Of a stretch of 64,000 nucleotides of DNA, positions 1 through 64,000 are shown in pieces. Every line of letters begins with the position of its first letter. The first letter of the stretch is position 1. The notes beneath the pieces are model-generated. The model made no database searches, was not told the origin of the DNA, and saw only the letters and a list, made by a program, of their open reading frames with translations. Source of the DNA: an uncultured Pseudomonadales bacterium. GTDB taxonomy: Bacteria; Pseudomonadota; Gammaproteobacteria; Pseudomonadales; UBA7434. The position numbers were made by a program, and so were the translations under genes. The stretch lies in the NCBI GenBank assembly GCA_943788835.1, contig CALSRU010000004.1, forward strand, positions 676,300 through 740,299, given 5' to 3'.

Positions 1-712
1 CATCACTAAGCGCATCTTCTATCCAACGCGTGAGCGTTACATCGAGCTGCAAGTCACCTGAACCACCGTCCTTGTAGCCAATAATATGGCCCAACCATTG
101 ATCTCGAACGCTCAGCATATTGACAAAAAGCTGACTGAGCCGCGCTATATTGTTGTCGTAGTAAGACAGCAATGTCGCTAACTGATCACTCACATCGCTA
201 GTTGTTTCAACTTCGGCAAAAAAATTGCGCACTGCAATCTCATACAGCGGTCGTGCATCGTCTACCGGTTGTAAATTGCCACCTAGCAAGCTCAGTAACG
301 GTTGTTCGCGGGCAATTGAACGACACAGGCTGTCCATGGTTTGTAGTTTTAATCGCGCAGGATTTTCCAGCAGGTGCCACTGCTGAGATTGATCCTGCGC
401 CAACGCAGCTCTTGCTAAGCGCCACGTTTCTTGTTTGTACGCTTCGGCAGGCGCTTCCTCAAGCCTACCTAAATGGAGAGCCTCGACTACGCGCTGTCGC
501 ATTTCTGCTGCTGCCTTACGAGTAAAGGTAACAGCTAGGATAGCCTCAGGCTGCTCAACAATAGCCAACAATTTCAGCAAACGCTGAGTCAACAGTTCGG
601 TCTTGCCAGAGCCCGCTGGCGCCGACACGCAAAACGATTGGGAGGTATCAAGCGCTGCAGCTCTTGCGCCCACATCAATAGGACTAAGACTCACGGGCAC
701 CTTCATCTCCAT
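1..712 (-). CDS. AddA/UvrD-like ATP-dependent DNA helicase, N-terminal part (runs off left edge)
   Basis: Superfamily 1 helicase of the UvrD/RecB/AddA type; only the first 237 residues or so are in the window. Reading leftward from ATG at 712, residues 31-38 form a Walker A (APAGSGKT), followed by the motif Ia segment AVTFTRKAAAEMRQR. No stop occurs before the edge. The start (712, or ATG at 706) overlaps the 3' end of the upstream nuclease gene by 23-29 bases, which suggests translational coupling. By family knowledge such pairs process double-strand ends for recombination repair, the helicase unwinding and its partner nuclease cutting. AddA is the best match for the pairing, but the C-terminal nuclease domain lies outside the window, so this could be a nuclease-less relative. 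Confidence 0.88.
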   Translation of the reverse strand, partial: MEMKVPVSLSPIDVGARAAALDTSQSFCVSAPAGSGKTELLTQRLLKLLAIVEQPEAILAVTFTRKAAAEMRQRVVEALHLGRLEEAPAEAYKQETWRLARAALAQDQSQQWHLLENPARLKLQTMDSLCRSIAREQPLLSLLGGNLQPVDDARPLYEIAVRNFFAEVETTSDVSDQLATLLSYYDNNIARLSQLFVNMLSVRDQWLGHIIGYKDGGSGDLQLDVTLTRWIEDALSD

Positions 713-3700
713 GGACGCGACGATCTACTGATGGCTCGTTTTGTGCTGCATTAACTGCGGCCAAGGCACGAGTGAATGACTCATATCGATCGGTGCCATC
801 AGTAGTCACGGTTGCCAACTGCAGATCAAGACCTGCGAAGCCTGCTGCAATCTCGTTACTACGCTCGAGCAACTCAGTCTGCCAGTGATCACCCAGTGCG
901 TTCATGTCGCCGAACACAGCAAGCTGAGCAGGCTTCATCACTTCAACGCCTGCAATGTCGTTAGCTTGTGTCTCCGCCTCCGTAAGTCCATAAAAACTTA
1001 TAGACCCAGGCTTGAGGCAAGCAAATGCCAAAGACATTTGAGGCGAATTAAGGTAGGCAGAGCCGTGCTCATCGCTTAGATCCAGCGATCGTGCGGCCAA
1101 CAGGTAGAACGGCAACTGTGGCGAACTCACACGCTCATCTAACCAACCACTCGTACTGACGCTACCCGTTTTATAATCAATAAACAGTAATTCGCCGTTC
1201 GCTAGTTGATCAATTCGATCGATACGCCCGCTAATAAGATAATCACCAACTTGACCGGAGATCGATTGCTCTAACGCCAGCACAGAAAAGCTGCGGCGCT
1301 CTTTTTCTAAATTAATCCAACAACCGAGTAAACGCGCAAATACCTGCTGTTGAATATCTAATAAGCGCCCGCCTATCGGCTTGTAACGCTTAGCATTGAC
1401 TTCACCCAGGGCACTCATTACCGCCTGTTCAATCAATTCAGCCTGCGCAGTGATGCTCTGATCCGCCAGAGCATCACTGTTAGGTATAGCTCTCCAAAAA
1501 TACTCAAGTGCGCCATGAATAATATTGCCTCGTTCAAGCGCGGTTAAACCCATCGCCGCCTTCGGCAGCGGCTCTAATGCTAATCGATGCTTAGCATAGG
1601 CCTGCATAGGATTAAGAGCATAATCTTGCAGCATAGACACACCGCGTCGCAGTAGCGGCCTTTGCTCGCTATCAACGACTGCTGGATACGGCTGACCGTA
1701 AAGATCGTTGAGATACTCAAAAGGATTAAAAGACTGCTGATCACTCTTATTAGTGACAAACCCCTTCACTATTGCTGCACGTGAATAGTCAAAGGCAAAG
1801 GTATCGCACAGAGATTCATCATGGGGCAATGGCTGCTCGCCTGACAAACACCCAGATACAATCGGCGAAAGCGAGGCGTCAACACCATCAACAGTATTCA
1901 GATAGCTCAATCTAAGATGCCGCGCACTCGTGAGCAAATTTTGTGTCACTGATTTTGCAACGCCAAATTCTTTGCTTTCCGATGCACCCGGCATCTCACT
2001 GCGTGCCTGTAAGCCAAAAGGAATAAGCGCATTAGGTCTAGGCACTACCGGCCAAGCACGGTCGGAAAGACCGGCAATCCACAGACTGTCAAACAATTGC
2101 CCACTCGCCTCGAGCACCCCAAGTACCTGCACAGGCGCGTAAGCTTCATGCACAACTGATTGCTTGTGATAAATTGTATGCTGCAACTGCTGCCTGAATA
2201 ATTTCAGTGCCGCACTCGCATTCACATCCCCAACCAGTTCATCACTTTGCCAAACCAAGGATGCACACTCAATAAAAGCCTGATGCTGCTGATATTCATC
2301 GCTGTCCAGGCCTCTTCCGCCTGGCCAACCAAGTACCTCACATAGCCCTCGAAAACGCTGCACCCACAAAGAAGGGGCCGCTTTTTCCCAGCGCTTACTG
2401 ACACTCAATAAAGAATTGCCCGACTTATGTAGCCCTAAAAACGTTTCGAGTTCAGCATAGGTTTGAGCGCCAGCAACTTGGCCAGCTGCAACGCCGCTCT
2501 TATTGTTTCTAGCGTGTCGTTTCTGAAACCAACTGACCAACCTATTTATTTCTTCTAATTTGAAATCTGCTTCGCCGCTTTCATAAATTGCCTGCACAAT
2601 GAGATTGCGACCGGCAAGCGAGTCATGCCTTGCAAACAAATACGGTGAAAAAATAATAGACTGCCACTCATCCGCGCTCAGCGGTCGCAGACTGCTTTCA
2701 ACCAGCTTTAAAAATACCTCTACCATTGGGAGATTAGCCAGTGAACTTCCCGCAGATATATTAAAAAGGTCTACGCCTGCCGGCATTGAAGCAGTCGATT
2801 CAGAAATCACTTCTTCGTCAGGCTTGGAAAAAACCTGCTGCATAATTCTCTCAACAGACTTCTTCTGTGTTGCTAACTCCGGAATGACAATCGCTATACG
2901 AGATCGAGGTGATGCCTTAGACTGAGCTTGGGCCCATGTTGCTGCCGCCTTCATTTCAACATCAAAGCTTTCAAAATTTGCAACTCTAATTGACTTGCGC
3001 TCCTGCAACAGATGTTGCGAGAGGATTTGATCAGGCACACCAGATGCAAGAATATTTTGCTCCGAGTCTCCCAGCAAACTATCAACTGCCGGCGGCCCAA
3101 CGTCACCGCGCCGATCGCCAATTAGCGCCTGTGTTTTTCGCTTAATAATATGGGCAAAGCGAGAGATTAGCTGCTGCTGTAACGGCGTAGGAGTAAAAAA
3201 TCCCAACATGATAATTGGGGCGTTTTGTTCAGCATGAGCAGTCTCTGGCGAAGCTGGCACGCTTGAGAATAAATGACCGACTGAAACATCGTATAGAAAA
3301 CCCAGCTGTGCATCGCTTAACGTCACCAACCGTGACTGCACATTTCCGATCGACGCAAAATTCCTTTCGCCAAGCTCTTTTCGAAACTTTTCCACCCATG
3401 AGTAAAAAATGGCGCAGTCGGGTACACTAGAAAATTCAAAGGCGTGTTCAGGTAAGTCAACATCCCACGCATCGAGCAGTTGATTGGCACGCTGCGCCTC
3501 GGCAGCAGCCAGTGCGGGCGACAACAAATCAGCAGGGCCTTCTCGCTCTATAAGAGCCTGCCAAAGAGCAACCTCCTCAACCGTTGTGAGCAAACGCATT
3601 GGTTGAAGATAGCCTGCCAACAGTGCTTTTGCATACAATTCATTCAGCCATGTCTGGTAAGGCAGGATAGTCGGTACTGACATCACCAAAGATTTATCGT

Positions 3701-3890
3701 TATTAGCCTGAGAATCAGCTTTGGCTTCACACTGCACATCACGCAATTGCTCGCGCAAGAAGTCGGCAAGGCGGTTGTTCGGTGTTAAAACAACACGTGC
3801 CTCAATCAAACTCCTATGAGAGTGACTATTTAAATATACGCCGGGAGAGGCGTTCAATTTATTATTCGCATCAATTTCACTCATCGCCAA
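684..3890 (-). CDS. AddB-like PD-(D/E)XK nuclease family DNA repair protein
   Basis: A 1068-residue protein of the inactivated-helicase plus RecB-nuclease type (the TIGR03623 'probable DNA repair protein' group is my best match). The nuclease motifs are clear near the C-terminus: GRIDRID at 888-894 and DYKTG at 905-909, which carry the metal-binding Asp and the catalytic Asp-x-Lys. The N-terminal half has no intact Walker A, as expected for AddB-like subunits. From residue 888 to the end I see a single Cys, so the cysteine cluster that binds Fe-S in classical AddB is not visible. It lies 44 bases after gspB on the same strand and overlaps the helicase gene downstream. Start ATG at 3890 (or 3884). 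Confidence 0.85.
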   Translation of the reverse strand: MAMSEIDANNKLNASPGVYLNSHSHRSLIEARVVLTPNNRLADFLREQLRDVQCEAKADSQANNDKSLVMSVPTILPYQTWLNELYAKALLAGYLQPMRLLTTVEEVALWQALIEREGPADLLSPALAAAEAQRANQLLDAWDVDLPEHAFEFSSVPDCAIFYSWVEKFRKELGERNFASIGNVQSRLVTLSDAQLGFLYDVSVGHLFSSVPASPETAHAEQNAPIIMLGFFTPTPLQQQLISRFAHIIKRKTQALIGDRRGDVGPPAVDSLLGDSEQNILASGVPDQILSQHLLQERKSIRVANFESFDVEMKAAATWAQAQSKASPRSRIAIVIPELATQKKSVERIMQQVFSKPDEEVISESTASMPAGVDLFNISAGSSLANLPMVEVFLKLVESSLRPLSADEWQSIIFSPYLFARHDSLAGRNLIVQAIYESGEADFKLEEINRLVSWFQKRHARNNKSGVAAGQVAGAQTYAELETFLGLHKSGNSLLSVSKRWEKAAPSLWVQRFRGLCEVLGWPGGRGLDSDEYQQHQAFIECASLVWQSDELVGDVNASAALKLFRQQLQHTIYHKQSVVHEAYAPVQVLGVLEASGQLFDSLWIAGLSDRAWPVVPRPNALIPFGLQARSEMPGASESKEFGVAKSVTQNLLTSARHLRLSYLNTVDGVDASLSPIVSGCLSGEQPLPHDESLCDTFAFDYSRAAIVKGFVTNKSDQQSFNPFEYLNDLYGQPYPAVVDSEQRPLLRRGVSMLQDYALNPMQAYAKHRLALEPLPKAAMGLTALERGNIIHGALEYFWRAIPNSDALADQSITAQAELIEQAVMSALGEVNAKRYKPIGGRLLDIQQQVFARLLGCWINLEKERRSFSVLALEQSISGQVGDYLISGRIDRIDQLANGELLFIDYKTGSVSTSGWLDERVSSPQLPFYLLAARSLDLSDEHGSAYLNSPQMSLAFACLKPGSISFYGLTEAETQANDIAGVEVMKPAQLAVFGDMNALGDHWQTELLERSNEIAAGFAGLDLQLATVTTDGTDRYESFTRALAAVNAAQNEPSVDRRVHGDEGARES

Positions 3891-3934
3891 CTCACATTAG
3901 TAATAACAAACGCTGCCCAGTTAATGGCAGTGCA

Positions 3935-4591
3935 CTACCACTTCTCGACAACATCGACGTGAAAATATTGGCCTTTATGCTCGCAGATCACTCCCGTTTC
4001 CGTGATAACCCGCAGCTTAACTTGACTGCTTACCATTTGCCCTTCGCGCATACGACGCCCGTTAATGATGATGGTTCGCTTCTCAGGATTGGTGCTAAAG
4101 ACGTGAAAGGAAAATTTTAAATCCGGAACTGTAGACTGAAAGTCAGCCGGCATTTGCCAAAGTTCCTTGATGAGATTTCTTGGCGGCAGCGCGTCGCTAG
4201 CGCCGGTGTAACTCTGCTGGCCTGTGCTAAGTGCCACATCAGATACCGTTGCCATGCCGGCATCAATCGCGGAATTCGGAACTTGTGTGGTCGCAAATTT
4301 TTCCCCGCCAGCGTGTAGGCTTTTTTGATTTTGCGTCGAGTCGCCTTGAGCTAACCGCGCCTGCCCTGGGTCATATTGCTGAGGTGTGAATTGTCTTTGA
4401 ATTTGTGGCCACAGCCAAGAACAAATGCCAATAAGCATCACCAAGGCAACTAACAAAATAAATGAACGCACAAACCGTCGTTGTGGTGCGACGGTATAAA
4501 CGCCACTATTTTGCAGTGAGTGAATATCAGGCTGCTTACTTCGCTGACGCTCGTCTTCGGATTTTTTTATGGCATCTAAAATAAAAGACAC
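3935..4591 (-). CDS. gspB: Type II secretion protein GspB
   Basis: 218 residues. The N-terminus MSFILDAIKKSE is the hallmark of GspB-family proteins, followed by one membrane helix at about 38-62, a low-complexity periplasmic linker, and a C-terminal T2SSB-like domain from about 135 (containing RNLIKELWQMP and IIINGRRMREG). GspB works with GspA to place the secretin GspD in the outer membrane, through peptidoglycan. The gene follows gspA by 3 bases and is last of the gsp run. A weak 5-bp inverted repeat (3913-3930) lies after the stop but lacks a T-run on this strand, so read-through into the nuclease gene is likely. Confidence 0.9.
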   Translation of the reverse strand: MSFILDAIKKSEDERQRSKQPDIHSLQNSGVYTVAPQRRFVRSFILLVALVMLIGICSWLWPQIQRQFTPQQYDPGQARLAQGDSTQNQKSLHAGGEKFATTQVPNSAIDAGMATVSDVALSTGQQSYTGASDALPPRNLIKELWQMPADFQSTVPDLKFSFHVFSTNPEKRTIIINGRRMREGQMVSSQVKLRVITETGVICEHKGQYFHVDVVEKW

Positions 4592-4594
4592 TTA

Positions 4595-5605
4595 TCAGAC
4601 CTCGCCCATAGGTGGCTTTGACGGAGCCGCCACTATACTAGCGAAGGACGATGAAGACTGCGGCGTAAAATAATCTTGGATAGCCTGAGGAATCTCTGTA
4701 GCTGTAATAATGTACACCAGTGCGGTACAAGCTAGCGCGCCCAACGCAAGCCACCACCAAGCCGCAGAAGCCATGGCCTTAAACTTACCTATGCCCGGTG
4801 AAAACTGTAAAACTTCGTTACAGGCCGCCGCGACTAACGGGTACTCTACGGTAAGCTGACCCGAGGTATAAGCACCCAGCATGGCTCGATCACAGATAAC
4901 ATTGACCAAGCGAGGAACACCCCCACTCTTACTATACATATGCTTTAGCGCAGGCCGCGAAAATATCTCCCCGCGAAATCCAGCCACATGTAAACGATGC
5001 CTTATGTACTCAACCATTTCACTATAACTTAACGGCTGAAGGTGAAAGCGTGCGGTAACACGTTGTGCCAACTGCCGTAACGCGGGACGCGCAAGCTTAT
5101 CATTGAGTTCCGGCTGACCTAACAAAATCAGTTGCAGCAGCTTTTTTTCGCTGGTTTCCAAATTGGTTAATAAACGTAACTGCTCAAGCACTTCATCGCT
5201 GAGATTTTGCGCCTCATCGATAATCAAAATAGTGTTACGCCCGCGCGCATACGACTCCAACAAGAACACGTTGAGTGCATCGACCAATACTTTTAGCGAG
5301 TCACCATCGGCATAAGCAACGCCCAGATCGTCACAAACTGACTGCAACATTTCCGTGGCCGATAAGCGAGGGTTAATAATGAATGCAATATCAACATCGT
5401 CGGGCAGTTCATTAAGCAAACCGCGGCAGATCGTCGTTTTGCCCGTACCGATTTCGCCGGTAAGCAAAATAAAGCCGCCCTCGTCGCCAATCCCAAAAAT
5501 GAGATGGGCCATGGCCTCGCGGTGCTGCTCGGTCATATACAAGTAGCGCGGGTCTGGCGCAATAGAAAAAGGCTTCTCGTGCAGACCAAAAAAATCTAGA
5601 TACAT
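4595..5605 (-). CDS. gspA: GspA/ExeA-type AAA ATPase of type II secretion
   Basis: 336 residues. Walker A GEIGTGKT at 50-57, Walker B ILIIDEAQ at 126-133, and an AAA lid with the ExeA-type ARPALRQLAQR sequence. One membrane helix lies at about 277-300. The opening MYLDFFGLHEKPFS is typical of ExeA proteins. The periplasmic tail is only about 36 residues. Aeromonas ExeA is about 550 residues with a periplasmic peptidoglycan-binding domain, so that domain is absent here and must be dispensable or supplied by another protein. Located 5 bases after gspM and 3 before gspB; inferred to be co-transcribed with the core secretion genes. Confidence 0.92.
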   Translation of the reverse strand: MYLDFFGLHEKPFSIAPDPRYLYMTEQHREAMAHLIFGIGDEGGFILLTGEIGTGKTTICRGLLNELPDDVDIAFIINPRLSATEMLQSVCDDLGVAYADGDSLKVLVDALNVFLLESYARGRNTILIIDEAQNLSDEVLEQLRLLTNLETSEKKLLQLILLGQPELNDKLARPALRQLAQRVTARFHLQPLSYSEMVEYIRHRLHVAGFRGEIFSRPALKHMYSKSGGVPRLVNVICDRAMLGAYTSGQLTVEYPLVAAACNEVLQFSPGIGKFKAMASAAWWWLALGALACTALVYIITATEIPQAIQDYFTPQSSSSFASIVAAPSKPPMGEV

Positions 5606-5610
5606 TGCCT

Positions 5611-6177
5611 CTAGCCTTGCAACGTCAGTCGCACACTAACATAGCCGGGCGCGGCGCTGTCAACTGAGATATCAATAGCGCTAACGCCCTGATTAGTTTC
5701 AAGCTCACCCAACCAATTAACCACGTTGTTGAATTTAACTTGCTCAAGCCAGAGACGAACGCGGTCGTCGCCTATCGGCTCAAAGCGACTAAAGGTAAGC
5801 TCATGGTTTTTAGCCGTGCCCGAGGCAATGCTCAGCAATGAGCCCTCGCGAGTAGCACCACCGGCATCCAATAATTCGCGAGTCTTTGGCTCTTGCGCGA
5901 CCATCCATTCATAATTTTCTAGTTGCTTCTGGAATGCACCGCTGGCGCTACCTAAATAACCAAGTGCAGGCCCAACTATAATCCGGTAAGCTAAAAAAAC
6001 CACCAGTAAAAACGCCGCTACATTAACAAAAGAGCGATCGCGATCGGTCAAGCTATTGTAGCGCTGCTCAAGCCTCTGATAGTTTTGGTTAGTTTTCACC
6101 TTAGCGATCGACTGCTCTAACTCGTCATCAAAGCGTTCGCGCAATTTATCTAAATTGAATTTTATACTTGAATTCAT
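5611..6177 (-). CDS. gspM: Type II secretion protein GspM
   Basis: 188 residues, inner-membrane platform protein that partners GspL and GspE. It has a cytoplasmic N-terminus predicted as coiled-coil, one helix at about 50-70 (FVNVAAFLLVVFLAYR), then a small periplasmic ferredoxin-like domain with the typical GspM pattern near FNNVVNWLGELE. Its ATG overlaps the gspL stop (ATGA), so the two are probably translationally coupled. The family is poorly conserved; position and topology carry much of the call. No gspN follows; gspA comes next. Confidence 0.88.
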   Translation of the reverse strand: MNSSIKFNLDKLRERFDDELEQSIAKVKTNQNYQRLEQRYNSLTDRDRSFVNVAAFLLVVFLAYRIIVGPALGYLGSASGAFQKQLENYEWMVAQEPKTRELLDAGGATREGSLLSIASGTAKNHELTFSRFEPIGDDRVRLWLEQVKFNNVVNWLGELETNQGVSAIDISVDSAAPGYVSVRLTLQG

Positions 6178-7688
6178 GAGCGACCCACTTGAATACGGCC
6201 TTTGATCGTATCACCATCTTGATTGGCTGAAAGGATATCTACATCAAGCCCTTCATTGGTAAGTAAATCACGGTAGGCTTCGAGCTGATCGATATCGCTG
6301 GCATGAAGATCAATCGCAATGAGTCCTCGCTGCACATCGTAACGTAACTGCTTGATTGACGGCTCTTCGCCAGCTTGTGTATCTAGGCCCGCCAGTGAAC
6401 GAGAGGCTGCATCGAGCAAGGGTAAAAAGTCGGACGTAGTACCACCTACCGTCGCTCCACGCAATTGCCGTTGCATTTGTTTGACTGGGTCCATCACTTT
6501 GCGCTGCTTAGGGAATAAAGATCGATAAATACCGACGCTCTGATCATAGTAGCTATCGGCTTGGTAATTGAGGTATGCGCCCCCGCCCAGCGTAATCATC
6601 ATAAAGACTGCGACACAGGCCGCCACCGCCATCGATATTTTTCGCATGTACCGACGATTTGCCGCATTCGCCGTAGCGGGTCGGAAATCACCCTGTAAAA
6701 TATTTAAATTTCTATCCAGTGACTGCACCGCACTGACTGCGAGTAATTGCGACACCGTCTCACTGTAATTAACAACTTTGGTTTCAATATTCTCTGAGCG
6801 AACAAAGTCATCGATCTCATGCAACCAATCTTGCGCGCCCTGAGTCCGAGCATCTCCATCATCGCCCTCATCTTCACCATCGTCTTCCTCGGCAGAATCA
6901 TCAAACCCGTCTGCCGAATTAGTAAAGACATCGCCCGCTAGGGCAGCCTCAAAAGGATCGGCGCTAGCATCACTCGCATGATCTAATAATGCTTTCGTGG
7001 TCAATTCGTCACGACGCTGCCCCAAAGCTGCCCGAGCCGCTACTTCAGCATCGGCTGAACTGCTCTGTACTAAAGCAACCTGCGGTAGGTCGCCACTCTC
7101 ATCCTCACTCACTGACTGACTCTGTGCCGCAATGGCAAGCTTTAATACAGTGCCTGCTGTTTGCCTATCGAGCCGCATGCCGCTCAAGGCGCCATCACGA
7201 AATAAAACTCGATCCTCGTCAAACAGCAGCTGCCATTGGTTTGCCTGCGCTGGCACGCAAAAAACATCAACCAATAGAAAGTCCGGCGCGATATTAACCG
7301 CAGCAAGTTGTTCCAGCCAATCGGCCAACAGTTTGCGCTTGACTGCGGCAACGGCAATTTCATCGCCGCTGTGTAGTACCGGCATCGCTAAGTGCATCGC
7401 CTCAATGGGGTCGATGATTTGCTCTTCCACCAAAAAAGGCACCAGCTGCTTACTATGCCGCTGCTGTTTGGCCGGCAATTCAACCGACGTCAGCAGCACT
7501 GACTCGCTGCTCACAATAACAATACAGCGCCGCCCTGCCTCGTTATCGGATAGGACTTGCGCCATATCCGCTAGCAGGGCATGACCGCTATCTTCAATGC
7601 GAGCAGAGGCCGAAACTATCGACCACGCAACCTGGGAAGTCGGTGTAATCTCGTTGTCGCGAAAACGTAAACACAGAAAGTCTGACAT
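6174..7688 (-). CDS. gspL: Type II secretion protein GspL with an acidic insert
   Basis: 504 residues, longer than the usual 380-420. The cytoplasmic actin-like domain covers about 1-200 (with LPAKQQRHSKQLVPFLVEEQ), the membrane helix about 351-373, and a ferredoxin-like periplasmic domain the rest. GspL ties the GspE ATPase to the inner-membrane platform with GspM. Between the cytoplasmic domain and the helix lies an Asp/Glu/Gly-rich stretch (about 236-281) that I do not recall from standard GspL. The gene starts 222 bases after gspK, the largest gap in this run; I see no further gene in that gap, so it may hold an internal promoter. Overlaps gspM by ATGA. Confidence 0.9.
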   Translation of the reverse strand: MSDFLCLRFRDNEITPTSQVAWSIVSASARIEDSGHALLADMAQVLSDNEAGRRCIVIVSSESVLLTSVELPAKQQRHSKQLVPFLVEEQIIDPIEAMHLAMPVLHSGDEIAVAAVKRKLLADWLEQLAAVNIAPDFLLVDVFCVPAQANQWQLLFDEDRVLFRDGALSGMRLDRQTAGTVLKLAIAAQSQSVSEDESGDLPQVALVQSSSADAEVAARAALGQRRDELTTKALLDHASDASADPFEAALAGDVFTNSADGFDDSAEEDDGEDEGDDGDARTQGAQDWLHEIDDFVRSENIETKVVNYSETVSQLLAVSAVQSLDRNLNILQGDFRPATANAANRRYMRKISMAVAACVAVFMMITLGGGAYLNYQADSYYDQSVGIYRSLFPKQRKVMDPVKQMQRQLRGATVGGTTSDFLPLLDAASRSLAGLDTQAGEEPSIKQLRYDVQRGLIAIDLHASDIDQLEAYRDLLTNEGLDVDILSANQDGDTIKGRIQVGRS

Positions 7689-7910
7689 GAATGATTTACA
7701 GGCTCCGCACCTGTTAATAACTGTTTTTAGCCAATTATGTAACTTGGCCGGTAACTAATTCTAACTAAATAACGGCAGCTTCACTTTATCGATTACTACC
7801 GCTTTCCAGCCATCTACTGAAAACTTTGCTTAGCTGAGCATTTACAGCCTCAAGCATTTTACGCTCGAGCCAATCCTGTACAAGTGTACTCAGCTTTCAG
7901 CTCGTCTAGA

Positions 7911-9041
7911 CTATTGATTGGCATCCAGTGCAAATTGTGCCAGCCGAGCTGAATTATCGGTTTCTCGGCGCGATAAAACAACATACTTTGCGTTAGAGCC
8001 AGTTCCGTCTTCCCAAACTACGGTCGTTAGGTAAGCCATATGGCCTGCGTAATTGGCTCGGATATTGATCTCATAGTAAAGGCTAGTCACACCCAAGCGT
8101 TTTGTGTAGCGTGAATAGTTCTGGTTAGTCCCGGTCGCTACGTCAACCTGCCCCGTACCGCTGTTAACGGCGGTGGATGTCAGTAGGTTACGAGTGCCGC
8201 TTCGCGTATTAAAGTCCGGCTCGTCATCATAGGGCCGCTCAGAAACAATATTTTGCGCCGCTGAAATCGTTAAGCCTTTAGACTGGCTCCCTACCACCGC
8301 CTCCTGCAACGTGGTCAAAGCGAAGTCAGTAGCGGTATTCACATTGAGCGGCACAACTCCAACCGTCGCAACGGCCGTGATGTGTGGCAGTAAAACTTGC
8401 AAGACCTCCGGTTCAAAGCCATTCACTAAACGCAACTCACTAATATCAAGCATGCCTCTATTAGCAGCACGATAAGCGGGCATCTGCTCAAGATAAGCGC
8501 TACTCTCACTCAAGTAACCCGCTTCTCGATCGTCAGAATCGAGCCAATCCTTGAGGTTATCGGCCAACTCTGGGTCTAGCTGCAACTCAACCAGTAAATG
8601 CCGAAACCGCTCAAGCTCTTGATCATTAACCTGCCCGTTGCCCTGCACCATGTTATTGATATTGTAAAAGCGGTTAAGGTCTATGATTTGCACAACCACG
8701 CTGCCAATACTGTCAATCTCAAACGGTATCGCGCCGCTTGCCCACATCTCTTCAAGATCATCTGCCATCTCTTGCTCATCGACGTCATTTTGGGCGTCTT
8801 GGCGCAACGCTAACATTGCTAACGATTCGGCTGCTAGCGCGTAATAGTAGGCTTGAGTGCGGTTAACCATACCGGCAACCCGCTGCGTATCGACCGCCTT
8901 ACCCATAATCACTTTACCGGCTATCAATGATGCAATGGCAAAAACCATCAGCACAGTGATCAGCGCAACACCGCGTTGCCGTGCACGGGCAGCCGAGTAC
9001 AAATGACGTGGCGGTATCCTACGGCATAAAAACAGCATCAT
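7911..9041 (-). CDS. gspK: Type II secretion minor pseudopilin GspK
   Basis: 376 residues. A basic prepilin leader ends in G before VALITVLMVFAIASLIAG; as usual for GspK the +5 Glu of other pseudopilins is missing. The long globular domain shows the T2SSK pattern (DLNRFYNINNM, LKDWLDSDD, RGMLDISELRLVNGF, LNVNTA). GspK caps the pseudopilus with GspI and GspJ. Its ATG overlaps the gspJ stop (ATGA). A prepilin peptidase is needed to process it and is not encoded in this window. Confidence 0.95.
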   Translation of the reverse strand: MMLFLCRRIPPRHLYSAARARQRGVALITVLMVFAIASLIAGKVIMGKAVDTQRVAGMVNRTQAYYYALAAESLAMLALRQDAQNDVDEQEMADDLEEMWASGAIPFEIDSIGSVVVQIIDLNRFYNINNMVQGNGQVNDQELERFRHLLVELQLDPELADNLKDWLDSDDREAGYLSESSAYLEQMPAYRAANRGMLDISELRLVNGFEPEVLQVLLPHITAVATVGVVPLNVNTATDFALTTLQEAVVGSQSKGLTISAAQNIVSERPYDDEPDFNTRSGTRNLLTSTAVNSGTGQVDVATGTNQNYSRYTKRLGVTSLYYEINIRANYAGHMAYLTTVVWEDGTGSNAKYVVLSRRETDNSARLAQFALDANQ

Positions 9042-9727
9042 AGAACCTGAAAAATATAGGAGTACATGGCTTCGGACTTCAGTACCACGCTCACCTCAAT
9101 GGCAGCTGGCAACTCAACTTTGGGCATGTGGTTTGACGCCTCTGCATAAACCACAGCATCACTCCACTCATCATTTTCCGCGTCCCAAAAGCGAGTGCGA
9201 AAATCTACCACATCTCCCAGGACTGCTTGCTCCATTGGCTCACTATCAATAGCACGGTCTAACACACGCCAAAATAAACGCACAAGGTAAAGCGTTTCAT
9301 CTTCATAGAACTCACTCTCAGGATCGTCGCTCTCCGGATGGTAATCGACCCGATAAGCGACACGCTGCAAATCGCTGCGCGGCCACTGCAATGGATTGCT
9401 CCACCCCGACCGCGTAAATTCAATGAGCGTATCCTCTCCCTCAAATTCAAGCGACCCCAGCTGCACACCATCTTCATCGAACACAGGACGATCGACCATT
9501 TGCCGAAAATCGCGACTTAACTGCCACGAAACTCGCTGCAACCTTGCCAGCTGCGCCGAATGCTTTTGGTTGATTTCTTGCGCTCGAATAATCTGATCGA
9601 GAATTTGATAAGAACCCAAGCCTATCCATGCGAATATAAACATCGCAACTAAGGCCTCAATCAAAGTAAACCCTCGCTGCCGATACGAGCGCCGAGCTCG
9701 ACCCAGCCGACTAAGTCGTGCGCTCAT
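9038..9727 (-). CDS. gspJ: Type II secretion minor pseudopilin GspJ
   Basis: 229 residues. The Arg-rich leader ends in RQRG, then the class III signal FTLIEALVAMFIF begins, with Glu at +5. The globular part has the family pattern around WQLSRDFRQMVDRPV and LVRLFWRVLDRA. With GspI and GspK it forms the tip that starts pseudopilus assembly. ATGA overlaps at both ends with gspI and gspK show tight coupling of the minor pseudopilins. Confidence 0.95.
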   Translation of the reverse strand: MSARLSRLGRARRSYRQRGFTLIEALVAMFIFAWIGLGSYQILDQIIRAQEINQKHSAQLARLQRVSWQLSRDFRQMVDRPVFDEDGVQLGSLEFEGEDTLIEFTRSGWSNPLQWPRSDLQRVAYRVDYHPESDDPESEFYEDETLYLVRLFWRVLDRAIDSEPMEQAVLGDVVDFRTRFWDAENDEWSDAVVYAEASNHMPKVELPAAIEVSVVLKSEAMYSYIFQVL

Positions 9728-10152
9728 TGCGGCTCCATATCAGTGCGAAATGCACTAAGCAGAACAGTCGCGTGTTCGCTGCGCTGCAAAACAACATCTT
9801 GCGGGCGCACCAGTGCATCAATGCGTAATACTTTTTCATTAGCCGTTTCACTCACCGTAACCTGAACACTCCAATCGCGGTTAGCAACGGTAATAATTTC
9901 TTCATCGCTGCCAACCTCTGGAAACTCAGATTGAAGCAGCACAGTATTTATGGCGTATTCAGCAATTCCCAGAGCGGCAACCTTCTCATTCAGCTTACCC
10001 AGGTCGCTAGTGGCATAGCCAACACTGGACAACAAGGCAATGCCGGACAATGCCAAAACAGCCAACGCTACCATCACTTCAATTAGAGTAAATCCACGCT
10101 GGCGTGCTACCCCGCACAGCCGCCACAGTGTCATGCGCCGTAGGCAAGTCAT
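9724..10152 (-). CDS. gspI: Type II secretion minor pseudopilin GspI
   Basis: 142 residues, close to the family size. The leader ends at RQRG, followed by FTLIEVMVALAVLALSG with the conserved Glu at +5 and the GspI-type V/MVALAV core. A short globular domain follows (NTVLLQSEFP, WSVQVTV). It forms the pseudopilus tip complex with GspJ and GspK. The ATG overlaps the gspH stop and its own stop overlaps the gspJ start. Confidence 0.93.
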   Translation of the reverse strand: MTCLRRMTLWRLCGVARQRGFTLIEVMVALAVLALSGIALLSSVGYATSDLGKLNEKVAALGIAEYAINTVLLQSEFPEVGSDEEIITVANRDWSVQVTVSETANEKVLRIDALVRPQDVVLQRSEHATVLLSAFRTDMEPQ

Positions 10153-10940
10153 TGCGCACGCTCAGGCGTATTGAGCCCTTTAACTCGAGGCTGCGAAAAT
10201 CCGTCGGATAACACCTCATATGCCGCTCGCTGAGAGGGCCCATCGGCCGCTTCAAATCTCACACTAAACACCGATAACTCGCCGGAACTGAGCACTAAGA
10301 TTTGGGGCTTAACATCAACCGTTTTGACTTCATTGGTTTCGTTTTCGGCATCACCGTAGTCTACCGGTTCTACGTTTTCTCCGAACTCAATCTCAACAAC
10401 CTCACCGTCTCGCTCTTGGTCGTCGACGGGCATAGCAAAGCCCTCAACGCTTACACGCATAACCATACCGTCGGGTAATTTATGGGGTTTAAATGCTTGG
10501 GTCGCCTGGGGAATCCAACCGCCGTTCAATATATTCCAGCGCAAGACTTGATAACCACTGTCAGTGAAATGAAAACCAAATTCATTAGTAGTAAAAATGG
10601 CTTCATCGGATGCAGCTATCAGCAACGCCTGTAGACGCTCGGCTTCGGAAGAAACTTTGCGTTGAAAACTATCACCGATTGAAAGAACGACCATACCCGA
10701 AAAGAGCGCCAGCACCACCAAAACCACTAATAGCTCGATCAGTGTGAAACCGCCAGACTCATGACTAACAAGCCGTGCAGGCTTGTCACCGACCTTGTGA
10801 TGAACACAGCGCAGCCGACCAAAACTGAGGAAGGGTACCACGCCATTGTGAGCATATTTAAGAACAACCTTGGGAGTCAAAGAGTTTCTCTCGATTAATT
10901 TGCAGTGAAAAGCCGCTATTGCTCGTTGCGGCGCGGCCAT
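10149..10940 (-). CDS. gspH: Type II secretion minor pseudopilin GspH
   Basis: As drawn 263 residues, with the prepilin signal GG/FTLIELLVVLVVLALFSG cleaved after residue 64. A 64-residue leader is far longer than usual. There is no ATG between 10940 and the signal, but an in-frame GTG at 10844 and a TTG at 10880 would give more normal leaders; the ATG at 10940 has no good Shine-Dalgarno. The globular domain has the GspH-type NEFGFHF and GYQVLRW strands. GspH links the tip to the GspG body of the pseudopilus. It is 122 bases after gspG and overlaps gspI by ATGA. The product is firm, the start is not. Confidence 0.85.
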   Translation of the reverse strand: MAAPQRAIAAFHCKLIERNSLTPKVVLKYAHNGVVPFLSFGRLRCVHHKVGDKPARLVSHESGGFTLIELLVVLVVLALFSGMVVLSIGDSFQRKVSSEAERLQALLIAASDEAIFTTNEFGFHFTDSGYQVLRWNILNGGWIPQATQAFKPHKLPDGMVMRVSVEGFAMPVDDQERDGEVVEIEFGENVEPVDYGDAENETNEVKTVDVKPQILVLSSGELSVFSVRFEAADGPSQRAAYEVLSDGFSQPRVKGLNTPERAQ

Positions 10941-11062
10941 CGCTCAATGGAGCTGAGCGCCTCACTGCAAAGCAATTATATTGATTCTCATTTTCTCTAA
11001 ATCAACGGTCATACTCACAGGCCGATGATGCAACACAGCAGCCCAATAACCAAACCTAGCAA

Positions 11063-11572
11063 TCAATTACTCCAGACACTAATATCAGCGCTATAACCTT
11101 CACCACCCTCGCGACCATCGGCGCCTAGGCTGATAAGCTCGTAAGGCACTGAGCCATCACCAGGACTGTAGTAAACGTACTCGCCATCCCAAGGATCGAG
11201 GGGGATTTCGCTGCCTTTTAGATAACCTTGGCTATTCCAATTTTTAGGGACTGGCGAGGCACTAGGCTTGGCAATTAAAGCCTCAAGTGATTGGTCGGTG
11301 GTGGGATAAAAATGATTGTCTAGCTTATACATATCGAGCGCCGACGAGAGCGTAGCCATATCGGCCTTAGCGGTAGTAACACGAGCCTTATCCACCTGAC
11401 CAAGAACGTTAGGACCAATCAAGCCAATCAACAGCCCCATAATTACCACCACCACCAACACCTCAATAAGCGTAAAGCCAGCATGAATGCGGCTAGGTTT
11501 ATCAACGTTAGTGGCAGTTGCGGCTAGCCTGTGGTCTGCAGCAGGCTTGGCATTTTTTATGTTTGTTTTCAT
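11063..11572 (-). CDS. gspG: Type II secretion major pseudopilin GspG
   Basis: Main subunit of the pseudopilus. Signal HAG/FTLIEVLVVVVIMGLLIGL, then the family's conserved core: TLSSALDMYKLDNHFYPTT, the calcium-site loop DPWDGEYVYYSPG and GADGREGGEG. I place the start at ATG 11572 because AAGGAG lies about 13 bases upstream; an in-frame ATG at 11599 has no ribosome-binding site. Even so the leader before the cleavage site is about 32 residues, long for a pseudopilin. Separate from gspF by about 158 bases and from gspH by 122, so it may have its own promoter or a stabilised transcript, consistent with need for many copies. Confidence 0.95.
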   Translation of the reverse strand: MKTNIKNAKPAADHRLAATATNVDKPSRIHAGFTLIEVLVVVVIMGLLIGLIGPNVLGQVDKARVTTAKADMATLSSALDMYKLDNHFYPTTDQSLEALIAKPSASPVPKNWNSQGYLKGSEIPLDPWDGEYVYYSPGDGSVPYELISLGADGREGGEGYSADISVWSN

Positions 11573-11730
11573 TGCAGTAGAAGAACTCCTTTGAGTCATT
11601 AATTGTAAAAACTATCACCTAACAAAGAAACTATATAGAAACAAGCAACGCTCCCTTCACTACACAGCTCTTGGCATCTGTCATTATTTGTTAAAACACG
11701 CTAAGTGCAACCAGCGCCGTGTATTAATCG

Positions 11731-12951
11731 TTAAACGATTGTGTTCAGATTGACAATTGGCAACAAAATCGCCAACACAATAACAAACACGCAAACGCCC
11801 ATAAATAAAAGCATAACCGGCTCAAGTATCCCTAGCATTACGCCTATAAGCGCTTCAAGATCACGCTGCTGAGCAGTCGCGGTGCGAGAGAGCATTTGGT
11901 CGAGCTCCCCACTTTGCTCACCACTTGCAATCATATGCAACATAATAGGTGGAAAGTAACCGTCTTTCGACAGCGCTTGATTAAGACTGGTACCCTCTTT
12001 AACTTGCTGAGTGGCCTCCGAAATTTGCCGACGCAGCCAATGGTTTTCAAGCACTTGCCCAGCGATTTTCAGAGCTTCCACTAATGGGACACCAGAAGCT
12101 GTCAAAATACTCAGTGTACTGGCAAATTGTGCCGTATTCGTACCGCGGACTAATCGCCCAATTAATGGCAGACTGAGCAAACGGCGATCCCACGACAGCC
12201 GCATTTCAGGCCGCCGCAAAGCTCCCCTCAATACAAAGGAAAACACCACTAACACTGTCACAACAAGCCAGCCTTTACTTGAAATAAAATCGCTGCTGGC
12301 GATCAGTGCGCGCGTAATCCAAGGCAAAGCCGCACCCTGCGTATTAAATACTTTAACCACATCCGGCACTACAAACACCATGAGTAGCACAACAACGCCA
12401 ATAGCCATGCAAAATAAGATAGCCGGATAGATCATAGCCATTTGTATCTTTTGCCGTGACGCCTGCGATGACTCAGTGTAATCAGCCAGCTTCTCGAGGA
12501 TGGCATCGAGATAGCCCGCCGACTCACCTGCGGCTACTGTTGAGCGATACAAATCGGAAAACGCCTGCGGGAATTCACCCAACGCATCGGCTAGCGTGTA
12601 GCCTTCCAATACTTTTGCACGCACGGCCATTAAGATACCGTTGATACGTGCCTTATCAGATTGTTTGGCGACGGTTCCCAATGCTTCTTCAAGTGGAATA
12701 CCAGCCTGCACCAAAGTTGCTAACTGGCGCGTAATTAAAGCTAGGTCGGCTACTTTTAGCGAGGGCCTCCCGAAACTAAACCCACCAGAGACCTCGTTGC
12801 GCGACTCAGAGTGAGCGGCCGGTGCCACTTCCATGGGCATGAGTGATTGCTCGCGCAGCATCTGGCGAACCGCCCGCGCACTATCTGCGTCGAGCACACC
12901 TTTTTTTTGCTTGCCATCTCGAGACAACGCAACATATGTAAATGCAGCCAC
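11731..12951 (-). CDS. gspF: Type II secretion inner-membrane protein GspF
   Basis: 406 residues, the normal length. Two repeated T2SSF domains, each followed by hydrophobic helices; conserved blocks include LALITRQLATLVQAGIPLEE, AVAAGESAGYLD and ASGEQSGELDQML. GspF is the polytopic platform protein contacting the GspE ATPase. The start is a GTG preceded at 8 bases by a perfect AGGAGG (12960-12965) that overlaps the gspE stop, so gspE and gspF are closely coupled (3-base gap). Confidence 0.96.
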   Translation of the reverse strand: MAAFTYVALSRDGKQKKGVLDADSARAVRQMLREQSLMPMEVAPAAHSESRNEVSGGFSFGRPSLKVADLALITRQLATLVQAGIPLEEALGTVAKQSDKARINGILMAVRAKVLEGYTLADALGEFPQAFSDLYRSTVAAGESAGYLDAILEKLADYTESSQASRQKIQMAMIYPAILFCMAIGVVVLLMVFVVPDVVKVFNTQGAALPWITRALIASSDFISSKGWLVVTVLVVFSFVLRGALRRPEMRLSWDRRLLSLPLIGRLVRGTNTAQFASTLSILTASGVPLVEALKIAGQVLENHWLRRQISEATQQVKEGTSLNQALSKDGYFPPIMLHMIASGEQSGELDQMLSRTATAQQRDLEALIGVMLGILEPVMLLFMGVCVFVIVLAILLPIVNLNTIV

Positions 12952-12954
12952 GCC

Positions 12955-14505
12955 CTACCCCTCCTGGGTAACTCGAAGAATTTCTTCTACGGTGGTCAGC
13001 CCTGCAAGCACCTGAGTAATGCCATCAGCCATAATACCGCGACTGACCAAACGAGCCTGAGCAGTCATTTCTTCTTCTGAGGCCTTGTCATGGATCATGC
13101 GGCGCAGATCACTATCGATACCCACCACTTCATAAATACCACGCCGACCCCGATAGCCAAGATTATTGCATTTAGGACAGCCCACTGGGCGAAACATCGA
13201 ATGCGGATCGTGCTCCTCGATTTTTAACAGCGCTCGTTCTTTTGCATCAGGCAAGTAAGGCTCTTTGCAATCTGGGCACAATACACGCACCAGACGCTGT
13301 GCAACTAACCCCACCAAGCTAGAGGAAAGCAAGAAAGGCTCAACACCCATGTCATACATTCGGGTGACCGCGCCTATGGCCGTATTCGTATGCAACGTAC
13401 TGAGTACCAAGTGGCCGGTTAAACTTGCCTGCACGGCAATGTCGGCTGTTTCAATATCGCGAATCTCGCCCACCATAACGACATCGGGATCTTGCCTAAG
13501 CATCGCCCGCAAGCCTCTAGCGAACGTCATATCGGCCTTATTGTTGACCTGTGTTTGACCGATGCCTTCGAGGTTATACTCGATGGGATCTTCAACCGTA
13601 AGAATGTTTCTAGAGCTATGATTGAGCTCTGTTAGCCCTGCATAAAGTGTGGTGGTTTTACCTGAACCCGTGGGACCCGTTACCAGAACGATACCATGAG
13701 GGCGATGCAGGATATCGCGCAAACGAGACATGTCATCTTTATCCATGCCAAGAGAAGTCAACTTAAGTCGGCCCGCTTGCTTATCGAGCAAGCGCATCAC
13801 CACACGCTCGCCATTGCTCGATGGCATAGTCGAAACACGCAGATCAATTTCGCGCCCACCAATCCGAATGGAAATACGCCCATCTTGCGGAACACGTTTC
13901 TCGGCAATATCCAGCTTTGCCATCACCTTAATACGAGAAACCAGTAGCGGTGCCAAAACGCGTTTAGGCTCTACCACTTCACGCAATACCCCATCGACAC
14001 GGTATCGAACAACCAAGCGCTTTTCGAACGTTTCAATATGTATGTCTGAGGCATTTTCTTTTACGGCCTCGGTCAGTAGAGCGTTGATCAGTCGAATAAT
14101 CGGCGCATCATCTTCTTGCTCAAGTAGATCTTCAGATTCGGGCACAGAATCAGCCAAGCTGGCTAAATCCATTTCATCGCCTAAATCTTCAACCATTTGC
14201 ATGGCTTCGTTGTTCCGACTTTCGTAAGCCTGCGTGAGACGCTCCTCAAATTCATCCTCACTGACCATCGTACAACCAAACGGACGACCTAAAAAACGCT
14301 GAATTTCTGCAACGACACTGTGGTGGATTGATTCTTTATGAAAAAGCCTAAGACTATTACCGTCGTCCATCACGTACGCGCCGCACCGTTTAGCAAACGG
14401 AAACGGCAATAATGGCCTAGTCGAACTGGGCTCTTCATACACTTCGCTGGGCTTCTCAGCGGTGTCCGCGTCGGCGCCAAGCAATGAATTTATATAACTC
14501 TCCAA
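12955..14505 (-). CDS. gspE: Type II secretion ATPase GspE
   Basis: 516 residues. Powers pseudopilus growth from the cytoplasmic face. N-terminal GspE domain (about 30-130), Walker A GPTGSGKT at 277-284, Asp box near 305-310, Walker B VVMVGEIRD at 342-350, His box HLVLSTLHTNT at 365-375, and the tetracysteine zinc site Cys410/413 and Cys443/446 that marks GspE rather than GspE-lacking type IV pilus ATPases. The start is probably a TTG at 14505, with AGGG about nine bases upstream. First gene of the leftward run, divergent from gspC. Confidence 0.96.
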   Translation of the reverse strand: MESYINSLLGADADTAEKPSEVYEEPSSTRPLLPFPFAKRCGAYVMDDGNSLRLFHKESIHHSVVAEIQRFLGRPFGCTMVSEDEFEERLTQAYESRNNEAMQMVEDLGDEMDLASLADSVPESEDLLEQEDDAPIIRLINALLTEAVKENASDIHIETFEKRLVVRYRVDGVLREVVEPKRVLAPLLVSRIKVMAKLDIAEKRVPQDGRISIRIGGREIDLRVSTMPSSNGERVVMRLLDKQAGRLKLTSLGMDKDDMSRLRDILHRPHGIVLVTGPTGSGKTTTLYAGLTELNHSSRNILTVEDPIEYNLEGIGQTQVNNKADMTFARGLRAMLRQDPDVVMVGEIRDIETADIAVQASLTGHLVLSTLHTNTAIGAVTRMYDMGVEPFLLSSSLVGLVAQRLVRVLCPDCKEPYLPDAKERALLKIEEHDPHSMFRPVGCPKCNNLGYRGRRGIYEVVGIDSDLRRMIHDKASEEEMTAQARLVSRGIMADGITQVLAGLTTVEEILRVTQEG

Positions 14506-14963
14506 GCTTAAATCCCTAACTGATGCAAAATAGATATTTTCAACGGTCGATCATCGCGTCGAGCTAGCGATTGTCGCCAGGTGTACAACTATTGACCTGC
14601 CAAGATGTCCCTCTATGCTCACCTGATACGCAGTTTAGGCGCTTCAAATCCATTGTTAGTTTAGCTGCGATTAGGTTAAATTGTCACAACCGAAGCGACA
14701 TTGCAGCACTCATTAAAGATTGTGCCATAAATGGCTGGAATATATCGACTTTCGATGAATTTTTACCAACTATCGAAACCTTTCCAAGCCGTCTCCGTCT
14801 ATAATAATTCCTAGACAACTAAATTTACTACCTATCGCACCCTGCAGTATGCAATTACGCCCAAGCGTCAAACTGATCCACAAACTGCATTGGTATGGAC
14901 GGGTAGCTAAACGCCCACGCTAGTGACACCAACCGTTAACAACTTATCTGGCCACTAATTTCG
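14506..14963. promoter_or_regulatory. Divergent gspE / gspC intergenic region
   Basis: 458 bases between the two divergently transcribed secretion operons, so promoters for both should lie here. A TATAAT at 14800-14805 on the plus strand is a reasonable -10 candidate for gspC-gspD, though I find no convincing -35 at the right spacing. A 77-codon plus-strand reading frame (14571-14804) shows no recognisable family and no ribosome-binding site, and I do not call it. Confidence 0.4.
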
Positions 14964-15566
14964 ATGTCCTTAAGCCTTCACAGCCTTACCAACAATCCAG
15001 TTATCATGGCTGGTGCTGCACTTGTGACAGCAGTAGGCTTGGCTACAGCTGCCAGCTTCGCTATTTTATTAACAGCGCTACTCTACAGCCCCGACATCAA
15101 CTTTCAAATAAGCGCCGGCGAGACACCTACCAACACGATCAACCCGGAAGACATAGGGCAACGCAATTTCTTTGGCTTAGCACAAGCCGCACCAAGCATC
15201 ATTGTGGAAGATTTACCGGAAACCAAACTCGAACTCAAATTGCGCGGCGCGTTCACCGCCGTTGATAAGGCTAATGCTGGGGCCATCATAGAAGACGATA
15301 GAAAGGTCGCGCATCATTATGCCATCGGTGACGAAGTACCCGGCGATGCCACACTGCGAGCAATATATGCCGATCGAGTAGTACTTGCTCGCAACGGCTT
15401 ACTCGAGACACTTTACTTTCCAGATGAAATCGACACGAGCGGCATCAATACGCGGCGCAACATCAACGCTTCGAACGGCGGCGCTAACAGCGCAGATTCC
15501 GAAGCGAATAAACAACGCCGAGACGCCATTCGCGATCGTATTCGCCAGCTACGTGGACGTAAATGA
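14964..15566 (+). CDS. gspC: Type II secretion protein GspC, short form without PDZ domain
   Basis: 200 residues. One membrane helix at about 14-40, then the homology region: RNFFGLAQ and the strand-rich LELKLRGAFTA, AGAIIEDDRKVAHHYAIGDEV, LRAIYADRVVLARNGLLETL. GspC bridges the inner-membrane platform to the N0 domain of GspD. After the homology region there is only a linker and a very basic helix (RRDAIRDRIRQLRGRK); the PDZ or coiled-coil domain of longer GspC proteins (270-300 residues) is absent. Its stop overlaps the first gspD ATG. Confidence 0.92.
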   Translation: MSLSLHSLTNNPVIMAGAALVTAVGLATAASFAILLTALLYSPDINFQISAGETPTNTINPEDIGQRNFFGLAQAAPSIIVEDLPETKLELKLRGAFTAVDKANAGAIIEDDRKVAHHYAIGDEVPGDATLRAIYADRVVLARNGLLETLYFPDEIDTSGINTRRNINASNGGANSADSEANKQRRDAIRDRIRQLRGRK

Positions 15567-17701
15567 CCAATATGAACTGCTCACATCATCAGAAGCCAGC
15601 TATGTTGAAAACACTCTTATTGCTCGTTGTATCGCTTTTTTGTGCAGTGCATTCCCTGGCACAAACTGACACAAGCAACAACGACGGCTCAACATCCAAT
15701 GAAGAGGTTGTTGCAGCAACCGATAGCTCAATTAAACAAGAAGATTCACCGCAACCCGCCATCGCCCCAGATGAAGTATCACTCCAGCTAATAGGCCAAA
15801 GCCAAGCGACCCAAAAAGCACCTGAACAATTCACCATGAATATGCGCGAGGCCGACATCCGTGGTTTTGTGCAGTGGATTGCCGATAGAACACAAAAAAA
15901 TATTATTGTGCATCGCAGTGTCCGTGGCACGGTAACCGTCATTTCCTCGCGACCAGTATCACCCGATGAAGCCTACGAGCTCTTCTTAACTGTACTGGCA
16001 CTCAACGGCTTTGCCGCTGTCGATTCCGAGGGCACTATTATGGTGGTGCCTGATGCCGATGCCAAAACTAGCGACATCCCGTTTGCCGGCAACGAGGCGC
16101 GCCGCGGAGAAATTGTCACCGCAATTATCAGCCTCGAGCACACCGAGGCTAGCGAGTTTGTTGCCAGCTTAAAGCCGCTTATTCCGGCTTCGGCATACCT
16201 TAGCGCCTACCAAAAAACCAACTCATTAATTGTTGCCGACACGGCCCGTAGCATAGAAAAAATTAAGCAAATTATCGCGATTTTGGATCGCGCCGAAGGC
16301 GAGATTGATCTTGAGATCATTCCTATTGTGCACGCGTCAGCCGATGACATTCTTAATGTGATCAAATCGGTCGCAACTGCACTTGAAGGCGGCACTGCGA
16401 AAGAAAGTGCCAAAATCGACTTTGCGGTCGACAAGCGCTCGAATTCGATACTCATTACTGGCAATAAGAAAAAACGCACCCAAATTAAAAAGGTCATCGC
16501 GAGGCTCGACAGGCCACTCGACGGCAACAGTAATACTCAGGTAATCTACCTCAACTATATTGAAGCCGCTGAAATTACCGGCATTCTGCAGAGTGTGGGT
16601 GACAGCATGCTCAAGGAAACTAAAACCGAAGATATTAAAAGCTTTAGCATTGAATCTAGCGAGGCTAACAACGCACTGGTCATTTCAGCCCCTCCCTCGC
16701 TGATGGAAAATATTAAATCGATCATTTCGCAACTCGATATTCAGCGAGCACAGGTATTAATAGAAGCAGTGCTCGTTCAGGTTTCAGGGGATGCGGGCGA
16801 TGACTTTGGCGTGGTGTGGGGTGCATCCGAAATTTATGAAACCAATCCAAACGGAGCGGTAGCTGCTGTCAACACAGGAAGCGCTGCCGCAAACCCAGGC
16901 GGATTGCTTAGCGGAGGCCTTGCCAGTGATGATGGCTTAAGCTCTAACGAATTAGCGGCGGGGCTCATCAGCAACTCAGGCTTGTCATTCGGTTATTTAA
17001 AAGACGGCAATTTAATTGGCGCTCTACAGGCCATATCTACTCGCAATAAATCCAACATACTTTCTACGCCTACCATCGTCGCGATGGACAATGAAGAAGC
17101 TAGCTTGCTAGTGGGGCAAAATGTGCCATTTATTACCGGCAGTTCAACCTCGTCAGGTTCAAGCGTCGTCAACCCATTTCAAACAGTGCAGCGCCAAGAT
17201 GTAGGTATTTCATTAACGGTTACACCACGCATCAATCAGGGCGACTCAATCACTTTAGACATTGACCAAAAAACTGAAAACGTTTCAGAGAACACCACAG
17301 GCGGCGCGGTGGATTTGATCACCGACAAAGCCGAAATCAAAACCAGCGTTTTAATTAAAGACGGCCAGGTTTTAGTGCTTGGAGGCCTGATTCGCGAAGA
17401 CAAAATCACCAACCGAACGCAGGTGCCTATTTTGGGCAGCATTCCCTACGTAGGCCGCCTTTTTAGCTCTTACTCAGACAGCAAGAGTAAAAACAATCTA
17501 ATGGTGTTTTTACGGCCCACCATACTCAAAGACCAAATGCAGATTTCAGGGCTCACCTCTCAGCGCTACGCTTTTATGCGTGAAAAACAATTACAGAAGG
17601 CCATGAGCGCATTCATAAAATACTCAGACAGACCGCTGATGCAAGAGTTCGATACTTTTTCGCCGCGAGTGCTTGAAGATATTGAGGACGCTGCCGAATA
17701 A
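15563..17701 (+). CDS. gspD: Type II secretion outer-membrane secretin GspD
   Basis: 712 residues. Signal peptide (LLLLVVSLFCAVHSLAQ) without a lipobox Cys, N0 domain (NMREADIRGFVQWIADRTQKN), three N1-N3 repeats, and the secretin domain with the gate and the signature VPILGSIPYVGRLF starting at about 621. Forms the multimeric outer-membrane pore. Start at 15563 gives an ATGA overlap with gspC; ATG at 15602 would give a more compact signal peptide and cannot be excluded. Lacking a lipobox, it likely needs GspA/GspB rather than lipid modification for placement, in keeping with those genes at the far end of the locus. Confidence 0.96.
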   Translation: MTNMNCSHHQKPAMLKTLLLLVVSLFCAVHSLAQTDTSNNDGSTSNEEVVAATDSSIKQEDSPQPAIAPDEVSLQLIGQSQATQKAPEQFTMNMREADIRGFVQWIADRTQKNIIVHRSVRGTVTVISSRPVSPDEAYELFLTVLALNGFAAVDSEGTIMVVPDADAKTSDIPFAGNEARRGEIVTAIISLEHTEASEFVASLKPLIPASAYLSAYQKTNSLIVADTARSIEKIKQIIAILDRAEGEIDLEIIPIVHASADDILNVIKSVATALEGGTAKESAKIDFAVDKRSNSILITGNKKKRTQIKKVIARLDRPLDGNSNTQVIYLNYIEAAEITGILQSVGDSMLKETKTEDIKSFSIESSEANNALVISAPPSLMENIKSIISQLDIQRAQVLIEAVLVQVSGDAGDDFGVVWGASEIYETNPNGAVAAVNTGSAAANPGGLLSGGLASDDGLSSNELAAGLISNSGLSFGYLKDGNLIGALQAISTRNKSNILSTPTIVAMDNEEASLLVGQNVPFITGSSTSSGSSVVNPFQTVQRQDVGISLTVTPRINQGDSITLDIDQKTENVSENTTGGAVDLITDKAEIKTSVLIKDGQVLVLGGLIREDKITNRTQVPILGSIPYVGRLFSSYSDSKSKNNLMVFLRPTILKDQMQISGLTSQRYAFMREKQLQKAMSAFIKYSDRPLMQEFDTFSPRVLEDIEDAAE

Positions 17702-17777
17702 TTTGCCATTGCCTAATTTGCAACTTAGCCCGTTAAAGCTCAGATCAACTTAGCTCAGCAAGGACTGCCGGGCCTAT

Positions 17778-18788
17778 CTAACCCACCGACAAATCAGCGG
17801 CGAACGGTGCCAAGCCAAATACGCCGCCGGTATGCACAAAAATTAGATTTTCTTCATCGGCAAACCGACCTTGGCGCATCTCTTTTAGCAACCCATCGAA
17901 GGCTTTTCCCGTGTATACCGGGTCGAGCACAACGCCTTCGAGTGCACCTAACATTTTGATAGTGTCAAAAACATCCTTATCTGCCTGGCCGTAACCGGCA
18001 CCCACATAACCATCAATAACATGAATACCCAAGAGGCTTTGCTTTAGGTGGGCAGACGCATCGGGATAGATTTTTCGCCACTGTTCAACATCGGCAGACA
18101 CTTTATTAACGAAGTAATCCTCGTCATCACAGACATTGATGCCGTATACCCTTGCCGCGGGGCAATACATTGCAGCACCAACAGTCAGGCCCGCCTGAGT
18201 ACCCCCAGAGCCACTGGCACAAATAATTGATGTGGGATTAAATTGGTGTGCCAGACAATCGTCCATGAGCTCTCGCGTTGCATCGATATAACCCCATATA
18301 CCGATGCCATTGCTACCACCGGTTGGAATTGCAAGCGCCTTTTTCCCCAAGCGCTCGTAATGATCAATTTGGCGCTGAAAAATATCATCTAAACTAGCAA
18401 AATACTCTTTTGGTGGCGCAAACTCTATTGAAGCTCCAGCCAGCTCATCAAGTAGTTGATTGCCTTGCGCAGGCTGCCCATGCTCGGGCGTACCCCGAAG
18501 AATTAAATGACAGGCGAATCCCAATTGAGCCGCCGCTAGTGCCGTAGCACGACAGTGATTGGATTGAATCCCGCCACAGGTGATGACGGCGTCAAAACCC
18601 TCAAGCTGGGCCTGCGCCAAAATAAACTCGAGCTTCCGTACCTTGTTGCCCGACAATGTCGCGCCGGTCATATCATCGCGCTTGAGCCAAATTAACGGAC
18701 CACCCTCACGATGCTGCAATCGATGCAACGGTTGCAAAGGTGTGGGTAGTTGGGCTAGAGGTAGTCGCGGCGGATACTTGAGCATCAC
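17778..18788 (-). CDS. PLP-dependent D-cysteine desulfhydrase / ACC deaminase family enzyme
   Basis: 336 residues, fold type II PLP enzyme. The cofactor lysine lies in SGNKVRKLEF (Lys49), with the substrate loop IQSNHCRATA, the phosphate-binding SGSGGTQAG and the C-terminal LDPVYTGKA and FVHTGG blocks. This layout matches bacterial DcyD (D-cysteine to pyruvate, sulfide and ammonia) and the ACC deaminase relatives. I cannot settle the substrate from sequence; D-cysteine desulfhydrase is more likely outside rhizosphere bacteria. It converges with gspD and lies 31 bases after yajC, probably at the end of that leftward run. Confidence 0.87.
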   Translation of the reverse strand: MMLKYPPRLPLAQLPTPLQPLHRLQHREGGPLIWLKRDDMTGATLSGNKVRKLEFILAQAQLEGFDAVITCGGIQSNHCRATALAAAQLGFACHLILRGTPEHGQPAQGNQLLDELAGASIEFAPPKEYFASLDDIFQRQIDHYERLGKKALAIPTGGSNGIGIWGYIDATRELMDDCLAHQFNPTSIICASGSGGTQAGLTVGAAMYCPAARVYGINVCDDEDYFVNKVSADVEQWRKIYPDASAHLKQSLLGIHVIDGYVGAGYGQADKDVFDTIKMLGALEGVVLDPVYTGKAFDGLLKEMRQGRFADEENLIFVHTGGVFGLAPFAADLSVG

Positions 18789-18819
18789 TACTGACTTACA
18801 CTGCTATCAGCAAAGCAGC

Positions 18820-19152
18820 CTAAATAGCCTTTAAAGTCCCTTTAGGTAAAACCGCATGGACAGCGACTTTTTGAAATTTCAACTCTACACCATCAGCTGC
18901 CTGAACAACCAAATAATCGCCGTCAATTTTAATAACCTTACCGAGCAAGCCGCTAGTCATGACGACCTCATCACCCTTAGATACGTTATTAACTAACTGT
19001 TCATGCTCTTTTTGACGTTTACGCTGTGGTCGAATAATGATGAACCAGAAAAAAATAAATAGGCCGAGCATAAAAATCAAAGAGACCATTGGACTACCAC
19101 TGGGCTGTGGGCCACCTTGGGCGTAGGCATTACTAATAAAAAAACTCATCAA
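18820..19152 (-). CDS. yajC: YajC-type preprotein translocase accessory subunit
   Basis: 110 residues with the family hallmarks: MMSFFISNAYAQ at the N-terminus, a single membrane helix (about 22-40), then IIRPQRKRQKEHEQLVNNVSKGDEVVMTSGLLG. YajC associates with SecDF-YidC in the inner membrane. AGGAAAG stands upstream of the start. The context is unusual: yajC normally sits between tgt and secD, whereas here it is between bcp and a PLP enzyme, so it is either a relocated gene or a second copy. Confidence 0.95.
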   Translation of the reverse strand: MMSFFISNAYAQGGPQPSGSPMVSLIFMLGLFIFFWFIIIRPQRKRQKEHEQLVNNVSKGDEVVMTSGLLGKVIKIDGDYLVVQAADGVELKFQKVAVHAVLPKGTLKAI

Positions 19153-19207
19153 AACTTTCCTCGTGGTTTACATCATCAACTAACAAAATAAATTTGGGTA
19201 AAACTGT

Positions 19208-19681
19208 CTATAGGTGCTCACTCAACCAAGCCAGTACATCCTGATCATGGGTTTTGGTCTTAAATTTGTCAAACACATGCTTAACTCGGCCATCTTTGCC
19301 AACCAAAAAACTGGTGCGCAAAATACCATCAAATTCGCGACCCATAAACTTTTTTGGGCCCCATGCACCATATTTATCCGCAATGGCATGATCTTCGTCC
19401 GACAACAGCGTGAAGTTTAAGTCCTGCTTTTCAATAAACTTTGCTAACCGAGACACGGGATCGGGGCTAAGGCCCAAAACAACTGTATCGTGCTTCTCAA
19501 ACTGTTTTTTATTATCGCGAATACCACAGGCCTGCACCGTACAGCCTGGCGTGCTCGCCTTAGGATAAAAGTACACCAGCACGTTTTTAACGCCTTTAAA
19601 GTCTTTCAGACTCACTTTTTCGCCATTTTGGTTGTTCAATGTGAAGGCTGGAGCCAAATTGCCCACTTTAGTAAATGCCAT
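19208..19681 (-). CDS. bcp: Thioredoxin-dependent thiol peroxidase Bcp (peroxiredoxin)
   Basis: 157 residues, AhpC/TSA fold. The peroxidatic Cys47 is in STPGCTVQACGIRDN and the resolving Cys52 lies five residues later, the arrangement of E. coli Bcp, which this closely resembles throughout (FTLLSDEDH, WGPKKFMGREFDGI). It reduces hydrogen and organic peroxides in the cytoplasm, using thioredoxin. It is 20 bases after rmuC on the same strand, and yajC follows. Confidence 0.96.
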   Translation of the reverse strand: MAFTKVGNLAPAFTLNNQNGEKVSLKDFKGVKNVLVYFYPKASTPGCTVQACGIRDNKKQFEKHDTVVLGLSPDPVSRLAKFIEKQDLNFTLLSDEDHAIADKYGAWGPKKFMGREFDGILRTSFLVGKDGRVKHVFDKFKTKTHDQDVLAWLSEHL

Positions 19682-19701
19682 GAATAGTTCCTAATCAATC
19701 G

Positions 19702-21225
19702 TTAATCGGGTGTATTGTCTGAATCAAGCTCTGCACTCAAATCTGCTTCATCCTGTGCGCTACTTTCGACACTCTGCACAGCAACCACGCCCGCGGCGTC
19801 GGTTAATTTTGCAGGAATGGTGTGTTTCGTTTTCGCACCTAATTTTTCCAAATTATGAACTCGGGATACCAAATTACCCTTACCCGTAGAGAGCTGGCTA
19901 TAGGCTTTTTCGTAGGCAACGTTGGCCGCATCGAGATTCCGACCAACACTTTCCATCGAACCAATAAGGCCGACAAATTTATCATGTAAATTACCTGCCT
20001 GCCGCGCGATTTCTTCGGCATTTTTGTTTTGTTTTTCATGTCGCCATATTGTTTCAACCGAACGGAGTATGGCGAGCAGATTAGTCGGACTCACCAATAC
20101 AATGTTTTTCGAATAAGCCTCTTCCCACAGACCGCGATGGCCTTGCAGGGCCATTGCTGATGCGCCCTCGATAGGAATATAGAGCATAACGTAATCCAGG
20201 GTGCTGATGCCTGGCAAATGCTGATATGACTTGTCACTAAGCTGCTTAATATGCTGACGAACGGATTGCAAATGCTGCGAAATTGCTTGGCTTTTTTCTT
20301 CCTCACTTTCCACTTCAAAGTACCGCGCATAGGCCACTAACGATACTTTTGAATCAATAATAATATCTTTGCCGCCGGGCAAATGCACTACCACATCCGG
20401 AATCTGTCGTGAATTATCATCCGCTTTATAGCTCGTTTGAGTCTCGTATTCTTCAGGCTCTCTCAAGCCGCACATTTCCAAGGCTCGCGTTAACGTCAGC
20501 TCACCCCAGTTACCTTGCGATTTGTTATCGGCCTTCAATGCGCGAGTTAAGTTATTAGCGTCTTCGCTGATACGCATACTTTCTTCACGCAGCTGTTTGA
20601 TTTGATCTTGTAACACATGCCGCTCTTTGCTTTCTACGGTATAAACATGATCGACACGCTTGCGAAATTCATCGAGCTGATTTTTTAACGGCGAGAGAGT
20701 AACATCGAGTAACTGCTGGCTGTTTTTAGAAAATGTTTGCGTTTTCTCTTCAAATATTTTGTTCGCTAACAGCTCGAAATCATCGCTCAACTGTTCCCGA
20801 TTTTTCTGCAGTAATTGTAATTTTTCTTCTAGTGAGCTTCGCTCAGCGCGCGTTTGTGCCTGCAATGCTGCATAATTGGTGCGCAACTCGTTGAGCTCAG
20901 TTCGCGAGCTGTCTAATTGTCGGCCAACGTCCACACCCGTCTCTTTCAACAAGCTATTTTCATGCTCCACTACCGCTAGCTCTGTTTCAGCTAAACGCAG
21001 TTTAGCGATATTTTCTTCCAACAAACCATTTTTGTTGCGCTCGCTAAGGCAAGCTTCATTAAGTTGCCCAGCCTCCACTCGCAACTGCTGAGCACGGCGT
21101 GCTACCGAGGCTAAAGTGCCGATTAACGCACACAGCAAAAGCAGCACACCGATGATCAGCCATGCTAAAAAAGATTCCGATTGCGCTTGCAGCCAGTTGG
21201 CGATTTGTAGACTCCCTGTATTCAA
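19702..21225 (-). CDS. rmuC: DNA recombination protein RmuC
   Basis: 507 residues. N-terminal membrane helix at about 16-38, a long coiled-coil to about 200, then the RmuC domain with family blocks GNWGELTLTRALEMCGLREP, DVVVHLPGGKDIIIDSKVSL, LDYVMLYIPIEGA and IVLVSPTNLLAILRSVETIW. RmuC limits inversions and other rearrangements at repeats; its core is related to restriction-type nucleases. The C-terminal 50 residues are an acidic, low-complexity tail. Upstream of bcp. Confidence 0.96.
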   Translation of the reverse strand: MNTGSLQIANWLQAQSESFLAWLIIGVLLLLCALIGTLASVARRAQQLRVEAGQLNEACLSERNKNGLLEENIAKLRLAETELAVVEHENSLLKETGVDVGRQLDSSRTELNELRTNYAALQAQTRAERSSLEEKLQLLQKNREQLSDDFELLANKIFEEKTQTFSKNSQQLLDVTLSPLKNQLDEFRKRVDHVYTVESKERHVLQDQIKQLREESMRISEDANNLTRALKADNKSQGNWGELTLTRALEMCGLREPEEYETQTSYKADDNSRQIPDVVVHLPGGKDIIIDSKVSLVAYARYFEVESEEEKSQAISQHLQSVRQHIKQLSDKSYQHLPGISTLDYVMLYIPIEGASAMALQGHRGLWEEAYSKNIVLVSPTNLLAILRSVETIWRHEKQNKNAEEIARQAGNLHDKFVGLIGSMESVGRNLDAANVAYEKAYSQLSTGKGNLVSRVHNLEKLGAKTKHTIPAKLTDAAGVVAVQSVESSAQDEADLSAELDSDNTPD

Positions 21226-21276
21226 TTATTCGTAGAGGTACTGCATACCCATTTTGACCGTAACGATGCCTAACTA

Positions 21277-22212
21277 CTAATGATGATGCTCTGGCTCAAC
21301 TAGAACGTCACGGGTAGCACCTAACTGCGGCGACCGTTCATGAATCGACTCAATGCTCTTTAGTGCAAACGACAATAAAATGCCCAGCAGTAATATTAAT
21401 GTCATTTTGCCACGATCATGGGTGTGAAAATGGATTTCTGGCAACAAATCGCTCAGCGCGATACATAAAAATATACCCGCTGAAAAAGCGAGTGCCGCCA
21501 CAATAAAAGCTGGCGTTGTTATATCCGCTGGCAAACCAAATAAAATCAGCCCTGCTGCCAAGGGACACAGCAATCCGTAGGCTACCAGCACTAATACGCG
21601 CGTTGTAGAGCGCACACCTTGCCGCTGCATAAACATGCCAATGGTCATCGCATCCAGAGGTTTGTGTAAAAAGATGGCAAGAAATACCCCTATCCCTGCC
21701 AGTCCTGTCCATCCGGTATGACCCGCAGCCAGCCAATCCACCTGAATACTGGCAGCCAGTGCCACACCGTCCAACAATGAGTGCAGCGCCAGCCCCATAA
21801 ATACACCCCAGCCGCCCAACTCGGCTGGACTATGCGATGCGTCATGATTGTGACTGTGCTCGTGGCCATGATCATGAGCGCCACCGTGGCTATGCGTGCT
21901 AGTGCAGTGCTGAGGCGTCTCGTCGAAGTCGTGCTGATGAAAATGGAAGACCCTTTGAAGCAGAAACATAACGATCAAACCGCACATCAGCCAAAGCGCC
22001 ACAAAGTCTACCGAAACATGACCCTGCGCAGCATAGAGTGCGTGGGGCAAAAGATGAAAAACAGCGATGCCGAGCATGATACCGGAGACAAAACTCATAA
22101 TAAGTTGTGTACGGGTATGATTGAGCAGTACAAACTTATTGGTATTAGCACCGAGCAAAACCATCAGTACCAACACCACTGCATAGCCGACTAAAAGCAT
22201 ATTGTGTGGCAA
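21277..22212 (-). CDS. ZIP family metal transporter
   Basis: 311 residues, eight predicted helices. A His-rich cytoplasmic loop (about 96-131, many HxH such as HDHGHEHSHNH) precedes helix 4, whose LHSLLDGVALAAS carries the metal-site His and Asp; helix 5 has FLHKPLDAMTIG, the second ZIP metal-site block. Such proteins move zinc, or iron or manganese, into the cytoplasm; specificity cannot be read here. The C-terminus is also His-rich (EPEHHH). A stand-alone gene between rmuC and a NUDIX gene, with no visible regulator. Confidence 0.93.
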   Translation of the reverse strand: MPHNMLLVGYAVVLVLMVLLGANTNKFVLLNHTRTQLIMSFVSGIMLGIAVFHLLPHALYAAQGHVSVDFVALWLMCGLIVMFLLQRVFHFHQHDFDETPQHCTSTHSHGGAHDHGHEHSHNHDASHSPAELGGWGVFMGLALHSLLDGVALAASIQVDWLAAGHTGWTGLAGIGVFLAIFLHKPLDAMTIGMFMQRQGVRSTTRVLVLVAYGLLCPLAAGLILFGLPADITTPAFIVAALAFSAGIFLCIALSDLLPEIHFHTHDRGKMTLILLLGILLSFALKSIESIHERSPQLGATRDVLVEPEHHH

Positions 22213-22281
22213 CCTAGAAATGAATCAAACTAATTGTATTGTATATGTCGTCGTTTGCTCAGCATGAATATTAACTGAGTG

Positions 22282-22851
22282 TCAAATATCCAGTTTTTTC
22301 CAACTGTGATGATCAATATCAAACATAGCCGCTGTGAATTGGCCCTGCTCATACTCATCAATAAAATCTTCCAACGTTTTATGCACGGTTGGAAACGCCA
22401 ACTGGCGCCAAGGAATATCCTCAAACGCAAACAGCTCAACTTCTGTACTCTCCGGCGTTGTGGTGAAATTGGCCACAGGTAAGTCAGCTCGAAAAAACAT
22501 ATGAATTTGGTTGGTGCGTGCGACGTTCAAAACACGGTACATCGCAACATTTTCTACCGTGGCACAGGTTTCTTCTAACGTTTCACGAACCGCTCCTTCG
22601 CTACTCGTCTCACCATTTTCTAAAAAACCAGCTGGCAAGGTCCAATAACCCAGCCGTGGCTCAATGCCACGTTTTGCCAACAAAATTTTTGGCTGTCCTT
22701 GCTCATCATGATGCAGCGGAATCGTACCCACAACCATGTTTGGATTTTGATAGTGCACCACATCGCAGGCAACACATACAAAACGCTCGCGATGATCCCC
22801 TTCGGGAACTTGCACAACAATAGACTGACCACAATCACTACAATATTTCAC
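22282..22851 (-). CDS. NUDIX hydrolase with N-terminal zinc ribbon
   Basis: 189 residues. Zinc ribbon Cys4/Cys7 and Cys26/Cys29, then a NUDIX domain whose box starts at GFLENGE and continues RETLEET, keeping the metal-binding REXXEE core; the box Gly is replaced by Cys, as is common in this subgroup. Related enzymes hydrolyse nucleoside diphosphate derivatives such as ADP-ribose or NADH. The substrate is not readable. It lies 48 bases downstream of the flavin reductase gene, so the two may be co-transcribed. Confidence 0.9.
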   Translation of the reverse strand: MKYCSDCGQSIVVQVPEGDHRERFVCVACDVVHYQNPNMVVGTIPLHHDEQGQPKILLAKRGIEPRLGYWTLPAGFLENGETSSEGAVRETLEETCATVENVAMYRVLNVARTNQIHMFFRADLPVANFTTTPESTEVELFAFEDIPWRQLAFPTVHKTLEDFIDEYEQGQFTAAMFDIDHHSWKKLDI

Positions 22852-22899
22852 AGACGTCTCATCAATCTTAATTTAAAGGTTCGTTCACTAAGCACATGC

Positions 22900-23403
22900 T
22901 TATACCGCCAATGCACCATAGCTACCACTAAAAAAAACAAGCGGCGGCGCAGGATCGATAGCCGAAATTGATTTAACACGCGCGATATAAATAACATGAT
23001 CACCACCGTCAACCCGCTGTTCAGTTTCACATACAAAGCTGACTTTACATCCGGCTAAGAGCGGCACGCCCTCAGCACTGAGATCATAGTGCTGCGATTC
23101 AAGCTCATGATTGTCATGTTGCGCGTAACGGTTTGATATATCCTGAGCGTCGCTAGCCAATATATTAACGGCAAAAGCATTAGTGCTATTAAATGTCGAC
23201 AGCGTTTCCGAGGTTTTTTGCAAGCTCCAAAGCACCAGAGGCGGGTCGAGAGAAACCGACGCAAAAGAATTGACCGTTATACCCAACGGAGCCGCTTGTT
23301 CTTTAGCGCCTCCAATTTTAGCTGGCAGCACGGTCACCACCGTAACACCGGTTACAAATTGCCCTAGCGCATCGCGCATTTGTTTCGTGTCGAACCCCAT
23401 CAA
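22900..23403 (-). CDS. Flavin reductase family protein (FMN-binding split barrel)
   Basis: 167 residues, the normal length for the HpaC/flavin reductase-like family. Typical blocks are RDALGQFVTGVTVVT, GITVNSFASVSLDPPLVLWSL, FAVNILA and the C-terminal PLVFFSGSYG. Family members use NAD(P)H to reduce FMN or FAD, often to feed a monooxygenase partner. No monooxygenase is nearby, so the role may be general flavin or FMN-dependent reduction. It lies between moaE and the NUDIX gene. Confidence 0.92.
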   Translation of the reverse strand: MMGFDTKQMRDALGQFVTGVTVVTVLPAKIGGAKEQAAPLGITVNSFASVSLDPPLVLWSLQKTSETLSTFNSTNAFAVNILASDAQDISNRYAQHDNHELESQHYDLSAEGVPLLAGCKVSFVCETEQRVDGGDHVIYIARVKSISAIDPAPPLVFFSGSYGALAV

Positions 23404-23444
23404 ATAACCTGTTTTATACTTGTGAAAATAGCGCTAGCAACGAG

Positions 23445-23951
23445 TTACTCGCTCCATTGCTCAACTTTAACTTGGTCGGTTTGCTTGGCTGCCACCCAAT
23501 GTTCATCATGCTCAAAAATGGCTTTTTTCCAAAAAGGTGCAGAAGTTTTCAGGTGATCCATAATGAACTCGCAAGCAGCGAAAGCCGCAGCCCGATGTTT
23601 TGCTCCTACCATGACCAAGACAATTTGCTCCCCGATCGGTATCGTACCCACTCGATGAATCACACGACAGGTAATTAATTGCCATTTCTCTGAGGCCTCC
23701 TCACAAAGCCTGCGAAGTACCAGCTCTGTCATTGCAGGATAATGCTCGATATAAAGCGCCCTCAGCTCGCCGCTATGCGATTGACCGGTTTCCATAATAT
23801 TATTTTCAGCTCGCACCAGGCCGACAAAAGAAGCGGCCGCACCGACTTCGGCATTAGCGTTACATGACTCAAATAAGGCTTGCTGCTGTTCATTCAGACA
23901 AAAATTGTGTGCCTGCACACTGACAAATATAGCCTTGCTTGGCATAGTCAT
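23445..23951 (-). CDS. moaE: Molybdopterin synthase catalytic subunit MoaE
   Basis: 168 residues. Conserved MoaE blocks: GAAASFVGLVRAEN, the LYIEHYPAMTE region, RVIHRVGTIPIGEQIVLV, KHRAAAFAACEFIMDHLKTSAPFWKK with the catalytic lysines. Together with MoaD thiocarboxylate it inserts the dithiolene sulfurs into precursor Z. Its ATG overlaps the moaD stop (TAATG). Only C, D and E are here; moaA, moaB/mogA and moeA must be elsewhere. Confidence 0.96.
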   Translation of the reverse strand: MTMPSKAIFVSVQAHNFCLNEQQQALFESCNANAEVGAAASFVGLVRAENNIMETGQSHSGELRALYIEHYPAMTELVLRRLCEEASEKWQLITCRVIHRVGTIPIGEQIVLVMVGAKHRAAAFAACEFIMDHLKTSAPFWKKAIFEHDEHWVAAKQTDQVKVEQWSE

Positions 23952-24211
23952 TATCCGCCTGTGACAGGTGGGAAAAAGGCAATCTCATCGCCATCAAACG
24001 GTACAACCGTTAACTCAACCACCTGCTGATTGACAGCGCAACGAGTCGTTGGGTGTTGAAGATCGCTAGGCGACCCAGTGTGCAGACTGGCCAAGCGTCC
24101 AGCTAGCTGAGCAAGCGTCTCACCGGCGACAAACTCAACACGCTCACTATTGCAACCTAGCTGCTCACGTAGACTGGCAAAATACTTCACGCTCAACATT
24201 GCAGCATCCAA
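23951..24211 (-). CDS. moaD: Molybdopterin synthase sulfur carrier subunit MoaD
   Basis: 86 residues, ubiquitin-like fold, ending in the invariant Gly-Gly (FFPPVTGG) that is thiocarboxylated to carry sulfur to MoaE. KYFASLREQLG near the start and DGDEIAFFPPVTGG at the end are diagnostic. ATG 24211 is used here, but ATG 24199 (MLSVKYF) fits the family length better. The stop overlaps the moaE start. Confidence 0.95.
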   Translation of the reverse strand: MDAAMLSVKYFASLREQLGCNSERVEFVAGETLAQLAGRLASLHTGSPSDLQHPTTRCAVNQQVVELTVVPFDGDEIAFFPPVTGG

Positions 24212-24313
24212 GTGGCCGTTGGGCCTAGTCCTGCCTGTTGGTTGAGCTGGCTCATCAGTAAAGGTCCTGTGTCGCTTAGGTCGATTCTTGCCATTCCTTG
24301 ATTTGTACAGATT

Positions 24314-24802
24314 CTATTCATTTGTCGCACGAGCCCAATGACCACTCTTGCCGCCGGTCTTTTCAAGCAAAGCAACCTCGGATATTACTATGCCTTTGTC
24401 GACAGCTTTACACATATCATAAATAGTCAGCGCCGCAACGGTTGCCGCGCAGAGGGCCTCCATCTCAACACCTGTGCCGCCTTTGACTTTGCAGGACGAT
24501 TGAACATTAACGCTATTGGCCGCTTCATCAATCGCGAAGTCTAGCTGCACGCCGGTAAGGGCAAGTGGATGACACAAAGGAATTAAATCACTGCACTTCT
24601 TTGCAGCCTGTATGCCCGCAATGCGAGCAACACCCAAAACATCACCCTTTTTATTGTTGCCCGCTATGAGTTGCTGCATCGCCTGCGCGTTCATTGTTAC
24701 CGTCGCACTGGCTCGCGCCTCACGCTGAGTATCAGGCTTAGCCGTTACATCAACCATAATGGCCGCGCCGGAAGCATCGATGTGCGATAGTTGATTTTTC
24801 AT
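24314..24802 (-). CDS. moaC: Cyclic pyranopterin monophosphate synthase MoaC
   Basis: 162 residues, the family length. Recognised by [11 protein letters not shown] at the end, [35 protein letters not shown] (active-site His) and [27 protein letters not shown]. It converts the MoaA product to cyclic pyranopterin monophosphate. First gene of the C-D-E set. A 102-base gap before moaD contains a 42-codon frame that begins at ATG 24321, overlapping the moaC stop, and runs 19 bases into moaD. Confidence 0.97.
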
Positions 24803-25038
24803 AGCTGCTCATTAAGGCAATCAAGATGAAGTGTGGGCCCATCACCGTTGCTTCAATCGAACAATACAGGGGCAAAAGGTTTTAACGCCTTACGACTAGA
24901 CGCTCACTAAAGATTTCGAATTATCACATTTAGACAGCGACTGTGCAAAAAAAGCCTCTTGACCAACGACATATCAAAGCTTTATTTTGTGTTGCCTCAG
25001 CCAAGCTGCCCTATCATCTAAGCGCGCCAACACCCGAT

Positions 25039-26151
25039 ATGCACACCAGATCACTTTTGCTTTGCCGTCTTTTAACAGTTGCCAGCCTACCAGCGTATTT
25101 ATGCCGCCCAAGCAATGCCCTTGCTGTAATTCTTATAGGCCTGACCAGCTTGTGCGGTCCTGCTTATGCAGAGCAAGGCACCAAAGGGATGGACCAAGTG
25201 ACGCTGCCTGTGAGCAATCGTAACCCGCTAGTAAACATTCACGGACTTCCTACCGCACCTACGCTTGCCTTCACCCAAGCTAAAGAACCAAATGGGTCGC
25301 CACTCAACCTGTCACTCAACCTAGCCAACTACTCCTTGAGCTCGCAATCTAGCCCGCAAAATGCTGAGGGCAACACAGTTGAAGCAATGATATTTGACGG
25401 CGAACTGTTCCGCAGTGAACTTGGCATAATGATGGCGCTTGGCCCGCATAGCGCAGTTAGCGTTATCCTCCCTTACTTGGCCCATCACTCCGGCAACAGC
25501 GATCAACCGATTGAGCAGTGGCATAGCATCTTTGGCCTCCCTAACGGTAATCGTGACCAGCGCGCTCAAGACCAACTACTGTATGAGTACCAAGTTAATG
25601 GCGCACCAAGAGTGCTGCTAGAGCGCAATACTAGCGGCGTAGGCGACTTACAGCTTGCTTGGCAATACGCTCTACCGAGTCGCAAAGATACCAAACGGCT
25701 GCATAGCTTGCGCATGAATATTAAACTACCCACCGGCGATGAAGCGCGACTAACAGGCTCAGGAACTACCAGCGCTAGTATCGACTGGACAGTCGGGCGA
25801 TGGAGCAGCGAACGCTGGCCACGTTTGAGCGGGCAAACAACCTTCGGCGCATTGTGGTTAGGCAATACAGGCTTACTCCAGGACCTGCGGAAAGATTGGG
25901 CGGGCTATGGCAGCGGCAGCATCGCTTATCGCCTAGGACAGCGCACCACGATTAAATTCCAACTGGATCTACATTCAGCTCTTTATCACAGCGCAACCGA
26001 TGAACTAGGTAGTATAGGTGGACAGTTAGCGCTGGGCGGCAGCGTGCGATTATCTAACCGTTTTATTGCAGACCTCTATTTTACCGAAGACATTATCACC
26101 AGCAGTAGCCCAGACTTTGGCTTGGGTGTCGCTTTGCATTACCAACCTTAA
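25039..26151 (+). CDS. DUF3187 family outer-membrane/periplasmic protein
   Basis: About 370 residues from ATG 25039; the frame stays open upstream to a GTG at 24943. Near the start is a long hydrophobic export signal (LAVILIGLTSLCGPAYAEQ), then the DUF3187 pattern: SNRNPLVNIHGLPTAPTLAF, a Leu-rich strand set, GVGDLQLAWQYAL and alternating strands to the end (FGLGVALHYQP, ending like a beta-barrel). Function of the family is unknown; by strand content it is probably an outer-membrane barrel. It is alone between the divergent moa run and the fadH-type gene. Confidence 0.8.
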   Translation: MHTRSLLLCRLLTVASLPAYLCRPSNALAVILIGLTSLCGPAYAEQGTKGMDQVTLPVSNRNPLVNIHGLPTAPTLAFTQAKEPNGSPLNLSLNLANYSLSSQSSPQNAEGNTVEAMIFDGELFRSELGIMMALGPHSAVSVILPYLAHHSGNSDQPIEQWHSIFGLPNGNRDQRAQDQLLYEYQVNGAPRVLLERNTSGVGDLQLAWQYALPSRKDTKRLHSLRMNIKLPTGDEARLTGSGTTSASIDWTVGRWSSERWPRLSGQTTFGALWLGNTGLLQDLRKDWAGYGSGSIAYRLGQRTTIKFQLDLHSALYHSATDELGSIGGQLALGGSVRLSNRFIADLYFTEDIITSSSPDFGLGVALHYQP

Positions 26152-26367
26152 CGTTATACATGAGGCGTTGCTAACATCAATCACGACGCACCATGCCAAT
26201 GTCGTAACCTTGCAACGGCCAATGAACAGCGCGCTTTGATCGCCTCGAAATTTGCAGTGCGGCCAGCAACAAAATCAAACTGAACAATAATAAGCAGCAC
26301 TGCACAAGGAGATAACTTATTGGTAATATTCTTTGAAAGCCTCGAGCAACCTAATCTGGCACAATAG

Positions 26368-28452
<2,085 letters not shown>

Positions 28453-28480
28453 TTAGCCTTTGCGGCTATTGGCCCTATGC

Positions 28481-29188
28481 TTAACCGTCTTGCAAGTGCT
28501 TAACCAGTGCCGACACATCTCGGCGGGTATTGATATGTACTTTCGCATTAACCATTGCACTCGATAGATTCCCGCCGGGGTCGGTATGAATGGTATACGT
28601 GAGGCGGGATCTGTTGCCATCTAACGGCTCTATCAAGTACGTAGCACGCGAAACCATTCGCACGAGCTTAGTAGGCGGATGCGACAGCGGCTCCGCCACT
28701 TGCGTAAGCTCTACAGCACCGCCTAAAGCCTTACGATCTACTGTCGAGCGAAAAACCAAATCGCGATTTGAAACCGGCCATGGCATATCGATCACAGCGT
28801 AGCCTACATACTCAGATTCACTGATACGTTCAATGATTCTCGATTGCTTACATACGACAAGCCAGGCCACACAACTGCTGCCATCGCCAAAGGCCATCAG
28901 CACTTTGTTAACACCCGCATCGATTTCAACAACATGTCTTGCTGCCTTATAGGGCGAGCCTTCGACCGTTTGCGTTGACGTTTGAATGCCGTCATCTAAC
29001 GACTCTACGTGCCATTCACTAGGCTGTTCACTGACTACATTACCCAGCACTTGAGCCGGCAAACACAGTAAGGCGGCCAGCAGCCATGGAATCATCAGCA
29101 GAGTAAAATCACGTCGACGAATTATTGCCGAGACGCCCCTATCTATTATCGAAAACTTTAGGCTAGTCAACATAACACTTGAACTCAT
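28481..29188 (-). CDS. START-domain (lipid-transfer-like) protein with N-terminal membrane segment
   Basis: 235 residues. A hydrophobic segment at about 28-50 (LLMIPWLLAALLCLPAQVLG) looks like a signal peptide with a long n-region; a start further in is possible. The rest fits a START domain: YVGYAVIDMPWPVSNRDLVFRS and the C-terminal helix region. Related proteins bind a hydrophobic ligand in a cavity; the ligand is unknown. It faces fadH tail-to-tail with 28 bases between the stops. Confidence 0.8.
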   Translation of the reverse strand: MSSSVMLTSLKFSIIDRGVSAIIRRRDFTLLMIPWLLAALLCLPAQVLGNVVSEQPSEWHVESLDDGIQTSTQTVEGSPYKAARHVVEIDAGVNKVLMAFGDGSSCVAWLVVCKQSRIIERISESEYVGYAVIDMPWPVSNRDLVFRSTVDRKALGGAVELTQVAEPLSHPPTKLVRMVSRATYLIEPLDGNRSRLTYTIHTDPGGNLSSAMVNAKVHINTRRDVSALVKHLQDG

Positions 29189-29411
29189 GTGAATCAGGAT
29201 GAATTAGTTGCGAACATACTACTTCATTTCGATTTTCGCTTCTACATGGATAAACTCTTGCATTATAAATAGCTACCGGCAGCGACCGACTGGTTATTTA
29301 ACTTTACTAGAAATAACTGTCGCCACAAACTCGTTAAGGTAGTATAGAATCTACCTCCCCCACAATTTAAGCAGCTACTTGCTACGGTCTATCGCACCAG
29401 GAATAACAACC

Positions 29412-29654
29412 ATGAATACAGACACATTAGAAGAAATGCAGTTATTGCTAAAATTTTGTGAGTCGCCTAAGCATCTGGGAACCCAGAGCGGAATTAAAGT
29501 TCATTCTAGCGCCAGCCAATCCCATAAAAGCGCAGCTAAAAGACTATTTAACAAAGGCCTAATCTCACAAAAAGATGGCGGCTATTTAACTGACCGGGGC
29601 ATTGAGGCTGCTGATCATTGCCAGCATCTATCAGTACTTCTAGCCACTTGTTAA
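29412..29654 (+). CDS. Small TIGR02647-like conserved protein
   Basis: 80 residues from ATG 29412; the frame extends back to ATG 29379 but family members begin near the later start. The pattern GIKVHSSAS, AAKRLFNKGLISQKDGGYLTDRGIEAADH is the TIGR02647 signature as I know it from Pseudomonas. It looks like a winged-helix fold, with a beta-hairpin GGYLT, but no DNA-binding role has been shown. It stands alone, 211 bases before the acyl-CoA dehydrogenase pair. Confidence 0.78.
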   Translation: MNTDTLEEMQLLLKFCESPKHLGTQSGIKVHSSASQSHKSAAKRLFNKGLISQKDGGYLTDRGIEAADHCQHLSVLLATC

Positions 29655-29865
29655 ACAATCTTTGAGGCGAGCCGCATCCAGCAAACTATGAGCTCTTGAG
29701 TTCATTAAATTACAGTAATGCTTTACCCCTTATAATATCGCGCAGCGACCATTCATTCTGTTCTAAAATACGTCTGAATCGTTAGCTAGACCGCGCTCAT
29801 CGTCGCGTAAAAAACTCTCCCATCGCCACAGAGTATATGCTCACTTTACCAATAAGAGGCCTCCA

Positions 29866-31035
29866 TTGGACATCACATTCTCAGACAGTGACCAAGCATT
29901 TCGCACCGAGGTTCGGCAATTTTTTGCCGAGTCCTATACCGACGATCTGAAACACCGAATGGGTGATTCCGCTACCTTTAGCGAGGCCATTATTGATTGG
30001 CAAAAAGTGTTGTATCAACAGGGATGGATCGCACCCGATTGGCCGACTGAATATGGCGGCACTGGCTGGAGTTCAGCGCAAAAATTCATCTATGAGACCG
30101 AGCGTGCCCAAGCAGGCATCCCTGATGTTTTGCCCTTTGGACTAAAAATGGTGGGACCGGTGATCTATAGCTTTGGCACCGACGAACAAAAAGAAAATTT
30201 TTTACCCGCTATTTTAAATAGCGACCATTGGTGGTGTCAGGGTTACTCCGAGCCTGGAGCCGGCTCTGATTTAGCATCGCTATCAACCCGTGCTGAGCGC
30301 GATGGTGATCACTACGTGGTTAATGGCGCAAAAGTATGGACCTCCTATGCACAATATGCAGACTGGATTTTTTGCTTAGTGAGAACATCATCAGAGGGTA
30401 AGCCACAGCAGGGCATCAGTTTTTTATTAATCGATATGACCTTGCCCGGCATTAGTATCAATCCGATTATTGGCATTGATAACCGTCACACGCTTAACGA
30501 GGTTGTCTTTGATAACGTGCGCGTTCCAGTTGATGGACTTATTGGCGAAGAAAACAAAGGCTGGACCTATGCTAAGTCGCTACTAGCCCATGAGCGCAAT
30601 GCTATTGCTGGCGTTGGTGATATAAAAAATGGGCTAAGCGCTATTCATGAGCGTGCCGAACAAACAATGTCTGCTGGCCAACCGCTTACCCGCGACCCGG
30701 CCTTTCGCGCACGCTTCAGCCAAATTCAAATTGATGTCATGGCCTTAGAATACTCTGAGCTGCGCACGGTAGCCAAATCCATTTCTGGGCAAGGGCCAGG
30801 GCCGGAGTCCTCATTGCTTAAAATTCGTGGTACCGAACTACAGCAGCGTGTGCAGGAACTCATGCTGTATGTGGCGGGCAACTTCGCCGGTGCGCAAACA
30901 AGCGACAACATCGGGAATGATTTTGCCGACAGAGCCCGGGTCGATTATATGTATGGCCGAGCAGCCACTATTTATGGAGGCTCCAACGAAATACAAAAAA
31001 ATATTATTGCTAAAGCTATATTAGGCCTTGGCTAA
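29866..31035 (+). CDS. Acyl-CoA dehydrogenase, first of a tandem pair
   Basis: 389 residues. The start is a TTG with AAGAGG eight bases before it. Standard fold: N-terminal helical domain, FAD strand QGYSEPGAGSDLAS, VNGAKVWTS, and the C-terminal YGGSNEIQKNIIAKAILGLG. At the place of the MCAD catalytic Glu (IYEGT) this protein has Gly, so the base would have to be supplied from another site, as in isovaleryl-CoA-type enzymes. The second dehydrogenase follows after 108 bases. In actinobacterial sterol pathways such unlike pairs form an alpha2beta2 enzyme; that reading here is inference. Confidence 0.9.
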   Translation: MDITFSDSDQAFRTEVRQFFAESYTDDLKHRMGDSATFSEAIIDWQKVLYQQGWIAPDWPTEYGGTGWSSAQKFIYETERAQAGIPDVLPFGLKMVGPVIYSFGTDEQKENFLPAILNSDHWWCQGYSEPGAGSDLASLSTRAERDGDHYVVNGAKVWTSYAQYADWIFCLVRTSSEGKPQQGISFLLIDMTLPGISINPIIGIDNRHTLNEVVFDNVRVPVDGLIGEENKGWTYAKSLLAHERNAIAGVGDIKNGLSAIHERAEQTMSAGQPLTRDPAFRARFSQIQIDVMALEYSELRTVAKSISGQGPGPESSLLKIRGTELQQRVQELMLYVAGNFAGAQTSDNIGNDFADRARVDYMYGRAATIYGGSNEIQKNIIAKAILGLG

Positions 31036-31143
31036 TATTGACGTAGCAAAACTGATTCGTAAGCTTACTTACAATCACATCTGCCGCGCTAAAAAATGCA
31101 TGTTAAGCCTTTATTAGCACCATTAAATCAGTGATCAATCATT

Positions 31144-32316
31144 ATGAACTTTGACTACAGCGAAGAACAAAACCTAATTAAAGATAGCATCGCAAAGTAT
31201 CTTCAAAATAACTACGATTTTGATACCCGCAAAAAAATTGCCGCATCGGAACTCGGATATAGCAACGAGCATTGGCAACAATTTGCCGAACTAGGTTGGC
31301 TGGCCATACCCTTTGCCGAGGACTTAGGCGGTTTTGGCGGCAATGCGATTGACGACGTCATTGTTATGGAAGAGTTAGGCAAGGGATTAGCACTCGAACC
31401 CTATTTAGCTACCGTAATTATGATTGGCGGACTGCTTGCTGATGGCCCCGACGCATCACGCCACGAGCAAGACATTGCAGCAATCATTGATGGCAGCCTA
31501 CAGGGCGCTGTCGCCTTCACCGAAGCTCAAAGCCGCTACGAATTAGCCGATGTTAAAACGACCGCCTCGCTAAATAATGGCAAGTACATTTTAAATGGCG
31601 AAAAAGTGGTGGTTGCCAATGGACAGGCTGCCAACAAATTGATCATCAGCGCTCGCACCGCAGGCGAGCAATCAGATACAACCGGTATCACACTATTCTA
31701 TGTAGATGCTAGCGCAGACGGCTTAAGTAAAAGAGGTTACCCCATGATGGATGGCCACAGAGTCGCCAATATCACCCTCTCAGATGTTGCAGTCGACAGT
31801 AAAAATATCGTTGGCGAACTTCATCATGGCCATGACAATCTCGCACGCGCAATCGATCGAGCGATTATTGCCACTGCCGCCGAAGCACTCGGTATTATGG
31901 AAAAGCTACTGCATACCACGGTGGCTTACACCCAAACACGCAAGCAGTTCGGTGTAGCCATTGGTTCATTTCAAGCACTACAACACCGCTTGGTCGATAT
32001 GTTCATTAACGTTGAGCAAACGCGCTCGTTGTTACTGCGCGCAGCCTGCTCCAATGTAGAAGCCCAACAAGTCAGCGATCCCAACACTTGCGAGGAGCTG
32101 CTAAGAAAGAGCAAGCAAGACACCCTTGCATTAAAAGTCATGGTAGCTCAGGTAGGTAAATTAGTGGGGGATGAAGCGCTGCAAATGCATGGTGGTATTG
32201 GCATGACCGACGAACTCGATGTGGGTCACTATGTAAAGCGCTTGCTAAGAATCAACACTATGTTTGGTGATGAAGATTATTCAATGCAAGCATTTGCCAA
32301 AGGCAGCTTAGGCTAG
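31144..32316 (+). CDS. Acyl-CoA dehydrogenase, second of a tandem pair (beta-like)
   Basis: 390 residues. The fold is kept (MNFDYSEEQNLIKDSIAKY, TRKQFGVAIGSFQALQHRLVDM, ALQMHGGIGMTDE), but the FAD-loop GxGSD seen in its neighbour is degenerate here (FTEAQSRYELADV). The Glu of the MCAD type is also absent near the C-terminus (TMFGDED). It therefore looks like the non-catalytic or cofactor-sharing partner of an alpha/beta enzyme. Substrate unknown; the nearby fadH suggests fatty acyl or branched/ring substrates. A strong terminator follows. Confidence 0.88.
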   Translation: MNFDYSEEQNLIKDSIAKYLQNNYDFDTRKKIAASELGYSNEHWQQFAELGWLAIPFAEDLGGFGGNAIDDVIVMEELGKGLALEPYLATVIMIGGLLADGPDASRHEQDIAAIIDGSLQGAVAFTEAQSRYELADVKTTASLNNGKYILNGEKVVVANGQAANKLIISARTAGEQSDTTGITLFYVDASADGLSKRGYPMMDGHRVANITLSDVAVDSKNIVGELHHGHDNLARAIDRAIIATAAEALGIMEKLLHTTVAYTQTRKQFGVAIGSFQALQHRLVDMFINVEQTRSLLLRAACSNVEAQQVSDPNTCEELLRKSKQDTLALKVMVAQVGKLVGDEALQMHGGIGMTDELDVGHYVKRLLRINTMFGDEDYSMQAFAKGSLG

Positions 32317-32341
32317 GCATAAGTAGCCACTCACCCCAACA

Positions 32342-32369
32342 AAAAAAAGGCCCTTAACGGCCTTTTTTT
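32342..32369. terminator. Bidirectional rho-independent terminator
   Basis: A perfect inverted repeat of 11 bp with a 6-base loop: A7-GGCC, loop CTTAAC, GGCC-T7. It has a T-run on both strands and lies between the convergent ends of the acyl-CoA dehydrogenase operon (stop at 32316) and the symporter gene (stop at 32388). Confidence 0.93.
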
Positions 32370-32387
32370 GTGGGCATTCACATAAGC

Positions 32388-34175
32388 TTAGTGCTCGTGC
32401 GCGATCCCTGCTCCGGTGGGAATACGAATATCATCTACTAAATTCTGCACGTCACTTGGGGGCGGCGCGGTCATCATGCTCACAACAAATGCAGCCCCAA
32501 TATTCATCAGCATACCCAAAAAGCCAATGCCCTCAGGCGAAATGCCCAGCAACCAATAACCTGAGTTATTGAGCTCGGGGGCGTAAAATTTAAAATAGGC
32601 AATATACCCAAACGTGAACATTAGCCCCACTAACATACCGGATATGGCGCCCTCTTTATTCACACGCTTACTAAATATACCGAGCAATATTGCAGGAAAC
32701 AATGAAGCTGCTGCCAAGCCAAAAGCAAACGCTACCACTTGCGCCACAAAAGCCGGCGGATAAATACCAAATAACCCAGCCACACAAACGGCTACCGCCG
32801 CAGCAATCCTAGCAAACAGGAGCTCTTGCTTGTCGCTGATATTTGGCATTAGCGTTTGCTTGAGTAAATCGTGCGAGATTGAGCTGGAAATCACCAGCAA
32901 TAAGCCCGCCGCAGTAGACAAAGCCGCAGCCACTCCACCGGCAGCCACCAAGGCGATAACCCAACCAGGCAAATTCGCAATTTCGGGGTTAGCCAACACC
33001 ATAATATCTCTATCAATATACACTTCGTTGGCCGATGCAGAGGGTTCATTTTTCAGCAACCTCTCGCCATGAAGACCTTTTTGATCGCTAAAAATTGGCT
33101 TAGGGGGCGACAGTGCGGCACCCGCGCTATATTGCATAACACCATCGTTGTTTTTGTCTTGCCAGGCAATCAGCCCCGTTTTTTCCCAATTACCAAACCA
33201 TGCTGGGGCATCTGCATAAGCGGTGTCTTGCACCGTGTCCACTAAGTTAAGACGCGCAAACGCTGCAACAGCCGGAGCGGTAGTATAGAGAACAGCAATG
33301 AACACCAGCGCATACCCTGCCGATAGCCGAGCATCAGACACCTTAGGTACGGTAAAAAAGCGCACCAACACATGCGGCAATCCCGCCGTACCAAACATCA
33401 GCGCGGCAGTAATGGCAAACATGTCGATGGTTGATTTGCTGCCCTGCGTATAGGCACCAAAGCCTAAATCCATCAGCACACCATCGAGCTTTTCTAGCAC
33501 CGACACTCCCGAACCCAGCCCCTCAGCATCAAGTACCTCGGCGCCAAAACCCAGCTGTGGAATAGGATTACCGGTAATCATTAGGGAAATAAAGATAGCC
33601 GGCACCATGTAGGCAAATATCAAAACACAGTATTGCGCCACCTGTGTATAAGTAATACCTTTCATACCACCAAGCACTGCGTACATAAATACAACAGCCA
33701 TGCCAATCACCACACCGGTATTGACTTCAACTTCTAAGAAGCGTGAAAACACAATACCCACACCGCGCATTTGACCCGCGACGTAAGTGAATGACACAAA
33801 GATCAAACAGACCACTGCCACGATACGAGCGGTTTTTGAATAATAGCGTTCACCAATGAAATCCGGCACTGTAAAGCGACCAAATTTGCGTAGATAAGGC
33901 GCCAACAACAGCGCTAGTAAGACGTAACCTCCCGTCCAACCGAGTAAATAAACCGAGCCATCAAAACCCACAAAAGAAATAATGCCGGCCATAGAAATAA
34001 ACGAAGCCGCACTCATCCAATCGGCTGCCGTAGCCATGCCATTCACCACAGGGTGTACGCCGCCGCCAGCAACATAAAAGTCTTTAGTGGAGCCTGCCCG
34101 AGACCATACCGCTATGCCAATATATAAAGCGAATGACAGACCAACAAATAAATAGGTAAGCATTTGAGTCGTCAT
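32388..34175 (-). CDS. Sodium:solute symporter (SSS) family permease, VC_2705-like
   Basis: 595 residues, about 13 predicted helices. SSS hallmarks: GMATAADWMSAASFISMAG, GWTGGYVLLALLLAPYLRKFG and GGVAAALSTAAGLLLVISS. A hydrophilic loop at about 310-390 is longer than in classical permeases. Together with the DUF4212 gene 2 bases upstream it forms the two-gene unit seen with this subfamily. Substrate is likely a small carboxylate such as acetate or pyruvate, by family knowledge only. Confidence 0.92.
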   Translation of the reverse strand: MTTQMLTYLFVGLSFALYIGIAVWSRAGSTKDFYVAGGGVHPVVNGMATAADWMSAASFISMAGIISFVGFDGSVYLLGWTGGYVLLALLLAPYLRKFGRFTVPDFIGERYYSKTARIVAVVCLIFVSFTYVAGQMRGVGIVFSRFLEVEVNTGVVIGMAVVFMYAVLGGMKGITYTQVAQYCVLIFAYMVPAIFISLMITGNPIPQLGFGAEVLDAEGLGSGVSVLEKLDGVLMDLGFGAYTQGSKSTIDMFAITAALMFGTAGLPHVLVRFFTVPKVSDARLSAGYALVFIAVLYTTAPAVAAFARLNLVDTVQDTAYADAPAWFGNWEKTGLIAWQDKNNDGVMQYSAGAALSPPKPIFSDQKGLHGERLLKNEPSASANEVYIDRDIMVLANPEIANLPGWVIALVAAGGVAAALSTAAGLLLVISSSISHDLLKQTLMPNISDKQELLFARIAAAVAVCVAGLFGIYPPAFVAQVVAFAFGLAAASLFPAILLGIFSKRVNKEGAISGMLVGLMFTFGYIAYFKFYAPELNNSGYWLLGISPEGIGFLGMLMNIGAAFVVSMMTAPPPSDVQNLVDDIRIPTGAGIAHEH

Positions 34176-34177
34176 GT

Positions 34178-34549
34178 TTATGAAGCTCCCTGCTTTTTAG
34201 TAGCAGTAATATCATGCTCGTCGTCATCTACTCCAAATCGCCGCTCAATTACAGCGATACGTCGTGCATAAATAAAAATGAGCACAACAAACACATAAAT
34301 AGCTCCCTGCTGAGCGAACCAAAAACCCAATTTAAAACCAAAAAAAGAAAACTGATCGAGCCAATCAGCGAGCAATATGCCAAAACCAAAAGACACCCCA
34401 AACCAGACTATTAGCAACTGCGCTAACAAACGTAAGTTAGCGCGCCAATAGCCCTTCGCTACTGCATCGGTAATCACTTGCTGATCATGATGACTTGCAG
34501 GCGGAAAATTTTCGCCTTGGTGATGATAGTGTTGCTCAGACATAATCAA
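34178..34549 (-). CDS. DUF4212 small membrane subunit of the SSS symporter
   Basis: 123 residues: hydrophilic His-rich N-terminus, YWRANLRLLAQLLIVWFGVSFGFGILL with the first helix, then a second helix (AIYVFVVLIFIYARR). This is the DUF4212 pattern, a subunit found next to VC_2705-like SSS transporters. The 2-base gap shows coupling. Its own promoter probably lies in the 312 bases upstream. Confidence 0.92.
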   Translation of the reverse strand: MIMSEQHYHHQGENFPPASHHDQQVITDAVAKGYWRANLRLLAQLLIVWFGVSFGFGILLADWLDQFSFFGFKLGFWFAQQGAIYVFVVLIFIYARRIAVIERRFGVDDDEHDITATKKQGAS

Positions 34550-34861
34550 TCTCTTTTTTTGAATCTGGTCTAGGCTGCGGAATAATAATCGAAGTCTGCC
34601 TACTTTTTAGAATAAGCCATATTCTTGCGCTAGCTTCAATGAACACCCGTGAAAATCGGGCACCTCAGCTAGTAGTGATTCAATCAAGCTCAACATTTCA
34701 ATCAAATGAAGATGTATTTATTTTTCGCAACAGTACAAAACTCGATGGTGAGTTTGGACTGGATATTACAGGGCGGCTACTGGCACCATAAGGCGCGGAG
34801 CTAACAAGCTTTAATGGCTAGCCCGTATTTAAAAGAAGCAATTAGCCAAAGAAATAACTTG
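34550..34861. other. Intergenic region upstream of the DUF4212/SSS pair
   Basis: 312 bases holding the 5' region of the leftward DUF4212 gene and the 3' end of the leftward carboxymuconolactone-decarboxylase-like gene. A 50-codon plus-strand frame (34639-34791) has no ribosome-binding site or recognisable family. No clear hairpin terminator or repeat seen. Confidence 0.4.
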
Positions 34862-35440
34862 CTACTGTGATGGAGGCTCGAAGGCCAACTCTCGCCAAAA
34901 CTCGCGATAATCGTAATCAGTTTGTAGCGCTAAATTAAGCGTATTGTAAGCACGAAAATCACTCACTAAATGAGTGAGCTGGACAATACCTTTATCGGTA
35001 AGGCCCACCTCTTTAAGCTGGTCTATCTGCCGGTCATCAACACTTGCGGCATTGCGATTGACCTGCAGCGCGTAATCGATCACCGCAACCAAACGATCGC
35101 TTGTCACCGCTAGCACACCTTCAGCTAGCAAGCCCGCAATGTAGTCATCCGGCGTACTCAAACCATAATTAAGAATGGTGCAGAAGGCAGCCGTGCAGTA
35201 TTCGCAGCCGTTATCTTTACTGACCAAAATGCCCACATGCTGAATTTCTTCCATGCTCAGCTCGCCGGCTTCCCACAGAACTTTAGTCGCGCCGAGTTTG
35301 GCTTTGAAAAATTCGGGGAAGTTGAGCTCGACATAAAAATGATTGGGGACACTGCCCTCCATTTCAGTCACCCACGCCAAGATACCCTCAATTTCAGGAT
35401 CATCAATACTCGCTGGTTTAGCAATACTTACCCTTGCCAT
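34862..35440 (-). CDS. Carboxymuconolactone decarboxylase / AhpD-like family protein
   Basis: 192 residues, mostly helical. The redox-type motif CEYCTAAFC (Cys79, Cys82, Cys87) sits in the helix that carries CxxC in AhpD; the His expected four residues after the second Cys is not there. The family includes decarboxylases and thiol-based alkylhydroperoxidases; the CxxC favours redox chemistry. It follows the TonB receptor by 57 bases and probably shares its transcript, so it may act on the compound imported or protect during its use. Confidence 0.82.
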   Translation of the reverse strand: MARVSIAKPASIDDPEIEGILAWVTEMEGSVPNHFYVELNFPEFFKAKLGATKVLWEAGELSMEEIQHVGILVSKDNGCEYCTAAFCTILNYGLSTPDDYIAGLLAEGVLAVTSDRLVAVIDYALQVNRNAASVDDRQIDQLKEVGLTDKGIVQLTHLVSDFRAYNTLNLALQTDYDYREFWRELAFEPPSQ

Positions 35441-35497
35441 AATTTGCTCTCACAACCTGCTGCTTTTTTGCGTTTATCTAGCCGACGTAATATTCCA

Positions 35498-37876
35498 TTA
35501 AAATCGTGCGCGCACCTCAAGCTGCCACTGACGACCACGGTCATACAAGCCTTCAAAAGATTGAAAAGCTGTACCATACACACCGCTTACTAAGTACTGC
35601 TCATCACCCAGATTGCGACCCAATAAAGTAACGGTCAGATCTTCGTCTTGGTTAGCCCAAGCAACACTGGCATCGAACAGGTCATAAGAATTGGTTTTGA
35701 GTAGCTCGGTGTTATAGGCATCGTTATAGGTGGCACCGCGATAACTCCAATCACCACGCAGCGTAATTGAACCGCTATCTTCCAAATCGATTGCTTTAGA
35801 CACACCGATACTGGCTTGAGTATCGGGCACACGCTCAAAGTCATTATCCCTGCCAATAAGCGTACTCGCTGTATCAATATCCACATACTCAGCATCAATA
35901 AACGACACGCTAGCCTCAACAAACCAGCCGTCGCCAGGTGCGGCTTTAAGCTCCAGCTCTAAGCCATCAATAGTGGCTGTACCCACATTCTGTGTGACCG
36001 GTGCAACGCTATTAAATACCTGCACCTGCAGGTCTTTGTAATCTGACTGAAACAAAGCACCATTTAATTTGATTCGCCCCTCATGAAAACTCATCTTCGC
36101 ACCAAACTCTACCGACTCAACAAACTCAGGATCGTAGGTAGGAATAAGGTCGAGATCAGGAGTTCCAACAGGCGCAGTAAAAGGAACGACTATTGGTGGA
36201 AATACACGCTGCGTAAAACCACCCGACTTAAAGCCTTCTGAGTAGGTGAGATACAGCATGGCATCATCGCTGACATCGAATGCCCAATTCACCATGGGTG
36301 TAAATTCTTCGATATCAATTCGTTTTTCAACATAAGGTAAGATGCGCTCACCTGGCTGCAAAAAGGGAACGTCAAGCAGTGGATTACCAGTGCCTGCGAA
36401 GTAATTCACTAAAATGACCTGATCTGGCAGAAATGATTTCTCTTCTTCGGTATAGCGACCACCAATGGTTAGATGTATTCGATCACTTACGTCAAACGTT
36501 AGCTGTGCGAATGCCGCCAACGCTTCATTTTCAAACTCACCGCCTGAGCGAAAGTTGGAGACTGTAAAATCAAGAATATTTTCGTTGTCGCCATCTTCTT
36601 CGAAATAGTAAACTCCAAGTACCCAGTTCAATCTGTCGTGACTACCTAACAGCTGAAGTTCTTGACTAAATTGCTTCTGCTCTAAATCATCAAAAAATTG
36701 CGAAATACGGTGCGGCGAATGATCGCCATCACGTGCAAATTTTGCATCAAGCTCACGGTATGCGGTAATTGACTTGAGCGACAAAGCCTCACTTATGGCA
36801 TAGCTTAATGTGGCTGAGGCACCCAACACATCGGTTTCAGAAAAAGCCGGCGCACTGCCTTCATCTTGGTTATCCGCACCAATATAGCGATCATCATAAC
36901 AACCCGCCACGCTGGGCGCCGAAGTCGCTGCCGGCGTTGCGCACGGCGCACCTAACCCAGCGCCAACGTTATGAATAAACGCCATAGGCGGCGGCACCGA
37001 ACCAGGGTCTAAAGGCCCACCATTCACATTACTAAGCTGGCTTAGATCTGAATAATCAATACCAATCAGTTGCAGAGCCGGACCATTTTCTCTATCGCGC
37101 GTCATATCAAAAGAAAAATCGGCCGAGAAATCATCCGATGGCTGCCAAGCTAACGACAAACGACCGGTTAAGGTATCGTCATCACCTAAATCAACACCAT
37201 CTGTTCGCTGCACATAGCCATCCTGCCTCGAGGAAGCTACAGACAAACGCGCAGCAAAGGTGTCACTGACCGGTACATGTACTGCGCCCTTGAGACGGCT
37301 TAAGTTATCGGTACCTGTAGCGACCGACACTTGTGCACTTCGCTCACCACCGGGGTCTGGCCGCACACTGGTTAATGAAATTGCTCCACCAATGGTATTG
37401 CGTCCAAACAAGGTACCCTGCGGACCACGCAGCACTTCTAAGCGCTCCACATCAACTAAATCTAAAATCCCGCCCACCGAACGCGCCACGTAAACGCCAT
37501 CAACATACAGGCCGACACCTGGCTCAGTGGTGGGTAAGAATTCTTTTTGCCCCACACCGCGCAAATAAATAGCCGCTGCGTTAGACGCGCCGCCAAAACT
37601 AGGATTATTTTCTAATGTGAGGCTGGGTACAAAGCGCGCAATGTCATCAAGCTTGTTCACACCACGATACTCAAGACTCTCGCCAGTATAAGCAGATACA
37701 GCTAGTGGGGCATCTTGAAGGCCCTCTTCGCGTATTCGAGAGGTCACTATGATCTCCTCCATCAGCTTACTAGCTTGGTCAGCACTCTCCGCCGCCTGCG
37801 TTAACGCTGGCAATGCTAAAGCGCCCGTGCTCAGCAGAACACCTAGAGATAAAAAACGTCTATTGACAATATTCAT
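35498..37876 (-). CDS. TonB-dependent outer-membrane receptor
   Basis: 792 residues. Signal peptide (LSTGALALPALTQA), TonB box-like MEEIIVTSR just after it, plug domain (IYLRGVGQKE, VDGVYVARSVGG, LEVLRGPQGTLFGRNTIGGAISL), then a 22-strand barrel ending in Phe, as outer-membrane proteins do. GGAGAC-type ribosome site in front of ATG 37876. Plug sequence resembles receptors of the broad CirA/FecA-like group found for complex organic substrates in marine gammaproteobacteria; substrate unknown. Between trpB2 and the AhpD-like gene on one strand, gaps of 55-57 bases. Confidence 0.95.
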   Translation of the reverse strand: MNIVNRRFLSLGVLLSTGALALPALTQAAESADQASKLMEEIIVTSRIREEGLQDAPLAVSAYTGESLEYRGVNKLDDIARFVPSLTLENNPSFGGASNAAAIYLRGVGQKEFLPTTEPGVGLYVDGVYVARSVGGILDLVDVERLEVLRGPQGTLFGRNTIGGAISLTSVRPDPGGERSAQVSVATGTDNLSRLKGAVHVPVSDTFAARLSVASSRQDGYVQRTDGVDLGDDDTLTGRLSLAWQPSDDFSADFSFDMTRDRENGPALQLIGIDYSDLSQLSNVNGGPLDPGSVPPPMAFIHNVGAGLGAPCATPAATSAPSVAGCYDDRYIGADNQDEGSAPAFSETDVLGASATLSYAISEALSLKSITAYRELDAKFARDGDHSPHRISQFFDDLEQKQFSQELQLLGSHDRLNWVLGVYYFEEDGDNENILDFTVSNFRSGGEFENEALAAFAQLTFDVSDRIHLTIGGRYTEEEKSFLPDQVILVNYFAGTGNPLLDVPFLQPGERILPYVEKRIDIEEFTPMVNWAFDVSDDAMLYLTYSEGFKSGGFTQRVFPPIVVPFTAPVGTPDLDLIPTYDPEFVESVEFGAKMSFHEGRIKLNGALFQSDYKDLQVQVFNSVAPVTQNVGTATIDGLELELKAAPGDGWFVEASVSFIDAEYVDIDTASTLIGRDNDFERVPDTQASIGVSKAIDLEDSGSITLRGDWSYRGATYNDAYNTELLKTNSYDLFDASVAWANQDEDLTVTLLGRNLGDEQYLVSGVYGTAFQSFEGLYDRGRQWQLEVRARF

Positions 37877-37931
37877 AATGTCTCCGATTTATATTTTCAT
37901 TATTTAAACAACGCTTACCGATCAAAATACA

Positions 37932-39293
37932 TCAAGCTATATTGGGCACGCCTTCCATAGCTGCTTGAATCACATTATCGGGCAAATCCAGATCGACCAT
38001 TTCACCGGCCATATACTTATCGTACGACGCTAGATCTAAGTGACCATGACCACACAATGCCGTCAGAATAGTTTTCTCTTCACCCGACTCCTTACAGGCT
38101 AAGGCTTCCCGAATGGCTGCAGCAAGTGCGTGGGTGGGCTCAGGTGCAGGTACAATTCCCTCACTACGGGCAAATTGAAGCGCAGCGGCAAAACACTCGG
38201 TTTGAGGAATTGCAATCGCATCAACTAAACCCAAATCATAAACATGCGACACCAGCGGCGCCATCCCATGATAACGTAGGCCGCCGGCGTGAATAGGCTC
38301 AGGAATAAACGAAGCCCCTAGGGTATGCATTTTCATCAGAGGGGTAAGCCCTGCGGTATCGCCAAAGTCATAGCGGAATTGGCCTTTAGTTAACGTAGGG
38401 CAAGCCGTTGGCTCGACGCAGCGAATAACGGGGTCCATATTGCCCTTTAATTTTTCGCGTAAAAACGGAAATGCCAAGCCACCAAAGTTCGATCCACCGC
38501 CAGTACAGCCCACCAGAACATCGGGTACCGCACCTACTTTTGCCATTTGCAAAAGCGCTTCTTCGCCAATAATAGTTTGATGCAACAGCACATGGTTCAA
38601 CACACTACCCAGGGCATAACGTGTACCCGGGTTTTCGATGGCTTTGCTCACAGCTTCAGAAATAGCAATACCTAACGAGCCAGGATGATCCGAGTCTTGT
38701 GCGAGTAAAGAACGGCCAAACTCTGTCTCGTTAGACGGACTGGGATAAACCTTACCACCCCAAACTTCCATCATGGTACGACGATGAGGCTTGGCTTTAT
38801 ACGAAGCTGCTACTTGCCAAATCTCACACTCAAGACCAAATTGAGCACAAGCAAAGGCCAGCGAACTACCCCACTGCCCAGCGCCTGTTTCGGTGGTCAG
38901 TTTAAGAATACCTTCTTGGGCGTTATACCAAACTTGCGGCACCGCAGTGTTGGGTTTGTGTGAACCCGCGGGCGAGACTCCCTCATACTTGTAATAAATT
39001 TTGGCTGGAGTATCGAGTAACTTCTCTAAACGGTGAGCTCGAAATAAAGGGCTCGGACGCCACAAACGATAAACATCTAAAACATCACCTGGGATATCGA
39101 TATAGCGCTCTTGCGACATTTCTTGCTCAATCAGAGCCTGTGGAAAAAGCGCACCAAAGTCTTCGGCGGTGGCAGGCTGGTGAGTACCCGGGTGCAGCGG
39201 CGGCGGCGGCGGCACCGGCAAGTCTGCAACAATGTTGTACCACTGCGTAGGCATCTCAGTTTCATCAAGTAAAATTTTGGTTAACTCAGTCAT
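37932..39293 (-). CDS. TrpB-like PLP-dependent enzyme (TrpB2 class)
   Basis: 453 residues, longer than TrpB1 (about 400) because of an N-terminal extension with a proline run, as in TrpB2. PLP lysine in GSHKPNTA (Lys113), phosphate-binding loop GCTGGGSNFGG, and ETGAGQWGSS. TrpB2 proteins condense serine with indole; many lack the TrpA-contact segment and work alone. No trpA is near. Company of a TonB receptor suggests a function outside tryptophan synthesis, but I cannot name it. It leads the TonB receptor operon. Confidence 0.87.
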   Translation of the reverse strand: MTELTKILLDETEMPTQWYNIVADLPVPPPPPLHPGTHQPATAEDFGALFPQALIEQEMSQERYIDIPGDVLDVYRLWRPSPLFRAHRLEKLLDTPAKIYYKYEGVSPAGSHKPNTAVPQVWYNAQEGILKLTTETGAGQWGSSLAFACAQFGLECEIWQVAASYKAKPHRRTMMEVWGGKVYPSPSNETEFGRSLLAQDSDHPGSLGIAISEAVSKAIENPGTRYALGSVLNHVLLHQTIIGEEALLQMAKVGAVPDVLVGCTGGGSNFGGLAFPFLREKLKGNMDPVIRCVEPTACPTLTKGQFRYDFGDTAGLTPLMKMHTLGASFIPEPIHAGGLRYHGMAPLVSHVYDLGLVDAIAIPQTECFAAALQFARSEGIVPAPEPTHALAAAIREALACKESGEEKTILTALCGHGHLDLASYDKYMAGEMVDLDLPDNVIQAAMEGVPNIA

Positions 39294-39684
39294 AAGGGTA
39301 CCGGTATCCTACATTTAGGTTGCACATCCACAAAGCGCCCCATGATAGTGCTAAGCTTGAGAAAACTCCACTATAGAATCATTGCAACGGCCACAGTGTG
39401 TCGGGCTAAAAACCAGATAAGGCCTATCAGCGTTTACGCTTTAACTGGCAAACCGCGTCAATTAAAATCTCAACCTTGTCGCCTATTTGCACAGAACATA
39501 GAAACACGTAAGGGCTGCATGAACAGCATGTGCACATCACAGGCCTCAATGGAGGCATTGACGGTTTTTAACTTACTCTCACCCAGGCAATATCGTCGAA
39601 CGGGGTGCACTACTCATTAATTTCTTACCAATAAATTGCGTAACCATTGAAAAATTAAAAAAACACTTTTGCTGGGTCGGCCAA
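39294..39684. other. Intergenic region between trpB2 and xylH
   Basis: 391 bases containing the promoter side of trpB2 and the 3' end of xylH, both leftward. A short perfect hairpin is present at 39543-39556 (GCCTC, loop AATG, GAGGC). A 92-codon plus-strand frame (39342-39620) has biased composition and no family look, so not called. Function of the hairpin unknown. Confidence 0.35.
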
Positions 39685-40818
39685 CTAGTCCGCCTTTTGA
39701 GACAGATAAACATCCAGCCAAACTGCTAGCGCTAGCACCGTGCCACGAGCAATGAATTTAGTTTCAGGCGCTACCGCCATCAAAGTCATGCCATTGAGCA
39801 AGGTAGCCATAATGAGCGCACCTATGAGCACGCCCAGCACATTTCCGCGGCCGCCGGCTAAGCTAGTACCACCGATAACACAAGCCGCAATAGCATCTAG
39901 CTCCATCAAATTACCAATGGTGGTGGTCGATGCGCCCGAGTAAGCCGTTTGCATAAATCCGGTAAGCGCCACAATGCCGCCCAACATCACGTAAGCGCCA
40001 ATAATGACTTTCTTAACCGGCACCCCCGATAAAATAGCTGCCTCTTTATTGCCTCCCACAGCATAAAGATAACGACCAAAGCGAGTATGCATAGTTATAA
40101 TATAAACGCTAAACGCGACTATGCCCAAAACAACAACTGATAGCGGGATACCTCTAAATTGATTCATAACCAAAATAATAAGCAGCAACGCTTGCAATGC
40201 CACAAATATTTTTAGAATCGCTGTCGAACTACTTTCAAGCTCAAATCCATACTTTGCCCTCTGGCTTCGTTGCCTGACACTGGCACGAATAACGAAAAAT
40301 GCAATGACGGCTAATAGTAAAAATCCTTGAGCAGGCGTTAAATAATGAGTAGTAAGCAGCGACAACGCGTTATCACCGGCTCCGGCAACAACCGGTACTG
40401 TTTCGGAATCAATCACTTTCCAAAACAACCCCTTGAAAACCAGCAAACCACCCAGCGTAATAATGAAGGCAGGAACGCGATATTGAATAATAAGCGTACC
40501 CATAAGACCCCAAATAACCAGCGCCACTGCTAATCCTGCGCCCATTGCTGCAAAGGCATTCCAATGATGATTAAAAATAAGTACCGCGGCGATACCGCCA
40601 ATTAAACCTACCCCACTGCCTACCGACAAATCAATTTGACCGGGCAGTAAAACCAGCAACATACCCAATGCCAAAGTGGCAGTCACCGCCATTTCAATCG
40701 ACAGAATGGATAAATTCCGTGCCGATAGAAAGTTATCGGTAGCTACGGTAAAAAACAGCCAAATAAGCACCAAAGCAATGCCCATCGAATACGTGCGGAG
40801 TAATTTTGTTTGATTCAT
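39685..40818 (-). CDS. xylH: D-xylose ABC transporter permease XylH
   Basis: 377 residues, ten or so hydrophobic helices. The BPD_transp_2 family core is clear: LGMLLVLLPGQIDLSVGSGVG, the EAA-like region AAILSGVPVKKVIIGAYVMLGG and the C-terminal GGTSLAGGRGNVLGVLIGALIM. Third gene of a leftward xylF-xylG-xylH operon. Forms the membrane channel for xylose passed on by XylF and driven by XylG. Confidence 0.92.
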   Translation of the reverse strand: MNQTKLLRTYSMGIALVLIWLFFTVATDNFLSARNLSILSIEMAVTATLALGMLLVLLPGQIDLSVGSGVGLIGGIAAVLIFNHHWNAFAAMGAGLAVALVIWGLMGTLIIQYRVPAFIITLGGLLVFKGLFWKVIDSETVPVVAGAGDNALSLLTTHYLTPAQGFLLLAVIAFFVIRASVRQRSQRAKYGFELESSSTAILKIFVALQALLLIILVMNQFRGIPLSVVVLGIVAFSVYIITMHTRFGRYLYAVGGNKEAAILSGVPVKKVIIGAYVMLGGIVALTGFMQTAYSGASTTTIGNLMELDAIAACVIGGTSLAGGRGNVLGVLIGALIMATLLNGMTLMAVAPETKFIARGTVLALAVWLDVYLSQKAD

Positions 40819-40846
40819 AACGATTTTTTTCGCGATTTAAAAAATA

Positions 40847-42364
40847 TTAACCATGTGACATGGCTGCTTGCAGTAGCTGTTCTTGCGTAGCTTGCGCCGA
40901 CACAAACTCGCCGCCAATTTTACCGTCGCTCAATACAATAATTCGATCACTCATACCCAGCAACTCAGGCATTTCGCTTGACACCAAAATCACGGCTTTG
41001 CCTTGCTCAGTCAATTGATTAATCAACTCATACACTTCTAACTTAGCGCCAACATCGATACCACGCGTCGGTTCGTCTAAAAAAACAAGCGATGGCTGAG
41101 TCATTAGCGCTTTAGCCAGCACCACTTTTTGCTGGTTGCCACCTGAAAGCCCACCGACAATTGATTCAACATTAGGCGCTTTGATGCGTAGCGATTTAAA
41201 TAACTTTTTATTGGCCAGCGTTTCTGCATGATGGTCCAGTAAACCATGCTGAGAAAATCTGGCGAGTGACGCCAACGACTGATTAAAACCTATATCTTTT
41301 TCTAGTACCAAACCGTAGCGTTTGCGATCCTCGGACACCAACATCATGCCGGCATTGATGGCATCAATCGGCGCACTATTATGCATAGACTTTCCACTAC
41401 AAATAACCTCACCCGATACACGATTGCCAAAAGCACCGAACAGATGCATGACTAATTCAGTTCTACCGGCGCCCATCAAACCACCGAAACCTAACACCTC
41501 ACCCGCTTTTATAGTGAAGCTAATACCCTCTAAACAATTGTTATTCTCTAGCGGATCAAATACGGTTAAATTCGTGACCGACAAAAGGGGCTTGGCAGGA
41601 CTGCTAGAGCGACGAGGAAAAAGCTCGTCGATATTGCGGCCAACCATCTGACGAATAATTTCAGCTTTAGCAATATTACCTATATGGCTTGTGGCAATTG
41701 AAGCACCATCACGAAATACAGTCACCCTATCGGCAATTTGCATTACTTCATCAAGTTTGTGCGAGATATAAACGCAAGTAACACCATTGTTCTTTAAATC
41801 GCGAATGATATCTAACAAGATATCAACTTCACTTTCAGTTAGTGCCGCGGTGGGCTCATCGAGTAATAATATGCTTGTATTTTTAAGCAGCGCTTTAACA
41901 ATCTCAACCAACTGCTGCTGACCAATGCCTAGATCTGCTACCAATGAAGTAGGATCTAAATCTAAATTGTATTTCTCAAGCAGGCTTTGCGTGTCAGCAT
42001 ACACCTTGGGCCAATCGATTTTGCCAAGTCTATTTGTGGGTTCATTACCCAAGTAAACATTCTCAGCCACCGTCATTTCCCGCACGAGGGCCAACTCCTG
42101 GTAAATAACGCCGATGCCAGCACTCTCGGCATCTTTAATATGCTTAAACTGGGCCCGCCTCGTATTAACCCAGATGTCACCCTCATATGTATCAACCGGC
42201 CAAACACCCGACAAACATTTAATTAATGTAGATTTACCCGCGCCATTTTCACCGCAAAGTGCGTGCACCTCGCCTTCCTCTAAATCAAAGCTCACGTCAT
42301 CTAACGCCAACACACCAGGAAAACGTTTTGTAAGAGCAGAGACTTGTAAGACTTTTTGCTTCAT
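40847..42364 (-). CDS. xylG: D-xylose ABC transporter ATP-binding protein XylG
   Basis: 505 residues made of two fused ABC domains. First: Walker A GENGAGKST (38-46), signature LGIGQQQLVEIVKAL, Walker B ILLLDEPTAAL. Second: degenerate Walker A GLMGAGRTEL, signature LSGGNQQKVVLAKAL, LVFLDEPTRGIDVGAK. This sugar-importer layout, with the second site probably less active, fits XylG/RbsA/MglA; the xylF and xylB neighbours decide xylose. Five bases separate it from xylF. Confidence 0.93.
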   Translation of the reverse strand: MKQKVLQVSALTKRFPGVLALDDVSFDLEEGEVHALCGENGAGKSTLIKCLSGVWPVDTYEGDIWVNTRRAQFKHIKDAESAGIGVIYQELALVREMTVAENVYLGNEPTNRLGKIDWPKVYADTQSLLEKYNLDLDPTSLVADLGIGQQQLVEIVKALLKNTSILLLDEPTAALTESEVDILLDIIRDLKNNGVTCVYISHKLDEVMQIADRVTVFRDGASIATSHIGNIAKAEIIRQMVGRNIDELFPRRSSSPAKPLLSVTNLTVFDPLENNNCLEGISFTIKAGEVLGFGGLMGAGRTELVMHLFGAFGNRVSGEVICSGKSMHNSAPIDAINAGMMLVSEDRKRYGLVLEKDIGFNQSLASLARFSQHGLLDHHAETLANKKLFKSLRIKAPNVESIVGGLSGGNQQKVVLAKALMTQPSLVFLDEPTRGIDVGAKLEVYELINQLTEQGKAVILVSSEMPELLGMSDRIIVLSDGKIGGEFVSAQATQEQLLQAAMSHG

Positions 42365-42369
42365 TAGGT

Positions 42370-43440
42370 TTACTGTTGTTGCGGTCTTTGGTCGACCGGC
42401 ACATTTCGATAGACATCTTCGAATTTTCTAAAACCATCTTCGACAACCGTTTGCAACAGGTTGTTTTTATCAACAGCCGTTACCGGCAAAAAAACAGAAG
42501 GCACATTACGGTAGCCATTATCCAGCTCATATTTCGCGACAAAAGGCTTACCCTCAGCCAACTTAACCGCATACTCAGCAGCTTGCGCGGCTAGGATCTT
42601 AACGGGCTTATAAATAGTCATTGCTTGAGTGCCATCAACAATTCGCTGCGATGCAGCAAGCTCTGCATCCTGGCCTGTCACTATGATTTTTCCTGCCAGG
42701 CCCTCTTCTTTCAATGCTTGAACTGCACCTCCAGCCGTACCATCGTTAGACGCTAAAATAGCAACAAAATTGTGGCCGTTGTTAGTAATAGCTGCATTCG
42801 TAATCTGCTTGGCCACTTGAGGCTGCCATCCGGTAGCCCAATCTTCATGGACGACCTCAATGGCACCGCTATTAAGATAAGGCTGTAAAATATTATCTTG
42901 GCCTTGCTTAAATAGTTTTGCATTGTTGTCGGTTGGCGCGCCATAAATTCTAACGATTTTTCCTCTACCATTAAGCGCATCAACTAAATACTGTGCCTGC
43001 ACTTCCCCAACTTTTACGTTATCGAAGGTAATGTAGAGGTCTAGGTCGGCATCGGTAATTAAACGATCGTATGCGATTACAGGAATATTGGCTTCGTGAG
43101 CATTGCGCACAGCTTTAGCCATTGCCGCACCATCGTGCGGTATGATGACAATCACGTCGACATCATTGCTGATAAAAGAATTGACATCGCGCAACTGAAT
43201 TGCATCATCACTATTGGCTGAGTTCACCATCACCTCTGCCCCTAATTCATTGGCGCGCGCCACGAACAAATCCCGATCAACTTTCCATCGAGCCTCTTGC
43301 AAAGTATCCATCGACAAGCCAATAACCCACTGTTTTTCTGTAACCTTGCTCGCCTCTTTACCACCCTGCGATAAGACGAGTCCTATCAAGACACTTAAAA
43401 AAAATGAGAGTGAAGCCAACAATACATTGATGTTTTTCAT
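42370..43440 (-). CDS. xylF: D-xylose-binding periplasmic protein XylF
   Basis: 356 residues. Signal peptide without a lipobox Cys (LLASLSFFLSVLIGLVLS), then a type 1 sugar-binding fold: VIGLSMDTLQEARWKVDRD, RDVNSFISNDVDVIVIIPHDG, IPVIAYDRLITDADLDLYITFDN and VTGQDAELAASQRIVDGTQAMT. These match XylF; binding of xylose is by family and by context. First gene of the operon, divergent from xylB. Confidence 0.93.
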   Translation of the reverse strand: MKNINVLLASLSFFLSVLIGLVLSQGGKEASKVTEKQWVIGLSMDTLQEARWKVDRDLFVARANELGAEVMVNSANSDDAIQLRDVNSFISNDVDVIVIIPHDGAAMAKAVRNAHEANIPVIAYDRLITDADLDLYITFDNVKVGEVQAQYLVDALNGRGKIVRIYGAPTDNNAKLFKQGQDNILQPYLNSGAIEVVHEDWATGWQPQVAKQITNAAITNNGHNFVAILASNDGTAGGAVQALKEEGLAGKIIVTGQDAELAASQRIVDGTQAMTIYKPVKILAAQAAEYAVKLAEGKPFVAKYELDNGYRNVPSVFLPVTAVDKNNLLQTVVEDGFRKFEDVYRNVPVDQRPQQQ

Positions 43441-43830
43441 AGAATCTGATTTTCCTGCCTATGTAGGAATATTGTTATAATGAACGCATAGATATCGGCC
43501 AATAAATTCGGCCGGAATAACCAACGCTCGCAATGATGCTTTAAGTTATTTTTGATACAAACACGTTACAAAAAGGTTGGTTTATCGGTTTTATCTACGC
43601 AGTAACAATGCAATCATTCATCAAGGTCGTAAAGCACTTTTTGAGCGCTTTCGACACCGTATCGTTGTGATGCTAGCAACAACCTTTGACGTAGTCAAAA
43701 TAGCAAAAAAAAACGAATTCACTAAGCGTCTAGGCAATCACTTCGTCGCCTTCAGCAATTTAAAAACTAACGCGTGGCTGGCACTCATCGAATTTGTACT
43801 GACCACCCATCTCTTGGATACAAGAAGCTC
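43441..43830. promoter_or_regulatory. Divergent xylF / xylB control region with leader hairpin
   Basis: 390 bases between divergent operons. Next to xylF is an inverted repeat TTCCT-8 bases-AGGAA (43452-43469) that contains the xylF ribosome-binding AGGA read leftward, so it could mask it. A TATAAT lies at 43476-43481 on the plus strand. At 43664-43683 a partly palindromic GTTGT...ACAAC sequence with GCTAGC in the middle may be an operator. No XylR gene is visible, so which regulator acts here is unknown. A plus-strand frame 43577-43843 overlaps the start of xylB and is rejected. Confidence 0.45.
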
Positions 43831-45336
43831 ATGCTCTTTTTAGGTATTGATATTGGAAGCTCCTCCGTCAAACTGTCGGTATTAGACGGCGCAACAGGCA
43901 AAGCTGTCGAATCATTACAGTACCCCGACACTGAGCTCGACATTCTCAGTCCACAAGCGGGTTGGGCAGAGCAACACCCAGCGACTTGGTGGGATTGCGT
44001 TGTTAAAGGCTGTGAAAAGCTATTTGCACACAAATCGGTAGATGCCAGCGCCATTGAAGCCATTGGTATTGCGTATCAGATGCATGGCTTAGTACTAGTT
44101 GATGCCAATCAAACCGTGCTTCGCCCGGCCATTATTTGGTGTGATAGCCGAGCCGTCAGCGAAGGTGAAACAGCCCTAAACGCCCTCGGTAGCGACTATT
44201 GCTTTGGCCACTTGCTGAACTCACCCGGCAATTTCACGGCAGCAAAACTGCGTTGGGTCCAACAAAACGAGCCTGATGTATTTGCAAAAACTCACAAAGC
44301 CATGCTACCTGGCGACTACATCGCCATGGAGCTATCCGGCGAAATCACAACGACCGCCTCAGGCCTATCAGAAGGTACTCTCTGGGACTTTCAGGAACAG
44401 CAAATAGCAAGAACTCTGCTTAATCATTGGGGTATCGATGAGCAACTCATACCAACGATTGTTCCAAGTATCGGTCAACAAGCAACGCTGAGCAATACTG
44501 CCGCGCAACGACTGGGTTTAAAGGCGGGCATCAACATCACATATCGCGGCGGCGACCAACCCAACAATGCCTTTAGCCTAAATGTTTTGGAACCTGGCGA
44601 AGTTGCGGCTACGGCAGGCACCTCCGGAGTAATTTATGGGGTTACCGATAAACTAGCTGCAGACACCCAGTCGCGAGTCAATACATTTTTACATGTCACC
44701 TCTACTAACCAAGCACCGCGCAACGGCGTGTTAGTTTGCGTGAATGGTGCGGGCCGCTCTTACAGCTGGTTGAGGCAACTCTTAGGTGCCAGTGCAGGAA
44801 CACCGGCCTCCTATGATCTTTTAAATGACTTGGCCAGTAACCAGCCTATTGGCAGCGATGGACTCATCTTTCACCCCTTTGGTAATGGCGCAGAGCGTCT
44901 GTTTCAAAATCGCACCTTAGGTGCACAACTTAAAAACATTGATTTAAACCGTCACGGTTTGGGGCATGTAGTGCGCGCGACCAAAGAAGGTATTGTCTTT
45001 GCTTTAAATCAAGGCTTTGACGTGCTCAAGTCTTTAGGTGGAAGCTGCGATGTAGTTCGTGTTGCCAAAGGTAATATGTTCTTAAGTGATGTTTTTACTG
45101 CTACTTTTGCAAACACCACGCAAGCAGCGTTAGAGTTTTACGAAACCGACGGAGCCGAAGGGGCTGCTAGAGCTGCAGCATTGGGCAGCGGTTATTACGA
45201 TTCGGCAAAAGAAGCCTTTAGCGGCTTACAGCCAAGCGGCATTGTTGAGCCCTGCGCAGCGCTCAAAGATGAATATCAAGATGCCTACCAACGCTGGGTG
45301 ACTGCACTCCCCTTTGGAGAGAACAATCTTGGCTGA
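43831..45336 (+). CDS. xylB: Xylulokinase XylB
   Basis: 501 residues from ATG 43831, where MLFLGIDIGSSSVKLSVLDG begins, the normal FGGY start; the frame is open upstream but that part has no family match. Further FGGY blocks: IGIAYQMHGLVL, IIWCDSRAV, HLLNSPGNFTAAKLRW, and GTSGVIYGV. Phosphorylates D-xylulose to xylulose 5-phosphate for the pentose phosphate pathway. Overlaps the epimerase gene by 8 bases. Xylose isomerase is not in the window. Confidence 0.92.
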   Translation: MLFLGIDIGSSSVKLSVLDGATGKAVESLQYPDTELDILSPQAGWAEQHPATWWDCVVKGCEKLFAHKSVDASAIEAIGIAYQMHGLVLVDANQTVLRPAIIWCDSRAVSEGETALNALGSDYCFGHLLNSPGNFTAAKLRWVQQNEPDVFAKTHKAMLPGDYIAMELSGEITTTASGLSEGTLWDFQEQQIARTLLNHWGIDEQLIPTIVPSIGQQATLSNTAAQRLGLKAGINITYRGGDQPNNAFSLNVLEPGEVAATAGTSGVIYGVTDKLAADTQSRVNTFLHVTSTNQAPRNGVLVCVNGAGRSYSWLRQLLGASAGTPASYDLLNDLASNQPIGSDGLIFHPFGNGAERLFQNRTLGAQLKNIDLNRHGLGHVVRATKEGIVFALNQGFDVLKSLGGSCDVVRVAKGNMFLSDVFTATFANTTQAALEFYETDGAEGAARAAALGSGYYDSAKEAFSGLQPSGIVEPCAALKDEYQDAYQRWVTALPFGENNLG

Positions 45337-46288
45337 CTACGAAGCCTTCACCCTCGCACTGGCTGATGGCTCGGCAAAATTAGAATTAGTGTTAGAATTT
45401 GGTGGGGTCGTCAACGGACTAGAACTATCTGATCAGCGAGACGATAGCCGCGTCAGTATCATTGCAGGACTAAATCATCGCGCTGAACTCAAAAATAATA
45501 GTGCATACAGAGGAGTACCGCTTTTCCCTGTGGTTAATCGCTTGGATAGCGGCCGTTATACTCACCGAGGGAAACGCTACCATCTCGCAATTAACGAACC
45601 TAAGCTGAACAATCACCTGCACGGTTTTTTACATACCCTGACACCGACTGTGGCAGAGCACCGTGTTGGGAATGAGCAAAGCAGCGTAGCCTTGCAATAC
45701 CACTACGATGGTCGATTTAATGGCTACCCCTTTCCGGCCTCAGTTTTAATAGAGTATACGCTTTCGCACGATGCACTAACGGTTAACTTTGCTGTTCACA
45801 ACCAGCATGATAAATCGATTCCGGCGGGTATTGGTTGGCACCCCTATTTCCAATTAGGGTGCCCGGTTGATCAATTACAGTTAAAGCTACCTGCGGTCGA
45901 ACGAATTGGTGTAGATGAGCGAATGCTGCCCACCGGTGAAACCTATGCCTATGATGATTTTAAACAGCTCACAGACATTGGCACGCGCCAGCTAGACACC
46001 TGTTTTCGTCTCGCCAAGCCTTGGCGTAACAAACCGGCGCGCGCAGCATTACTACTGTGGTCTAAGGCCACTCAACAGGGTATTGAGGTATGGCAGCACA
46101 GCGGCCCTCAGGCTAACAACTACGTGCAGCTGTGCATCCCACCGGACCGGCGCTCAATGGCTATTGAACCAGTCAGCTGTAACATCAACGCTTTAAATAC
46201 GGGTGATGGTTTGGTGCACATAGAACCCGGCTGCACATGGGCCACGTCTAGCGGTGTGAAGCTAACGAGCCAACCAGCGCTGTCTTAA
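45329..46288 (+). CDS. Aldose 1-epimerase (mutarotase), GalM family
   Basis: 319 residues from a TTG at 45329 that has GGAGAG six bases upstream; another in-frame TTG at 45314 lies in front of that site. Family residues: His in NNHLHGF, second His in IGWHPYF, and Glu in MAIEPVSCNINALN, the galactose mutarotase triad. Interconverts alpha and beta sugars; here probably xylose before isomerisation. Overlaps xylB, so it is in the same operon. Confidence 0.9.
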   Translation: MADYEAFTLALADGSAKLELVLEFGGVVNGLELSDQRDDSRVSIIAGLNHRAELKNNSAYRGVPLFPVVNRLDSGRYTHRGKRYHLAINEPKLNNHLHGFLHTLTPTVAEHRVGNEQSSVALQYHYDGRFNGYPFPASVLIEYTLSHDALTVNFAVHNQHDKSIPAGIGWHPYFQLGCPVDQLQLKLPAVERIGVDERMLPTGETYAYDDFKQLTDIGTRQLDTCFRLAKPWRNKPARAALLLWSKATQQGIEVWQHSGPQANNYVQLCIPPDRRSMAIEPVSCNINALNTGDGLVHIEPGCTWATSSGVKLTSQPALS

Positions 46289-46334
46289 AAAAACTGTTCG
46301 CTCAGGCTGCTGCGTCACTGGGCTTGGCAGCACA

Positions 46335-47498
46335 TCAGTCTTTTTTTTCTTGCTCTGCCACCACTTGCAGCACTGCTGAGTATGCGGGTTTGCGCTCAAA
46401 ATTGCGGCCTATTAGCAACGGATAATCCGTTCGACCTAACATCGGGCGATAATCACGCCAGCTGTTGCCATCCCATACACCCCAAAAAGTGACGCGCTCA
46501 ACATTGTCACTGTACTTGACCAACAACTTAAAAAGCTCGCTATAGCGCTTGGCCTGTAACGTTAAAACATCTTCGGGTACACCATCAACATAGGGATTGA
46601 ACTCTGCTGCCAAAGCGAAGCGGTCTTCAACACTGGCTGCGCGATGTTTCCATGCATTGGGTAATACGCTCACATCAAGCTCTGTAATGTGCAAGGGAAT
46701 TTGCGCTTGTCGGGCTTTACTCAAGACCCGCTCAATGTCACCTAACGCAGGCTGGTCGATAAACAAGTGCCCTTGATAACCTAGGCCATCTACCTGCACG
46801 CCACGGCTTTTTAAGTCAGCTATCATCGCGAGCGCGAAATCGAGTTTAGCTTCGTTATGCAAACCATAATCGTTGTACAGTAACTTTACCGATGGATCCG
46901 CCTTGTGCGCTGCTCGATACGCAATTTCAATATACTCAGGGCCTATTATTTCAAGCCAAGGTGTTGGCTTATAAAAAGCCTCAAAGCGCTTCTGTTTAGG
47001 TAGCCAGCGAGTATCAATTGCTTCATTCACCACGTCCCAGTACGCGATGCGACCTCTGTAGTGTTCTACCACCGTTCGAATGTGGGTCTCGAGACGCGCG
47101 ATCAACACATCGCGGCTGACCTGAGCACCGTGCTTATCTAAAAAAAACCAACTGGGGGTGGCATTTTTCCAAACCAGAGTGTGTCCTACCACCACTAAAT
47201 CCTGCGCTTGCGCATAGGCCATCATTGCATCAGATTCAGCAAAATTGAACGCGCCCTGCTCTGGCTGCAGCGCCGCAGGTTTCATACAGTTTTCGGCGGT
47301 AATAGTATTAAACTCAAGAGCTGTAATCGCTTTTTCTTTTTCTAGAAAATGGTTTTTCTTGTGCTGCTCAGTGGGCTGACCATGCCAAACGGTGCCCATC
47401 AAAAAGTGTTCGGCAAAGGCCCCTTTTAACGTGTCGGCTAAGCCAATGCTTTGCAACATTAAACTAGTTAAACCAACAAAAAAAACTCTATTTTTCAT
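46335..47498 (-). CDS. Secreted endo-1,4-beta-xylanase, glycoside hydrolase family 10
   Basis: 387 residues from ATG 47498 with signal peptide MKNRVFFVGLTSLMLQSIGLA; an upstream ATG (47549) would add 17 residues. The GH10 barrel is whole: acid/base Glu159 in WDVVNEA, nucleophile Glu273 in ITELDVS, TLVWKNATPSW and the Trp in VTFWGVWDGNSW. Cuts the xylan backbone. A single-domain enzyme with no carbohydrate-binding module. Convergent with xylB and the epimerase; an obvious candidate cargo of the type II secretion system upstream. Confidence 0.95.
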   Translation of the reverse strand: MKNRVFFVGLTSLMLQSIGLADTLKGAFAEHFLMGTVWHGQPTEQHKKNHFLEKEKAITALEFNTITAENCMKPAALQPEQGAFNFAESDAMMAYAQAQDLVVVGHTLVWKNATPSWFFLDKHGAQVSRDVLIARLETHIRTVVEHYRGRIAYWDVVNEAIDTRWLPKQKRFEAFYKPTPWLEIIGPEYIEIAYRAAHKADPSVKLLYNDYGLHNEAKLDFALAMIADLKSRGVQVDGLGYQGHLFIDQPALGDIERVLSKARQAQIPLHITELDVSVLPNAWKHRAASVEDRFALAAEFNPYVDGVPEDVLTLQAKRYSELFKLLVKYSDNVERVTFWGVWDGNSWRDYRPMLGRTDYPLLIGRNFERKPAYSAVLQVVAEQEKKD

Positions 47499-47820
47499 TT
47501 TGCCCACCATCAATTCGAACCGTTCAACCAGCAGGTGATGATATAACACTCGCGCTCCTAAGCCTAAAATGGCGACACTTGCGACGAACTGTTACAGATG
47601 AATGCCGTTTTATATTTAAGCCAATAGCCCAGCTCATTATTAAGAGCTCTTTATAAAAACGCACCCTGCAGCTACACAGACCGCGTTTTTGCAGACACCG
47701 GTTAATTTAAAGCCATTTAAACGGCGCTTTATCGCTTTTTGTGGTTAATTTTGGCTCTAAATTCATCGAATGGCTTACACTTAACGTATAAGTTCGAAAA
47801 ATAACGGCCGCAACAATCTT
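47499..47820. promoter_or_regulatory. Divergent region between xylanase and large surface protein
   Basis: 322 bases. An inverted repeat ACTTA-ACGTA-TAAGT (47779-47793) lies about 30 bases before the plus-strand gene; its right arm, TATAAG, may double as a -10. No good ribosome-binding site precedes ATG 47821. Nothing else identifiable. Confidence 0.35.
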
Positions 47821-50800
47821 ATGAATAAACTCTTTGCGAAAAAAATAGGTAACAAGCTAGGACTGCCCAGCTTGTTTTGTTTGCTGCTAATGTTCGGCCT
47901 GCCCAGCAGTGCTCAGGCCTACGAAGTGGAGGCCGACAGTCTCACTAATCAGATTTTCATATTGCTGACTAATGAAAACCCGGCCGCTTCTTTTGACACT
48001 ATTACCGTGAGCAACAACGCTCTAGGTATGGTCAGTTCAGCCACCGCGAGTATTGTTCCAACCTCAGTTGCTATAAACGGTAGTGACCTTGCCGCACTGG
48101 ACTTCGATATTGCCTCAGGAGCAGCGCTAGGTTCCAGCGGTGATTTAATAGTGACCGTGTCAGGCCAAGCAGGCGGACAGCCTGTTGACGTAGTTGTAGC
48201 CGTACCGTTAACCGTGGTGGCCAGTGCGCCAACGGCTCAAGGTTTTATTGGCGCCACCATTCCCGCTCCCGACCCCGGTGGCGTGGATTCTGACAGTGAT
48301 GGTGTAACAGACGCGCTCGAAATTGCCTACGGTTCTGACCCCAACGATGCCTCTTGGTTACCTGGACAAATCGTTGAAGAAAATATCCCACTACTGGGCT
48401 TCATTAGCACCCTCCTGCTAGCTGCCCTATTTTTAGGGATGGGTTCGACAGCTGCGCGGCGGCATAAAGTGAGCGTGCTGGCATTGGCAGTAGTGATGCT
48501 GTTGCCGCTCAATATGTTGGCCGGCTCTGCTACGCGCATTCAAGTGGTGGCATCGATTCCTATCCCGCCGCCACCACCGCCAGAGCCTGCGCTACTGTCG
48601 GCAACGGCCTCTTCCAGTAGTAATGAAAGTGCTACCTTGTCGCCGTCCAATGCGGTGGATGGCAGCATGGGAACGCGCTGGAGCTCACAGTTCACTAATA
48701 ATCAATGGCTGACTCTCGATTTCGGCGCGACGTATTCGCTGTCGGAAGTGATTATTCACTGGGAAGCGGCCAATGCAGCGAGTTATGAACTACAAGGCTC
48801 AAACGACAACAGCAGTTGGAATACGCTAACAAGTGAAAGCGGCGGCACTTCTGGTGCTCGCACCGATACCGTCACAGTAGCGGGCAACTATCGCTACGTG
48901 CGGATGCAAGGACTAACCCGCACAACCGTATATGGCTATTCAATTTATGAGATGGAAGTTTTGGGATTGCCTGCCGCCGATCAAGATGAGGATGGCATTG
49001 GCGACTCAAGCGACCAGTGCCCAGACACTCCGGCAGGTAGCTCAGTCGACTCTGCAGGCTGCCCTGCTCCGGATCTATTCAGCTTCACACCCGTTATTAA
49101 TGCACCTTTGAATACAGTAACGGCGTCTAATCCGATTACGGTTTCAGGTATTTTAGGTAGCACGTCGATCTCTATCGATGGCGGCCAATATTCAATAAAT
49201 GGCGGCGCTTTTTCGGGTAGTAGCGGATTCGTGGCGAACGGAAATACCGTCGTAGTGCGACAAACCTCTTCTGTTAGTTATGCGGACACCAGCCAAAGCA
49301 CGTTAACTATTGGCGGGTTGAGCGCTAGCTTTAATGTAACCACCATATCCGACCAGAATATATTTGGCTTCGTCAATCAGACTAACGCCGCGCAAAATAT
49401 GCTCGTCACATCCAACGCCGTTGAAGTGTCAGGACTCAGCGCCCCAACAGCAATCAGTGTTACGAACGGCCAATACTCTATTGATGGCGGCGCCTATACC
49501 AATGCAGCTGGCACCATTGCCAACGGCCAGATACTTTCTTTACAGCAACAAACATCTCCCTTATTGGCAACCCAACTCGACACTTTGCTATCGCTGGGTG
49601 GCTCAACCGATGCGTTTAGCGTGACTACATCAGCGACGCAAATTCCTATCGATCAATCGCGCACCGGAAATCTCGCCGGCGTCACGGTTTGGCAATTACC
49701 TAATGCGCCCAACGGCGACAGACCCGATCAATGCTGGCTCGCGGTGGGGTCCGATGTAGATGGCGAAATATACATTTCTGGCCATGATCATATTAATAAC
49801 TCTATGCTCTATCGCTTGCATCAGTCCGATAGCGTAATACGCTGGGTAGGTGATGCAGAAACGGCGTCTGAAGCGGCTAACAATTGGAATACGGGGGAAA
49901 GTGCGGAGAAATTTCATACGCGCCCGCTCTATCATGATGGCCGCGTTTATGTCGCAACACTTGACAGCTCAAATATGAATAACGATTACTTGAATACGCG
50001 TGGCTTTCATTGGTATGGATATGAGTTCTCTGACAATGAGCTAATAGATTTAAGTGCCTCAGAACCGCAAGGCGTTGGTGCACCCACCCTACAAATAGTG
50101 ACAATTCAAAAGGACGCAAAAAATAACTTACTTTATGGCATGTCTATTCCAGAAAACAAACTGGTTCGCTACGACATTGCTAACGAGCAGACAACGGTCT
50201 TAGGCAAGCCCAGTAGTTGGAACGGCTATTTTTACTCTAATCGGTTCATGTGGGTCGACTCGCGAGATCGTGTCTATATAACCGGCGGTTCCTCGCGCGG
50301 GCAATGGAATCAAGGCGAACCCGCCAGTGTCTTTGACCACGTTTGGTATTACGATCCAGCAACCGGATTTGGCGAACTGCCAAACTTTCAAATGCAGGGG
50401 CCCAACGCCATTGAAGTGGGTCAGTGGGACAGAGCGCACGAGGTACTCTACGTAGCCGATGACCAGGGCAACATCTATCGCTTTGTCGATGCAACTGCGT
50501 CTTGGAGCTTCGTAGGCCAACCTAATTTTGCAGGTGTACCTGGCACACCAAAAACTTGGGTTTTCCAATTATCGGCCGACGACGAAAAAATTTATATAGG
50601 CGTAAGTGACTCACCGTACCCCAACTCCATCTGGGAGTATGACATTGCTACCAACACGACCTCGGAGTTGGCCAAGATCAGTGATCTAGACACTCAAGCA
50701 AGCAGTCAACAATTCATCACTGGCTACGACTCTTGGGATGACCGCGGGCGCTTTTATTTTTCAAGCTTCTCAATGTACAACGGCGTTAATGTGTATATGT

Positions 50801-51144
50801 TAGGCATCGACCCCGTGCGTATCAAAGCGGCTAACGATAGCTCTTTTGAGCTCGTTGCCGTGGGTGCACAGGGCACGGCCAACGGTGTGTCTATAACACG
50901 CAGTGGCACAACAACCCAAACGCTTGAGGTGTTATATCAGGTTAAGCTATTTAACGCGCTAGGCGACAAGCTCGAAACGATTATTGGTGAGACGACTATT
51001 GTTGCAGGGCAAAATGCCCGTGCCTTGAGTACCGCTAACTTAGGTTTACCATCGGCAGGAACTTATGCCTACGCCGAGTTTTCTTTGGTGGCAGATGGTA
51101 ACGACTATATCTTGTCCGATGACTTCACAACCTTGTTACCCTGA
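47821..51144 (+). CDS. Large exported multidomain protein with internal sorting-signal-like module, F5/8-type domain and propeller-like C-terminus
   Basis: 1107 residues. In order: signal peptide (to about 33), an Ig-like N-domain (34-155), calcium-type DSDSDGVTDALE, an internal module at about 187-236 (IPLLG, helix, ARRHK, second helix), a proline linker, a discoidin/F5-8C-like domain (258-383), a thrombospondin-3-like DQDEDGIGD piece, two Ig-like repeats (417-505, 509-604) and a region from about 615 to 1010 of beta-propeller look. It has a non-repetitive C-terminus with a strand-rich cap. I do not know its function; the F5/8 and propeller parts suggest binding to sugar or a surface. XrtH 'midcut' type proteins are the nearest idea for the internal module. 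Confidence 0.85.
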   Translation: MNKLFAKKIGNKLGLPSLFCLLLMFGLPSSAQAYEVEADSLTNQIFILLTNENPAASFDTITVSNNALGMVSSATASIVPTSVAINGSDLAALDFDIASGAALGSSGDLIVTVSGQAGGQPVDVVVAVPLTVVASAPTAQGFIGATIPAPDPGGVDSDSDGVTDALEIAYGSDPNDASWLPGQIVEENIPLLGFISTLLLAALFLGMGSTAARRHKVSVLALAVVMLLPLNMLAGSATRIQVVASIPIPPPPPPEPALLSATASSSSNESATLSPSNAVDGSMGTRWSSQFTNNQWLTLDFGATYSLSEVIIHWEAANAASYELQGSNDNSSWNTLTSESGGTSGARTDTVTVAGNYRYVRMQGLTRTTVYGYSIYEMEVLGLPAADQDEDGIGDSSDQCPDTPAGSSVDSAGCPAPDLFSFTPVINAPLNTVTASNPITVSGILGSTSISIDGGQYSINGGAFSGSSGFVANGNTVVVRQTSSVSYADTSQSTLTIGGLSASFNVTTISDQNIFGFVNQTNAAQNMLVTSNAVEVSGLSAPTAISVTNGQYSIDGGAYTNAAGTIANGQILSLQQQTSPLLATQLDTLLSLGGSTDAFSVTTSATQIPIDQSRTGNLAGVTVWQLPNAPNGDRPDQCWLAVGSDVDGEIYISGHDHINNSMLYRLHQSDSVIRWVGDAETASEAANNWNTGESAEKFHTRPLYHDGRVYVATLDSSNMNNDYLNTRGFHWYGYEFSDNELIDLSASEPQGVGAPTLQIVTIQKDAKNNLLYGMSIPENKLVRYDIANEQTTVLGKPSSWNGYFYSNRFMWVDSRDRVYITGGSSRGQWNQGEPASVFDHVWYYDPATGFGELPNFQMQGPNAIEVGQWDRAHEVLYVADDQGNIYRFVDATASWSFVGQPNFAGVPGTPKTWVFQLSADDEKIYIGVSDSPYPNSIWEYDIATNTTSELAKISDLDTQASSQQFITGYDSWDDRGRFYFSSFSMYNGVNVYMLGIDPVRIKAANDSSFELVAVGAQGTANGVSITRSGTTTQTLEVLYQVKLFNALGDKLETIIGETTIVAGQNARALSTANLGLPSAGTYAYAEFSLVADGNDYILSDDFTTLLP
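48379..48528 (+). other. Internal IPTL-CTERM-like sorting module (protein 47821-51144)
   Basis: Encodes residues 187-236: Asn-Ile-Pro-Leu-Leu-Gly, a 15-residue hydrophobic stretch, the basic ARRHK, and a second hydrophobic helix. IPTL-CTERM signals recognised by exosortase H have an IPTL-like start, a helix and a basic end but stand at the C-terminus; here about 870 residues follow. Confidence 0.6.
49069..49632 (+). repeat. Two tandem Ig-like repeats in the large surface protein
   Basis: Residues 417-505 and 509-604 align: each has F-x-F/V-x-N-x-x-N/L-Q..., then SNxIxVSGL/I, a conserved QYSIxGGAF/Y core, a GxxxxxNGxxxxxxQ strand and an SFNVTT/AFSVTT end. They resemble extracellular repeats that space binding domains away from the cell surface. 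Confidence 0.75.
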
Positions 51145-51270
51145 TAAGCGCGCTGAGCCACAAGTATTTTATGACACAGCCTCGTCTACTTCAAAGAAAC
51201 ACTAGTCGGTGCGCAGGGATGAAACACGTGCAGCGACTGGCTTTGAGGCTCGCTGATACTCATCTGGGCG

Positions 51271-52056
51271 TTACCTACCAAATAGCCCTTTTAGTCCGTC
51301 CAGCTTCTCAGCGACATCATCGCCTAGTTTTTCTTTTAGTTTTTCCTCGGCGCGCGCTTTCACTTCATCTTTAGCACGATCTTTAAGCGCTTTTTCCGCC
51401 TGCTTTTTCGCTCTTTTGACCAGCGGCTGCATAATTGCGTTGCCTAGCTGTGCAGGCGATAAACCTACTTTTTTATCACCTAAATTACTTAGCTCAAAGC
51501 TAGGCAGTTTAAGATCGAAGCTGCCATATTTTTCTGTGGTTAGGTGTAAGCCACTGTCGGCAAATTTTAAATTTTGCACCATTAGTCTCACATCCGTTTC
51601 ACTAACAGGCTCATCTGATTGTGCCGGTGCTGCTGTTGAAGGCCCCATAAACGCATCGAGATTTTTTTGCAGTACCTGCAAGTTAGTCGTCAAGCCTTTT
51701 TGCTCGGCATAAAAGTGGATACCCTCAATAGTAATATCTTTCATCACAATTACATCACCCACCAACGACGTCGGGTCGACTGCTACGCGAATGGTTTCCG
51801 CTGAAAAAACTTGTGGCTGAGTAAAACCCGCCGGGTTGGCGATTGAAAACTGCTTAAGCTCGCCGCCAGCGCTTTCAAGCCCTAAATTAATATCAACAAC
51901 GTTCAGCAAAACTTCAGTGCCCGTTACTTTAGGCCCTTCCGATTCAACTGCTGCTTTAATAATAGCGTTAATATTATTGAGTAGAGAAACCGCTACTATA
52001 ACTGCGACTAGCACAGCAACGATAAGAACAACCCCAACTACTTTACCTGCCTTCAT
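51271..52056 (-). CDS. Uncharacterised membrane-anchored AsmA-like protein
   Basis: 261 residues. One N-terminal helix (about 7-26) that anchors it, then a periplasmic part with the LxxVDINLGLESAGGELKQFSIANPAGFTQPQVFSAETI pattern split over strands, typical of AsmA/DUF748-type repeats, and a C-terminal 60-residue stretch of alternating Lys and Glu likely to form a long helix. AsmA relatives act in lipid traffic between the membranes. I would not go beyond 'AsmA-like'. It lies between the two proteins with the internal sorting module. Confidence 0.6.
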   Translation of the reverse strand: MKAGKVVGVVLIVAVLVAVIVAVSLLNNINAIIKAAVESEGPKVTGTEVLLNVVDINLGLESAGGELKQFSIANPAGFTQPQVFSAETIRVAVDPTSLVGDVIVMKDITIEGIHFYAEQKGLTTNLQVLQKNLDAFMGPSTAAPAQSDEPVSETDVRLMVQNLKFADSGLHLTTEKYGSFDLKLPSFELSNLGDKKVGLSPAQLGNAIMQPLVKRAKKQAEKALKDRAKDEVKARAEEKLKEKLGDDVAEKLDGLKGLFGR

Positions 52057-52215
52057 TGCTCAACTCTCCTTAATATGCGGCCCATTTAGTATGATTAATA
52101 CCCAACAACACCACCAGTATAACAAGCATCAGGCCCGCCTTTATAGCAAACAATCCGCAATGCTAATTATGAGCACACATGCTTCATCGCCACAAAACGC
52201 AGCAACACATAATGA

Positions 52216-53691
52216 TCAAAGATCACAACTACCTTCCCTAACGGCACGGGCAAATACAGCGACCTCTCTACGGTTAGACGGCGGCTGAGGCGCACCCGAT
52301 TCTTTAGAAATCGCTTGAATACCTGCCGGCAGCTCTTCTAGAATCTGCGGGGTTTGAATATTTGACGGGATCCTTGCGTTCGCCCCAAAATTAACCCCGT
52401 AAGCATTCGACACTTCTGGCAAAAATGTTTGCGATGACCAGTAAGGCAAAACGCCCATACGGTACTGACTTGTCACTTGGTCAGTGAGTCCATTCACTAC
52501 AACTGGGTAAGATGGGCTCGCGTAACCCGCATGAGCAAGAAAATCAGGGTCGAGACACGGTGGGCTGTAACAAACCGTTGACTGCTGGGTAAGATTCTGG
52601 CCACTGGCTGGATCCTCTGTAAGCTGTGCTAGAACGCCCTCACCCACCAAAATAGTTTGCATTTCGCTTACTATCGGTAGACGCCAATCACCGTGCCCGC
52701 CAAAACCATTACTATTAAGCTGATTCAGGAATACGGTATAAACCGTTCCGTCAGGCTCAATCGAGGTGATGTCTGCGGACCAAGAGTAAGAGTTATTGAC
52801 GTTATGCACGCCATCCAGCTCGGTCTTTCTTTCCCACACTAAACCTGTAGCTTTATCCTCAACTGAGACGCCATCAGCACAAGCAACAAAACGAACATCC
52901 TCAGGCGCAGAGCATACCGATGGCAGCCCACTGCACACAAACGAAGGCTCGATAGCGCATGATGAACTACATCCGTCCCCGTCAATTCTATTGCCATCAT
53001 CGCAGGCCTCAAGCGCATCAAGAATCACACCATCGCTGCACAGAAAAGCCTGTATAGCGGCAAGTGTCGATTGAAGCACGCTTGTGTCCGAAGTGTTAGA
53101 CGCTATATTGGTCGCGTTTGTTGCAATCCCCTCAGCATTAACAGCAATACTTTCCGCATTATCTTGTACGTCTGCCGCTAGGGCATAGCCGTTGTTATCC
53201 ACAAAGTCGTCAACCTGAGTTTCGGTCAATTGCGTGTTCGTATCAATGGTGTGTCCATTGGCGGCGGCATCAGCCGTCTGTTGAGCAGTAAGCGTGCGGT
53301 TATAATTATCGTCAACGGCTACTTTGACTTCATTGAAGTTCGCATTAACTTCGTCAGCATCGGCAATAGCACCGTTCACAAAATGATTAAGAGAACCCAC
53401 AGGACCGGCTGTTACCATTGTTGGCAGTGCTAACAGGAAGGAAATGATAGCTGCACCTACCATTACGACCGGAACACTCCTCATAAGCTTCCAACGCTTG
53501 GCTATCGTCATACCAACCCCGAGCAACAGAAAAAATGCGAACGTTTGGGCTATGCCCCCCATCATCGGAACATCAACCAAATTTTGCCCCCAAACCATAG
53601 AGCCCCAATTACCCGTACCCCATTGAGCGAAGCACTGTGAACTCACCAATAAGAAAAAGCACGCGACGAGTTGCCGCAGGTAGTTATTCAT
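52216..53691 (-). CDS. Exported protein with internal sorting-like module, Cys-rich repeat and DUF1566 domain
   Basis: 491 residues. Signal peptide (to about 22), short Trp/Gly-rich stub WGTGNWGSMVWG, internal module at 40-95 (VPMMGG, helix, AKRWK, second helix), NHFVNGAIADADEVNANFNEV, an Ala/Asn-rich region likely coiled-coil (130-215), a myxococcal-type Cys repeat (EACDDGNRIDGDGCSSSC, about 228-262), and a DUF1566 domain (ATGLVWERKT, GHGDWRLPIVSEMQTI, YWSSQTF, RAVREG). DUF1566 domains occur in surface and fibre-like proteins. GGAGAC ribosome site before ATG 53691. I cannot give a specific function. Confidence 0.82.
   Translation of the reverse strand: MNNYLRQLVACFFLLVSSQCFAQWGTGNWGSMVWGQNLVDVPMMGGIAQTFAFFLLLGVGMTIAKRWKLMRSVPVVMVGAAIISFLLALPTMVTAGPVGSLNHFVNGAIADADEVNANFNEVKVAVDDNYNRTLTAQQTADAAANGHTIDTNTQLTETQVDDFVDNNGYALAADVQDNAESIAVNAEGIATNATNIASNTSDTSVLQSTLAAIQAFLCSDGVILDALEACDDGNRIDGDGCSSSCAIEPSFVCSGLPSVCSAPEDVRFVACADGVSVEDKATGLVWERKTELDGVHNVNNSYSWSADITSIEPDGTVYTVFLNQLNSNGFGGHGDWRLPIVSEMQTILVGEGVLAQLTEDPASGQNLTQQSTVCYSPPCLDPDFLAHAGYASPSYPVVVNGLTDQVTSQYRMGVLPYWSSQTFLPEVSNAYGVNFGANARIPSNIQTPQILEELPAGIQAISKESGAPQPPSNRREVAVFARAVREGSCDL
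53407..53574 (-). other. Internal IPTL-CTERM-like sorting module (protein 52216-53691)
   Basis: Encodes residues 40-95: Asp-Val-Pro-Met-Met-Gly-Gly, a helix ending LLLGVG, the basic AKRWK, then a second helix. It has the same order as residues 187-236 of the protein at 47821-51144, although the rest of the two proteins is unrelated. Here it follows the signal peptide by only about 20 residues. Confidence 0.6.
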
Positions 53692-54116
53692 ACTATGTCT
53701 CCATGTCTATTTTATTGTTATATTCGCCCTAGTCCGTCGGACTAGACATCACATAATTGCAAGGAGCCAGGTCGTGCAATTCTGCAATTACCTGCCAACC
53801 AAAAGCGCTCGCTTTAATGGCTAGGCTGTTGGTTTGGTAACCCAAAAATACCAAATGCTCTCAACACAGTCAATCGCGCATCAGTAAACCTCGTTAATTC
53901 ATAGACTTAGAACTATTTAGCCTAATAAACCAGATAATAACAAATGATAAAATGATGAAGTCGAACCGCTCAAATCAATTAGGCTTGCTCGGACAAACGC
54001 ACCCTCCCATCAGCCCCTATTTTTGTTAAAGTACCAACGAGCTGCTTCGTTCGCGGAACATCGCTTCGCCCACAGAAGACTTTTTCATTCTATTTTCAGT
54101 TTAAAGGTGCCTTTCT
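53692..54116. promoter_or_regulatory. Divergent region with perfect 8-bp palindrome
   Basis: 425 bases between divergent genes. A perfect inverted repeat CTAGTCCG-T-CGGACTAG occupies 53729-53745, 37 bases before the leftward start: an operator or leader hairpin. Nearby are AATTGCA and two copies of TGCAATT (about 53754-53790). No coding frame worth calling. The right-hand gene has AAGGTG before its TTG start. Confidence 0.5.
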
Positions 54117-54971
54117 TTGATACTGCGACTTTACTTTTTTTCACTGGCACTATTTTTTGGCCTAGCGCCCTCGTTCGCGCAAACGCTAGAGACAATTGAG
54201 GCTGTTGAATACGACCCTGCCGTCGATCGCTGGTTCGTCACCAATGAATCAAACATCTTACAAACCCGTGACAATGGAAACTCTTACCAATTCTTTGGCA
54301 GTGTCTCCGCGACCCATGGTATGGAAGTGGTTGATGGCATGCTCATCGCCATCAGTGACGGCACGATCCACGCCATTGATCTGACAACAGCCCAATTATT
54401 GGGCTCCATAACTATTCCTCGTATAGGCTTCCTCAATGGCATGGGAAGTCGACCTGGCGAGGTCATCGTGAGCGATTTTGCGAAAGGAACGCTTCACCGC
54501 ATCGATATCAGCGAACCTGCCAACATGAAATCAACGGTGTTGGCGGCCAACACCCGCACTCGCCCTAACGGCGTTGTGGTCGATGCTCGCAATAACCGTG
54601 CGGTCATTGTGAATTGGGGCAGCAACGCGCCCATTTTGGCTGTCGACTTAAGTACCGGCCGGCTTTCCACGCTTGTCAAAGACACCGGTATAGGCAACCT
54701 CGATGGTATCGACATGGATTCAGAGGGCAACTTTTATATCAGCTCATGGTCGCCCGCCCGCATTACCAAATTCAACAACGATTTCAGCAAGTCTTCCGTT
54801 GTTGTTGAAGGAGCAGACGCAGGCCTATCTAACCCAGCGGACATTAGCTACTCGCTGCAAACCAAAACGTTGGGCGTTGCCAATCGAGGCAACAGTACGC
54901 CGTCGTTTTACTATTTTGCTGAAAAGCCAGATCTTCCTCAACCATCAGAAGATGGAGTGTCGGCCAACTAA
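54117..54971 (+). CDS. Exported SMP-30/YncE-like beta-propeller protein
   Basis: 284 residues, start at TTG 54117 with AAGGTG eight bases before and a clean signal peptide ending SFAQ. The mature part shows repeating propeller blades: DLTTAQLLGSI, NGMGSRPGEVIVSDFAKGTLHRI, RPNGVVVDARNNRAVIVNWG and IGNLDGIDMDSEGNFYISSW, the last like the SMP-30/gluconolactonase metal-site region. Ligand or reaction unknown. Stands alone between the large exported protein group and tex. Confidence 0.78.
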   Translation: MILRLYFFSLALFFGLAPSFAQTLETIEAVEYDPAVDRWFVTNESNILQTRDNGNSYQFFGSVSATHGMEVVDGMLIAISDGTIHAIDLTTAQLLGSITIPRIGFLNGMGSRPGEVIVSDFAKGTLHRIDISEPANMKSTVLAANTRTRPNGVVVDARNNRAVIVNWGSNAPILAVDLSTGRLSTLVKDTGIGNLDGIDMDSEGNFYISSWSPARITKFNNDFSKSSVVVEGADAGLSNPADISYSLQTKTLGVANRGNSTPSFYYFAEKPDLPQPSEDGVSAN

Positions 54972-55172
54972 TTGATCGGTTTCGGCGTTTTTATCGGTTA
55001 AAAAATGTAACCTCCGAGCAGCCTCCTTAGCTATTTCTCAGCCAACCATCTAGGTGAGCATAAACATCCTCTCGCGCCAAGATAACTTGCGTCACCCGAT
55101 GCGATAACCGTTATACTCCCGCGCCCAAATTAGCCGTGCCCCTCCACATCGAATAGATACCCAGAGTTTTTT

Positions 55173-57573
55173 ATGAAAAGTATTTCTACCCGTATTGCCG
55201 ATGAACTGAATATTCGAGAGGGTCAAGTTGATGCTGCCATCGGGTTGCTCGACGAAGGCTCTACCGTGCCGTTTATTTCTCGCTATCGTAAAGAAGTCAC
55301 CGGAGGCCTCGATGACACTCAAATGCGCACGTTAGAAGAGCGCCTGCGTTATTTACGTGAGTTAGAGGCTCGCCGTGTGGCCATTCTTAAAAGTATTGAG
55401 GACCAAGGCAAGCTAAACCCTAAGCTGGCCGCCGACATCCACTCGGCCGACACTAAAAATCGACTAGAAGACCTCTACCTACCTTACAAGATTAAACGCC
55501 GCACCAAGGGCCAAATCGCTCGCGAGGCGGGTCTTGAACCATTGGCTAATGCCTTGTTCGACAACCCTGAACTCTCACCAGAGCTCGAGGCCGTAAAATA
55601 TATTGTTGGCGGCGAATGCAATCCTGTAAACCCGGCTGAGGCTGCTGAGTCGGACGATGAAACTAAAAAAATCGTCGATGTCAAAACGGCATTAGACGGC
55701 GCAAAATTTATTCTGATAGAGCGCTTTAGCGAGAATGCTGAGCTAGTAGGTAGCTTGCGCGAGCTACTTAAATCCAATGGTTCAGCCACTGCGCGGGTCT
55801 TTGAAGACAAGAAATTAGAAGCTGCTAAATTTCAAGATTACTTTGCCTATAGTGAGCCATTGCACAAAGTGCCATCGCACCGCGCTCTGGCCATTTTTCG
55901 CGGTCGTAACGAAGGGTTTTTGTCGCTATCTATTAGCGTTGGCGATGCCTCAGACCCAACCGCAACACATCCTTGCGAGAGCATGATTGCCCACTTTTGG
56001 CGTGTAACCAACCAAAACCGCCCCGCCGACAAATGGCTGGACGAAGTGGTGCGCTGGACTTGGCGCGTGAAGCTATCGATGAAGCTTGAAATGGATCTTC
56101 TTGGCGAACTGCGCGAGCGCGCCGAAAAAGAGGCCATCAACGTATTCGCCAGCAATATGAAGGATTTATTATTAGCCGCACCGGCTGGGCAAAAAGCCAC
56201 TATTGGCCTCGACCCCGGCTTGCGCACTGGCTGTAAAGTTGCCGTGGTTGACGCCACCGGCAAAGTGGTTGATCACTGCGCTATCTACCCAACACCACCA
56301 CGCAACCAAGCAGCGCGAGGCTGAATTGATACTGATCAAGCTATGCAAACAACACAACGTGGGGCTGATTGCCATTGGCAATGGCACCGCTTCGCGTGAA
56401 ACGGATAATTTTGTTGGCAACGTATTAAAAGCTAACAAAGACATCCACGCTCAAAAAGTGATGGTGAATGAAGCCGGCGCCTCTGTGTATTCAGCCTCTG
56501 AATTTGCTGCAAAAGAATTTCCAGATTTAGACGTGACGATTCGTGGCGCCATTTCAATTGCTCGGCGGCTGCAGGATCCGCTTGCTGAGCTAGTTAAAAT
56601 TGACCCCAAATCAATTGGTGTAGGCCAGTACCAACATGACGTGTCACAAACCCAACTTGCCCGCTCACTCAATACCGTAGTTGAAGACTGTGTCAATGCC
56701 GTGGGGGTTGAGGTCAATACTGCTTCCGCGCCGCTACTCGCCGCTGTCTCGGGATTAAACCCAACCATTGCCAATAATATTGTTGAGTTTCGCGATCAGA
56801 ACGGGGCGTTCGCCAGTCGCGAAGCGCTTAAAAGCGTGCCACGCCTCGGCGCCAAAACGTTTGAGCAAGCCGCCGGATTTTTAAGAGTGGCGAATGGCGA
56901 AACGCCACTAGACAGCTCGGCAGTACACCCCGAATCCTATTCAATTGTTGAACAAATCGCCAAAAAGAACAATCGCCCTATACAAAAATTGTTAGGGGAC
57001 TCGCTATTTCTAAAATCGCTTTTGCCTACTGACTATACCAACGACCAGTTTGGTCTACCCACAGTCACCGATATTATTAGCGAGCTGGACAAGCCAGGCC
57101 GTGATCCACGCCCCGACTTCAAAACAGCTCAATTTAAAGAAGGCATCGAAAAGATCTCTGACCTAGAGCCTGGCCTTATTCTTGAGGGTACCGTAACCAA
57201 TGTAACGAACTTCGGGGCTTTTGTTGATATCGGTGTACACCAAGATGGGCTAGTGCATATATCAGCCCTATCAAACACATTCGTAAAAGACCCTCGCAAA
57301 GTGGTAAAAGCAGGCGACATAGTAAAAGTTAAGGTTATGCAAGTTGACGCAGCACGCAAACGTATTGCCATGTCTATGCGACTTGACGATGATATTGATG
57401 GCGCTGAGGAAGACGGGGCCACACGCACCGATAAGCATCGCGATTCACAGCGCAGCAAGCAAAAAAATCACAAGCTTGCGGCTACACAGAACTCTACCAA
57501 ACATGACAAACCACCGGAAGGCACAATGGCAGCCTTGTTTGCAAAGGCCAATGAAAAAAATAAGAATAAATAG
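55173..57573 (+). pseudogene. tex: Tex transcription accessory protein, broken by an apparent +1 frameshift
   Basis: Two frames together cover a full Tex (about 799 residues; E. coli YhgF 773). Frame one, ATG 55173 to stop 56324, holds the N-terminal helical part and the YqgF-like domain start ([16 protein letters not shown]). Frame two carries on with [14 protein letters not shown], the helix-hairpin-helix region and the S1 domain ([28 protein letters not shown]). Removing one A at 56291-56292 restores the family's IYPH. Tex binds nucleic acid through S1 and affects transcription. Either a sequencing or assembly error in a CCCAACACC tract, or a recent mutation; the flanking sequence shows no further decay, which favours error or recency. 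Confidence 0.9.
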
Positions 57574-57617
57574 GCTGCTGCTTATTTATCTAAACTATAG
57601 ACTGCGTCCACCCACGC

Positions 57618-58046
57618 TTAGCCGTTTCTATCGAGCTCGTCGGTGTCTACCTGACCGCTTATACGACGGCGGACGTGAGACCAAGAAACGCCAATGCTCA
57701 GCACTCCGGCCAGCATCAACTGGATAATATAGCTAATTACACGAGCGTTATCAGCTGACAAACCCAGCACATCAATAACAAGCCAAATGGCCAACCCAAA
57801 AAAAGCAATGGCAAGCAATATACCAATGGTACCAAGAGAGCCTAGCGTAGCGCGTATTAATATGATCCAGCCAACCAGTAAAATCACGCCAATAAAAGCT
57901 TTGAGTACACTAAATTCAGACAAGCGTTCAAACGCCCAATGATAGTAGGACAGACCTTCAGGATTATAAGTGGCGAATACGACGACCAAGGCACACACAA
58001 ACCGAACGAAAAAATGATTTAAACCAAAGTTTTTTTGAGTAGACAT
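57618..58046 (-). CDS. Small membrane protein, DUF6524-like
   Basis: 142 residues, four hydrophobic helices. The pattern NPEGLSYYHWAF, LLVGWIILIRATLGSLGTIG, FGLAIWLVIDVLGL and the C-terminal GVSWSHVRRRISGQVDTDE matches DUF6524 as I remember it, a family of unknown function. The C-terminal basic tail should be cytoplasmic. It converges on tex, whose stop is 44 bases away. Confidence 0.7.
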   Translation of the reverse strand: MSTQKNFGLNHFFVRFVCALVVVFATYNPEGLSYYHWAFERLSEFSVLKAFIGVILLVGWIILIRATLGSLGTIGILLAIAFFGLAIWLVIDVLGLSADNARVISYIIQLMLAGVLSIGVSWSHVRRRISGQVDTDELDRNG

Positions 58047-58432
58047 GTCACACCCTACTTGATTATCGATGGGGTTTACTTTTTAACTACAGAACGATTA
58101 ACTCTGCGTAAGCGCCAAGGTTAACACCAAGCTTTAAATACATGCAATTTTGCGTGCGAACCGGTTACTATCTGGCCGCTCTTCGTGGCTCATTTACTTA
58201 GTCTTTTTAGTGTCGGGCACGGTGGGGTCTGCGGATGCATTGCTCCATTACAGCTACCTAGAGTGAGTTATCCGCTTAAATAAAGGCATCAGCGACTGCG
58301 CCGCCCACCATGACCTAAAAAATCATGTTCCGTGCTTTTCTCGGGCTTTCATTCAAGACTAAAAAGCATTAACCTGCGTCGGCTGCATACCAGCAAGCAC
58401 GCAACCAGCACACCAATGGTCGACCAAGAGCC
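58047..58432. other. Intergenic region with no identified element
   Basis: 386 bases upstream of both the leftward DUF6524-like gene and the rightward glutaredoxin-like gene, so promoters for both are expected. I see no clear promoter pair, hairpin with T-run, RNA gene or coding frame. Confidence 0.4.
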
Positions 58433-58840
58433 ATGCACCCAGATAAACTCAACCTGCTAGGTAACTTCATGCGCATCATTCACTGGCTCTTAGGCTCTCT
58501 CATTTTACTTATCGACTGGCTGACAACACCTAGAGGTATTCAGCGTTCTGAGGCGGTGCAAGCCACAATTAACGAACAAACTAAGGCGTTTACCCTGTAC
58601 CAATATAAAGCCTGCCCTTTTTGCGTGAAAGTTAGGCGGTCAATGAAACGCCAGTCGCTACCCATCGAAACTCGTGATGCGAAGCGCTGCCCACACGCCA
58701 GGCAGGAGTTGCTAGCCGGTGGTGGGCATTTAAAGGTGCCCTGCTTAAAAGTGGTTGATCCACAGGGCCGTGAGCGATGGATGTATGAGTCAAAAGAAAT
58801 TATTGGTTTCCTAGAACAGTCTTTTCCACAAGCCGCCTAA
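58433..58840 (+). CDS. Membrane-anchored glutaredoxin/GST-N-like protein
   Basis: 135 residues. N-terminal hydrophobic helix at about 12-30, then a thioredoxin fold: YQYKACPFCVKVRRSM with active-site Cys61 and Cys64, cis-Pro in LKVPCLKV and the C-terminal ESKEIIGFLEQSF. This is the glutaredoxin or GST N-terminal domain family. The helix ahead of the domain should place it at the inner membrane; on which side is unclear. Fifteen bases separate it from the next gene, so co-transcription is likely. Confidence 0.83.
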   Translation: MHPDKLNLLGNFMRIIHWLLGSLILLIDWLTTPRGIQRSEAVQATINEQTKAFTLYQYKACPFCVKVRRSMKRQSLPIETRDAKRCPHARQELLAGGGHLKVPCLKVVDPQGRERWMYESKEIIGFLEQSFPQAA

Positions 58841-58854
58841 ATCGCTCTACTACT

Positions 58855-59184
58855 ATGGCCAAGCCCCAAAGTAAAACTCAAAAAAAAATTGACAACAATG
58901 TACGACTGGCGCTGACCGCCGCCTGTGAGCAATTTTTAGAGGATATCAGTGGTTTTCAATGGCTAACACATGAGGCCGACTACAGTAATTTTCCTGCCAG
59001 TTTATTAATCACCTGTGTCTTTGATACGGCTGAGAGCCAGCAGCAAGCCTGCCAGAACGGCGACTCCGATAAAATGCAAAGCGCCATCCAACGGCAACTG
59101 TTAAAAATCGGGGTGATACTAAAAATAGTCAAGCAGCAAGTTATCTTTGACTCTGAGGATCACCGTCGCTCAACTAGCCATTAG
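58855..59184 (+). CDS. Conserved-looking hypothetical protein
   Basis: 109 residues, soluble, with no signal or helix anchor. Starts MAKPQSKTQKKIDNN and has the block GFQWLTHEADYSNFPASLLITCVFD, which recalls a small hypothetical protein of other gammaproteobacteria, sometimes mislabelled as a Fis-type regulator; I see no DNA-binding motif. Fifteen bases after the glutaredoxin-like gene. Role unknown. Confidence 0.7.
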   Translation: MAKPQSKTQKKIDNNVRLALTAACEQFLEDISGFQWLTHEADYSNFPASLLITCVFDTAESQQQACQNGDSDKMQSAIQRQLLKIGVILKIVKQQVIFDSEDHRRSTSH

Positions 59185-59430
59185 CCTGCTTATCAATCGA
59201 TATGGGCAACCCGCATCATTAAAGCCCTCTCGCCGCTTTGCTACGCTGCCTAGTACCTTCGCGCATAATCACCTCCTTACTCAATGCTTATAAAACCGAG
59301 CAGGCGAATAGAGACAACCCTTTACTGCCGTCGTAACTACTTACACCCGTTTAGCAATGCGTCAATCAGTCGCCCAATAAGTAGGAACCGTTGATGTTCA
59401 TATACAGCTGTTTATTGCAGAGCTACCAAG

Positions 59431-60915
59431 ATGATTAATATTGTTTGGTTTAAACGCGACTTGCGCCTTACCGACCATGCTCCGCTTATGCAAGCCTGTA
59501 GTGACAAAACCCCTTTGCTATTGCTCTATACTTTTGAGCATACTTTATTAAATGACGGCCATTATTCGCTCAGACACTGGCGTTTTGTATGGCAATCACT
59601 GCAAGCCATGCAAAGGCAGCTGCAGGTGCATCATGGAAAGATTATTATCACGTGGGGGGACGCATTAACTGCCCTTGGCGCGATCCACCAAAAGCTGGGC
59701 ATAAAAAATATTTACAGCCACCAAGAAATCGGCCTCGACATAACCTATCAGCGCGACCAAGCTGTAAAACAGTGGACCAGCCAGCGACAGATAAATTGGT
59801 ATGAATATCAACAAGGCGCAGTTGTTCGCGGTGCTAACAACCGACAACAATGGGACAAGAATTGGAAGGCGGTGATGCGTGCCCCGCTTGCCTGCGCAGA
59901 CTTAGCAACCACGCAGTGGGCAAACTTTGAAACACCTCAAACAATACAACCTGATCAAGATCTAATACGGCAATGGCAGCAACCCAACACAGACTTTCAA
60001 CAAGGCGGCAGTGAACAAGCATGGCATACCCTTAATGATTTCCACCAGCTACGCGGTAAAGATTATTATTGGAATATATCCAACCCAGCCGCAAGTCGAG
60101 AACACTGCTCACGAATGTCGCCTTACCTCGCCTGGGGTAACATTAGCCTGCGTGAAATGTATCAAACACTGCTACACCATTGGAAAAAGCCCGGCTGGCG
60201 GCGCAGCTTAATCGCGCTGGCCTCTCGCCTACATTGGCATTGCCATTTTATGCAAAAGTTTGACAGTGAATGCGATATGGAGAAGCGTCCATTAAACCGC
60301 GCATACTATAACTTCCCATACCTTGATCATGATTCTGCACAATGTGAAACCCACCTAAAAGCCTGGGAGAACGGCCAGACCGGATACCCCTTAATTGACG
60401 CCGCAATGCGCTGTTTACATAAAACCGGCTATATAAACTTTCGTTCGCGGGCCATGCTGGTGAGCTTTTTATGTCATCACTTAGAAGTCGACTGGCAATT
60501 AGGCGTAAAACATTTAGCGCGCTTGTTTTTAGACTTTGAACCCGGCATTCATTACCCGCAATTTCAAATGCAAGCGGGTATTATTGGTATCAACACGATT
60601 CGTGTTTACAACCCGACCAAACAAGCCGTTGAAAAAGACCCTGCTGCTGATTTCGTCCGCACGTGGCTTCCTGAGCTGAAAGCACTGCCGATTGATCTAG
60701 CCCACCAACCATGGAAAATTACGCCGATTGAGGCTGAAATGCACAACTTTAGGCTGGGTCATCACTACCCTCATCCCATCGTAGACATAGAGCAAAGCGG
60801 CAGGAATGCTCGCGAACTATTATGGTCTTACCGTAGTAAGGCGCAGGTCCGCAATGAAAATCGGCGCATTCTTAAGCGCCACGTGCGACCTAGTGCTCCT
60901 AGGCGGCGGCGCTAG
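59431..60915 (+). CDS. Cryptochrome/photolyase family protein, divergent FAD-binding loop
   Basis: 494 residues. N-terminal photolyase domain ([19 protein letters not shown]) and C-terminal FAD domain with W[17 protein letters not shown], [35 protein letters not shown]. The usual N-x-GWQW-x-x segment is replaced by [10 protein letters not shown], so the flavin and tryptophan-chain setting differs from class I CPD photolyase. Probably a light-driven repair enzyme or blue-light receptor; which one cannot be told. Preceded by 246 bases without a gene. Confidence 0.87.
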
Positions 60916-60973
60916 AGCTTTCAAACCATACAAACTTGTCCAAACACTGATTGCTTGGCCTTTTTGTCGCTAG

Positions 60974-61234
60974 TCAAACACAGTCTGCATCGAGCTCGTT
61001 GATTATCGCTTGAATAGAATCTCGTGTTTCGGCCGTCATTGCCTTCATTTTAAAACCATTAGGCTCTAAGTTTTTCGCAATCATACTGCTCACCTCCACC
61101 CTAATATCCTCCAGCACATCATTTTGATACATGCTACAAGAAAAGTTCTCCCACTCACTTCTCGTATAACTTTGGTCCAACACTTTATTTAAAAAGTTAA
61201 TTAGATGCTTGCGAACCTCGTTGTGGATATTCAT
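60974..61234 (-). CDS. Small hypothetical protein
   Basis: 86 residues, soluble, two Cys (in NFSCSMYQ and at DADCV), helical in outlook, with no family I recognise. GAGAG lies before ATG 61234, which supports translation. Faces the photolyase gene tail-to-tail. Moderate confidence that it is real. Confidence 0.5.
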   Translation of the reverse strand: MNIHNEVRKHLINFLNKVLDQSYTRSEWENFSCSMYQNDVLEDIRVEVSSMIAKNLEPNGFKMKAMTAETRDSIQAIINELDADCV

Positions 61235-61526
61235 GGGCGTCTCTCGGCGGCTAGATCAGTTTAACCATGCCCGTTTGCACAGGCTTATTGGGCGATGAGC
61301 ATACACCACTAAGCGTTTCTTTGTGTTGTTATAAGCGAACTATTGATCCGTTACTTTGCCCTAGGGGACCAAGAGAAAAAGAGCAACCCACTAAATTCAG
61401 AAAGAAAGCCCCTGATTGCTCTTGGCACTACGCGCTTTAATTATTAAATACGTATTACTTAATACTCAACGATTCAGCTCGACCGTACTTACTATACAAG
61501 CGCACAAAAAATGCAACGCCATAATT
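61235..61526. other. Intergenic region with long-arm inverted repeat
   Basis: 292 bases. Contains AAGAGCAA (61378-61385) and its exact inverse TTGCTCTT (61415-61422) around a 29-base loop. No T-run follows on either strand, so not a typical terminator. Otherwise AT-rich and featureless; probable promoter for the leftward 86-residue gene. Confidence 0.35.
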
Positions 61527-62612
61527 TTATAGAGGCCAATGTAGACTGAAACCTATGCTAAGTGTTTTTGCACGCTTTAAGCTAAATTGATCTGAAAGCA
61601 CATGGAACGAATATGAGCGCGATTGAAACGCGAACATTACTCCCTGCGTAACAAAATTATAGGTCACATCCAAGTTATTTTTTTTGTTAGCGGAGTAAGC
61701 GATGCCTATACTCGGATAATCAAAATCGTCATATCGCTGCCAGCGGGCAACACCTGCATAACGCTGGCTAAGGTGATACCGTGCTTTTAAATCTGCACGA
61801 ACCGGTAGTCGCTGAGTATAATTTCGAAAACCCTGATTACCCGTCAGATTAGGCTTTGAAGTAATAGTACCGTCGTCATTCAGGTTCACCCTACTTGAAG
61901 ACAGCCTGCCGTTAGTTACTGGTACTTGCTCCCAAATAATTTCACTAACTAGATCTTCCAAAGAAAAATTAATATGTAGTTGATCGCTTGCATCCCAAGC
62001 TAAAAACAGATCCAGCGCATAGCCATCGCCGTTAACTCCCTCTACTTCGCGATCGAACAAAATATCTTCTGTATAGCTGTAATCCACATAGACATCCCCC
62101 ATATAATCTTCATCGGATGTCAATATACTGCCGGCAAGTACACCATCAACTAAACGATCTGCATACAAATAAGATACTGCCAATTTGACTTGAAATGATT
62201 GATCAAGCTTATGGGTGTAGGCTAGAGTTGCGCCTCTTGATCGTTGGTGATTTGCCCGTAATAGAATATCGAAAACTCGATTTTTATCGATGCTTGTAGC
62301 ATTTTCTACTCCATACCACAGGTCTATGGTATCTGGCGAAAAATCGATGTAATAGTCGTAGCGCTGAAAAAAAGATAGTTCAAAATCGTTTAGGCCAACC
62401 CCTACTTCTGCTCTGTTATAGGTGAATGCAATATCGCCCTTTTTGGGAGCTGCTCCTTTTAATTCATCAACTAACTGGGCAACGGGCATCGCCTCACTAA
62501 AGGCAAACGAATTTGCACGAAAAAATAATTCCAGCTCGCCATGTTCGTGCGCAAAACTTTGTGAAGCAAGAAAAAGCGCCTGTAGAACTAAGAAATACCT
62601 CGCGGATATCAC
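61527..62612 (-). CDS. Putative outer-membrane beta-barrel protein
   Basis: 361 residues. Signal peptide ends SFAHEH; the remainder alternates aromatic strands and turns (YDYYIDFSPDTIDLWYG, GVARWQRYDDF, YNFVTQGVMFAF) and ends FSLHWPL, with a terminal aromatic pattern typical of barrels. I do not recognise the family. It has the look of a 14-18-strand porin-like or sensor barrel, about the size of small porins. Follows the acidic protein on the same strand, but a terminator lies between them. Confidence 0.65.
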   Translation of the reverse strand: MISARYFLVLQALFLASQSFAHEHGELELFFRANSFAFSEAMPVAQLVDELKGAAPKKGDIAFTYNRAEVGVGLNDFELSFFQRYDYYIDFSPDTIDLWYGVENATSIDKNRVFDILLRANHQRSRGATLAYTHKLDQSFQVKLAVSYLYADRLVDGVLAGSILTSDEDYMGDVYVDYSYTEDILFDREVEGVNGDGYALDLFLAWDASDQLHINFSLEDLVSEIIWEQVPVTNGRLSSSRVNLNDDGTITSKPNLTGNQGFRNYTQRLPVRADLKARYHLSQRYAGVARWQRYDDFDYPSIGIAYSANKKNNLDVTYNFVTQGVMFAFQSRSYSFHVLSDQFSLKRAKTLSIGFSLHWPL

Positions 62613-62643
62613 AACGAAAGATCCATAACAGAATCACCCTGAT

Positions 62644-62669
62644 AAAAAAAGAGAGGCCTATGGGGCCTC
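62644..62669 (-). terminator. Rho-independent terminator after the acidic protein gene
   Basis: On the minus strand the stem GAGGCC/GGCCTC (62653-62658 with 62664-62669, loop of 5) is followed by T-C-T7. It stands 22 bases after the stop of the leftward gene ending at 62692, and just before the barrel gene, so the latter probably has its own promoter or depends on read-through. Confidence 0.85.
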
Positions 62670-62691
62670 CCTTTTCTAAAAAAATTATTTT

Positions 62692-64000
62692 CTATAGTGA
62701 CTCAAAATCACCATCAGCATAAACAATTACCATACCAATGTCGCGATTTTCAATCGTGGCATATGACGCTCCACCTCGTTCAATATCACCAGAGACTTCG
62801 CCATTTTCATCGCTAACTATCTCTAGCCTCACCCCATCTTGATTAACGAGCGCTGCCGTGCAACTTTCTTCTTCAATCGAACAATCAAACTCTGCACTGA
62901 GCTGGACACCAGGGTAAGTAATATCAAAAGACGCTGCAATCTCCTCCAAACCAGAGCGTTCGGCAGAAAGCGTAACCGTAGCCGCATCAAGTGTGTTACT
63001 TAGATCTGCGCTAAAAGATAGGGTGAAGCCGACCGCAACAAAGTTCTCTTCAGTTTCATCGGCTGTGGTCACCGTCTCATTTACAAAATCACAGCCAAAA
63101 CTGTCATTGCAATTTATGCTTTCAGTAAACAGGTTTTCAAAGGCTAGGCCGGAGGCATCACCTTGAACCGCTAGTGCAGCAGAAAAACGATCGCCAGACA
63201 TGTTGCTAAACTCACCGCCTAAAGCAAGCGAAATCGTAGAAAGTTCAAAAATTAACTGATTTTCTTCCTCTGAAGAAGATGCATTAGAAGAGACAGTATT
63301 CGAATAGGCTTGCTCGGCCAAATAATCGAGGCCAGCAATACTTGCGTTTAGCATACCTTCAAATGTAACTGGGTTATCCGTTGTTAGCTCTTTCAATTCA
63401 ACATTCAAGCCGAGGGTAATACTGCTAACCGTCAATTCATCTGTTAAATCACTCTCATACGAATCTTCCGATTCAGCTTCTGAAAAAGTTTCGGAGAACG
63501 CGATTGATTCGACAGAGAAACCAGAATCTTCCAAGATCCTAAGCTCTACGACATTATTAGTCAGGCTCCCCTCTACAACGAGTTCAAGAGAGCCATTGAA
63601 TGCGATGGTGTCTTGGCCATTACTGATGTCGCTCTCAGATAAATTGGCGTCAAGCGAGGCACTCAAGCTTATAGCTCCCCAAGCGTCATCGGCAACATCA
63701 ATACTGAGTGCCGTCACTGTTTCAGTTGATGCAATAGCTACAAACAGATCAGAATCTAAAACCGGCGCAGCATCAAATACAAATTCGGTTAGTGTCTCGT
63801 CAAGCTCAAACGCCTCATAGGCCTGTTCAATTGCGAGTATGCTGATAGCCAGATATTCTAAAACTTGAGCGGTGTCTTCACTGCTCGCCAAATTCGACGC
63901 CGAAATTTGATCTGAAAAAGTGGTCGCCAATGCTTCAACAGTAGCTCCAGATACTTCGCTCGAACCGATAGACGTAGCGACATCACGCCACTCTGCAACG
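62692..64000 (-). CDS. Very acidic Ser/Ala-rich probable exported protein (N-terminus beyond right edge)
   Basis: The frame is open to the edge, so the visible 436 residues lack the real start; a TTG at 63930 is internal and not believed. Composition is striking: dominated by Asp, Glu, Ser, Ala, Val and Leu, with few Lys/Arg, and six or so Cys that may form disulfides (INCNDSFGCDF, FDCSIEEESC). Strand-rich repeats such as ALAVQGDASGLAF suggest a beta-helix or similar surface structure. No known domain seen. The low pI suits an extracellular protein of a marine organism. Ends with a terminator. Confidence 0.7.
   Translation of the reverse strand, partial: VAEWRDVATSIGSSEVSGATVEALATTFSDQISASNLASSEDTAQVLEYLAISILAIEQAYEAFELDETLTEFVFDAAPVLDSDLFVAIASTETVTALSIDVADDAWGAISLSASLDANLSESDISNGQDTIAFNGSLELVVEGSLTNNVVELRILEDSGFSVESIAFSETFSEAESEDSYESDLTDELTVSSITLGLNVELKELTTDNPVTFEGMLNASIAGLDYLAEQAYSNTVSSNASSSEEENQLIFELSTISLALGGEFSNMSGDRFSAALAVQGDASGLAFENLFTESINCNDSFGCDFVNETVTTADETEENFVAVGFTLSFSADLSNTLDAATVTLSAERSGLEEIAASFDITYPGVQLSAEFDCSIEEESCTAALVNQDGVRLEIVSDENGEVSGDIERGGASYATIENRDIGMVIVYADGDFESL

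Follow-up and report, generated by a model that had tools for sequence, protein, structure and literature searches.

An internal exosortase-type sorting signal joined to a second signal peptide in a predicted two-part exported protein of an uncultured Pseudomonadales bacterium

The 64,000-nucleotide stretch of DNA analysed here (the window) carries an open reading frame (ORF) at 47821-51144 on the forward strand whose 1107-residue product, judged from its sequence, probably represents a pair of exported proteins made as a single chain and cleaved at a sorting signal that is joined to a signal peptide. At the centre of this reading is a short module with the sequence features of an exosortase-type C-terminal sorting signal, which continues in frame into the signal peptide belonging to another exported protein. 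Division of the chain at this seam is probable, because relatives encode both proteins as separate neighbouring genes; the division into two parts implied by the original prediction is thus backed by split homologues, from which we infer the cleavage itself.

The ORF is uninterrupted over its whole length. Its translation begins with a signal peptide (residues 1-33, 47821..47919, +; ...SSAQA/YEVE), the cleavage site of which was assigned by eye and places the mature start at about Y34. The N-terminal part (N-part) then comprises a family-conserved domain predicted to form a seven-strand beta sandwich (residues 34-143, 47920..48249, +) and, ahead of the sorting signal, a TSP3-like repeat (residues 156-177, 48286..48351, +) for which PF18884 scores 21.6 bits on the whole protein, under the cut-off of 25, and 25.1 bits on the sub-sequence alone. 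The module occupies nucleotides 48379-48528, or residues 187-236, and reads ENIPLLGFISTLLLAALFLGMGSTAARRHKVSVLALAVVMLLPLNMLAGS, with ENIPLLG, a hydrophobic stretch, ARRHK, a second hydrophobic stretch and LAGS in that order. This is the arrangement that had been described beforehand, with the correction that the isoleucine of IPLLG is residue 189 and not 187. The IPLLG signature (residues 189-193, 48385..48399, +) leads into the first hydrophobic helix (residues 194-211, 48400..48453, +) and the basic cluster RRHK (residues 213-216, 48457..48468, +), which would both close the N-part signal and provide the n-region of the second signal peptide. The second hydrophobic stretch (residues 217-234, 48469..48522, +) ends in a signal-peptide-like c-region, PLNMLA, and from residue 235 (48523..48585, +) the presumed new N-terminus of the C-terminal part (C-part), a conserved GSATRIQVVASIP, is followed by a Pro-rich linker. 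Beyond this lie an F5/8 type C (discoidin) domain (residues 261-376, 48601..48948, +; PF00754, 77.1 bits), a second TSP3-like stretch (residues 386-404, 48976..49032, +; PF02412, 15.8 bits, below the cut-off of 25) and a variable passenger (49066..51141, +) made up, by eye, of two similar stretches and then a region in which every match to a Kelch model is below cut-off. Approximately 870 residues follow the module, in agreement with the passenger length first proposed. The ORFs next to this gene at 43774-47549, which we take to resemble a xylulokinase, an aldose epimerase and a divergent GH10 xylanase, look like a sugar-use neighbourhood adjoining it. At 55173-57573 (+), what is presumably a Tex-like protein is laid out as two overlapping ORFs in different frames, indicating a frameshift in either the gene or the assembly.

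The module is not a chance arrangement, since it also occurs in one 91%-identical and three 66-68%-identical orthologs from other genomes, since the proline of its [IV]P start is invariant in all 16 aligned rows while the helix varies, and since it is the only stretch shared with a second protein of the window. Furthermore, [IV]P is retained in each of the 22 signals read. The existence of a sorting-signal module inside an exported protein of 1107 residues, as originally suggested, is upheld by these observations. The second protein (491 aa) is encoded at 52216-53691 on the reverse strand, about 1 kb from the first ORF, and starts with a signal-peptide-like sequence and a short WGTGNWGSMVWGQ stretch ahead of a mid-protein module of its own (53407..53571, -), in which VPMMGG, a helix and AKRWK precede a signal-peptide-like stretch ending VTA/GP. 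When the two proteins were compared directly, the sole significant alignment was the module (residues 188-227 against 40-78; 28.1 bits, with an E value of 0.001 that refers to that single comparison). Fused homologues of the 491-residue protein are found at L095 (genome G007), L096 (G008) and L097 (G002). In G008 a related C-part also stands alone behind a plain signal peptide (L098), with no sorting signal in the 660 bases upstream, and at a further locus (L099) the C-part lies behind a different N-part ending VPAMGG...RLRKKL, the two genes being split with an ATGA overlap.

Several other sequences carry comparable features. A cut at VPMM in the 491-residue protein would leave an N-part peptide, rich in WG, with a length of about 20 residues (QWGTGNWGSMVWGQNLVD); L096 and L097 retain this WG stretch, as does, in part, L008, an ORF of the window's own genome with a mid-protein module and a collagen-like passenger. 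The same genome holds a 1225-residue open frame with a mid-protein module (ENIPSLPYLALFVLFISLAFLGAKHKR...) at L101 2646-6320 (+), corresponding to C4:18645-22319. A similar ORF occurs in G006 (L103), and L102 of G003 has a mid-protein module too.

The three forms taken by the family across the genus carry most of the weight of our reading. The loci read comprise 14 fused ORFs (the window; L015, L016, L017, L018, L035, L036, L038, L039, L041, L048, L050 twice and L052), eight split loci (L034, L037, L040, L042, L043, L044, L045 and L047) and two with the C-part alone (L049 and L051); in L039 and L041 a contig end is reached behind the seam, the upstream gene of L045 is truncated by a contig end, and the N-part of L046, truncated in the same way, was left out of the counts. 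None of the 14 fused ORFs has a stop codon between the parts. At every split locus the break falls behind the basic residues that follow helix 1 and ahead of helix 2, such that the upstream gene ends in [IV]P, helix 1 and basic residues (8/8) and the downstream gene opens with what is, by eye, a signal-peptide-like start (8/8). Stop and start codons overlap in six of the eight, as TAATG (L034, L037, L040, L044) or ATGA (L042, L043), and lie a few bases apart in L045 and L047. The two lone C-parts carry their own signal peptide, with no N-part within 1.3 kb upstream. Five genomes (G000, G002, G007, G009 and G010) hold both fused and split loci.

Phylogenetic trees indicate that the family has likely changed state between fused, split and stand-alone more than once, with only the stand-alone cases forcing this conclusion. 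A tree of the N-part (21 rows) implies two changes between fused and split, one of them forced by strongly supported branches. In a tree of the C-part start (23 rows, one very long row having been removed) the split copies form two groups, again with two changes and one forced, while the fused rows require four changes, two of them forced, with or without the long-branch row L050 4278, which has no F5/8C domain. The stand-alone copies occupy two separate places among fused copies, one within a strongly supported clade and the other grouped with fused copies in a clade of lower support, and here two changes are forced.

The original prediction had treated the second hydrophobic stretch as a plain helix. 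A hydrophobic stretch is indeed present, but residues 217-234 are the counterpart of the N-terminal signal peptide of the split and stand-alone C-parts. Helix 2 has the features of a Sec signal peptide (a basic n-region, a hydrophobic core, a small residue at -1 and counterparts that are N-terminal), the assignment being made by sequence features and homology. In the fused copies it ends in PLNMLA/G, PVDLDA/G, PMDLSA/G, PQELSA/G and similar sequences, and a polar c-region with alanine (serine in two cases) preceding the glycine was present in all 13 fused copies examined; L039, outside those 13, reads LPLNMLA/G. After helix 2 the motif GxATRIQLVAxIP recurs with small variations in fused copies, stand-alone copies and the split loci L042, L043 and L045. 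A looser version (e.g., TNIQLVGSI or VRLQVVESV) occurs in the split copies of GH16 type (L034, L040, L044 and L047), to which L037, nearly identical to L034, adds a fifth locus. The fused copy at L050 4278-6779 keeps GSSTRIHLIAEIP without any F5/8C match, and the motif is therefore conserved apart from that domain. Two details count against the model: the -3 residue of the window copy is methionine, which is less than ideal for signal peptidase, and the basic cluster of L036 and L052 is weak (GKGR).

Based on these comparisons we propose the following route. The first signal peptide would take the N-part, some 155 residues with an Ig-like domain and TSP3 repeat, over the inner membrane, and IPLLG, helix 1 and RRHK would act as its tripartite sorting signal, the basic cluster remaining cytoplasmic. 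Helix 2 would then restart export as a signal peptide for the second protein, which consists of the F5/8C domain and passenger. A small exosortase, either XrtM or another small type, would cut at IPLLG and link the N-part to a surface moiety, and signal peptidase I would cut after A234, freeing the C-part. The outcome would be the products of the relatives' two coupled genes at a fixed 1:1 ratio.

A simpler scheme, which we regard as unlikely, is that the two helices form a plain membrane hairpin, with neither helix cut or with signal peptidase alone acting after helix 2, no exosortase being involved; the N-part would then stay on the inner membrane by way of helix 1 and the basic loop. Two hydrophobic helices around a basic loop suit such a hairpin, release of the C-part needs only signal peptidase, and, as set out below, the assignment of an enzyme failed. 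Similarly, the AlphaFold model A1 (mean pLDDT 69.3) shows the seven-strand sandwich followed by two consecutive short helices at 194-207 and 213-226, the latter of low confidence. However, [IV]P, helix 1 and basic residues form a real C-terminus in all eight split loci, as in CTERM signals, the proline is held constant despite variation in the helix, and an alignment of 16 small exosortase-like proteins of the genus shows Cys, Arg and His kept in 13 of them. In a Foldseek comparison of the N-domain with the PDB, the best match was the fimbrial chaperone FaeE (E 2.5e-4; TM-score 0.29, computed with the hairpin still in the model), with a value of 0.35 for AP2 appendage; we read the predicted domain as Ig-like and nothing more.

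Returning to the proposal that an exosortase cuts helix 1, candidate enzymes are at hand. As anticipated, the window's genome contains exosortases: an XrtM (TIGR04300, 136.3 bits against a cut-off of 125), three further small exosortase-like genes and two large exosortases, one XrtD-like (376.8 bits, cut-off 400) and one XrtA/XrtW-like and below both cut-offs. XrtM and the gene at C3:46359 keep all of Cys, Arg and His, and the other two small homologues lack Cys and His. The enzyme named in the original prediction, exosortase H, can be set aside, as TIGR04177 stays under its cut-off of 86 bits in all 12 genus genomes (best score in the window's genome 62.8) while G050 and G086 of the same order pass it. 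XrtM exceeds its cut-off in eight of the 12 genus genomes and in G099 of another family (9/390 in all); it is below cut-off or not found in G004 (97% complete), G005 (a partial match of 101.1 bits), G006 (73% complete) and G011. Two further types of small exosortase with Cys, Arg and His kept were distinguished, type N in G002, G004, G005, G008, G010 and G011 and type P in G000, G007 and G009, with neither found in G003 or G006. They could not be merged into one class, as the small-exosortase tree does not group them. Large exosortases (PF09721, E<=1e-4) were not found in G001, G004, G006 or G009, and it is unlikely that they are the sole enzyme, given that G004 and G009 hold fused copies and G006 a split pair. 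The sequence evidence makes the small exosortases the likelier enzymes for cutting the modules, because G004 and G009 carry fused copies with no large exosortase match, and several small exosortases may share the task. Against the model, no small exosortase type tracks the distribution of the module across the genus. In the loci read, no family member lies directly beside an exosortase gene, the closest case being in G002, where about 7 kb separate the split pair from a type N gene.

A different sorting protease acting on helix 1, either a rhombosortase-like rhomboid or a myxosortase-like CPBP protease, would explain why no exosortase type fits the distribution, and such enzymes also read tripartite signals according to PMC11980579. 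We nevertheless think this improbable, as the signature is [IV]P, as in IPTL-CTERM, and is not GlyGly or Cys-based, and as exosortase matches occur in 11 of the 12 genus genomes (G006 shows none).

It has also to be considered that the C-part is initiated additionally or exclusively at a codon within the seam, in which case two products would arise with no cleavage. Split genes do begin at the seam, and eight of the 13 fused genes examined have an in-frame ATG within the scanned stretch, two of the 13 having neither ATG nor GTG in frame there. The predicted ribosome-binding energy reaches -7.4 kcal/mol or better in five of the eight split genes (the others giving -2.2, -3.7 and -4.5), whereas the 12 fused genes other than the window copy do no better than -3.4, with ATG and GTG as the codons scanned. 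Moreover, the absence of a stop between the parts of the fused ORFs argues against this arrangement. For the family, internal initiation is unlikely; for the window copy the test is not clean, as its in-frame GTG scores -5.0 and thereby beats the three weaker split genes. Overall we give this explanation little credence. That the fused reading is an artefact of assembly or gene calling is scarcely credible: although the genus is represented by draft genomes with between 17 and about 480 contigs each, the same fusion recurs in the orthologs at L014 to L018, from five genomes, and 14 ORFs show it altogether, one of them on an 879-kb contig.

The surroundings of the exosortase genes offered some observations of their own. 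In the window's genome (contig C2), L011 10741-14220 (-) lies about 2.4 kb from XrtM and encodes a protein of 1159 residues that finishes with IDVPMMPAFALVCSMAVIFFSYVLSGRRR plus a short tail; this protein has VPMM, a helix and GRRR in order at its C-terminus and is likely to be a C-terminal XrtM substrate. Immediately after XrtM, a membrane-type protein of about 200 residues is encoded in G000, G002, G007 and G009 (L003 1878-2489 (+); L065 5038-5625 (+)); the G000 and G002 copies, when scanned, gave no NCBIfam match over cut-off. Finally, small exosortase-like genes at L054 7072-7656 (-) and L055 7763-8314 (+) in the window's genome lack the conserved Cys and His, and that at L064 7866-8432 (-) in G009 has the Cys and lacks the His. 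All three lie near an ORF that we assume to resemble a TonB-type receptor and near a protein ending VPVPAFAAA...GRRR, and may be exosortase relatives that lack catalysis and have a dedicated partner.

The family is concentrated in one genus. When the whole protein was searched against 95 genomes, the window's own plus 94 relatives, 12 had matches. Eight of the 12 belong to the genus, namely the window's own and seven out of its 11 mates; in the other four, G028, G044, G064 and G066, the matches are limited to the F5/8C domain or to parts of the passenger. Some genomes have several copies of the first 418 residues. The passengers, from nine sequences searched with Pfam, include a di-haem oxidoreductase (PF06537), GH3 (PF00933, PF01915) and GH16 (PF00722). 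A profile of the N-part, at E<=1e-6, was matched by 10 of the 390 relatives searched, every one a member of the genus, the match in G003 and G008 being confined to short pieces of the TSP3 part. Against 369 genomes of the class the profile found none beyond the window's own at E<=1e-8 (1/369). A scan of public contigs with one peptide pattern returned at least four loci, of which L068 (CALCNB010000401.1, labelled an uncultured Cellvibrionales MAG) matches nearly the full N-part and three are short. Plasmid records gave 47 partial matches, none covering 80% of the 1107-residue protein.

On a broader and more speculative level, the family might constitute a bacterial polyprotein system for two-chain surface enzymes, in which exosortase and signal peptidase both cut, the N-part serves as an anchor and the C-part docks on it through GxATRIQLVAxIP, so that enzymes bearing this tag (GH16, GH3, di-haem peroxidase and others) are displayed from fused, split or lone genes. 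We put this forward as a doubtful extension. An AlphaFold model of residues 34-382 (A3, mean pLDDT 67.1) places strands at 239-246, for the ATRIQ motif, and at 139-143, for the invariant AQG stretch of the N-part, with pLDDT of about 58-61, and gives only a hint that the tag of the C-part docks on the N-part.

The value of the family lies in its providing a natural experiment within a single genus, with the two proteins fused, encoded as coupled pairs, or reduced to the second half alone, and with the same pattern repeated in the second, module-sharing protein. This opens the role of an internal exosortase-type signal to direct testing and places the seam within a few residues; it also points to the two halves acting jointly, in equal amounts. 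If the cut is made by an exosortase, XrtM and other small exosortases would have substrates beyond those with C-terminal tags, and annotation models based on XrtH would miss proteins of this kind. The printed mid-protein sorting signals that we found, HVO_0405 and MXAN_5598, are described as single cases.

One of the closest known systems is midcut_by_XrtH, to which the original prediction had tentatively assigned the protein. A model of that name does exist (NF033207, cut-off 45 bits), the other accession cited for it, TIGR04174, being IPTL-CTERM. NF033207 matches two proteins of the XrtH genome G086 (L081, 87.5 bits; L089, 54.2 bits), which served as a positive control, but passes its cut-off in none of the 12 genus genomes and gives no match to the window protein at E<=10. 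Weak matches of 13.2-15.5 bits fall on the modules of four fused members (G007:C5, G009:C56, G002:C1 and G004:C97), with scores of up to 21.1 elsewhere in the genus and, at E<=0.1, no match on the window copy. Both architectures have a signal peptide, a short N-part, an IPTL-like motif with helix 1, basic residues, a second hydrophobic stretch and an exported C-part; they differ in that the model spans 175 positions, whereas the second part of the window protein alone has about 870 residues and its genome has no XrtH over cut-off. We conclude that the window protein follows the same working plan and is not a member, because NF033207 yields only weak matches and none over cut-off in the genus. 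In the general sense, the midcut type of architecture is present, as a sorting signal lies inside an exported protein and is followed by a second exported part, export being judged by eye. A search of the open-access literature by title returned nothing on midcut-by-XrtH and nothing on exosortase H, and for XrtM the matches listed were unrelated.

The IPTL-CTERM signal (TIGR04174, PF18203) resembles the module in its order of elements and its [IV]P start; in contrast, the score at the module is 14.0 bits, below the cut-off of 20.5, and the signal is internal. XrtM (TIGR04300) is present in the genome, and its reading of an internal signal is our proposal. When set beside exosortase substrates in general, for which we take the tripartite definition of signature motif, helix and basic cluster from PMC11980579, the module has all three elements and its genome encodes an exosortase with Cys, Arg and His; the signal is internal in the 14 fused ORFs and C-terminal in the eight split loci.

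There are two further precedents. HVO_0405 of Haloferax volcanii is reported in PMC7157517 to be a two-gene fusion that is cut centrally in an ArtA-dependent manner. Like the window protein it joins two once independent genes around a central site; unlike it, the protein is archaeal, bears a PGF signature and is called strain-specific in that source, whereas the family described here is bacterial, has an [IV]P signature, recurs in a genus, has split versions and carries a second signal peptide at the seam. In Myxococcus, MXAN_5598 has an internal MYXO-CTERM and may be a fusion of two genes; its authors liken it to TraA/TraB, the two-gene counterpart with overlapping ORFs, and state that such tags work inside proteins (PMC11980579). 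MYXO-CTERM differs in having an invariant Cys and a CPBP-type protease, and the C-part in that case is a barrel of the outer membrane bearing OmpA domains, as opposed to the carbohydrate-binding type domain with enzymes seen here. An internal sorting signal is thus not new in principle. The present family extends it to a bacterial setting with exosortases and shows it recurring within one genus, where split counterparts pin down the seam and a further signal peptide is placed at that seam.
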